Virus record (IMG/VR): IMGVR_UViG_3300017951_000065
Span: 1-31,715 of that record
From: a virus
Direction: 5' to 3' (one strand)
DNA: 31,715 bases
Below the pieces are notes generated by a model. The model was not told the origin of the DNA. It ran no database searches and saw nothing but the letters and a program-made list of their open reading frames with translations. A program made the translations under genes and the position numbers. Below are positions 1 to 31,715 of the stretch, piece after piece (positions within the stretch are counted from its first letter, which is position 1; every line of letters starts with the position of its first letter).

Positions 1-1
1 T

Positions 2-58
2 ATTAACGAATTAAAGTCAAAATATGTTGAAATACCACCAAATAAGGAGAAGAAATGA
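2..58 (+). CDS. C-terminal fragment of an upstream gene (partial)
   Basis: Frame 2 is open from the window edge to a TGA at 56-58 and encodes an 18-residue tail, INELKSKYVEIPPNKEKK. The stop overlaps the ATG of the next gene in an ATGA arrangement, which is common between co-translated genes in this window. The product cannot be identified from so few residues. The following structural-type genes suggest a virion gene, but that is inference. Confidence 0.4.
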   Translation: MNELKSKYVEIPPNKEKK

Positions 59-909
59 AATTATATGGAGAAACTAGTAAAGGCGCCTTGAAAGCAATTG
101 CTAGTATATTAGAAAAAAAAGAAACTGCTCGAGAAGAAGAAGAGAAATTAAAAGGCAAACAGCATAAGTTGGATGTTGATGGTGATGGTGACATTGAAGC
201 TGATGATCTTGCAAAGTTAAGAGCAAAGAAGAAGAAAAAGAAAAAAGAAAATACTGATGCTAAAACACAGGATAATTCTTCAGTTACTAATAATGGTAAA
301 GATGAAGTTGATATGGATCCTGAAGTTGATAGTAAAGGTATGGACGAAGCAACTACTTTATATAGAGTTTCTGGTTCTAATGCTCAAGGAAATATTCAAG
401 CAAGAGATGTTAATCATGCAACAGAATTAGCTAAAAAGAAGGGTATTAAGGGTAAACTAAATATCCAAGTTCATCCACATAATAAAGTAAATAAGTCTAG
501 TGTTGCAGAAACTGTCGTAAGATCTATTAAAGAAATTAGTAAAGCTACTAAGTCAGCATATGTTCAAAAAGCTACTGCAGATATTATATCAAAAAGTATG
601 GATATGGCTAGAGGTATTAGTTCTGGAGATAAGAAAGCTACAGATAAAGCATTTAACAAAGTAAATAAAAGATCAAAAGGTATTCAAAATATTACGCATA
701 AAGCTTTATATAAAAATGAAGAGAAACTTAATGAGTTATCTCCAGAAACTTTAAAAAGATATAAAGACGCAGTAGATAAGAAACATACTGTTAAAGGCGT
801 AACCAGACTCACTTCTACAGGTCAAGTACAGAAATTTAAAGATGCAAACCAAATGCATAAGCGTGATACTGGAGTTGCTCGTGCAACTAATAGACTTAAT
901 AAGAAGTAA
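55..909 (+). CDS. Lys-rich structural-type protein with an EF-hand-like loop
   Basis: This is a 284-aa soluble protein preceded by AAGGAG. Residues 40-51 (DVDGDGDIEADD) form a calcium-binding EF-hand/dockerin-type loop with acidic residues at loop positions 1, 3, 5, 7, 9 and 12. A run of lysines follows at 58-67. The middle (about 110-150) contains a segment starting LYRVSGSNAQGNIQARDVNHATELAKKKG, split here only as a description, and the C-terminal half is basic and helical. There is no signal peptide or membrane segment. The context (upstream of virion-type genes) suggests a head or scaffold-associated protein. The EF-hand is seen directly; the structural role is inferred. Confidence 0.75.
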   Translation: MKLYGETSKGALKAIASILEKKETAREEEEKLKGKQHKLDVDGDGDIEADDLAKLRAKKKKKKKENTDAKTQDNSSVTNNGKDEVDMDPEVDSKGMDEATTLYRVSGSNAQGNIQARDVNHATELAKKKGIKGKLNIQVHPHNKVNKSSVAETVVRSIKEISKATKSAYVQKATADIISKSMDMARGISSGDKKATDKAFNKVNKRSKGIQNITHKALYKNEEKLNELSPETLKRYKDAVDKKHTVKGVTRLTSTGQVQKFKDANQMHKRDTGVARATNRLNKK

Positions 910-911
910 AG

Positions 912-1184
912 ATGGCATTTAATCACGGAAAACTCATTGTTGGAGGGATTACTAAGAAAGAGGCAGAGCCTCGTAAGAGGAATCCTAACACTAAATCAAT
1001 TGCAGAGATTCGTGCATTAAGAAGAAAACAAGCAACACCTAAAAAGGTTGTAAGTACAGTAAATAATGATAGTGTAGTAAAAATGAAAAAACCAAAACAG
1101 GTTGAAGCGGTAGTTGTTAACGGTAAGACAATTGAGAAAGCTTCTCCTTACTTATTAGATATGATTACCGACGAAAACGAATAA
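912..1184 (+). CDS. Small basic protein of unknown function
   Basis: This 90-aa ORF begins 2 nt after the preceding stop, with the AAGTAAAG region as a weak ribosome site, so it is probably translationally coupled. The protein is rich in Lys, Arg and Pro (for example RKRNPNTKSIAEIRALRRKQ) and ends in a more acidic tail, MITDENE. No domain is recognised and there is no membrane segment. It lies between two structural-type genes and is read in the same direction, so a minor virion or assembly role is possible but unproven. Confidence 0.65.
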   Translation: MAFNHGKLIVGGITKKEAEPRKRNPNTKSIAEIRALRRKQATPKKVVSTVNNDSVVKMKKPKQVEAVVVNGKTIEKASPYLLDMITDENE

Positions 1185-1187
1185 ATA
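1180..1187 (+). promoter_or_regulatory. Candidate T4-type late promoter (AATAAATA)
   Basis: AATAAATA lies at the end of the 90-aa gene, 36 nt before the ATG of the 331-aa structural gene, and no sigma70 -35 element is visible. NATAAATA is the general form of T4-family late promoters. In an A+T-rich genome such a match can arise by chance, so the support is mostly position. Confidence 0.35.
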
Positions 1188-1223
1188 ATTTATTAATTTA
1201 ATTTTTTTTAACAGGAGAAAAAA

Positions 1224-2219
1224 ATGGCACTTTGGGGAAATAAAGACCAAAAATCTGCTAATAGTGGAACCATTGCTATTGCTGCAAATGGTTTAGTCAC
1301 AGGAACAAGTACTGTTTTTGATGACGAATTAGTAGCAGGTGAATATCTTGTTGTAACTGATACTGAAACAAAGTATCGTGTTACTTCAGTAACAGATAAT
1401 ACAACATGTCAAGTTGTTGCACAGACACTTGGCGGAACAGTAACAGCAGTAGATGCTGGTAATAGTTATTCTATTCAGCAAGCACCTATCTATATATCTG
1501 CATCACGTGTAGGAACATCAGCAAACGATTGTTTATTTGTAGATGCTACAGAGGCTGGTGTATCAGACGGTCCTGTTGTTTCATTACAAATTTCAGATTC
1601 AGGATCTGGATATAATGCAAATGCAACTGCAACAATTGCTGGTGCAGGATCTTCTGCAACTGCTAATGCAGAAGCAAATTCATCAGGTAGGATTGCTACA
1701 TTAAATCTTACAGCTGGCGGTACCGATTACTACGATGGTAACACAACAGTTACTATTGCAGCACCTGCAGCTCAATCATTTAATGCATTAACAGCAGTAT
1801 CAAATACAGCTGATACAATTACATTAGCTGGTGCTGGTACTTGGGCAGTTGGAGATCAAGCAACATATGCTGTAGCATCAGGTAATACTGCAGTTGATGG
1901 ATTAGTAGATGGAACAACATACTTTGTATCATTTGCGAATTCTACAGTAATTGCATTAGCTGCTACTGAAGGTGGTGCTAACATCGATTTAACAGCTGGT
2001 ACTAGTGAAACAGGACACACACTAACTGGTGAAACTGCTACTGGTGTTGCAGTTGTTGGTGGTGCAAATCCAGTTGCTCACTCAGGTTGGAACTTAAGAA
2101 CAGTTGGAACTGGTGGTAGAGCTGGAAGAGTATCATATGAAACACTTGTTGCAATGGGTACATCTGCATCAGATGCTGGTGATACTAACTTAGATGATAC
2201 CATCTTACCAGATAGTTAA
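1224..2219 (+). CDS. Virion structural protein, MALWGN-type, Ala/Gly/Thr-rich
   Basis: This 331-aa protein follows a clear AGGAG site. The N-terminus (MALWGNKDQKSANSGTIAI) matches what I recall as a conserved structural protein of marine T4-like phages, with a beta-rich domain around residues 10-90 (GTSTVF, YLVVTDTETKYRV). Residues about 112-175 look like an inserted pair of beta repeats (SDSGSGYNANATATI, then AGGTDYYDGNTTVTI), a theme of phage fibres. Residues about 180-270 contain another beta module (GTTYFVSF...GHTLTG). The C-terminus returns to a simple motif, GGRAGRVSYETLVAMG. No catalytic motif is seen. A late structural role is likely; the exact position in the particle is unknown. Confidence 0.8.
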   Translation: MALWGNKDQKSANSGTIAIAANGLVTGTSTVFDDELVAGEYLVVTDTETKYRVTSVTDNTTCQVVAQTLGGTVTAVDAGNSYSIQQAPIYISASRVGTSANDCLFVDATEAGVSDGPVVSLQISDSGSGYNANATATIAGAGSSATANAEANSSGRIATLNLTAGGTDYYDGNTTVTIAAPAAQSFNALTAVSNTADTITLAGAGTWAVGDQATYAVASGNTAVDGLVDGTTYFVSFANSTVIALAATEGGANIDLTAGTSETGHTLTGETATGVAVVGGANPVAHSGWNLRTVGTGGRAGRVSYETLVAMGTSASDAGDTNLDDTILPDS

Positions 2220-2225
2220 TAAGTA

Positions 2226-2576
2226 ATGGTTGATCGAGCAAAAAAAATCACTGAGTTGTCGGCCTTAACTGCGCCGGCAACTGGTGACTATCTTATTATT
2301 GAGGATGATCCAAGTGGAACTCCAGAAACAAAGTACATTACTGTTGGTAATTTACTTAATACTGGTTTAATTAACACCGCTGCTTTAGCGGCTGCAAATA
2401 CTACTTCAAAAGGAACTGTAATCGTTAGTGAAAATTTATCTATTAATGCTACTGGTTATCTATCAGTTAGTGTTACTGGACCTTATGCTAATGATGAAGC
2501 TGCTAATACAGGTGGTATTGCAAATGGATCATTATATTATACTGCTGATGGAGACGTAAAAATACGACTTAGTTAA
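2226..2576 (+). CDS. Small fibre- or collar-like structural protein
   Basis: The 116-aa product begins with a segment typical of phage fibre N-termini (KKITELSALTAPATGDYLII, followed by EDDPSGTPETKYITVGNLL). It ends with YANDEAANTGGIANGSLYYTADGDVKIRLS, quoted only as the two motifs GGIANGSLYYTADGDVKIRL and YANDEA. Both motifs recur in unrelated phage tail proteins, where they frame longer fibres; here they are almost directly joined. It starts 6 nt after the preceding stop, so the two are probably co-translated. It is assigned as a virion protein by sequence flavour and position. Whether it is a shortened fibre or a complete adaptor is not known. Confidence 0.7.
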   Translation: MVDRAKKITELSALTAPATGDYLIIEDDPSGTPETKYITVGNLLNTGLINTAALAAANTTSKGTVIVSENLSINATGYLSVSVTGPYANDEAANTGGIANGSLYYTADGDVKIRLS

Positions 2577-2578
2577 TA

Positions 2579-2965
2579 ATGCAATTTGAAACACTGACTG
2601 AAGATAACTTTATATTATATGCTGCTAAATGTTATGATAATCCAAACTGTCATAACATTAACGAATTTTATGATGATTTAAACAAGTTTAAATACTTGAA
2701 AAAGTTGTTTTATAGATATAGAGTAGATGGTGTTTTAAAAGAAAGACTTATAACTAATCATATTATTGTCTTACAGAATGTATTTGGAGTACCAGAAATA
2801 TCAAATATGTTATTTCTAAAGTTAAGTGAATATAGAAAAGAGTTAAAACCTTTTTTAGTTTTATTGAACATTATGCCAGATTACATCAATATAAATTATA
2901 ATAAGATACTTGCAAGTGATATACCAATGGATTCATTCATAGTAGAAAAATTAAGGAAGATTTAA
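2579..2965 (+). CDS. Conserved hypothetical phage protein (128 aa)
   Basis: The protein starts MQFETLTEDNFILYAAKCYDN and is rich in aromatic and basic residues, with several predicted helices and no signal or transmembrane segment. Its start lies 2 nt after the previous stop, and its stop TAA overlaps the next ATG (TAATG), so it sits in a tightly coupled operon. I recognise the N-terminal pattern as one recurring in marine T4-like phages but know no function. A tail or packaging accessory role would fit the context; this is inference. Confidence 0.7.
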   Translation: MQFETLTEDNFILYAAKCYDNPNCHNINEFYDDLNKFKYLKKLFYRYRVDGVLKERLITNHIIVLQNVFGVPEISNMLFLKLSEYRKELKPFLVLLNIMPDYININYNKILASDIPMDSFIVEKLRKI

Positions 2966-3489
2966 TGGCACAGGTCCCACGATTAGTAAACGTTTATATG
3001 GCTTATCAATTTGTAAAAAGATTGGTACAACCATTTGAAGAATGGGAAGCATATAAACTTGGTATCATTGATAAAGATGGTAAAGTACTAAGAAAGAGAA
3101 ATACTTTAACATTTATCAAAGAGAAAGAAGCGTGGGGATTATTTGAAATCTTAATTGCTAATATGAAAAAGTTATTGAACCGTCTGCCAGGTGGACAACA
3201 AAGAATTAAAAACATTGTGGCTGCATTACTCCTGTTAAAAGAAGGTAAGACCTTAAAAAATACAGCTATAATGGAAGAAAGACTTCATGAATATATGAAG
3301 AAGTATCAAAAAGAGATGATGACCGCTGGCAGCGGTGATATTGCAGGAATAGGGGTTGGAGATCAAGGAGAACCAGGTGTTACGCCTAAGATGATGAAAA
3401 GACATCAAAAGCGTACACAAGTTCTTAGTCGACAACAGTTTTCATTTCAAAAACAAAAAAAGAAGAAAAAAGATGCAAAGCTGGTATAG
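2965..3489 (+). CDS. Conserved hypothetical basic protein (174 aa)
   Basis: The first two thirds are predicted helical (VYMAYQFVKRLVQPFEEWEA, LLNRLPGGQQRIKNIVAALL). Residues about 120-140 contain a Gly-rich linker (GSGDIAGIGVGDQGEPG) and the C-terminus is strongly basic (KQKKKKKDAKLV). The start overlaps the preceding stop by one base. No catalytic motif is seen. The Gly linker followed by a Lys tail suggests nucleic-acid or capsid-surface contact, but that is only inference. Confidence 0.7.
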   Translation: MAQVPRLVNVYMAYQFVKRLVQPFEEWEAYKLGIIDKDGKVLRKRNTLTFIKEKEAWGLFEILIANMKKLLNRLPGGQQRIKNIVAALLLLKEGKTLKNTAIMEERLHEYMKKYQKEMMTAGSGDIAGIGVGDQGEPGVTPKMMKRHQKRTQVLSRQQFSFQKQKKKKKDAKLV

Positions 3490-3519
3490 TTTTTTCTTAT
3501 ATTATAATAAAGGAACGTT

Positions 3520-3753
3520 ATGGAAACATTAGATACAACCTCGAGGATCGCAGTGTTAGAGAAAGAAGTTAAAATAGTAGTAGAAGTTTTAAAGGAAATC
3601 AAACAAGAGCAGAAAGAGCAGCATGAAGATATGATGCATAAGATTGAAACCTTAGAAAAGAAGATGAGTGTCATTGAAAGGTGGAGATGGATGATTATTG
3701 GAGGATCTGCAGTTCTTGGTTATTTACTTGCTCATTGGCAATTTTTTCAATAA
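3520..3753 (+). CDS. Small coiled-coil membrane protein, XhlA-like architecture
   Basis: This 77-aa protein starts after an AAAGGA site. Residues about 8-52 form a heptad-rich coiled coil (IAVLEKEVKIVVEVLKEI...KIETLEKKMSVIERW). Residues about 54-74 are one hydrophobic span, WRWMIIGGSAVLGYLLAHW. A short coiled coil followed by one C-terminal membrane helix is the architecture of haemolysin XhlA/holin-accessory proteins. It is the last gene before an early-type promoter. A holin-related or membrane-anchor role is possible; the sequence alone does not decide. Confidence 0.7.
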   Translation: METLDTTSRIAVLEKEVKIVVEVLKEIKQEQKEQHEDMMHKIETLEKKMSVIERWRWMIIGGSAVLGYLLAHWQFFQ

Positions 3754-3787
3754 AACAGTTTACATAAAATAGAAAATATGGTATAAT
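3754..3787 (+). promoter_or_regulatory. Early-type promoter upstream of the primase gene
   Basis: The -35 region is AACAGTTTACA (3754-3764, core TTTACA at 3759-3764). A 17-bp spacer leads to TATAAT at 3782-3787, preceded by TG in an extended -10 (TGGTATAAT). T4 early promoters are known for a GTTTAC-type -35. The primase ATG is at 3821. The -35 begins right after the stop of the preceding gene, marking a transcription-unit boundary. Confidence 0.85.
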
Positions 3788-3820
3788 AACTTTATAGGAA
3801 AGCAACTATAAGGTTATATT

Positions 3821-4846
3821 ATGTCATGGTTAAGTCATAAGTACATTGGTCTATTATCATCTAGACTACAACAATTCAAAAGAAAAGATCAAAACTCATA
3901 CAACTTCAGATGTCCATCTTGTGGTGATAGTAAGAGAGATAAGTTAAAAGCACGTGGATGGATATATCCAAAAGAATCAAAACTTCTTTATTACTGCTTT
4001 AACTGTTCAATATCATTAAGTATTGGAAGACTTGTAAAGTTAGTTGATCCATATCTTTATGAAGATTATCTCAAAGAAACATTAAAAGAGAAGTATGGTG
4101 ATAATCCAAAAAGAGAAGATATAATTACTGACTTTGTAAAGAAGATGAAGAAACCAAAGTTCATCTCAAATACACAGTTAAAATCTTTGAAAAAAATATC
4201 ACAATTGTCTCATGATCACGCGGCGAAACTATATATAATAAACCGGAAGTTGAAAAACTTCTATCATTCTCAACTCTTTTGGGCAGATAAGTTTAAGGCA
4301 TTTACAAACTCAGTTCTTCCAAATAAGTTTAGTAGTACAAATATTGATGATGGTAGAATTATTATTCCGTTTATTGATGAGAATAATAACTTCTTTGGAT
4401 TTCAAGGTCGAACATTAAATAAGCACGATGATTTACGATACATTACTATTATGCTTGAAGATCGACCTAAGGTCTTTAACTTGAACAATATAAAGAAGGA
4501 TGAGAAGGTATATATATTCGAAGGTCCTTTCGATGCAACATTTATACCTAATTCAATAGCAATGGCCGGTGGTGATTTTATCAATGATGTACAAAAGCTG
4601 AATTTAAATGATATAGTGATTGTTTATGATAATGAACCGAGAAACAAAGATACAATAAAGAAGATGGAGAAGGCAATAGCAAATTCGTATAACATTTGTA
4701 TATGGCCCGATGATTTACAATATAAAGATATTAATGATATGATATTAAATAACTATTCAGCTGATAAAATTAAAGATATGATTGACTCTTCAACTGTGAA
4801 TGGTCTCGAAGCTCAGCTAAGGTTATCACAGTGGAGGAAGGCGTGA
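3821..4846 (+). CDS. 61: DNA primase, T4 gp61-like
   Basis: This 341-aa enzyme makes RNA primers for lagging-strand synthesis and acts with the gp41-type helicase. An N-terminal zinc-binding domain is visible with C31-x2-C34 (CPSC) and C59-x2-C62 (CFNC). A TOPRIM catalytic core follows, with the conserved glutamate at E234 in YIFEGPFDATF and an acidic motif at D270 (IVIVYDNEPRN). The length matches T4 gp61 (about 340 aa). It is the first gene of an early unit driven by the promoter at 3754-3787, and its TGA overlaps the GTG start of thyX. The partner helicase gene is not in the window. Confidence 0.93.
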   Translation: MSWLSHKYIGLLSSRLQQFKRKDQNSYNFRCPSCGDSKRDKLKARGWIYPKESKLLYYCFNCSISLSIGRLVKLVDPYLYEDYLKETLKEKYGDNPKREDIITDFVKKMKKPKFISNTQLKSLKKISQLSHDHAAKLYIINRKLKNFYHSQLFWADKFKAFTNSVLPNKFSSTNIDDGRIIIPFIDENNNFFGFQGRTLNKHDDLRYITIMLEDRPKVFNLNNIKKDEKVYIFEGPFDATFIPNSIAMAGGDFINDVQKLNLNDIVIVYDNEPRNKDTIKKMEKAIANSYNICIWPDDLQYKDINDMILNNYSADKIKDMIDSSTVNGLEAQLRLSQWRKA

Positions 4847-5541
4847 AAGTAAAACTGATATCGTATTCTAAGGTTGAAGACTTAGAAATAGATGATGCAA
4901 CACCGATGGATCTTGTCGCATATTGTGCAAGAGTTTCAAATCCATCAAATCAAACAAATAAAAATACATCAGAGAAATTGCTTCAATATTTAATTAAGCA
5001 TAAACATTGGAGTCCTTTTGAGATGATTAGTGCATGTCTTGAAATAGAAACAACAAGAGATATTGCACGACAAATATTAAGACATAGATCATTTTCTTTT
5101 CAGGAATTTAGTCAACGTTATGCAGATCCCGTAAAAGAACTTGACTTTGTTTTACGTGAAGGAAGATTACAAGATTTAAAAAATAGACAAAACTCAATTG
5201 AATTAGATGAATCTGATATATCACAAAGAGTTCTTAATCATGAGTGGAAAAGAAGACAAGAAGTTGTTATTGAACTTGTAAAGAATAGTTATAAATGGGC
5301 AATGAATAATAATATTGCAAAAGAACAAGCAAGAGCGATATTGCCTGAAGGATTAACAGTATCTCGATTGTATATGAATGGAACATTGCGATCGTGGATA
5401 CATTTTATTGAACTACGTTCAGGTCATGGTACTCAAGCAGAACATATGGCAGTTGCAAGAGAATGTGGAAAAGTTATTGCTAAGATTTTTCCATTAATGA
5501 AAGATTTTATACATGAAGAAAAGATAGGTAAAGAAATTTAG
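4843..5541 (+). CDS. thyX: Flavin-dependent thymidylate synthase ThyX
   Basis: ThyX converts dUMP to dTMP using methylenetetrahydrofolate and reduced FAD. The signature RHRSFSFQEFSQRY lies at residues 80-93. The C-terminal part contains YMNGTLRSWIHFIELRSG, with the conserved substrate- and flavin-binding Arg/His region. I place the start at GTG 4843 (232 aa), because GGAGG at 4833-4837 sits 5 nt upstream and the GTGA overlap couples it to the primase stop. An upstream in-frame GTG at 4831 would lie inside that ribosome site. With nrdA, thioredoxin and nrdB downstream it completes a dTTP supply cassette. Confidence 0.95.
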   Translation: MKVKLISYSKVEDLEIDDATPMDLVAYCARVSNPSNQTNKNTSEKLLQYLIKHKHWSPFEMISACLEIETTRDIARQILRHRSFSFQEFSQRYADPVKELDFVLREGRLQDLKNRQNSIELDESDISQRVLNHEWKRRQEVVIELVKNSYKWAMNNNIAKEQARAILPEGLTVSRLYMNGTLRSWIHFIELRSGHGTQAEHMAVARECGKVIAKIFPLMKDFIHEEKIGKEI

Positions 5542-5549
5542 GAGGGAAT

Positions 5550-7337
5550 ATGAAATACAAAATTGAAACAGACGAATCACGAAATGGTTTGTTTGATGAC
5601 TTAGGAATTGTGCGACTAAAAGAATCATATATGAGAGAGGATGAATCATCTCCTCAAGAAAGATTTGCTTTTGTCTCATCGATGTTTGGTTCAAATCAGG
5701 AACATGCACAGCGTTTATATGAATATTCTTCAAAACATTGGTTAAGTTATAGCACACCGATTTTATCCTTCGGCAGATCAAAAAAAGGTTTACCTATCAG
5801 TTGTTTCCTTCCATACCTTGATGATTCTGCTGAAGGTCTTGTTGAATGTTTATCAGAAGTTAATTGGTTATCTATGTTAGGTGGTGGTGTAGGTATTGGT
5901 GTTGCAATACGATCTGCAGATGAAAAGTCTGTTGGTGTTATGCCACATCTAAAAACATATGATGCAAGTTCATTAGCATACCGACAAGGTAGAACACGAA
6001 GAGGAAGTTATGCTGCATATTTAGATATCTCACATCCAGATATTATACAGTTCTTAGAATTAAGAAAACCAACCGGTGATCATAATATGCGTTGTTTAAA
6101 TCTTCATCATGGTATTAATATTACAGATGATTTTATGGAGAAGATAGAACATGCAATGTTAGATCCAAATTATGATGATACATGGGAATTAAGAGATCCT
6201 CATAGTGATGAAGTTAAAGATACAATTCCTGCTAAAGAATTATGGCAGAGAATATTAGAAATTAGAATGCAGACTGGAGAACCATATCTTCACTTTATTG
6301 ATACAAGTAATAAGAAGATGCCTAAGTGGCAAAAAGATCTTGGATTAAGTATTAAACAATCTAATCTTTGTTCAGAAATTATATTACCTACAGATGCAGA
6401 AAGAACTGCAGTATGTTGTTTATCATCAGTTAATTTAGAATATTTTGATGATTGGAAAACTGACAAATTATTCTTAAAAGATGTTGCTGAAATGTTAGAT
6501 AATGTTTTACAATACTTTATTGATAAAGCACCAAAAGAAATTAAAAGAGCAAAGTATTCTGCAATAAATGAAAGATCTATTGGTATTGGTGCATTAGGTT
6601 TTCATGCATACTTGCAAAGTAAAAATATTCCATTAGAATCTGCAAATGCTATTGGTGTAAATAAAAAAATGTTTTCTCATATGTCAAATATGTTAAAGAA
6701 AGCAAATAAAGAAATTGGTGCAGAAAGAGGTGAAGCACCTGATGCAAAAGGAACTGGTAATCGATTTAGTCATATGATGGCAATTGCACCAAATGCAAGT
6801 TCATCAATTATTATGGGAAATACTTCACCATCAATTGAACCATTTAGAGCAAATGCATATCGTCAAGATACAATGTCTGGTTCTCATTTAAATAAAAACA
6901 AATATCTAAATAGAATTCTTATTGAAGAATGTGAAAAGAATAATAAAGATATTGAAGAAGTATGGAGATCAATTATTGCAAATGATGGTTCAATACAACA
7001 TTTAACATGGTTAGATGAATGGACACGTGATGTATTTAAAACATCAATGGAGATTGATCAAAGATGGGTTATACAACTTGCAGCTGATAGACAAGAATAT
7101 ATTGATCAAGCGCAGTCATTAAATTTATTCTTTAGACCAAACTGTAACATTAAGTATTTACATGCAGTACATTTCCAAGCATGGAAGTCTGGATTAAAAA
7201 CATTATACTATTGCAGATCTGAAAAGATTGGTAAAGCAGATAAAGTTGCAAAGAGTATTGAACGTCAAGTTATTGAAGAAATTGATTTAACACAACTTGC
7301 ATCTGAAGGCGATGCATGTATTGCATGTGAAGGTTAA
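5550..7337 (+). CDS. nrdA: Ribonucleotide reductase large subunit NrdA (class Ia)
   Basis: This 595-aa protein reduces ribonucleotides to deoxyribonucleotides together with NrdB. All key residues are visible: C85 (PISCFLP) and C290 (CCLSS) as the redox pair, the active-site triad N272-C274-E276 in SNLCSE, Y553-Y554 for radical transfer (TLYYCRS), and the C-terminal thiols C590/C593 (CIACEG) recharged by thioredoxin. It is much shorter than cellular NrdA (about 760 aa) and starts close to the catalytic region, so the N-terminal ATP-cone for dATP feedback is missing, as in other phage versions. It is preceded by AGGAGGG and lies directly after thyX. No intron or frameshift interrupts it. Confidence 0.95.
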   Translation: MKYKIETDESRNGLFDDLGIVRLKESYMREDESSPQERFAFVSSMFGSNQEHAQRLYEYSSKHWLSYSTPILSFGRSKKGLPISCFLPYLDDSAEGLVECLSEVNWLSMLGGGVGIGVAIRSADEKSVGVMPHLKTYDASSLAYRQGRTRRGSYAAYLDISHPDIIQFLELRKPTGDHNMRCLNLHHGINITDDFMEKIEHAMLDPNYDDTWELRDPHSDEVKDTIPAKELWQRILEIRMQTGEPYLHFIDTSNKKMPKWQKDLGLSIKQSNLCSEIILPTDAERTAVCCLSSVNLEYFDDWKTDKLFLKDVAEMLDNVLQYFIDKAPKEIKRAKYSAINERSIGIGALGFHAYLQSKNIPLESANAIGVNKKMFSHMSNMLKKANKEIGAERGEAPDAKGTGNRFSHMMAIAPNASSSIIMGNTSPSIEPFRANAYRQDTMSGSHLNKNKYLNRILIEECEKNNKDIEEVWRSIIANDGSIQHLTWLDEWTRDVFKTSMEIDQRWVIQLAADRQEYIDQAQSLNLFFRPNCNIKYLHAVHFQAWKSGLKTLYYCRSEKIGKADKVAKSIERQVIEEIDLTQLASEGDACIACEG

Positions 7338-7339
7338 GT

Positions 7340-7984
7340 ATGAGTTTTTTAGTACATCCATTACCACCTAAACGATTATTTGTTAAGAAAGAATATCTCT
7401 ATGATTTACAAAAAGGTCATGGAGAGTTAACACCAGGAATTTGGATCTCTGTAAAATCAGTCGAAACAAAGGCATTATACTTTGAAACACTATTAACTGA
7501 TTATGGTGCATTATATGATAAGTTACCTTTATCAGCCTTTGTATGGCGAGAAGATATAAATAAAGAGGAACAACTACCTTTAGGTGTATTACAGTTATGG
7601 GATTGCTTTGATTATCATCTACGAGTTATACAGAAACCAATATTAGGTAGATGTGAATTTAGAGGTAAAGATGGTAAGTGGTATCCCGGTGATTATGAAT
7701 TTACAATTGATAACTGTCACCCAGATCAAAGTGTTTTAGATACTAATTTTTCAGAAGACGATCCAGAACACAAATCATTTAATATTATAAAATTAGATAA
7801 TGGTCAATTTGCAGCACAGCCAAATAATAGAGTTATTTGGAGAGACTCATCTTTGACCCCATCTAAATTGAAACAACCTGACTTTAAAGTATGTACACAA
7901 AATTATTGTGTTGAGACAGAACCAAAATGGTCAGTAGGACATACAGATGAATGGCAATATAAAGCGATAGGAGAGAAGGAATAA
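7340..7984 (+). CDS. Conserved hypothetical protein between nrdA and thioredoxin
   Basis: This 214-aa soluble protein starts 2 nt after the nrdA stop and its TAA overlaps the thioredoxin ATG (TAATG), so it is translated within the dNTP operon. It is rich in Trp, Tyr and Asp, with motifs LPLGVLQLWDCFDYHLRVI and KDGKWYPGDYEFTIDNCHP. The second resembles a beta-rich tail-type module rather than an enzyme site. No catalytic signature is recognised. Conservation of this position in relatives would argue for a role linked to nucleotide synthesis, but from sequence alone the function is unknown. Confidence 0.75.
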   Translation: MSFLVHPLPPKRLFVKKEYLYDLQKGHGELTPGIWISVKSVETKALYFETLLTDYGALYDKLPLSAFVWREDINKEEQLPLGVLQLWDCFDYHLRVIQKPILGRCEFRGKDGKWYPGDYEFTIDNCHPDQSVLDTNFSEDDPEHKSFNIIKLDNGQFAAQPNNRVIWRDSSLTPSKLKQPDFKVCTQNYCVETEPKWSVGHTDEWQYKAIGEKE

Positions 7985-8241
7985 TGAGAGTACTTAAGTT
8001 TTCAGCATCATGGTGTAATCCATGTAAGAACTTACAAAAGAGTTTACAAGAGAATGAAGATGTGTTAAAATATAAAGTTGAAGATATTGATATAGATGAA
8101 TCACTTGAAGAATCACAAAAGTATGGTATACGATCTGTACCTACAATAGTATTACTTGATGATGATAATAAGGAAGTTGCAAGATCAACAGACATAAAAT
8201 CAGCAAATCAATTAAGGGAGTGGACTGACAACAATGAGTAA
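7984..8241 (+). CDS. Thioredoxin/glutaredoxin-like redox protein
   Basis: This 85-aa minimal thioredoxin fold has the active site W10-C11-N-P-C14 (SASWCNPCK) and the cis-proline at P53 (SVPTIVLL). Thioredoxins re-reduce the C-terminal cysteines of class I ribonucleotide reductase. Its location between the two reductase subunits makes that the likely task. It is shorter than bacterial thioredoxin (about 105 aa), typical of phage forms. It overlaps nrdB by 8 nt, which suggests translational coupling. The WCNPC site differs from the classical WCGPC by Asn, which may alter redox potential (inference). Confidence 0.93.
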   Translation: MRVLKFSASWCNPCKNLQKSLQENEDVLKYKVEDIDIDESLEESQKYGIRSVPTIVLLDDDNKEVARSTDIKSANQLREWTDNNE

Positions 8242-9214
8242 ACGTAAATTAAGATTAACAGATGATAGAAATTTTTTTAAACCATTTAATTATCCATGGG
8301 CGTATGAATCATGGTTAAAACATGAGCAGTCTCATTGGTTACATACAGAAGTACCAATGTTAGAAGACGTTAAAGATTGGAAAAAGAAATTAACTGATCA
8401 ACAAAAATATTTTCTAACAAATATCTTTAGATTTTTTACACAAGGCGATATCGATGTAGCAGGTGCTTATGTAAAAAATTACTTACCATATTTTCCACAA
8501 CCTGAAGTAAGAATGATGTTAGCAGGATTTGCTGCAAGAGAAGCATTGCATGTTGCAGCATATAGTCATTTAATTGAGACATTAGGAATGCCAGAATCTA
8601 CATACAATGAATTCTTAGAATATAAAGAGATGGCAGACAAACATGATTATTTTACATCATTAGCAGGACAGAGTGAGAATACAATTGCACAACAAATAGC
8701 AGCATTCTCGGCATTTACAGAAGGTATGCAATTGTTTAGTTCATTTATTATGTTATTAAACTTCCCACGTCATGGACTTATGAAAGGTATGGGTCAAATA
8801 GTTACGTGGTCAATCGTTGATGAAACACAACATGCAGAATCAATGATTAAACTTTTCAGAACCTTCGTAGAAGAAAATAGAGATATATGGAATGACAAAT
8901 TAAAGTCAGAAATATACACTATAGCTGAAAAGATGGTGGAACTCGAAGATCGTTTTATTAAATTGGCGTTTGAATTGGGTGATATGCCAGACTTAACAGC
9001 GGAAGAAGTAGAAACATATATACGCTACATAGCTGACAGAAGATTAATTAGTTTAGGATTAAAAGGAATTTTTAAAGTTAAAAAGAATCCCTTACCTTGG
9101 GTTGAAACAATGATTAATGCACCAACACATACGAATTTCTTCGAGAACCGTGCAACTGATTACGCCAAGGGAGCTCTAAAGGGCTCATGGGAGGAGGTAT
9201 GGGCAGCAAGCTAA
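8234..9214 (+). CDS. nrdB: Ribonucleotide reductase small subunit NrdB
   Basis: This 326-aa subunit provides the diiron-tyrosyl radical for NrdA. The ligands can be placed by family pattern: D72 (FTQGDIDV), E103 and H106 (REALH), E163 (FTEGMQ), and E197 and H200 (VDETQHAE). The radical tyrosine is Y110, four residues after H106 as in class Ia enzymes, so this is not a Tyr-less variant. The length is slightly below cellular NrdB (about 375 aa). It overlaps the thioredoxin gene by 8 nt and the next small gene by 16 nt. The set nrdA-orf-trx-nrdB appears complete and functional. Confidence 0.95.
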   Translation: MSKRKLRLTDDRNFFKPFNYPWAYESWLKHEQSHWLHTEVPMLEDVKDWKKKLTDQQKYFLTNIFRFFTQGDIDVAGAYVKNYLPYFPQPEVRMMLAGFAAREALHVAAYSHLIETLGMPESTYNEFLEYKEMADKHDYFTSLAGQSENTIAQQIAAFSAFTEGMQLFSSFIMLLNFPRHGLMKGMGQIVTWSIVDETQHAESMIKLFRTFVEENRDIWNDKLKSEIYTIAEKMVELEDRFIKLAFELGDMPDLTAEEVETYIRYIADRRLISLGLKGIFKVKKNPLPWVETMINAPTHTNFFENRATDYAKGALKGSWEEVWAAS

Positions 9215-9537
9215 CTATACTATTTTTTCTTGTATTTTTATTAATAGTACCAGTAAGTAGTCAAGAAAATTTAACTTTAGATGAGATGCAAACCTGGGAA
9301 GTATGTGCATATGTTAAACAGTTATCTTTTTTATTATCGCAAATTTGGATATATAGAGGAGAAGAACCAACAATAAGCGCAAGCAGACCAGTAACAGAAT
9401 ATGAAACTAGAATTATAAATAAAACTCAGCATAGAGTGAAAGAATTAATTCACTATCCAACAGAAGATTTTGTTGCAACTGCTGAAAATGTTTCAAATAA
9501 AATTTATAACGAATGTATGGAGGATGCCCCATTATGA
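9199..9537 (+). CDS. Small secreted or periplasmic protein, unknown function
   Basis: The chosen start at 9199 gives 112 aa; GGAGG at 9190-9194 precedes it, whereas the in-frame ATG at 9187 overlaps that site. The N-terminus (SKLTILFFLVFLLIVPVSSQ) is a clear signal peptide or membrane anchor, with cleavage plausible after VSS. The rest is mildly acidic with two cysteines (C near mature residue 20 and one near the end, NECMEDAPL) that could pair in the periplasm. It overlaps the end of nrdB, and its stop overlaps the IscA-like start (ATGA). No family is recognised. Confidence 0.75.
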   Translation: MGSKLTILFFLVFLLIVPVSSQENLTLDEMQTWEVCAYVKQLSFLLSQIWIYRGEEPTISASRPVTEYETRIINKTQHRVKELIHYPTEDFVATAENVSNKIYNECMEDAPL

Positions 9538-9857
9538 TAACAGTAACAGATGCAGCAAAAGCTCAAATCATTAAAGTACTTAGTGAAGAAGCTCAAACTA
9601 CCTTAAGAGTATTTGTACAAGGTGGTGGTTGTGCTGGATTGAACTATGGATTTACTTACTGTGATGATTTTGATGAGGACGACGACTTTGTTGTAGATAT
9701 TAATGATGATTATAGAATGGCAATAGATGGAGCATCATTTCCTTATATAGATGGTGCTACTATTGACTATGAAACAAAAATGATGGGATCACACTTCACG
9801 TTTAAAAATCCGAATGCTTCAGCAACGTGTGGATGTGGATCATCATTTGCTGCTTAG
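9534..9857 (+). CDS. A-type iron-sulfur cluster carrier (IscA/ErpA/HesB-like)
   Basis: This 107-aa protein contains the three conserved cysteines of A-type carriers, C33 in QGGGCAGLNYGF and C99-x-C101 in CGCGSSF, with the usual spacing. These proteins bind Fe-S clusters or iron and pass them to apo-enzymes. The start at 9534 is favoured over upstream in-frame ATGs because it gives the standard N-terminus (MITVTDAAKAQI) and an ATGA overlap with the previous stop. GGAGG lies 10 nt upstream, a little far. The acidic stretch DDFDEDDDF at 44-52 is phage-like. Its target may be a host or phage Fe-S or diiron enzyme such as NrdB (inference). Confidence 0.9.
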   Translation: MITVTDAAKAQIIKVLSEEAQTTLRVFVQGGGCAGLNYGFTYCDDFDEDDDFVVDINDDYRMAIDGASFPYIDGATIDYETKMMGSHFTFKNPNASATCGCGSSFAA

Positions 9858-9865
9858 GAGAATGA

Positions 9866-10033
9866 ATGGAAAATTTTCAATTTGAATGTCCACACTGTGA
9901 TAGTATCTTTGAAATAACATCACAAGAGGTTGATGAACCTGAATATTGTGTATTTTGTGGAGAGAATATGAGTGACCCACCTGATGCCGCTGCTAAGTGG
10001 GAAACAGGATTTGAAGATGACGGAGATTATTAA
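9866..10033 (+). CDS. 55-aa zinc-ribbon protein
   Basis: This small gene begins at ATG 9866, 7 nt after AGGAG, and ends at TAA 10031-10033. The product contains C8-x2-C11 (ECPHCD) and C28-x2-C31 (YCVFCG), a four-cysteine zinc ribbon like a minimal rubredoxin or zinc-finger knuckle. An acidic tail follows (WETGFEDDGDY). It overlaps the next gene by 17 nt. Position between an Fe-S carrier and a nuclease-like gene does not fix its role; zinc or iron binding is inferred from the cysteine pattern. Confidence 0.75.
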   Translation: MENFQFECPHCDSIFEITSQEVDEPEYCVFCGENMSDPPDAAAKWETGFEDDGDY

Positions 10034-10445
10034 AGAGGATAGTCCTAATCACTGGAAATATTTAAATGAAGATATAAAAGAAATTCCTGGTGATGCCTAT
10101 GGATTTGTTTATCGTATTACTAATCATGTTGACAATAAACAATATATAGGAAAGAAACAATTCTATTCAACGACACGCCAAAAAGTTAAAGGTAAAGTGA
10201 ATAGAAAAAAAGTAGTAAAAGAATCTGATTGGAAAGATTATTATGGAAGTAATAAATATTTGAAAGAAGATGTAGAAAATTATGGTGCACCATTCTTTTC
10301 AAGAGAAATATTAAGATACTGTAAATCAAAAGGTGAGTTATCATATTATGAAGCAAAATATCAATTTGAAGAAGATGTTTTGTTTGATGATAAATATTAT
10401 AATTCATGGATAACATGTAAGATACACAAGAATCATTTAACTTAA
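10017..10445 (+). CDS. GIY-YIG-like endonuclease domain protein
   Basis: This 142-aa protein starts at ATG 10017 after AGGA; an upstream in-frame ATG at 9972 would run further into the zinc-ribbon gene. The GIY-YIG core is visible as GFVYRITN (29-36) and KQYIGKKQF (41-49), followed by the typical basic segment and ESDWKDYYGSN. It then has YEAKYQFEEDVLF, which should carry the catalytic glutamate. Such proteins are widespread in T4-like phages as homing-type or degradative nucleases. There is no DNA-binding extension, so a free-standing small nuclease is likely. It does not interrupt a gene. Confidence 0.82.
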   Translation: MTEIIKEDSPNHWKYLNEDIKEIPGDAYGFVYRITNHVDNKQYIGKKQFYSTTRQKVKGKVNRKKVVKESDWKDYYGSNKYLKEDVENYGAPFFSREILRYCKSKGELSYYEAKYQFEEDVLFDDKYYNSWITCKIHKNHLT

Positions 10446-10462
10446 ATTATGGAGAATATATA

Positions 10463-11524
10463 ATGTCTGAAGAAGTTATAGAGAAAAAAGAAGAAACTAA
10501 AGAGGAAGAACAGAAGTTTGATAACTTTGGTTTTGAAGAAAATGAAATAAGTATTAACTCAAAAGGTGGTACTGAATTATCAAAAAGAATGGTTGCTGGT
10601 GGTTTAGATAAAGAACTTGTTGATAACTTTCAAGTTATATGTTCTCGAGTACGAACTTTAAATCCAGAAAAAATAAGAATTTATTGGTTACATGATTTAC
10701 CAGGAGATCCTGAGTGTAACAAATTAAAAGATGATGTTTATCGTGATAAGTTTCATCAATTAGTTTTTGTCAGCAACTGGCAATATCAACAATTTCAAAA
10801 CTATTTAAACGTTCCATATGATATTAATTCAACTGTGATCGATAATCCAATCACTCCAATTGAATTTGTAGAAAAACCAAAAAATAAAGTAAAATTAATC
10901 TATACATCAACACCACATAGAGGTTTAGACATTCTTGTCGAAGTATTTGATAAGCTATGTGAGAAGTATGATCATATTGAACTTGATGTTTTTTCTAGTT
11001 ATAAGTTATATGGTTGGGAAGAAAGTGATAAGAACTTTGAAGCACTTTTTGATAAATGCAAAAATCATAAGAAGATTAATTATCATGGTACAAAACCACA
11101 TGATGAGATTGAAAAAGCATTACAACAATCTCATATCTTTGCTTATCCATCAACATGGATGGAAACAAGTTGTAGAACAGTATTAGAAGCTATGAGTGCA
11201 GGTTGTGTATGTGTACATCCAAATTTAGCAGCATTACCTGATACTACAGCTTCACTAAATATGATGTTCCAAGGTGATAAAGATAAAACAGTACATGCTC
11301 AAGAGTTTTACAGAATCCTTGACTTTGCAATACAACAACATAAAGGTGGTAAGTTAGAAACTTACAGAAAATATATAAAAAATTACGTAGACTTTAGATT
11401 CAATCCTAAAGAGATATATAATTCATGGAAAATAATGATGGAAACATTATTAGAAAAATATCCTACCGTTGAAAGTAGAAAGATTATTGAATCAGAAGGA
11501 TACTTCAAATACGAGGTAAGATAA
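10463..11524 (+). CDS. GT4-type glycosyltransferase
   Basis: This 353-aa protein has a GT-B fold pattern. After an acidic N-terminal tail (residues 1-28), GGTE (35-38) resembles the nucleotide-sugar domain entry, and KLIYTSTPHRGLDILVEVF (144-162) marks the second Rossmann domain. YPSTWMETSCRTVLEAMSAG (228-247) contains the EX7E motif at E234/E242 for binding the sugar nucleotide. It probably transfers sugar to phage DNA, to a virion protein or to a host surface glycan; the substrate cannot be read from sequence. It is preceded by TGGAGAA, and its stop overlaps the i-spanin start. No sugar-nucleotide biosynthesis genes are nearby. Confidence 0.88.
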   Translation: MSEEVIEKKEETKEEEQKFDNFGFEENEISINSKGGTELSKRMVAGGLDKELVDNFQVICSRVRTLNPEKIRIYWLHDLPGDPECNKLKDDVYRDKFHQLVFVSNWQYQQFQNYLNVPYDINSTVIDNPITPIEFVEKPKNKVKLIYTSTPHRGLDILVEVFDKLCEKYDHIELDVFSSYKLYGWEESDKNFEALFDKCKNHKKINYHGTKPHDEIEKALQQSHIFAYPSTWMETSCRTVLEAMSAGCVCVHPNLAALPDTTASLNMMFQGDKDKTVHAQEFYRILDFAIQQHKGGKLETYRKYIKNYVDFRFNPKEIYNSWKIMMETLLEKYPTVESRKIIESEGYFKYEVR

Positions 11525-12012
11525 TGTTTGGTTTATATGGCAAATTAGTTACTGTTGCATTATTGGCTTCTCTTGCAGGAGGTGGAATAATGTATGTACA
11601 GAAACTACGTTCTGACTTAGCAGTAAGTGAAGCAAATAATGCTAAGTTAGAAGATGCTGTAGACGAACAACAAAAAGCAATTGAGTCTTTAAAAGCTGAT
11701 GTATTAGCAAAAGAAATTGTTACTGCACAGTTAAAAGAAAGAGAAAAACAATCTAAGAAAGAGATTGAAAATTTAGAAAATAAATTTGAGAAAGTTAAAA
11801 AAGATGGAACTAAACGTGACATTGGTAAAACAAGTGTAAAGAAACCAGGTTTAGTTGAAAAGATAATTAACAAGGGAACTAAAGATGCATATCGTTGTAT
11901 TGAGATTGAAACTGGTTCTCCATTAACAGAGAGTGAGATAAATGCTACTAAGAAATCACAGACTAATTCACAGTGTCCTGATTTGGCTAATCCCAATTAT
12001 ATTCCTAAGTAG
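11524..12012 (+). CDS. Inner-membrane spanin (Rz-like)
   Basis: This 162-aa protein has one N-terminal membrane helix (about residues 7-25, LVTVALLASLAGGGIMYVQ) and then a long periplasmic coiled coil (about 27-105, rich in Lys and Glu heptads). Two cysteines occur late (YRCIEIE and SQCPDL). This is the architecture of i-spanins, which link to an outer-membrane partner and fuse both membranes in the last step of lysis. The 3' end overlaps the lipoprotein gene by 71 nt in another frame, the classical Rz/Rz1 arrangement. The architecture is seen directly; the function follows from that and the partner gene. Confidence 0.85.
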   Translation: MFGLYGKLVTVALLASLAGGGIMYVQKLRSDLAVSEANNAKLEDAVDEQQKAIESLKADVLAKEIVTAQLKEREKQSKKEIENLENKFEKVKKDGTKRDIGKTSVKKPGLVEKIINKGTKDAYRCIEIETGSPLTESEINATKKSQTNSQCPDLANPNYIPK

Positions 12013-12334
12013 TTGTTCTTGGTTTAGAGAACCTGTTAAGGAAATAAAAATTGTAAAAGAACCAATTGAAAGAATACCATTAAATATACCTGATCCAGAT
12101 CCTTTAAGACTTACACCTACAAAATGGATAGTTGTAACACCTGATAATATTGAAAGCGTTTGGAAAAAATTAGAAGCAGCAGGGTATGATCTTGTTTTAT
12201 TTGGTGTTACTGATGATGGATACAAACAACTATCGATGGACTTTTTAAAAATTAGACAACATATTAAATATCAAAAGTTTATTATTGGTAAATATAGAGA
12301 GTACTATGAACCTAAAAAGGAGGAGACAAAGTAA
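11942..12334 (+). CDS. Outer-membrane spanin lipoprotein (Rz1-like)
   Basis: This 130-aa product begins MLLRNHRLIHSVLIWLIPII and has a lipobox LSSC with the lipidated cysteine at C25. The mature part is short, with a proline-rich stretch (IPLNIPDPDPLRLTP) typical of Rz1-type o-spanins. A folded segment that Rz1 of lambda lacks follows (VTPDNIESVWKKLEAAGYDLVLFG). It starts inside the i-spanin gene in the +1 frame and runs about 320 nt beyond it, so the pair is overlapping rather than fully nested. The stop overlaps the lipase ATG. The ribosome site is weak, consistent with coupled translation. Confidence 0.82.
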   Translation: MLLRNHRLIHSVLIWLIPIIFLSSCSWFREPVKEIKIVKEPIERIPLNIPDPDPLRLTPTKWIVVTPDNIESVWKKLEAAGYDLVLFGVTDDGYKQLSMDFLKIRQHIKYQKFIIGKYREYYEPKKEETK

Positions 12335-13086
12335 TGGAACGCTATACAATTCAATTATTGTATAAAATGGCAGTTGCGTGTAATGTAAGTTATTTAGATT
12401 CAAAAGATGCTAAACCGCATTTTAAGAATATGTTGAATGCAAATGTAATATCATTTTTAGATATTAATGGTGCACAAGCATATATCACAGAAACAGATGA
12501 ATTTCATATTATTTCATTTAGAGGTACAGAACCATCAGAATGGTCTGATATAAAAGCAGATCTCTATGCATTAAAAGAAACTGATGAGCCTTTTACATAT
12601 GGAAAAGTTCATAGAGGATTTAAAAAAGAAGTTGATAAATTATGGCCAACATTACAAGGTTGGTTAACTTCAGAACAAAAGAAATTAAAAACATTAATTA
12701 TTACTGGTCATTCATTAGGTGCTGCAATGGCTACAATATTCTCATCAAGAATTAAAAAATACTTTCAACACACACTTGTTACATTTGGTTCTCCAAGAGT
12801 AGGTAACTTTAAATTTACATGCGAATGCAATGATGTAAAGCATTACAGAGTTCAAAACAATAATGACATTGTTACACGTGTTGCACCAGCTTGGATGGGA
12901 TTTAAACACCATGGAGAGAATGTATATCTAAATCATTATGGTAATATAAGAAAACTTACACCATGGCAAAAGATAAAAGATCAGTGGAGAGGTAGAATAG
13001 CAGCATTTAAGAAAAAACAATTCTTTGATGGAATGTATGATCATTCAATGTCACATTATATAAAAGCTTTAGATAAAAACGTATAG
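12334..13086 (+). CDS. Class 3 lipase (alpha/beta hydrolase)
   Basis: This 250-aa protein matches the lipase class 3 fold: oxyanion region FRGTE at 63-67, VHRGF at 92-96, nucleophile elbow G125-H-S127-L-G129, VTFGSPRVGNFKF after the elbow, catalytic Asp in NNNDIV (D178) and candidate His H192/H193 (FKHHGENVYLN). Such enzymes hydrolyse acylglycerols or phospholipids. There is no signal peptide, so export or release would depend on lysis. It directly follows the spanin pair with overlapping stop/start and GGAGG upstream. A role in membrane disruption at lysis or lipid remodelling during infection is an inference; a moron gene is the alternative. Confidence 0.88.
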   Translation: MERYTIQLLYKMAVACNVSYLDSKDAKPHFKNMLNANVISFLDINGAQAYITETDEFHIISFRGTEPSEWSDIKADLYALKETDEPFTYGKVHRGFKKEVDKLWPTLQGWLTSEQKKLKTLIITGHSLGAAMATIFSSRIKKYFQHTLVTFGSPRVGNFKFTCECNDVKHYRVQNNNDIVTRVAPAWMGFKHHGENVYLNHYGNIRKLTPWQKIKDQWRGRIAAFKKKQFFDGMYDHSMSHYIKALDKNV

Positions 13087-13094
13087 GAGAAATT

Positions 13095-13322
13095 ATGAGT
13101 TACATAAAAGAAGCACATGGCGCAGCATTAAGATTGATGTATGAAGCAGAAATAGGTAGAAGAAAAGTCAATATTGATAATCTATCTAATAATTCTGTTG
13201 GTGTTGCAGAACATCCCGATTTGATTGAAACCCTAGATAAGGAAATTGAAAAGCTTTCGGCGGCAAAAGACAAACTCGAAGCTTTAAATGATTTAGTTGA
13301 TCCACCACAAAAATACGTCTAA
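13095..13322 (+). CDS. Small coiled-coil protein, unknown function
   Basis: This 75-aa protein is preceded by AGGAGAAATT. The N-terminal half (YIKEAHGAALRLMYEAEIGR) is helical, and the C-terminal half (LIETLDKEIEKLSAAKDKLEALNDLV) has heptad spacing. No family is recognised. It is the last gene of the primase-to-lipase unit, and the stop overlaps the -35 region of the next promoter. Confidence 0.65.
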   Translation: MSYIKEAHGAALRLMYEAEIGRRKVNIDNLSNNSVGVAEHPDLIETLDKEIEKLSAAKDKLEALNDLVDPPQKYV

Positions 13323-13354
13323 CAGTTTACATAGTTATTATAACGTGATATAAT
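13321..13354 (+). promoter_or_regulatory. Early-type promoter before the 381-aa gene
   Basis: AACAGTTTACA lies at 13321-13331 (core TTTACA 13326-13331), with a 17-bp spacer and an extended -10 TGATATAAT whose TATAAT is at 13349-13354. The AA of the preceding TAA stop is part of the motif. A leader containing GATTAATTAATAAC leads to ATG 13386. Confidence 0.85.
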
Positions 13355-13385
13355 AAGTATTTGAGATTAATTAATAACTACAACT

Positions 13386-14531
13386 ATGAAAGCTAAAAAC
13401 AAACTTCGCGAAAAGCTAAACAAAGCTGATGATGCGCATTTGTCTTTTACAGAAAAAATGACACTTCATCAGTATGATCAAGCTTTAAATTTTTATAATT
13501 ATCGTTCGCAGAAAGACCATAAAAAAGCTATCCTTAAATTTTTAGCAAATAACAAATATAATAAAAAAGATATTGCTGATTTTGCAAAGTTGAAGGATGC
13601 TTGGGTTAGTTCTGTAATGGGTTGTATTGCTGCTATTGTAAATAAAAATGGTAGAGATATATTACCTACTCCAGAAAAAAGTATAGGTTGGTTCGATAAT
13701 AAATTCCAAGAGTTACTACTACTTGCTAGAAGTAACAATCCACTTTATGTATCAGTACAAACAACATCAAATAAACCAACAGTTGATGTTAGAGCTCTTA
13801 CAATAGAAAAAGCTAGAAGTCAAATATCTGAAATTGATGCAAACTTTGATATGTTTATTAATGATAATAATCATAAGTTCGATGTATACAAATATCTACT
13901 TAGTATTACTGCTAGTAGTGTATGTGCAAGAATGGCAAAAGATATTTACAAAAAAATTGAAAATGAATACCTTGAGTTTCAAAAAGTAAATACATTATCA
14001 GAAAGAAATGACGATCAAGAACAATTAGTTGAAGCATATTCTTATCTTACAACTAAAACATTAAAAGCTACATTAAAGTTTGTTCATGATGTGATAAGTG
14101 ATTGTGATCGATATTTAGAAAGATTAAAAGCTTCTAAATCACCAAGAAAGAAAAAAGTAAAGTCTGCAGATCAATTAGTAAAAAATCTTAAGTACTTAAA
14201 AACTTTTGGTGATTTAAAACTTACATCAGTTAGTCCAGAAAGTATTATTGGTTCTTCACAACTTTGGGCATATAATGCTAAGAATAGAATGTTATATATG
14301 TATGATACAGAAATTAACGACGAGTTATCAGTAAAAGGTACAACAGTAATTCATTTTTCTGAATTGAATTCACTATGTAAAAAATTAAGAAAACCTGAAG
14401 TTCAAATACCTGAACTTTTAAGATGCACTAAAGCTAAGATGAAAAAATTCTTTAAAGATTTAACAACTAAAGAATCTAAAGTCAATGGTCGCATAAATAC
14501 TGATACTATATTATTAAAGGTGATAAAATGA
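13386..14531 (+). CDS. Large conserved-type hypothetical protein (381 aa)
   Basis: This 381-aa, mostly helical, basic protein has no signal peptide or membrane helix. Visible features are an N-terminal basic helix (MKAKNKLREKLNKADDAHLS), SPRKKKVKSADQLVKNLKYL in the middle (about 250-270), and a C-terminal part (LWAYNAKNRMLYMYDTEIND, TTVIHFSELNSLCKKLRKP) that looks beta-rich with a cysteine. No catalytic motif is recognised. It is the first gene after an early promoter and overlaps the RNase H start by 4 nt, so a DNA-metabolism role is a reasonable guess. The start lacks a strong SD, only an ATTAATAACTACAACT leader. Function unknown. Confidence 0.75.
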   Translation: MKAKNKLREKLNKADDAHLSFTEKMTLHQYDQALNFYNYRSQKDHKKAILKFLANNKYNKKDIADFAKLKDAWVSSVMGCIAAIVNKNGRDILPTPEKSIGWFDNKFQELLLLARSNNPLYVSVQTTSNKPTVDVRALTIEKARSQISEIDANFDMFINDNNHKFDVYKYLLSITASSVCARMAKDIYKKIENEYLEFQKVNTLSERNDDQEQLVEAYSYLTTKTLKATLKFVHDVISDCDRYLERLKASKSPRKKKVKSADQLVKNLKYLKTFGDLKLTSVSPESIIGSSQLWAYNAKNRMLYMYDTEINDELSVKGTTVIHFSELNSLCKKLRKPEVQIPELLRCTKAKMKKFFKDLTTKESKVNGRINTDTILLKVIK

Positions 14532-15397
14532 TTATTGTAGATATGAATCAAGTCATGATAGGAAATATCATGGTGCAAATAGGTTCGTATACAAACGTAA
14601 AGATGGAGGTGAACTTTATAAGACATATGGTTCTTAATTCACTTCGTTCATATAAACAAAAATTCTCTGGCTATGGTGAGATGATTATTGCAGCTGATCA
14701 TAGAAAATACTGGAGAAGAGATATCTTTCCCTATTACAAAGCAAATAGAAAAAAGAATAGAGAAAAATCTGATTTAGATTGGACTTCTTTATTTGAGGCT
14801 ATGAATAATATTCGTAATGAATTAAAAGAATTCTTTCCATATCGAGTTATTCAAGTTGAAGGTGCAGAAGCTGATGATATTATTTCAATATTAGTACAAA
14901 AACATGGTACTCAAAATGTAGTTCATGCACAAGATCCTATCTTAATATTATCAGGTGATAAAGACTTTATTCAGCTTCAAAAGTTTTCTAATGTGGAACA
15001 ATACGATCCTGTAAGAAAAAAATTCATTAAAGATAAAAATCCTGAATTATATTTAAAACAACATATCATGAGAGGAGATAGTGGTGATGGTGTACCAAAC
15101 TTTCTTTCTGATGATAATTGTTTTGTAATTGGTCAAAGACAAAAACCATTAACAAAGAAAAAGTTAGAGGCATGGATTGGATTCGATGATCCAAAAGAAT
15201 TTTGTACTAATGAAACAATGTTGCGTAATTATATGAGAAATAAACAGCTCATAGACTTAATGGAGATTCCAGACTGGGTGAGAAATAATATTATGGATGA
15301 ATATAATTCTCAAAAAGGAAAAGGTAGGAATCATTTATTTAACTATTTCATCGAGCATAAATTAAAAAACTTGATGGAACATATTAACGAGTTTTAA
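14528..15397 (+). CDS. rnh: RNase H / 5'-3' exonuclease, T4 Rnh-like (FEN family)
   Basis: This 289-aa enzyme removes RNA primers from Okazaki fragments. FEN-family metal-binding acids are visible: D5 (MIIVDMN), D57 (IIAADHRKYWR), E114/D116/D117 (GAEADDI), and D144/D146 (LSGDKDF). IMRGDSGDGVPN (about 179-190), the helix-hairpin region that binds duplex DNA, follows. The length is close to T4 Rnh (305 aa). AAAGGTG lies upstream, and the gene is coupled to the preceding ORF by overlap. It works with gp61 primase and gp32 encoded in this window. Confidence 0.92.
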   Translation: MIIVDMNQVMIGNIMVQIGSYTNVKMEVNFIRHMVLNSLRSYKQKFSGYGEMIIAADHRKYWRRDIFPYYKANRKKNREKSDLDWTSLFEAMNNIRNELKEFFPYRVIQVEGAEADDIISILVQKHGTQNVVHAQDPILILSGDKDFIQLQKFSNVEQYDPVRKKFIKDKNPELYLKQHIMRGDSGDGVPNFLSDDNCFVIGQRQKPLTKKKLEAWIGFDDPKEFCTNETMLRNYMRNKQLIDLMEIPDWVRNNIMDEYNSQKGKGRNHLFNYFIEHKLKNLMEHINEF

Positions 15398-15399
15398 TT

Positions 15400-15828
15400 A
15401 TGAAAAAAGCCGTGTCAGAAATATTACAAGAGTGTAGTAAGTTATCAAAGAGATCTGAAAAAATTGAATTTTTGAAATCAAACTGGAATCCTACTATAGG
15501 TCAAATATTAGCATATGCATTTGATCCACAGTGGGAGTTTGAATTACCTGAAGGTGCACCACCTTATAAGCCTTCAGAATTTGATGAGTATGGTCGACTT
15601 TATGCTGAAGCAAAAAAGATACATCGTTTATTTGTAAAAGGTGTTGAACCAAATTATGAAAAGTTACCTGCTCTAAAAAGGGAATCTTTGTTTATACAAA
15701 CACTAGAAGGATTGTATGCAGACGATGCAAAACTTTTAGTCGCTGTAAAAGATAAAAAAATGCCTTATAAAGGTATAACCAAAAAACTAATCATGGAAGC
15801 ATATCCGGGACTAATCAAGGAGGAGTAA
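15400..15828 (+). CDS. Conserved phage hypothetical protein (142 aa), DUF6433-like
   Basis: The protein begins MKKAVSEILQECSKLSKRSE and contains ILAYAFDPQWEFELPEGAPP and ESLFIQTLEGLYADDAKLL. I recall this pattern as a widespread T4-like phage family of unknown function; the catalogue name DUF6433 is from memory and not verified. It is soluble, helical and acidic, and starts 2 nt after the RNase H stop. Conserved linkage to rnh suggests a role in replication, but no motif shows it. Confidence 0.75.
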   Translation: MKKAVSEILQECSKLSKRSEKIEFLKSNWNPTIGQILAYAFDPQWEFELPEGAPPYKPSEFDEYGRLYAEAKKIHRLFVKGVEPNYEKLPALKRESLFIQTLEGLYADDAKLLVAVKDKKMPYKGITKKLIMEAYPGLIKEE

Positions 15829-15829
15829 C

Positions 15830-15988
15830 ATGAGCAAAACGAGAAAAGATATTGAATCTAGAGGTAAAGATAGAATATCTAATAAACTAAGAAGACATCT
15901 TGAACATGATATTAAACATCGTAGAGATAGAAAAGAAAAAAATATAAATTATAATAATGGAACTTATAATGCCAACCTACACTTTTAA
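15830..15988 (+). CDS. 52-aa very basic protein
   Basis: This small gene starts at ATG 15830 with a strong AAGGAGGAG just upstream and ends at TAA 15986-15988, overlapping the next gene by 20 nt. The product (MSKTRKDIESRGKDRISNKL at the start, then many His/Arg/Lys) is highly charged and would bind nucleic acid or be unstructured. The strong ribosome site and fit between neighbours support it as real. No family is recognised. Confidence 0.65.
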   Translation: MSKTRKDIESRGKDRISNKLRRHLEHDIKHRRDRKEKNINYNNGTYNANLHF

Positions 15989-16208
15989 AAATATCCGTAC
16001 TGGAGAAATCACCGAAAAATTTATGAAAATGTCTGAGAAGGATCAGTATATGAAAGACAATCCTGATCTGGAAAGACATCTATGTGATATACCTAAACCT
16101 ATTGATCCAGTGCGTCTTGGTGTCAAGAAACCTGCTGAGGGTTTTCGTGATCTTCTTAAAACAATTAAAAAGAATACAGGAAGGAGGAGTAAAGTTAATA
16201 CATTCTAA
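15969..16208 (+). CDS. Conserved small phage protein, FmdB-like N-terminus without zinc ribbon
   Basis: With the start at 15969 the product is 79 aa and begins MPTYTFKNIRTGEITEKFMK, a pattern shared with FmdB-type regulators and common in T4-like phages. It also has a conserved tail, KPAEGFRDLLKTIKKNTG. The CxxC pairs of true FmdB zinc ribbons are absent (one cysteine only, in HLCDI). The in-frame ATG at 15957 is not favoured, as MPTYTF is the usual family start. It overlaps the basic 52-aa gene. Function unknown. Confidence 0.78.
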   Translation: MPTYTFKNIRTGEITEKFMKMSEKDQYMKDNPDLERHLCDIPKPIDPVRLGVKKPAEGFRDLLKTIKKNTGRRSKVNTF

Positions 16209-16250
16209 TATATCATGTTTTTTCAATAACAACAAGAGGAAATGAACAGC

Positions 16251-17021
16251 ATGAGTAATCTTTCAGTTCTAGAGAACATAAACTATAATAACTTATCAAA
16301 AAGACAAAAGAGACTATTAAGAAGACTTGAAGGTACAGGTCTAAGTAACGTTATTAATATTAATGAAACGGTTTCTTTGAAAAAGGTTTTTCCAAAAACG
16401 TCAAACCAAAAGATTGCATGGAATTTAATTCAATCAAACTATAATGTCATTTTACATGGCGTAGCGGGCACAGGAAAAACATTCTTGTCTTTTTATCTAG
16501 CGTTAGAAAAAATATTAGCAAGTGAATATCAAAAGATAACGTTAGTACGAAGTGTTGTACCAACAAGAGAAATTGGATTTCTACCAGGATCTGAACAAAA
16601 AAAGACTGAAGTCTTTGAAGCACCGTTTAGATCAATTGCAGCAGAACTTTCAGGTAGAGAAGATTTCTATGATGAAATGAAAGAAAAGGGAATGATTAAT
16701 TTTATAACGACGTCGTTTATTAGAGGAATAACTCTAAATAATTCAATCATTATCGTCGATGAAGCTCAAAATATGAACTTTCATGAGCTTGATAGTATCA
16801 TAACAAGAATCGGAGAAAATTGTCAATTTATTGCTTGTGGTGATTTTAGACAAACAGATCTTATAAAGAAACAATCGGATACAACAGGTATTCTTGACTT
16901 TATAAAGATATGTCAAGAGATTGATAATTTTGATCTTGTTGAATTTGATAAGGATGACATCGTGAGAAGTAAATTTGTAAAGGATTATATATTATCAAAA
17001 TTAAAACATGGATACAACTAA
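16251..17021 (+). CDS. phoH: PhoH-like ATPase
   Basis: This 256-aa protein is a P-loop ATPase: Walker A G70-V-A-G-T-G-K-T77 in LHGVAGTGKTFLSF, Walker B IIIVDEAQN (167-174), and the PhoH hallmark RSVVPTREIGFLPG (100-113) plus ACGDFRQTD. Start 16251 is preferred because AGAGGA ends 10 nt upstream; the in-frame ATG 16242 almost touches that site. PhoH is common in marine phages and has been proposed to act in phosphate stress or RNA/nucleotide metabolism, with no settled function. It overlaps the nuclease gene by 14 nt. Confidence 0.92.
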   Translation: MSNLSVLENINYNNLSKRQKRLLRRLEGTGLSNVININETVSLKKVFPKTSNQKIAWNLIQSNYNVILHGVAGTGKTFLSFYLALEKILASEYQKITLVRSVVPTREIGFLPGSEQKKTEVFEAPFRSIAAELSGREDFYDEMKEKGMINFITTSFIRGITLNNSIIIVDEAQNMNFHELDSIITRIGENCQFIACGDFRQTDLIKKQSDTTGILDFIKICQEIDNFDLVEFDKDDIVRSKFVKDYILSKLKHGYN

Positions 17022-17682
17022 AACATTTAATCATAAATTCGTAAATTTAAAAGAACTACAAACTAAAAACGAAAATGGAATGCGCTACTATATCACACCA
17101 GATGGTAGCGCTTTTCCATCTGTAACAAGCGTTATTGGTAAATACTATGGTGGATGGGTGCATGCCTGGAGAAAAAAAGTTGGTGAAGAAGTAGCAAACA
17201 GAATATCACGTACAGCTTCTAATCGTGGAACTGCAATCCATTCTCTTTGTGAGAAATATCTTCGCAATGAAGAACCTACAACAAAGATGCCAATCAATCT
17301 TGAGATGTTTAGAACAATGATACCGGCAATTAATCGCATTGACAACATCTATTCAATTGAAGAACCATTGTATAGTTATAACATGAAAACTGCAGGAAGA
17401 GTTGATTGTATTGGTCAATTTGATGGTGTCGATTCAATCATAGACTTTAAAACATCTAAGAGGAAAAAAGAACTTGAAGACATTGAATCATATTTTGTAC
17501 AAGCTTCTATGTATTCATTGATGTTTGAAGAGATGACTGGTGTTGCTTGTAAGCAGTTAGTAGTTATTATTGGTGTAGATTTTGAGAGTCCCTGCGTACA
17601 TGTACAAAGCCGTGGGCCATATCTAAATAAAGTTCTAGAAGTATTAAAACACTTTAAAAAGGTTACAAGTCCTTCATTCTAA
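17008..17682 (+). CDS. PD-(D/E)XK nuclease (Cas4/RecB/MGME1-like)
   Basis: This 224-aa protein carries the motifs of the PD-(D/E)XK superfamily: RGTAIHSLCE at 73-82 (H78, E82), GRVDCIGQFDG with D133, DFKTSKR with D146 and K148, and the QASMYS motif near 165-170. Family members of this arrangement are single-strand exonucleases or end-processing nucleases. No iron-sulfur cysteine cluster as in Cas4 is evident. It follows phoH with overlap and is the last gene before a weak terminator and promoter. A role in recombination or host DNA degradation is inferred. Confidence 0.85.
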   Translation: MDTTKTFNHKFVNLKELQTKNENGMRYYITPDGSAFPSVTSVIGKYYGGWVHAWRKKVGEEVANRISRTASNRGTAIHSLCEKYLRNEEPTTKMPINLEMFRTMIPAINRIDNIYSIEEPLYSYNMKTAGRVDCIGQFDGVDSIIDFKTSKRKKELEDIESYFVQASMYSLMFEEMTGVACKQLVVIIGVDFESPCVHVQSRGPYLNKVLEVLKHFKKVTSPSF

Positions 17683-17697
17683 AGGATTATTTTTTCA
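17669..17697 (+). terminator. Weak candidate intrinsic terminator after the nuclease gene
   Basis: A 5-bp stem TCCTT/AAGGA (17670-17674 with 17682-17686), extendable by a G-T pair, has a 7-nt loop and is followed by TTATTTTTTC. The stop codon lies in the loop/stem. The stem is short, so efficiency would be low; the placement just before a promoter supports it. Confidence 0.35.
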
Positions 17698-17700
17698 AAA

Positions 17701-17734
17701 AACAGTGTACATTTCCATAATATTATAGTAGAAT
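17701..17734 (+). promoter_or_regulatory. Early-type promoter before the 125-aa gene
   Basis: AACAGTGTACA occupies 17701-17711 (-35 core TGTACA), with a 17-bp spacer and TAGAAT at 17729-17734. It is the same element as at 3754 with one change in the -35 and one in the -10. ATG 17764 follows after GAAGGAGATATC. Confidence 0.75.
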
Positions 17735-17763
17735 AGTAACTATCTGATAATGAAGGAGATATC

Positions 17764-18141
17764 ATGGGAATGATGCCTGCGTATTTTACAACTACAAGTA
17801 CGAAAAAAAGAAAAAAGCCTCAGTATCGTAATGCTGCAGCTGCAAAACAAGCTAAAAAAAATGAAGAAAGTTGGAAAAAACTTTTAGATAAATACAGTTA
17901 TATCGATGACAAACCAACTCATAAATTAACAATAAATGTACCAAGGACACCCACCCGATATGTAAGATCACATGATGATATCCCTTCATTGAAACCTACA
18001 TGGGCTCCTTGTACTAAAGCAGCACAAAAAAAATCGTACACTGGTAGTAAAATTATTGGAATTGGAACAATGCATAAATCCAATGCAGTTCCTATTTTCG
18101 ATGATGCTGAGGCTAAAGATATATCAAGTATGAGGAGGTAG
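17764..18141 (+). CDS. Conserved small phage protein (125 aa)
   Basis: The protein starts MGMMPAYFTTTSTKKRKKPQ after AAGGAGAT and is basic at its N-terminus. The C-terminal part, SYTGSKIIGIGTMHKSNAVP, then DAEAKDISSMRR, is a pattern I have seen at the end of small proteins in many unrelated tailed phages. Its function is unknown. There is no membrane segment. It is first in a run of tiny early genes. Confidence 0.75.
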   Translation: MGMMPAYFTTTSTKKRKKPQYRNAAAAKQAKKNEESWKKLLDKYSYIDDKPTHKLTINVPRTPTRYVRSHDDIPSLKPTWAPCTKAAQKKSYTGSKIIGIGTMHKSNAVPIFDDAEAKDISSMRR

Positions 18142-18143
18142 TC

Positions 18144-18362
18144 ATGAAAGAAATAATTGTTGAAACGAATATTAGAGGTAACAAATATTCAATAAAATGG
18201 AATTGGGATCACTCGAATTGGGATGTTTATAAAAATGATGATATACTTACTTATTATACTGGTTTTAATCCGGATCCTAATCATCCTCCTAAAGAAGAGC
18301 ATCTTCGAGTTTGGGCAGAAGGTTACATATCAGGGTACACTTCATCAATCTCGAGACAATAG
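18144..18362 (+). CDS. Small hypothetical protein (72 aa)
   Basis: This gene is preceded by GAGGAGG only a few bases before ATG 18144. The product is Trp/Tyr-rich (SIKWNWDHSNWDVYKNDD, HLRVWAEGYISGYTSS) and soluble, and looks like a small beta-sheet protein closed by a helix. No family is recognised; it is probably an early takeover protein, judged only from its setting. Confidence 0.65.
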   Translation: MKEIIVETNIRGNKYSIKWNWDHSNWDVYKNDDILTYYTGFNPDPNHPPKEEHLRVWAEGYISGYTSSISRQ

Positions 18363-18377
18363 GAGGAAAATAAAACT

Positions 18378-18551
18378 ATGAAACCCAAACCGTCCAAGCA
18401 GTACTGCGCAGCGTGCATCTATCTTATCAAAAATGAGTATTGTGAAAGAGTAGCATTAGTACCAATACCAATCAAATCATTAAAACAACATTGTGGACTA
18501 AAAAGGACGGAAAAAGCAACACATTCTCCATCAGAATTTTTAAGTTATTGA
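18378..18551 (+). CDS. 57-aa four-cysteine protein
   Basis: ATG 18378 follows AGGAGGAAAATAAAACT, and the stop is TGA 18549-18551. Cysteines at 10, 13, 22 and 39 (QYCAACIYL, YCERV, HCGLK) could form a zinc site, and the length suits a minimal zinc finger. The first 15 codons (CCC, CCG, TCC, GCG, TGC) are much richer in G+C than neighbouring genes. The last codons overlap the first copy of a repeat family (from 18541). Function unknown. Confidence 0.6.
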   Translation: MKPKPSKQYCAACIYLIKNEYCERVALVPIPIKSLKQHCGLKRTEKATHSPSEFLSY

Positions 18552-18626
18552 TTCTAAAGACTCTTTTTTTACGTTCCTAAGTAGCTGATTTAAATACGTT
18601 TTTTTCTAAGTGGTTGATTCCAAAGG
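18541..18626 (+). repeat. Three direct copies of a 20-nt repeat (consensus TAAGTGGTTGATTCTAAAGG)
   Basis: Copy A is at 18541-18560 (TAAGTTATTGATTCTAAAGA), copy B at 18578-18597 (TAAGTAGCTGATTTAAATAC) and copy C at 18607-18626 (TAAGTGGTTGATTCCAAAGG). A and B are each followed by a T7 run. Copy C lies 41 nt (start to start) before the -35 at 18648. A fourth copy, at 19374-19393, is placed identically before the next promoter, and an inverted copy is at 19343-19360. The function could be an operator, an activator site or RNA structure. Confidence 0.8.
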
Positions 18627-18647
18627 AATATCTTTTGCTCCGGACTA

Positions 18648-18675
18648 TGTACTTTTTCTCAAATCTTGGTATAAT
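18648..18675 (+). promoter_or_regulatory. Promoter of the ArdC-like operon
   Basis: TGTACT at 18648-18653 is the -35, with a 16-bp spacer and an extended -10 TGGTATAAT, TATAAT at 18670-18675. The leader ACTTATAGATTAATTAATTA, then GGGAGACAAT, leads to ATG 18709. The leader is nearly identical to that at 19445-19474. Confidence 0.75.
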
Positions 18676-18708
18676 AATACTTATAGATTAATTAATTAGG
18701 GAGACAAT

Positions 18709-18972
18709 ATGAAAAACTACGTTACTAAAGAATATTACACAGGTAATAATTTTGATACACTTATCTCAAGTGGATATGATAACCCAAACTTTATGACTTG
18801 GCTACAAGCTCAAAAAGTTGGTCGAGTAGTTAAAAAAGGTTCTAAAGGTATTCAACTTGTTAGAGTGATCAAAACTACTAAGAAGAACAAAGAGACTGGT
18901 GAGGTCGAAACAAAAAAGAGACCTAGATATTTCACCGTTTTTAACTTTACTCAAACTGAGGAGATACAATAA
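18709..18972 (+). CDS. Stand-alone ArdC N-terminal-like ssDNA-binding protein
   Basis: The 87-aa product matches the N-terminal domain of ArdC antirestriction proteins: YYTGNN near residue 10, NPNFMTWLQAQKVGRVVKKG (24-43), SKGIQLVRV, and PRYFTVFNFTQTEEIQ at the end. That domain binds single-stranded DNA; in full ArdC it is followed by a metalloprotease domain, which is absent here. A role in protecting phage DNA or in replication is plausible. It has its own promoter with a repeated upstream module, and its stop overlaps the next gene's start region. It uses more C-ending codons than most genes in the window. Confidence 0.75.
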   Translation: MKNYVTKEYYTGNNFDTLISSGYDNPNFMTWLQAQKVGRVVKKGSKGIQLVRVIKTTKKNKETGEVETKKRPRYFTVFNFTQTEEIQ

Positions 18973-19337
18973 TGAGTTTATCAAAAGCACTATACGAGGA
19001 AAGAATGGAAAACCTTCAAGCTCGTTGGGTCAGGCCAGTAATGGTAACACGTGAAGAATTTATCAAAGAATTCTTACTACACTTCGGTAAAGATGCTCAG
19101 TGTTATCCAATCGAACATGTTGATGAGAAGGTTGTTGAAAGAGCTATCAGCGATTACCATGACACATGGAAAGTAAAAGACAAATCAATGTTTGATCTCA
19201 CATCCGATATTAAACACATCAGAGACATAATTGTCGAATCAGGATACATTCATAAAGACCTCCCTGACTATGATGAAAGGTCCTGGGATGAATGTGGAGC
19301 TATCGGATGTGGTGCTAGATTGCCATACCCTAAATAA
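18972..19337 (+). CDS. Hypothetical protein paired with the ArdC-like gene (121 aa)
   Basis: ATG 18972 overlaps the final base of the preceding stop (TAATG) with GAGGAGA upstream, so the two genes are co-translated. The protein is soluble and acidic, with charged helices (REEFIKEFLLHFGKDAQCYP, KVVERAISDYHDTWK) and a C-terminal cysteine pair in WDECGAIGCGARLPYPK. No known domain is recognised. It is followed immediately by a long hairpin. Linkage suggests joint function with the ArdC-like protein (inference). Confidence 0.7.
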   Translation: MSLSKALYEERMENLQARWVRPVMVTREEFIKEFLLHFGKDAQCYPIEHVDEKVVERAISDYHDTWKVKDKSMFDLTSDIKHIRDIIVESGYIHKDLPDYDERSWDECGAIGCGARLPYPK

Positions 19338-19342
19338 AAGTG

Positions 19343-19391
19343 TTTGGAATCAACCACTTAGGTATATTGTCTCTAAGTGGTTGATTTTAAA
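19343..19391 (+). terminator. Long inverted repeat forming a 19-bp stem between two operons
   Basis: AATCAACCACTTAG (19348-19361) pairs perfectly with CTAAGTGGTTGATT (19373-19386) across an 11-nt loop. Adding T43-A91, T44-A90, T45-A89 and two G-T pairs (last two digits of 193xx) extends the stem to 19 bp. It is built from one inverted and one direct copy of the local repeat and starts 6 nt after the stop at 19337. There is no clean T tract directly after it. It may act as a terminator, an RNA processing site or a protein-binding palindrome. Confidence 0.6.
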
Positions 19392-19414
19392 GGAAACTTT
19401 TTGTGAACCAAGTA

Positions 19415-19443
19415 TGTACATTTACTAAAAACTTTGATAGAAT
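19415..19443 (+). promoter_or_regulatory. Promoter of the 73-aa gene cluster
   Basis: TGTACA at 19415-19420 is followed by a 17-bp spacer and an extended -10 TGATAGAAT with TAGAAT at 19438-19443. The following leader (ACTTATAGATTAATTAATTA) and the repeat 22 nt upstream duplicate those at 18607-18708. Confidence 0.75.
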
Positions 19444-19474
19444 ATACTTATAGATTAATTAATTAGGAGACATT

Positions 19475-19696
19475 ATGAATATTTTTAAAAACCACACTTT
19501 TCAAGTAGCAACTCAAGAACAAATTGAGAAAGCTAATCAAAGAATTATCTCACACAGATTATACGAGTGCTGGGAAAAAAGCGAAAATTCATTCGCTTCA
19601 TTCCACATCGAGTGTGTTAAGGTTAAATGTATTCTAGAACGTTACACTACTGACGAACTTAGAAACATTTTCAGAAGATTTCAATTAGTACTATAA
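19475..19696 (+). CDS. Small hypothetical protein (73 aa)
   Basis: This gene is preceded by TAGGAGACATT. The product is a mixed-charge helical protein (EQIEKANQRIISHRLYECWE, CILERYTTDELRNIFRRFQL) with three cysteines. No domain is known. It is first in an operon of very small genes that share the GGAGACA(A/T)T ribosome-site context. Confidence 0.65.
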   Translation: MNIFKNHTFQVATQEQIEKANQRIISHRLYECWEKSENSFASFHIECVKVKCILERYTTDELRNIFRRFQLVL

Positions 19697-19705
19697 GGAG
19701 ACATT

Positions 19706-19930
19706 ATGAGTATACCTAAAATTTTCGAAGACATGGATCGACTTTATGACGACTTCAATGTCTTCACAACTAAGATGTTTGATGCCAAGACTGGTAAAAC
19801 TACTATCAAAAAGCGTGTCAGAAAATGTAAACCAACTACATTTAAGATGAGAGGTCCAGTTTGGAGTAAGACTTACACCAAATCTCAAACTTCTCAGAAA
19901 TCCCCAGTAACTGTTGATAAAATTAAATAG
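19706..19930 (+). CDS. Small basic hypothetical protein (74 aa)
   Basis: It follows AAGGAGACATT. The first half is acidic (IPKIFEDMDRLYDDFNVF) and the second half is basic and Thr/Lys-rich (KTTIKKRVRKCKPTTFKMRG), giving a two-faced small protein that could bind nucleic acid or an acidic partner. No family is recognised. Confidence 0.65.
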   Translation: MSIPKIFEDMDRLYDDFNVFTTKMFDAKTGKTTIKKRVRKCKPTTFKMRGPVWSKTYTKSQTSQKSPVTVDKIK

Positions 19931-19938
19931 GAGACAAT

Positions 19939-20049
19939 ATGAAATTATTTCTAAATTTGTACGATAAGGTTTTATTTGTAGCAGTATTTGCAATCGTTAC
20001 ATTGCACTATCATGTAGAATTTACAGAACTTTTAAAGGAGATTGTATGA
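19939..20049 (+). CDS. 36-aa membrane protein
   Basis: ATG 19939 follows AGGAGACAAT, and TGA 20047-20049 overlaps the next ATG in ATGA. The product (MKLFLNLYDKVLFVAVFAIV, then TLHYHVEFTELLKEIV) has one hydrophobic helix at about 10-23. The ribosome site matches that of its two upstream neighbours, which supports it as a real gene. It may be a small inner-membrane peptide; function unknown. Confidence 0.6.
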   Translation: MKLFLNLYDKVLFVAVFAIVTLHYHVEFTELLKEIV

Positions 20050-20267
20050 CAACATATAATTCAGACGATATAATGCAGTCAATTGAGAATCTTGACAACT
20101 ATATTTCTAATCTTTCAACTAAGATTACTAAGCTCGAAGGTATATTAGAAAATATGAGTAAGAAGATTGATTTGATTGAAAATCGTGAATTTACTCGTGA
20201 TCATTGGCAACGTCCTAATCCTGATCAAACAGAAATGTGGGAAGATAATTGGGAGGAAGTCAAATGA
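20046..20267 (+). CDS. Small coiled-coil protein (73 aa)
   Basis: Residues about 8-45 have clear heptads (IMQSIENLDNYISNLSTKIT, KLEGILENMSKKIDLIE), followed by a Trp/Asp-rich acidic tail (HWQRPNPDQTEMWEDNWEEV). The start overlaps the preceding stop and the stop overlaps the next start (both ATGA), so translation is coupled in series. Likely oligomeric; function unknown. Confidence 0.7.
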   Translation: MTTYNSDDIMQSIENLDNYISNLSTKITKLEGILENMSKKIDLIENREFTRDHWQRPNPDQTEMWEDNWEEVK

Positions 20268-20503
20268 AGAAATTTCTCGTAGCTTTTATGTTTATCTTTT
20301 CTACTTCAGTCTTTGCAAATGAATGTTATTATAAGACTGAAACTATGGTAGAAAATGGTAAGATACTATCGACAAAGGAAACAAAGATCTGTGAAGAAAC
20401 GGTTCCTTTGAAGAAAGAAGGGTTTTGGAATAGTCTTTCAAAAGAAAATAAGCAACTACTATTTCAAGCGATAATTGTTTCAGCTTATGTATTTGGAGGT
20501 TAA
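20264..20503 (+). CDS. Small exported protein with signal peptide and C-terminal hydrophobic helix
   Basis: The start at 20264 is chosen because GGGAGG lies upstream, ATGA overlap joins it to the previous gene, and it gives a clean signal peptide (MKKFLVAFMFIFSTSVFANE, cleavage after VFA). The mature part has two cysteines (ECYYK, KICEE) that could form a periplasmic disulfide. A hydrophobic segment at the end (LLFQAIIVSAYVFGG) may anchor it. Length is 79 aa. No family is recognised; an envelope role is inferred. Confidence 0.7.
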   Translation: MKKFLVAFMFIFSTSVFANECYYKTETMVENGKILSTKETKICEETVPLKKEGFWNSLSKENKQLLFQAIIVSAYVFGG

Positions 20504-20504
20504 T

Positions 20505-20969
20505 ATGAAATCACTTATATTATGTATGGTTAGTTTAGTGGCTGTTGGTTGTGGTACTAAAGCAATAGATCCATTGGCTAAATATGAAAACAAAACTGCC
20601 ATTGTTGGCAATCAAGACTTAATTAAAACTCAACATGAGATATGTAAATCATTTAAGTCAGATGAATTTGAGAAGGTTGTTTATTCATGTGGTTCTGGAT
20701 TCTCTTCAGATTTGAATATTTCGAGAAGTAAGTCTATTCTTGACTCAAAGATCAGGCTTCAAGATAAACTATCTTCTACTATCTCTAAGAGTGAAACAAA
20801 TAATGTAGAAGACACTGATAAAAATGGTGTAAGAAAGAAATACTCATCAGAAGAAGCTTCTCGATTTGATGAAGTAATGCTTGAAAACTATGACATTGTA
20901 TATGAGAAGTCATTTATGCATAAGTCTAGATTCTACACATTTGTTGTCATTAAGTTTAAACATATCTAA
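20505..20969 (+). CDS. Putative lipoprotein (154 aa)
   Basis: The start at 20505 follows GGAGG with 5-nt spacing. The N-terminus MKSLILCMVSLVAVGCGTKA contains a lipobox (VAVGC, lipidated Cys at residue 16). The mature part has a motif VYSCGSGFSSDLNISRSKSI and then KIRLQDKLS. That segment resembles bacterial LPP20-type lipoproteins, but I hold this weakly. It probably resides in the periplasmic face of a membrane. A superinfection-exclusion role would be typical for phage lipoproteins; this is speculation. Confidence 0.72.
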   Translation: MKSLILCMVSLVAVGCGTKAIDPLAKYENKTAIVGNQDLIKTQHEICKSFKSDEFEKVVYSCGSGFSSDLNISRSKSILDSKIRLQDKLSSTISKSETNNVEDTDKNGVRKKYSSEEASRFDEVMLENYDIVYEKSFMHKSRFYTFVVIKFKHI

Positions 20970-20980
20970 TGGAGAAAATT

Positions 20981-21106
20981 ATGAGAGCTATAGCAGCTAT
21001 TCGTGAGTTTAAATTATCCTGTGGTGATGCATTTATACTTGGATTGGTTATAGGTTTATTACCATCATTATTAATTCTATTTCATGTGCTTAAGTATGGA
21101 CTATAA
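20981..21106 (+). CDS. 41-aa membrane protein
   Basis: ATG 20981 follows TGGAGAAAATT; TAA is at 21104-21106. The product has a short cytoplasmic start (MRAIAAIREFKLSCGD) and one strong membrane helix, AFILGLVIGLLPSLLILFHV. The 3' end overlaps the HIT-type gene by 11 nt. Presumably it is an inner-membrane peptide; function unknown. Confidence 0.6.
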   Translation: MRAIAAIREFKLSCGDAFILGLVIGLLPSLLILFHVLKYGL

Positions 21107-21440
21107 AGACATTCCATGGACAGATAAAGTCTATGAAACAGAAGAGTATGCTGTTTTTAAAGATGGATATCCAGTTACTGATGGTCATGTATTATTTGTA
21201 CCTAAGACAAGACTAGAACACCATCTTTTTGCAGCATACAAAGCAGCACTAGGTTATTGGAGAAAATCAGGAATATTATCTTATAATATAGGTCAGAATG
21301 TCGGTAAGAGTGCTGGTCAAACAATAGATTGGCCACATATTCACTTTATACCGAGAAAAAAGGGTGATATGAATGATCCTACTGGAGGAGTAAGACATGT
21401 TATACCACACAAAGGTAATTATAGAAAGGAAAATGTATGA
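21096..21440 (+). CDS. HIT-family protein
   Basis: This 114-aa protein has the HIT fold pattern: EEYAVFKDGYPVTDGHVLFVPK at 17-37 (split as VTDGHVLFVPK for the key part) and the C-terminal signature region AGQTIDWPHIHFIPRKKGD (73-91). In HIT enzymes the triad is H-x-H-x-H; here WPHIHFIP aligns with W79 replacing the first His, while the nucleophile position (H81) and the last His (H83) remain. HIT enzymes hydrolyse or transfer nucleotides. A phage HIT protein may process a nucleotide signal such as a dinucleotide polyphosphate (inference). Start 21096 gives the usual short N-terminus. Confidence 0.8.
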   Translation: MDYKDIPWTDKVYETEEYAVFKDGYPVTDGHVLFVPKTRLEHHLFAAYKAALGYWRKSGILSYNIGQNVGKSAGQTIDWPHIHFIPRKKGDMNDPTGGVRHVIPHKGNYRKENV

Positions 21441-21649
21441 ATCCAGCAGTACCTCTAATTCTTGGAATTATTATTGCATTATTTTCTTTTAGAGTAGATA
21501 AAGTCTTTTCTGAAGAAGAATATACAACAGTACAATTAACATGTAAGAAATATGATTGGGAATATGATACTGATCAAGGTGAAGTAAAACCATGGTGTTA
21601 TTATATTTGTCCAGATGTACCTGATGCAATTATTCCTGAAAAATGTTAA
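21437..21649 (+). CDS. Small exported or membrane-anchored Cys protein (70 aa)
   Basis: The start overlaps the preceding stop (ATGA) with AAAGGAAA upstream. The N-terminus (NPAVPLILGIIIALFSFRVD) is a signal peptide or anchor. The exported part contains four cysteines (LTCKKY, PWCYYICPD, PEKC-end), suggesting two disulfides. It is the last gene before the promoter at 21653. No family is recognised. Confidence 0.68.
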   Translation: MNPAVPLILGIIIALFSFRVDKVFSEEEYTTVQLTCKKYDWEYDTDQGEVKPWCYYICPDVPDAIIPEKC

Positions 21650-21652
21650 AAA

Positions 21653-21686
21653 AACAGTTTACATATACATTTTTTTGTGATATAAT
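21653..21686 (+). promoter_or_regulatory. Early-type promoter of the HTH gene
   Basis: AACAGTTTACA lies at 21653-21663, with a 17-bp spacer and an extended -10 TGATATAAT, TATAAT at 21681-21686. It is a full consensus member of the window's promoter family and is followed by a long structured leader of about 80 nt before ATG 21776. Confidence 0.85.
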
Positions 21687-21705
21687 GTTTTTTATCGGTG
21701 TTAAA

Positions 21706-21758
21706 GCAATTTATGAATTTATGCTCTGGGTTTATAAATTGCATCTTTTGAACAGAGC
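21706..21758 (+). promoter_or_regulatory. Candidate H-type pseudoknot in the 5' leader of the HTH gene
   Basis: Stem 1 is GCAATTTAT (21706-21714) with ATAAATTGC (21734-21742), 9 bp. Its loop contains GCTCTG (21723-21728), which is complementary to CAGAGC (21753-21758) just downstream, 6 bp. The connecting segments are 8, 5 and 10 nt, sterically reasonable for an H-type pseudoknot. GGAG (21765-21768) begins 7 nt after stem 2, so folding could mask or expose the ribosome site. It matches no riboswitch consensus I can recall. Confidence 0.55.
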
Positions 21759-21775
21759 TATAATGGAGAATAGTA

Positions 21776-22042
21776 ATGAGTCAATTTCACAAAGTACTTA
21801 ATGCCTTCAAAGAAGGTGCAATATTAACAGCTAAGCAGATCTCTGCTAGATACGGCGTAAAAAACGTCACAGCTCTTGTTACTCTTATAAGACAAAGTGG
21901 TTTTGCAATCTATGCAAATAAGGGTAAGTCTTGGGACGGTCAACCAATGACAAGATATCGTCTTGGTAAGCCATCAAGAAAGATTGTCGCTGCAGGTTAC
22001 AAATATTTAGCGGCACAAAGAATGGCTGGCGTTGCAGCATAA
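21776..22042 (+). CDS. Small helix-turn-helix DNA-binding protein
   Basis: The 88-aa product has an HTH pattern at about residues 14-42 (GAILTAKQISARYGVKNVTA, then LVTLIRQSG) followed by a wing-like beta hairpin (FAIYANKGKSWDGQPMTRYRL). A basic C-terminal helix (AAGYKYLAAQRM) completes it. This is a common type of small winged-helix protein in marine phages. It is alone in its unit, with its own early promoter, a structured leader and a strong terminator, suggesting separate and high or controlled expression. A transcriptional regulator is the likely role; its target is unknown. Confidence 0.83.
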   Translation: MSQFHKVLNAFKEGAILTAKQISARYGVKNVTALVTLIRQSGFAIYANKGKSWDGQPMTRYRLGKPSRKIVAAGYKYLAAQRMAGVAA

Positions 22043-22056
22043 TTCTTTACTCGAAG

Positions 22057-22083
22057 GGCGCTAAGCAATTAGCGCCTTTTTTT
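22057..22083 (+). terminator. Strong intrinsic terminator
   Basis: GGCGCTAA (22057-22064) pairs perfectly with TTAGCGCC (22069-22076) across a GCAA tetraloop and is followed by TTTTTTT (22077-22083). It lies 14 nt after the HTH gene stop. It is the clearest rho-independent terminator in the window. Confidence 0.95.
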
Positions 22084-22104
22084 GCATGTTGAATCGATGT
22101 AAAA

Positions 22105-22112
22105 CATAAATA
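22105..22112 (+). promoter_or_regulatory. Candidate T4-type late promoter (CATAAATA)
   Basis: CATAAATA lies between the intrinsic terminator and the EF-hand membrane protein gene, 19 nt before ATG 22132, with no sigma70 -35. After a strong terminator the downstream genes need their own promoter. Late timing would suit a holin candidate. Confidence 0.45.
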
Positions 22113-22131
22113 ATTTCTAGGAGGTATGATC

Positions 22132-22473
22132 ATGGCACAAAAGAAATTACAACCAGGTTCAGAATATGCAAAATTTGATACTGATGGTGATGGTATCGTA
22201 ACTGATGAAGAATTAACTATGGATGAAAAGATGTTAAGACTTCAAGATTTGAAGTCGGATATAGAGAATGAAGATAAGAAACAAGATTCACAAAGACAAA
22301 TGGCATGGATGGCACTCATTGGGATGTTATTCTATCCTATTATTACTCTTATTGCTGATTACCTAGGTTTGAAAGCTGATATATTAGCTTCAATGGCAGA
22401 TTTATACTTTATTGCAAGTGCTGGTATTGTAGCTGCATTTTACGGTAAAGAGGCTTATTTAGGTAGAAAATGA
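22132..22473 (+). CDS. EF-hand membrane protein, holin candidate
   Basis: Start 22132 is placed 6 nt after AGGAGGT; the in-frame ATG 22126 would abut that site. The 113-aa protein has a canonical EF-hand loop at D16-x-D18-x-D20-x-I22-x-T24-x-x-E27 (FDTDGDGIVTDEEL) and a charged helix (about 30-55). Two membrane helices follow at about 57-79 (MAWMALIGMLFYPIITLIAD) and 86-105 (SMADLYFIASAGIVAAFYGK), with a basic end. I recall this arrangement as conserved in marine T4-like phages. Two TM segments, small size and a nearby SleB-type hydrolase fit a holin, possibly calcium-sensing. The function is inferred. Confidence 0.78.
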   Translation: MAQKKLQPGSEYAKFDTDGDGIVTDEELTMDEKMLRLQDLKSDIENEDKKQDSQRQMAWMALIGMLFYPIITLIADYLGLKADILASMADLYFIASAGIVAAFYGKEAYLGRK

Positions 22474-22661
22474 TGGACGAATTAGAGAAACAATTGACAA
22501 TCTACAGTAGAAGGTTACAAAGACAACAAAAGCTAATAAGAAACGAAAATGAAGAATTAGCAAAGGTCATGTCAGCTGCTGTAATTGCAAGAGTTTCTGA
22601 AGATACAAAATTTTATTATGAACAACTGGTGAAGGCAAAAAATGAGCGGAAAAACTCCTAA
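22470..22661 (+). CDS. Small coiled-coil protein (63 aa)
   Basis: ATG 22470 overlaps the stop of the holin candidate (ATGATG, either Met possible). The product is strongly helical and charged (LEKQLTIYSRRLQRQQKLIR, NENEELAKVMSAAVIARVSE), with no membrane segment. Coupling to the holin candidate suggests a linked role, such as regulation, but no motif shows it. Confidence 0.65.
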   Translation: MMDELEKQLTIYSRRLQRQQKLIRNENEELAKVMSAAVIARVSEDTKFYYEQLVKAKNERKNS

Positions 22662-22944
22662 ATTTCTGTATAAGATTGAAGCTATAGATTATACAGAAAA
22701 CGCAGTACAACTAATTTTTTGGAATGAAGACACTGTATTAGATTCTGGTGTCAGTGTAGTTTTAAATATTGATTTTGATGAGTTTAGAGAAATGACTGAT
22801 TGGGATGTTGATCGATGGGTATACGATAGATGCAAAGATCAATATAAGTCGTTTGTTAAACAATTAAATGCATGGAAAAATAAAGAATATGCTGGTTTGC
22901 TCAAAGCAGCAGAATCCTCTTACAGAGAAGTTGATCCTACATGA
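22642..22944 (+). CDS. Hypothetical acidic protein (100 aa)
   Basis: This gene overlaps the previous one by 20 nt in another frame. The first half is beta-like (FLYKIEAIDYTENAVQLIFW, SVVLNIDFDEF) and the second half helical (WDVDRWVYDRCKDQYKSFVK, LNAWKNKEYAGLLKAAESSY). The TGA overlaps the next ATG (ATGA). Soluble; no family recognised. Confidence 0.68.
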   Translation: MSGKTPKFLYKIEAIDYTENAVQLIFWNEDTVLDSGVSVVLNIDFDEFREMTDWDVDRWVYDRCKDQYKSFVKQLNAWKNKEYAGLLKAAESSYREVDPT

Positions 22945-23633
22945 TTAACTTTAAAACTCAATACGATAAAAGAAAGTCTCTTGGACGTGCAACTCTTATG
23001 CGTAATGACTGGCAATTTCCAAAAGATCTTGATGAAGAAGTCTATAATGAATTAAAACAAGGTATCGAATATCTTGGTCATAGTAATGTTGAGAAAGCAT
23101 TTAAAGAGTTACGATTATATTGGAATCACTCAGTAGTTGTTGTTGGCGAAAATAAATTTAGATCAGTTACATATTCAGATCACGCATTTAATCATTTTAA
23201 AATAATGCAAGACACAGGTTTATTAAGTGATTACTATACATTTGATTGCATGCATATCCCATTTTCGAAAACTGTCTGGACACAGTATGATGAGAATCAG
23301 CTTCTTAAAGCAAAATACCACACACAAGAACCACTAGAAGTAAAAGTAACAGATGACAACTGGACATCAGTAATGTGTACCAGTAACAATATCTTAATGA
23401 ATAAACAAATGCATGATACATATACAAATATCGCAAATTATATTCCAAGAGAAGATTATATGATGCTTTCTTGGGGAATTAAAGAGCATGGTTTGATTAT
23501 TGAGATTGGAATTCAATTGCAGTATAGTCGGACAACATATTTTAGAACTGTTGATGGCCAACCGGATATAATAAATAATATGTCAAAGGTGGGTAAACCT
23601 TTCAATTCAAGGAGAGAATATGCCAAACGTTAA
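22941..23633 (+). CDS. Hypothetical protein (230 aa)
   Basis: This soluble protein is rich in aromatic residues and His (ELRLYWNHSVVVVGENKFRS, YSDHAFNHFKIMQDTGLLSD, FDCMHIPFSKTVW). No metal-binding or catalytic pattern can be fixed, although the several His/Asp could form a site. It overlaps both neighbours, so it belongs to the unit from the holin candidate to the hydrolase. Function unknown. Confidence 0.7.
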   Translation: MINFKTQYDKRKSLGRATLMRNDWQFPKDLDEEVYNELKQGIEYLGHSNVEKAFKELRLYWNHSVVVVGENKFRSVTYSDHAFNHFKIMQDTGLLSDYYTFDCMHIPFSKTVWTQYDENQLLKAKYHTQEPLEVKVTDDNWTSVMCTSNNILMNKQMHDTYTNIANYIPREDYMMLSWGIKEHGLIIEIGIQLQYSRTTYFRTVDGQPDIINNMSKVGKPFNSRREYAKR

Positions 23634-24180
23634 ATTTTGGTCTGTAATTCTTTTCGGCATTGTTTTTGTTAGTGGATTAAAGATCATTAATATAAAACAT
23701 GAAACTAAAGCCGAAGAGTTGTATGCTTCACAAGAATTAAATAAGAAGCATGCTTTTTACAATGAAGAGATTGAGTGTTTAGCAACAAACTTATATCACG
23801 AAGCAAGAAATGAATCTAAGATTGGTCAAATGGCAGTTAACTTTGTTGTCTTCAATAGAGTAAGATCTGAAAATTTCCCGAACACAATATGTGAAGTAAC
23901 ATTACAAGCAAAGTCTTATAAAAGCAATGGAGAACCAACTTTAAATAGTTGTCAGTTTTCTTGGTATTGTGATGGAAGAGCCGATGAAATTAATAATGTT
24001 AAGAAGTACAACGAAATTCATCAACTAAGTCAAACAATGTTTTACAATGCAAATCGCTTAAATGATGTAACTGAAGGTGCATTATACTATCATGCTGATT
24101 ATGTCAATCCAAAATGGTCAAAGATATTTGAAAAAGTTGTACAGATTGACACACATATTTTTTACAAAACAGACGATTAA
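23620..24180 (+). CDS. SleB/CwlJ-type cell-wall hydrolase (endolysin candidate)
   Basis: This 186-aa protein carries the Hydrolase_2 pattern: NLYHEARNESKIGQMAVNFV (57-76) with the likely catalytic glutamate E61, VVFNRVRSENFPNTICEV, CQFSWYCDG and GALYYHADYVNPKW. Family members cleave peptidoglycan glycan strands. An N-terminal hydrophobic segment (about 6-24, FWSVILFGIVFVSGLKIINI) would act as a signal anchor, so export by the Sec route before holin action (SAR-type) is possible. It is preceded by GGAGAGAAT and follows the holin candidate by about 1.1 kb. This is the best endolysin candidate on the + strand. Confidence 0.85.
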   Translation: MPNVKFWSVILFGIVFVSGLKIINIKHETKAEELYASQELNKKHAFYNEEIECLATNLYHEARNESKIGQMAVNFVVFNRVRSENFPNTICEVTLQAKSYKSNGEPTLNSCQFSWYCDGRADEINNVKKYNEIHQLSQTMFYNANRLNDVTEGALYYHADYVNPKWSKIFEKVVQIDTHIFYKTDD

Positions 24181-24212
24181 CAGTTTACAAGACTGATAGA
24201 TCGTGATATAAT
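24179..24212 (+). promoter_or_regulatory. Early-type promoter before gp33
   Basis: AACAGTTTACA at 24179-24189 overlaps the TAA stop of the hydrolase gene. A 17-bp spacer leads to an extended -10 TGATATAAT with TATAAT at 24207-24212. A short leader with TAATTAATAATAACAAT leads to ATG 24238, which lacks a good SD. Confidence 0.85.
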
Positions 24213-24237
24213 ATTCTTTTTAATTAATAATAACAAT

Positions 24238-24489
24238 ATGTCTCAAACACCCGAAGAAATTCTAGGCTATCAAATAACGCCTTCAAAATTTGTGAAAGAA
24301 GTTGAAGCTTTTGTAGCAAAGACAAAAGAATCTTATATCGATGCGATTATCCATATATGTGATAAAAATGGTATTGAATATGAGACTGCAGGCGAAATGG
24401 TAAGAGGTACAAGCGTTCTTAAATCAAAGGTAAAAGCTGATGCAAAGGAAAAGAATTATCTTCCTAAAACTGCAAAGCTGCCTATATGA
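24238..24489 (+). CDS. 33: Late transcription coactivator, gp33-like
   Basis: This 83-aa protein resembles short gp33 versions of marine T4-like phages. It shows KFVKEVEAFVAKTKESYIDA (17-36), then IIHICDKNGIEYETA, and ends LPKTAKLPI after KVKADAKEKNY. In T4, gp33 binds RNA polymerase with the late sigma factor gp55 and couples late transcription to the sliding clamp. The assignment is strengthened by the gene order gp33-gp59-gp32, which is conserved in T4-like phages. It overlaps gp59 by 4 nt. It is shorter than T4 gp33 (112 aa). Confidence 0.8.
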   Translation: MSQTPEEILGYQITPSKFVKEVEAFVAKTKESYIDAIIHICDKNGIEYETAGEMVRGTSVLKSKVKADAKEKNYLPKTAKLPI

Positions 24490-25076
24490 TGACAACACCA
24501 TATGAAGCATACACATTATATCTTGGGTTAAAGTGTCATTTTACTCAAGAGAAATATGATTTTATACAGTATAATGGTAAGTTAAGAACACGACAAGATT
24601 CTTTTGATACTCGTAAAGATAAGTATATGTTTTACAAGTTATCAAAGAAGAAAGATCTTAAAAACTTTCTTATATCTAACCTTTCAAAGAATGGTAACTT
24701 ATGGATAGGTAAGTTACTTGAAGATGAAGGGCAACAAACATATATGGAATGGAAGAAGAGATCTGAATCATTAACCTATGTTTTTCAAAATGAAATTAAA
24801 AACTTAGATGATGATTTAAATAAAAACTTTGAAGTAAATGATGGGCAACATCCATACATCGTTAAATTATTTCAAAGAAAGAAAATATCATTAGAAACGT
24901 TTATTATTCTTGATGATATTTTATCATTTTGTAGTTATGTAACAAAGAGAGTACAAGATACAATTCTTTGGCCGAAGATTGTTTTACAGGTAAAGAAGTA
25001 TCGACCATTCTTTGAGTATGATAAAGATAAAATGAAAGCTGTCCTAAAAAAACAGTTTACAAACACTTATAAATAG
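24486..25076 (+). CDS. 59: Helicase loader, gp59-like
   Basis: In T4, gp59 loads the gp41 helicase onto gp32-coated forked DNA. This 196-aa basic, helical protein starts MMTTPYEAYTLYLGLKCHFT and has KYMFYKLSKKKDLKNFLISN, both typical of gp59. It continues with a C-terminal helical domain (SLETFIILDDILSFCSYVTK). The length is close to T4 gp59 (217 aa). It is coupled by ATGATG overlap to gp33 and followed by gp32. The last codons (TAT AAA TAG) contain TATAAATA and lie inside the gp32 promoter. Confidence 0.88.
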   Translation: MMTTPYEAYTLYLGLKCHFTQEKYDFIQYNGKLRTRQDSFDTRKDKYMFYKLSKKKDLKNFLISNLSKNGNLWIGKLLEDEGQQTYMEWKKRSESLTYVFQNEIKNLDDDLNKNFEVNDGQHPYIVKLFQRKKISLETFIILDDILSFCSYVTKRVQDTILWPKIVLQVKKYRPFFEYDKDKMKAVLKKQFTNTYK

Positions 25077-25084
25077 TGTATTAT
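25051..25084 (+). promoter_or_regulatory. Early-type promoter of gp32, inside the end of gp59
   Basis: AACAGTTTACA occupies 25051-25061, with a 17-bp spacer and TATTAT at 25079-25084. The spacer also contains TATAAATA (25067-25074... within the gp59 stop region), which by itself resembles a T4 late promoter, so gene 32 could be served at two stages. ATG 25140 follows AAGGAGAAAAT. Confidence 0.75.
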
Positions 25085-25139
25085 ATTATGAATAAAGTGG
25101 ATAAGACGACTAATATAACGCAAACATTAAGGAGAAAAT

Positions 25140-26051
25140 ATGTCAAGTTTTGCAAATCTTAAGAAGAATAGTAAGTCTTCATTCGACAAACTAACAGCTG
25201 AATTAAGTAAGCTTAATAAAGCTGCAATTCCAAATAACGACGAAGAAAATTTCTGGAGACCAGATGTTGATAAAGCTGGTAACGGTTATTCTGTTGTTCG
25301 TTTTTTACCTGCTCCTGAAGGTGAAGATGTTCCTTTTGTAAGAATATGGGATCATGGTTTTCAAGGACCTGGTGGTTGGTACATTGAAAAATCACTCACT
25401 ACTTTAGGACAAAAAGATCCAGTTTCAGAATACAACTCTGAACTCTGGAATTCCGGTGTAGAAGCAAATAAAGATATTGTAAGAAAGCAGAAAAGACGTC
25501 TTACATTTATCTCTAATGTCTATATCGTTAAAGATACACTTCATCCAGAAAATGAAGGTCAAATTAAGTTATTCAAGTATGGTAAAAAGATATTTGATAA
25601 ACTTAATGCTGCAATGAATCCTGAGTTTGAAGATGAGAATCCATTAAATCCTTTTGATCTTTGGAAAGGTGCTGACTTCAAGATTAAGATTAGAAATGTT
25701 GAAGGCTATCGTAATTATGATAAATCTGAGTTTGATGAAAGTTCTAAAATATTTGATGATGAATCTCAGATCGAAGAGTTATGGAACAGCTATGCCAATA
25801 GCGATGGTCATAAACTTCAATCATTTATTGATCCTTCTAAATTCAAGTCTTATGATGAACTAAAAGCTAAACTTCATAGAGTACTTGCTTTAGATAGCGG
25901 TAACCATCCATCGGTCAATAAGGATCCTGTTGAATCTGCTCCACCACCTGTCGAGAAAAAAGCTGAACCTAAGAAACAAGCAGCTGCAGTAACTTCTGAT
26001 GGTGATGATGATGCTATGGATTTCTTTAAGAAATTAGCTGAAGAAGATTAA
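25140..26051 (+). CDS. 32: Single-stranded DNA-binding protein, gp32-like, lacking the zinc site
   Basis: This 303-aa protein has the gp32 layout. A basic N-terminus (NLKKNSKSSF) for cooperativity comes first, then an OB-fold core with IWDHGFQGPGGWYIEKSLTT and NPFDLWKGADFKIKIRNVEG. A Pro/Lys/Ala linker (about 265-285) and an acidic tail (SDGDDDAMDFFKKLAEED) for partner binding complete it. T4 gp32 binds zinc through H64, C77, C87 and C90. Here the His is kept (H72), but the three Cys positions align with S85, D93 and S96, and the protein has no cysteine at all. It acts with gp59 and gp61. Confidence 0.94.
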   Translation: MSSFANLKKNSKSSFDKLTAELSKLNKAAIPNNDEENFWRPDVDKAGNGYSVVRFLPAPEGEDVPFVRIWDHGFQGPGGWYIEKSLTTLGQKDPVSEYNSELWNSGVEANKDIVRKQKRRLTFISNVYIVKDTLHPENEGQIKLFKYGKKIFDKLNAAMNPEFEDENPLNPFDLWKGADFKIKIRNVEGYRNYDKSEFDESSKIFDDESQIEELWNSYANSDGHKLQSFIDPSKFKSYDELKAKLHRVLALDSGNHPSVNKDPVESAPPPVEKKAEPKKQAAAVTSDGDDDAMDFFKKLAEED

Positions 26052-27883
26052 CCAACAGTAGCTAAACCACCAATTCCACGGTAAAATGCCGCTGTTTCGG
26101 CGGCATTACCTGGATCTCCCCCTCCACTTGAACCATTTTCCTTTTCATTACTATCAGCATTTTTAAGTTCTGCAAGTTGTAATTCAGCCATATTTGGTTC
26201 TTCAATGTCAGCAGCGATTGTTGCTCCTTGAATCTGTGCACCAAATTCTTGTGCTAATAAAACTCTTTGAGCTGCTTTTGTACCTTGCTTATCATCTCTA
26301 AATCCAACAGCTTTATTTACGCGATTAATATCCTCTAATTGTTTAGGCTTAAGACCTTTATAACTTAAGAAGAACCATGGAATAGCTTTTGCAGCAATCG
26401 CAGGATCATTTAGTTTATCTGGATTGCTTATTAAATCCATATTAATAAAATTACTTAAAGCTTCATATTGGTTCTTACCAGTGTGTTGTATGAAGCCCCT
26501 ACCTCTAAATTTATAACCTTCATCAGGTGCATTACCCATTCTTCCACCATAGATACGATTACCTATAGCTTCTTCACCTTGTGCTTTTACTGCTTCAGCT
26601 TCTTCTAAACCGCCAGGAAAATACTTTGCAAAATATTTTGCTAATACTCCAGGTCTATAATTTAAACTTTCTGTTCGTGCTCTAAATCCTGATTCTGCTT
26701 GTACTGTTGCAAGAACATTAGCAACTGCTTTAGGATCAGTAACACCTTTTTCTGCTAAAGCCTGAGCAACTAATGCTTGAGGTCCACTTAATTTTTGAAC
26801 TTGAGCTTGTGGTTGTGCTTTTTGCTCTTGTACAGCATCACCCTTTATCACAACAGGTTTTTTCTTAATTTGATCTATTGTTTTATCTACTTCAGGGTCT
26901 TCTTGTGGATTATTCTTTCTTTCTTTTAATGCTGCTTTAGCAAACGCTACATTTACAGAGCTTACAGGGTAAGACTGTTTTTTTGCTAACTTAATATATT
27001 GCTCTATTTCTTGTGTAGAAAGACCTTTAAATGCCCATTTAGAAATAGAACCAAAACCAATACCCTTTAGTTTTTCAATTTTTTCTTTAATTGCTTCTCG
27101 AAAATCGTTAAATTTTGTAACTAGTTTTCCTAATGCACCACTAACCATGTCTGATGCAGCTTTAAGTTTATCTAATACCCAAGTTCCTACGGAAGACATT
27201 ATTTTTTCTACAGTGTCAGCAGCACTTGATAAAGCGCCAAAAACAGTTTCTTGTATTTCTGAAAAGAGATTTGTTACAATATTCTTTATACCATCAAATA
27301 AACCTGATACATTTTGTAACATATTATCAACTGCTTCTTTTACACCATTAGCAACCATTGTTATTGCATTTCCTAGTTGGTCAATCATTGTACTGTATGC
27401 AGCTTGTATACTTTCAGAAACAGAATTAAATCCATCTACAACTTTTTGTGTAATATATTCAGTAACTTCTTTTAATTTAGCAACAATAGAAGCCATTAAG
27501 TTTGACATAAATTCTTTTATATTTTCAAATGCAGCCTTTGCAGATTCAATAAAGGTTGTCATTGTTTCTTTTATACCAGTAAATAGATCTTTTCCAAATA
27601 AAGTTAATCCAGTTATTATACCACCAAGCGCTGCAAAAAGAGCCAATGCAAGAGGTTTTGCTCTACTTGCATCTTCATTAAGTTTTTCACCGCTAGGTCC
27701 TAAAGGTTCTGCATCTGTTTCTTCACCATCAGATGGTGGTGGTCTTAAAGCAGCTGTGACAAGTGCAGGAAGTAATCCTACAAGATTAGTTACTGATGCA
27801 TCTATTGAACTAAGTGCTTCAATAAATCCTTGAGGTTGATTTTGTTCAACTACTGGTTCTGCATCTCTTTTTTCTTCAGCCAT
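26048..27883 (-). CDS. Tape-measure-like tail protein with C-terminal GH19 muramidase domain
   Basis: This 611-aa protein has a hydrophobic segment at 77-97 (PLALALFAALGGIITGLTLF) and a long amphipathic helical region (about 98-275) of the tape-measure type. A Gln/Pro linker (350-365) leads to a GH19-type lysozyme domain (about 366-545). In it, QAESGF gives E397, RTESLNY gives E405, and YKFRGRGFIQHTGKNQY spans 457-473, matching phage GH19 endolysins. The C-terminus is Gly-rich and ends AAFYRGIGGLATVG. It is the last gene of the leftward tail operon, and its stop overlaps that of gp32. It probably opens the host wall during DNA entry; the name tape measure is inferred. Confidence 0.82.
   Translation of the reverse strand: MAEEKRDAEPVVEQNQPQGFIEALSSIDASVTNLVGLLPALVTAALRPPPSDGEETDAEPLGPSGEKLNEDASRAKPLALALFAALGGIITGLTLFGKDLFTGIKETMTTFIESAKAAFENIKEFMSNLMASIVAKLKEVTEYITQKVVDGFNSVSESIQAAYSTMIDQLGNAITMVANGVKEAVDNMLQNVSGLFDGIKNIVTNLFSEIQETVFGALSSAADTVEKIMSSVGTWVLDKLKAASDMVSGALGKLVTKFNDFREAIKEKIEKLKGIGFGSISKWAFKGLSTQEIEQYIKLAKKQSYPVSSVNVAFAKAALKERKNNPQEDPEVDKTIDQIKKKPVVIKGDAVQEQKAQPQAQVQKLSGPQALVAQALAEKGVTDPKAVANVLATVQAESGFRARTESLNYRPGVLAKYFAKYFPGGLEEAEAVKAQGEEAIGNRIYGGRMGNAPDEGYKFRGRGFIQHTGKNQYEALSNFINMDLISNPDKLNDPAIAAKAIPWFFLSYKGLKPKQLEDINRVNKAVGFRDDKQGTKAAQRVLLAQEFGAQIQGATIAADIEEPNMAELQLAELKNADSNEKENGSSGGGDPGNAAETAAFYRGIGGLATVG
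26085..26107. terminator. Hairpin at the convergent gp32/tail-operon junction
   Basis: AATGCCGC (26085-26092) and GCGGCATT (26100-26107) form a perfect 8-bp stem with a 7-nt loop, 34 nt past the gp32 stop. It lies within the last codons of the tail gene. In the leftward direction it is followed by TTT, not a long T tract. Possible bidirectional terminator. Confidence 0.4.
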
Positions 27884-29514
27884 TATACTGCAACTCCATT
27901 AAAGTATAACTTATCGACAATATTTCCTAATATAGGATCAACAGTAGGAACACTTGAAATATCTTCTTGTATTCCACTTCCTTTTCTTACAATATCAGTT
28001 CTTCCAGTTTTACTCATCATTGCATCTGCTGTTGATATTGGACTTGCAACTTCTCTTGGTGCTGATGCGGCCATTGATGCTGCTCCTAATGCTGCACCAG
28101 AAGAACCTGCTCCTGGAGATGGTACAGCTGCAGCGCTACTCATGAGAGCAGCTCCTTCACTACCTGCACCAGAACTGATCGCTTGGTTCATTGTTGGCAT
28201 TGAATCTGCTGCCGCCGTATCTATTGTAGATGCTTTTTTCATTCCTTCAATATTAGCATCTTTCTCTTGTTTTTCAGCTTCTGCTATTGCTTGTTTCTTA
28301 TATCTTTCTGCTGCATCTGCTGTAATACTTTCAATCTTAGCTGTAGCATCTTCAGACATTTTAGTACCACTATCAGCTAATGCTTTTGCAGCATCTTCAC
28401 CCATAATGAACTTAAATGCAGGATGATTTCCAAGATCTTGTATAAAATTACCAAAACCTTTTTTGATATTCTGTAACATCATAGATGCTTTATCCATCAT
28501 GTCTAAACCAAAATTCTTTAATCCTAATACACTTGCATTAAAAGAATCTTTTATTCCTTCAAATATCTTATTACCGAAATCTTTAAATCCTTCAAGGTTT
28601 TCCATGAAGTTATCACCAATACCTTGAAACCAATCTGTTGTTGCATCCCATGCAGCAGGTATCTTTTCAGTAAAGACAGGTGTTACATATCCTTCCCATA
28701 ATCCAGTAATTGATTCTTTTAGTGTGTCAAATGCTTTAATGATTGGTTGTATAGTTGCAAGTAATAGCATAAACAAACCAAACATTCCAAATCCTTTTGC
28801 AGCTTTCTTAAGAAAACCTTCTTTTTCTGGTTCTGGTTTATTTTTCTTTTTTTCATTTGCTTTTTCTGCAGCTTCTGCTTCTGAAAGTTGACGTAATTGA
28901 TCAGCTTCTCCAACAGCATCTTGAATACTATCTGCTATTCTTTTTAAATTATTATCAATAGATTGAAGTATTCCTATAGCATCTTTTGAGACTGGTGTTG
29001 CATCAGCGCCACCTTCTGCAACTGGCATTGCATCTTCTGGAAAGAGATCCATCTGTCCTTCAGGAAACATCTCCATTTGTTCTGTTGGTGCCATAAGATC
29101 TCCTGCTGGTGTATCTGAAAAATCATCGGCGAGGGATTGTTCTTGTTTTTTATCTTCTTCAGCTCTAAGTCTTCGTACTTTTCTATAATTACTATATCGT
29201 TTTGCTACAGCTCTTGATACTTTTGTAATTTTTTTAGATGTCATCTTTGCAACATTTTTAGATACTTTTGCAGTTTTTATTAATCCTTTTTGTCCTTTTA
29301 TTATTCCTTTTTTTGCGGCTCTTTTAGTAACTTTAGCAGCTCTTTTTGCCTTTAAAGCACCTTTTGTAATATTTTTTCCAATATTCTTTGCAGCTTTCTT
29401 TAATACTTTTTTAGAAGCAACTTTCATTGCAACTCTACCTGCACGCTTTGCAGCACCTACAACTATTTTTTGTCCAACTTTTGCTACACCTAAGGCTACT
29501 AAAGGTAATGGCAT
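27883..29514 (-). CDS. Tape-measure-like tail protein with Lys/Ala-rich N-terminus
   Basis: This 543-aa protein starts after TAGGAGATAAAG and ends overlapping the next gene by one base. Residues 1-118 are extremely rich in Lys, Arg and Ala (for example AKRAAKVTKRAAKKGIIKGQ). Residues 120-235 are acidic/linker (with repeats MEMFPEGQMDLFPEDAM), and 241-262 is a membrane-like helix (GFGMFGLFMLLLATIQPIIK). Then comes a helical Gly/Phe-rich region (WFQGIGDNFMENLEGF, FGNKIFEGIKDSF). It lies directly after the frameshifted tail chaperone gene, the standard place of the tape measure protein. Its length is close to T4 gp29 (590 aa). Assignment by position and composition. Confidence 0.72.
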   Translation of the reverse strand: MPLPLVALGVAKVGQKIVVGAAKRAGRVAMKVASKKVLKKAAKNIGKNITKGALKAKRAAKVTKRAAKKGIIKGQKGLIKTAKVSKNVAKMTSKKITKVSRAVAKRYSNYRKVRRLRAEEDKKQEQSLADDFSDTPAGDLMAPTEQMEMFPEGQMDLFPEDAMPVAEGGADATPVSKDAIGILQSIDNNLKRIADSIQDAVGEADQLRQLSEAEAAEKANEKKKNKPEPEKEGFLKKAAKGFGMFGLFMLLLATIQPIIKAFDTLKESITGLWEGYVTPVFTEKIPAAWDATTDWFQGIGDNFMENLEGFKDFGNKIFEGIKDSFNASVLGLKNFGLDMMDKASMMLQNIKKGFGNFIQDLGNHPAFKFIMGEDAAKALADSGTKMSEDATAKIESITADAAERYKKQAIAEAEKQEKDANIEGMKKASTIDTAAADSMPTMNQAISSGAGSEGAALMSSAAAVPSPGAGSSGAALGAASMAASAPREVASPISTADAMMSKTGRTDIVRKGSGIQEDISSVPTVDPILGNIVDKLYFNGVAV

Positions 29515-29523
29515 CTTTATCTC

Positions 29524-29715
29524 CTATTTTTTCTTATATGCCTGTTCTTTTCTTTCTTTATCTTCTTTCAAAAACTGCATAAGCATATCAACATAGATAT
29601 CACGTTCAAACGGAAATAAGTTTTCTATCTCCGCTATAGAATATTTATGATGCTGAGCCAAAGAAAATATCAAACTATAGTAATTACTTAAGCTTGTGTG
29701 ACTCAGCCCAACATA
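29524..29715 (-). CDS. Tail chaperone -1 frame extension (gpGT-like segment)
   Basis: Directly after the slippery run, the -1 frame is open for 63 codons to TAG 29524-29526. It has no ATG near its beginning and an in-frame TGA upstream, so it is best read as the second part of a frameshift fusion (294 aa in total with the gp26-like part). The segment contains SLAQHHKYSIAEIENLFPFE, then RDIYVDMLMQFL and a Lys-rich end. This 'LA-x-HHxYS-x-x-E(I/L)' pattern resembles the T domain of tail assembly chaperones. The segment fills nearly all of the apparent gap between the gp26-like gene and the tape measure gene. Confidence 0.72.
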   Translation of the reverse strand, partial: YVGLSHTSLSNYYSLIFSLAQHHKYSIAEIENLFPFERDIYVDMLMQFLKEDKERKEQAYKKK

Positions 29716-29721
29716 AAAAAA
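29652..29721 (-). promoter_or_regulatory. Programmed -1 ribosomal frameshift signal
   Basis: On the - strand the gp26 frame reads GAT TTT TTT ATG, so T-TTT-TTT (29721-29715) is a perfect slippery heptamer of the X-XXY-YYZ type. Seven nt later GCTGAG (29707-29702) can pair with CTCAGC (29657-29652), a 6-bp stem with a 44-nt loop. The zero-frame stop TGA (29703-29705) sits inside the stem. The slip site is seen directly; the structure is only a complementarity. Confidence 0.65.
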
Positions 29722-30407
29722 TCTTTCACCGAGTTCAAGACAATCGTTCTGTCATGATCCAATGAGTTCTTATACTTAATCTCATGATGCAATTTAGGCA
29801 TTGTATCAAAAAACTTCTGTATCTTCTCAAATGTATTATGATCCAACTGATCAAGCCACTCTCTGAGCTCTTCTGGGGACGACTCTGAGGCTGGATAGAC
29901 GTTATCTTTATCATATATTGTATCAATACAATTAAGTGCTACTTCAGTGAACAGTTCGTCTACAGATGTTATTCCTGAGATCTTTTCTGCTGTCTTCATG
30001 TCTGGATACTTCATTGATATGCCAATATCATCTGTAACTTGTACCGTTTTACTATGACTGTCATCATATTTCATTTCTACATCATCAAGATTTACTTCAA
30101 AATCATAAACCTTTTCATCTTCTGTATCTCTAAACTTTAATTTAACGACATTTGTTACTGACTTTGATCTTAATTTTAAAAACATATATTCAATATCAAA
30201 TGTTGTAAGTTTATCAACATCGATTGTATCATGACAGCAGTTTGTAATAATCTGTTTTAGTGCAGTAAGAATGTCCTTCTCATCACCTTCATTAGCCAAT
30301 AAAAGAATCTTCTCTTCTTTTACTAGAAAGGGACGAAAAGTTTTAATCTCTTCTGTTGATGGAATTTTGATACTCAAAATAGGAGTATCGATTTTAGGTA
30401 ATGCCAT
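29703..30407 (-). CDS. 26: Tail hub/assembly chaperone, gp26-like (zero-frame product)
   Basis: This 234-aa protein begins MALPKIDTPILSIKIPSTEE and has FRPFLVKEEKILLLANEGDE (25-44), typical of T4-family gp26. T4 gp26 is annotated as a baseplate hub subunit or assembly factor. The start at 30407 follows GGAGG by 5 nt; an in-frame TTG upstream overlaps that site. The C-terminal end (NSVKDFFMLG) contains the TTT TTT slip codons, and a -1 shift would replace the last three residues with a 63-residue extension. Position before the tape-measure-like gene supports a chaperone of the gpG type. Confidence 0.85.
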   Translation of the reverse strand: MALPKIDTPILSIKIPSTEEIKTFRPFLVKEEKILLLANEGDEKDILTALKQIITNCCHDTIDVDKLTTFDIEYMFLKLRSKSVTNVVKLKFRDTEDEKVYDFEVNLDDVEMKYDDSHSKTVQVTDDIGISMKYPDMKTAEKISGITSVDELFTEVALNCIDTIYDKDNVYPASESSPEELREWLDQLDHNTFEKIQKFFDTMPKLHHEIKYKNSLDHDRTIVLNSVKDFFMLG

Positions 30408-30434
30408 TATAACCTCCAAAAAAATTTAATAATA

Positions 30435-31286
30435 TTAACCGCCAAAAATTGAACCAGTGATAATCTTTGCATTGTTAACGACATTGATAACATCTGCAAC
30501 ATTTCTAGGTTTTCTCATACCTCGGAGTATCTTCACTGCAGATACACCTTTCAGAATCTTTTGTGCTATTGATAATGTTGGATTTCCACTATCTTCTATC
30601 TGTGCAAATTCTAAATCATTTGTTGTCCATTGTGTATATGTAAAGTTGACTGGTAATCTCATAATTTGATCACTATCATTCCAGTTCATCTGTGCTTCTT
30701 GTAATAAAAATGGATATGCATTAAAGAACTTATACGTTATAAGTTTATTTTCTGCTTCATCAAACACAATAACTTCCATTGTACATTCATATTCTTCTTT
30801 ATATGAAAGTTGAAAAGAATTTAATTGATCTCTACCACCAAAATCTACAATCTTCTTCATCCATGTATGAAATAATCGTAGTATCTCTCCTCTACCATCA
30901 AGTAAGAAGTTAAATGTTGTATCTTGGAATATTGCAGAATGAGGCATCTTTTCAACCTCACCATATCCATGTCTTCTAAATGTATCATCATTTGCAATAA
31001 TTACACCTGGAAGAGGAACAGCTTCAGTATATAATACTAAGTCTCTTGCTCTAATTCCTGTTCTTGTTTGTCCTTCAGGATTATTTGGTATACCATTAAA
31101 AAGAAATGGTGGTAATGTAATTCTACATAGGAATAAGGTTGGTCGCATAAGACCAGTATTACCAAGAACATTTGCTCTAAACTTAGAGACATCAAAACCA
31201 TCACCTTGTGGTCTTGGTAATTGAGAATTATTTACAATTCCTCCGATTCGACTTAACTTTGCTAGTACGTTATCTATAAATGCCAT
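30435..31286 (-). CDS. Baseplate tail-tube-like protein (gp54/gp19 fold type)
   Basis: This 283-aa protein has a pattern like tail tube and tube-initiator proteins: RARDLVLYTEAVPLPGVIIA (about 78-97), DDTFRRHGYGEVEKMPH, FNFLLDGRGEILRLFHTWMK (126-145), then YECTMEVIVFDEAENKLITY and RLPVNFTYTQW. It ends with a hydrophobic, glycine-rich tail (ITGSIFGG), as T4 gp54 does (SSGLFG). It is coupled to the preceding gene with adjacent stop and start, and is followed by the gp26-like gene. It is a probable baseplate tube initiator; gp48 or another tube-like protein is the alternative. Confidence 0.7.
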   Translation of the reverse strand: MAFIDNVLAKLSRIGGIVNNSQLPRPQGDGFDVSKFRANVLGNTGLMRPTLFLCRITLPPFLFNGIPNNPEGQTRTGIRARDLVLYTEAVPLPGVIIANDDTFRRHGYGEVEKMPHSAIFQDTTFNFLLDGRGEILRLFHTWMKKIVDFGGRDQLNSFQLSYKEEYECTMEVIVFDEAENKLITYKFFNAYPFLLQEAQMNWNDSDQIMRLPVNFTYTQWTTNDLEFAQIEDSGNPTLSIAQKILKGVSAVKILRGMRKPRNVADVINVVNNAKIITGSIFGG

Positions 31287-31706
31287 TTATTTTCTTCCGT
31301 AAATTTGTTTTCTACTTTCTCTAAATACTGTTTGTTTCTTCGCCTTCACAAATCTTTCAGATGGTAGAAATAAAGCTATATCCCAAAACTTAGGATCAAC
31401 TTCAATAAACCGAGATCTTACATGCTTTACTAAATATTGCTTAACACAAGGTTTAAAAAACTTAAATCTTGCACTTGCTTCTAAAATATTATATCTTATC
31501 TTAATTTTAGTAGTCTCATCATATTTATTATTATTTGTCAGGTCATAAAATGCATCCATCAGTCTTGCTCTTAATAATGGTGAGATGTAATGCATATTCA
31601 ATCCATAAAATCCTCCCTGTGTCATTCTAAATGGAAAGATTAATGGAAACCTATCATAGTATGGTAATTCTTTTTTGCCTTTTGGATCATAGAAATACAT
31701 ATACAT
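31287..31706 (-). CDS. Conserved tail-operon protein of unknown function (139 aa)
   Basis: The protein starts MYMYFYDPKGKKELPYYDRF after AGGAAG. The reading frame is open upstream to the window edge, so a longer start cannot be excluded. It contains GFYGLNMHYISPLLRARLMD, FKPCVKQYLVKHVRSRFIEV and FWDIALFLPSERFVKAKKQT. I recall this pattern next to baseplate genes of marine T4-like phages but cannot name it. It is basic, with no membrane segment. Its stop is directly followed by the start of the tube-like gene, so it belongs to the baseplate/tail set. Confidence 0.72.
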   Translation of the reverse strand: MYMYFYDPKGKKELPYYDRFPLIFPFRMTQGGFYGLNMHYISPLLRARLMDAFYDLTNNNKYDETTKIKIRYNILEASARFKFFKPCVKQYLVKHVRSRFIEVDPKFWDIALFLPSERFVKAKKQTVFRESRKQIYGRK

Positions 31707-31715
31707 TCTTCCTAA

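Follow-up and report, generated by a model that had tools for sequence, protein, structure and literature searches.

A conserved slippery heptamer in a gp26-like gene points to a tail assembly chaperone pair made by programmed -1 frameshifting

Introduction

How many products does the gp26-like gene of this marine T4-like virus encode? The DNA analysed, here called the window, is the 31,715 nt IMG/VR virus record IMGVR_UViG_3300017951_000065 (positions 1 to 31,715). Its gp26-like gene, on the minus strand, ends with GAT TTT TTT ATG TTG GGC TGA and overlaps an open -1 reading frame, and a first-pass annotation made from the sequence alone proposed that a programmed -1 frameshift joins the two.

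In a review of T4, gp26 and gp51 are named hub assembly chaperones and gp51 is needed for assembly yet absent from the particle (PMC3004832), which fits a chaperone. In cyanophages, gp51 was reported to be only about 20% of the normal length, and gp51 was reported missing from Aeh1 (Sullivan et al. 2010, PMC3037559). The cyanophage gp51 was read there as a shortened protein without about 200 N-terminal residues, with frameshifting unmentioned. The tail assembly chaperone genes of T4-like phages were identified by Vladimirov, Gautam and Davidson (2022, Virology 566:9-15), as cited in PMC10885494 and PMC12846349. According to the PRFect paper (PMC10885494), which cites that study, some T4-like phages have a short gene as well as a fused long one, and the paper on phage Adele (PMC12846349), citing the same study, describes poly-T as a known -1 signal in T4-like short-form genes. 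As the chaperones of T4-like phages were published in 2022, the idea is not new; this kind of system is already known, and the locus described here is a well-supported new example of it.

Layout of the locus

The features of the locus, all on the minus strand, are as follows.

30435-31286, minus strand: tail tube / tube initiator gene (phrog_45, PF23849), upstream of the gp26-like gene
30414-30418, minus strand: GGAGG ribosome-binding site of the gp26-like gene, from the sequence
30407-29703, minus strand: gp26-like short form, 234 aa, with its ATG at 30407 (PF12322 T4_baseplate / phrog_150); the G-equivalent of the putative chaperone pair
29721-29715, minus strand: slippery heptamer T_TTT_TTT, read GAT TTT TTT in the zero frame, so that its second T starts a codon
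29524-29715, minus strand: -1 reading frame (T segment), 63 codons plus stop (phrog_634 'baseplate hub assembly catalyst', gp51, E 1.4e-24)
29524-30407, minus strand: predicted frameshift product gp26-T, 294 aa, a putative gpGT equivalent collinear with T4-like gp51, in which the two parts are in frame
29652-29707, minus strand: predicted stimulatory stem-loop with a 9 bp stem (29707-29699 with 29660-29652), from folding
27883-29514, minus strand: next gene, 543 aa, with its own ATG and AGGAG; by position, a candidate tape measure or the first part of one

The gp26-like protein scores 196.9 bits against PF12322 (cut-off 24.5), in a match that reaches residue 231, the position of the slip site. 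The run of seven T lies at exactly the place the first-pass annotation gave, in the register that tandem -1 slippage requires. The zero-frame stop closes at 29703, and the -1 frame stays open for the 63 codons that had been reported, with its stop ending at 29524. The claim that this frame has no ATG of its own also held: there is none close to its beginning and no usable start in the window, with in-frame ATGs at codons 44 (29586) and 46 (29580) of the 63 and TTG first occurring at 29673. Nor does the T segment in the window have a ribosome-binding site comparable to the GGAGG of gp26. Because many genes in the window overlap, an open -1 frame past the stop is common (26 of 59 ORFs), and taken alone the window is no more than suggestive. 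With comparison to relatives, the evidence is very strong.

Conservation of the slip site

Scanning viral contigs yielded 80 loci, and both halves were present in 78. The second half is in frame -1 in all 78 of these marine contigs, and in 77 of them T_TTT_TT(T/C/A) is found right before the gp26 stop; counted from the run's first TTT codon, this stop begins 6-30 nt downstream. In the 78th contig (L082), the gp26 frame is broken by an in-frame stop at about position 4330, ahead of a slip run that is itself intact; this stop may be a sequencing error or decay. The 77 contigs, the window and two cyanophages make up 80 loci that fall into 35 clusters at 90% amino acid identity.

Phage records gave the same picture. 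The heptamer in register and a frame -1 segment were found in 13 of 14 records of the one-gene type, and 11 divergent isolate phages of Vibrio, Aeromonas, Stenotrophomonas, Rhizobium, Sinorhizobium, Delftia and Methylophilales share the arrangement, with heptamers of the form T_TTT_TTC or ending in T or G. The heptamer is kept even in GC-rich divergent phages where TTT makes up only 15-25% of Phe codons. NNT TTT is retained in all 46 representatives, for which the product probability from the codon usage of each genome is about 10^-22.7, a figure that assumes full independence of the representatives, an assumption that holds only in part. The slip site, the frame and the -1 ORF are thus conserved across many lineages, and the programmed frameshift proposed in the first-pass annotation is strongly supported.

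The sole exception among the 14 one-gene-type records is Vibrio phage K469, in which the heptamer T_TTT_TTN is absent. At 2402-3405 of this record (L093), a gp26-like gene is followed by a T-like ORF in frame -1, and the junction reads ACG CTT TTT GCG TAATG. K469 may have switched to reinitiation. In Aeromonas phage Aeh1 (L092, 2453-3400), a T segment that is not annotated lies in frame -1 after GAT TTT TTC, and its first ATG is found only 50 nt beyond the stop.

Selection on the T segment and the question of a separate gene

The T segments contain no stop and are 56-66 aa long. They were compared in pairs with 70-95% identity; pairs share sequences and so are not independent. The median dN/dS was 0.136 in the -1 frame vs 1.34 and 2.04 in the other frames, and substitutions by codon position of the -1 frame were most frequent at the third (10805), followed by the first (5157) and the second (3435). 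The T segment therefore evolves as protein, under purifying selection, only in the -1 frame.

This result bears on whether a sequencing or assembly error, or gene decay, has split a continuous gp51-like gene. Homopolymer runs are the usual site of indel errors, but 80 separate loci, as well as finished isolate genomes, have the identical frame relation at this very position, and the -1 segment is under purifying selection. Error or decay as the source of the split is refuted on these grounds, and we give it next to no credence.

The T segment could instead be a separate short gene, the 'gp51' of annotations, with its translation starting at the gp26 stop through reinitiation or coupling. Database annotation has it so, and an ATG is present at or beside the gp26 stop in seven of the 35 marine clusters and in most of the distant records, including stop-start overlaps (TAATG / TGATG) in Vibrio, Rhizobium, Stenotrophomonas and Delftia phages. 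However, the window and the other 28 clusters have no start codon around the gp26 stop, and in many clusters the first ATG lies 32-56 nt beyond it, within conserved sequence. Conservation of the T region begins exactly at the slip, 5' of any start, and a separate gene of 60 aa could do without an invariant T_TTT_TTN and without the fixed -1 relation. In T4, moreover, the segment occurs solely within a fusion. With no start near its gp26 stop, reinitiation cannot explain the window, and we consider a separate gene improbable. In phages with an ATG at the gp26 stop, reinitiation may add a product or replace one.

RNA structure downstream of the slip site

The first-pass annotation had also reported a GCTGAG stem 7 nt past the slip run. 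The spacer is indeed 7 nt, and the stem is longer than claimed, at 9 bp, with GCUGAGUCA (29707-29699) pairing with UGGCUCAGC (29660-29652). This 70 nt region has a minimum free energy of -18.7 kcal/mol (z -2.9), and 2 of 200 shuffles were equally stable. In the 46 representatives, the 50 nt past the slip have a mean z of -0.88 vs about -0.1 in controls, six windows per representative taken within the same genes. Values below -2 were obtained for 26% of post-slip regions vs about 5% of controls (Mann-Whitney p 4e-4, uncorrected for relatedness). The stems vary in sequence among relatives; several lineages have one just downstream of the slip, and it is missing from several others. GAGGG is found about 10 nt 5' of the slip in many relatives and might be a Shine-Dalgarno-like stimulator; this was rejected on inspection, as the motif is inconsistent across clusters and absent in the window.

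Slippage of the RNA polymerase on the T run, rather than of the ribosome, would also give a frameshifted message. Homopolymer slippage is a known route to a change of frame, and the window has seven T in a row. However, in 33 of the 46 representatives the run is only six T long (TTTTTT, then C, A or G), which is short for the polymerase, and the invariant codon register is what tandem tRNA slippage needs. A stem just 3' of the run in several lineages also speaks for the ribosome, and transcriptional slippage is in our view very unlikely.

Relationship to T4 gp26 and gp51

In T4, gp26 (208 aa) matches PF12322 and phrog_150 and so does gp51 (249 aa), but the C-terminal phrog_634 segment is found in gp51 alone. 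T4 genes 26 and 51 are on opposite strands. In profile comparisons, the marine gp26 profile matched residues 13-203 of T4-like gp51 (E 5e-10) and the marine T profile matched residues 204-245 (E 1.6e-7). The two profiles abut at gp51 residue 203|204, so the junction coincides with the position of the slip. On this sequence evidence, T4 has the short form in gp26 and the long form in gp51, where the T segment is fused in frame, and the two genes are paralogues. The equation of gp26 with gpG made in the first-pass annotation is thus strongly supported, by conservation and by T4 gp51 as the in-frame long form.

Gene 26 has no slip site in the phages in which a separate gene encodes the long form, T4, Acj9 and avDM4. 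T4 gene 26 ends GAG TTC TTT GAG and has neither the slip run nor the T frame, and gene 26 of Acj9 and avDM4 likewise lacks both. Past gene 26 in these three phages, the -1 frame either closes or is open only as gene 25. Judged from their sequences, T4, Acj9 and avDM4 are a natural control in which possession of a long-form gene goes with absence of the frameshift signal.

Tree building placed each of the three groups (frameshift, 26 and 51) on one side of a branch; the tree is unrooted with long branches and does not give the direction of change. We think it somewhat probable that frameshifting within one gene is general in T4-like phages outside the T4/Acinetobacter/Tulanevirus lineage, and that gene 51 is the long isoform freed by duplication, with gene 26 then losing its slip site.

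The likely chaperone pair

The AlphaFold2 model of gp26 has a well-defined fold (pLDDT 92), and the model of a T4-like gp51 has the elements of gp26 followed by three helices that make up the T segment. No solved relatives of gp26 or gp51 were found by sequence search. Against the PDB, the top probabilities for the gp26 model were 0.66 for 3FGX and 0.35 for HK97 gp13 (2OB9), both termed tail assembly chaperones (PMC9603447); the E-values, about 1.7, are non-significant. The fold search with the gp51 model gave no useful match and no known chaperone in the PDB, and in BFVD the gp26 model retrieved other phage baseplate hub / T4_baseplate-type proteins, which added no functional clue. As the fold matches are non-significant, the chaperone role rests on the homology to gp26/gp51 and on published work, from which the gp26-like protein and gp26-T are likely a tail assembly chaperone pair.

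The sequences show the slip site, the frame relation, their conservation, the selection on the T segment and the homology to gp51; the frameshifting itself, its rate and the chaperone function are inferred. We put the probability that one gene yields a tail assembly chaperone pair through programmed -1 frameshifting at T_TTT_TTT at about 0.92. Most ribosomes would terminate at 29703 and produce the 234 aa gp26-like short form. A minority, aided by the stem-loop 7 nt downstream, would slip one base back on the heptamer and produce the 294 aa fusion with its three-helix C-terminal segment; by analogy with lambda, the long form is likely the minor product. If the pair acts as lambda gpG/gpGT does, the short form's task would be to coat the tape measure protein, and that of the rarer fusion to bring in tail tube subunits. 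T4 and its near relatives would make the same two products from genes 26 (short) and 51 (long).

Comparison with known systems

The window and the T4-like chaperones of Vladimirov et al. (2022), as described in the papers citing that work, have the same pair of short and long forms; in the window the pair would come from one gene by frameshifting, whereas T4 has two genes. Lambda gpG/gpGT (Xu, Hendrix and Duda 2004; review PMC5009743) is likewise a pair of a short form and a frameshifted long form. However, the homology found here is to phrog_634/gp51, the heptamer is T_TTT_TTN, and gp26 is larger and belongs to a different Pfam family. The T segment had been likened to that of gpG/gpGT in the first-pass annotation; what stands of this is its homology to phrog_634/gp51, while the likeness to lambda gpT was an impression of pattern only. 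In phage Adele (Vandenendeviridae/Andersonviridae; PMC12846349), the slip is also poly-T (GTTTTT) and the shift is also -1, and the chaperone extension had been misannotated as a hypothetical gene. The phage families differ from that of the window, and the likeness is drawn from the published description.

The 60 aa 'gp51 baseplate hub assembly catalyst' of cyanophages (PMC3037559) corresponds to the T segment. In contrast to the view that it is a shortened protein, its N-terminal residues would, under frameshifting, come from gp26. This would explain both the short gp51 of cyanophages and the 'missing' gp51 of Aeh1, in which the segment sits in the -1 frame. In a very abundant group of ocean phages, the annotated gp26 and short 'gp51' would then be one gene with two products, and their correct annotation is the practical use of the finding. 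The first-pass statement that automated annotation misses the fusion is right for the records that omit the segment, but most records list it as a separate short 'gp51' gene.

Neighbouring genes in the window

The tail tube gene lies upstream of the gp26-like gene, and the gene that follows is a candidate tape measure by position only. The first-pass annotation had called it tape-measure-like. It is in the right place for that, but the 543 aa protein (27883-29514) has no family match and no relative in 50,697 phage records. The 611 aa protein encoded at 26048-27883 includes tape-measure-like stretches and, toward its C-terminal end, a GH19 chitinase-type domain, and tape measure and lytic functions may be divided over two genes in the window. 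Elsewhere in the window, the best phage matches of a ribonucleotide reductase beta subunit gene (8234-9214) are to an Alcaligenes phage (62%) and to Pelagibacter podophages (54%) rather than to cyanomyophages, which suggests exchange.
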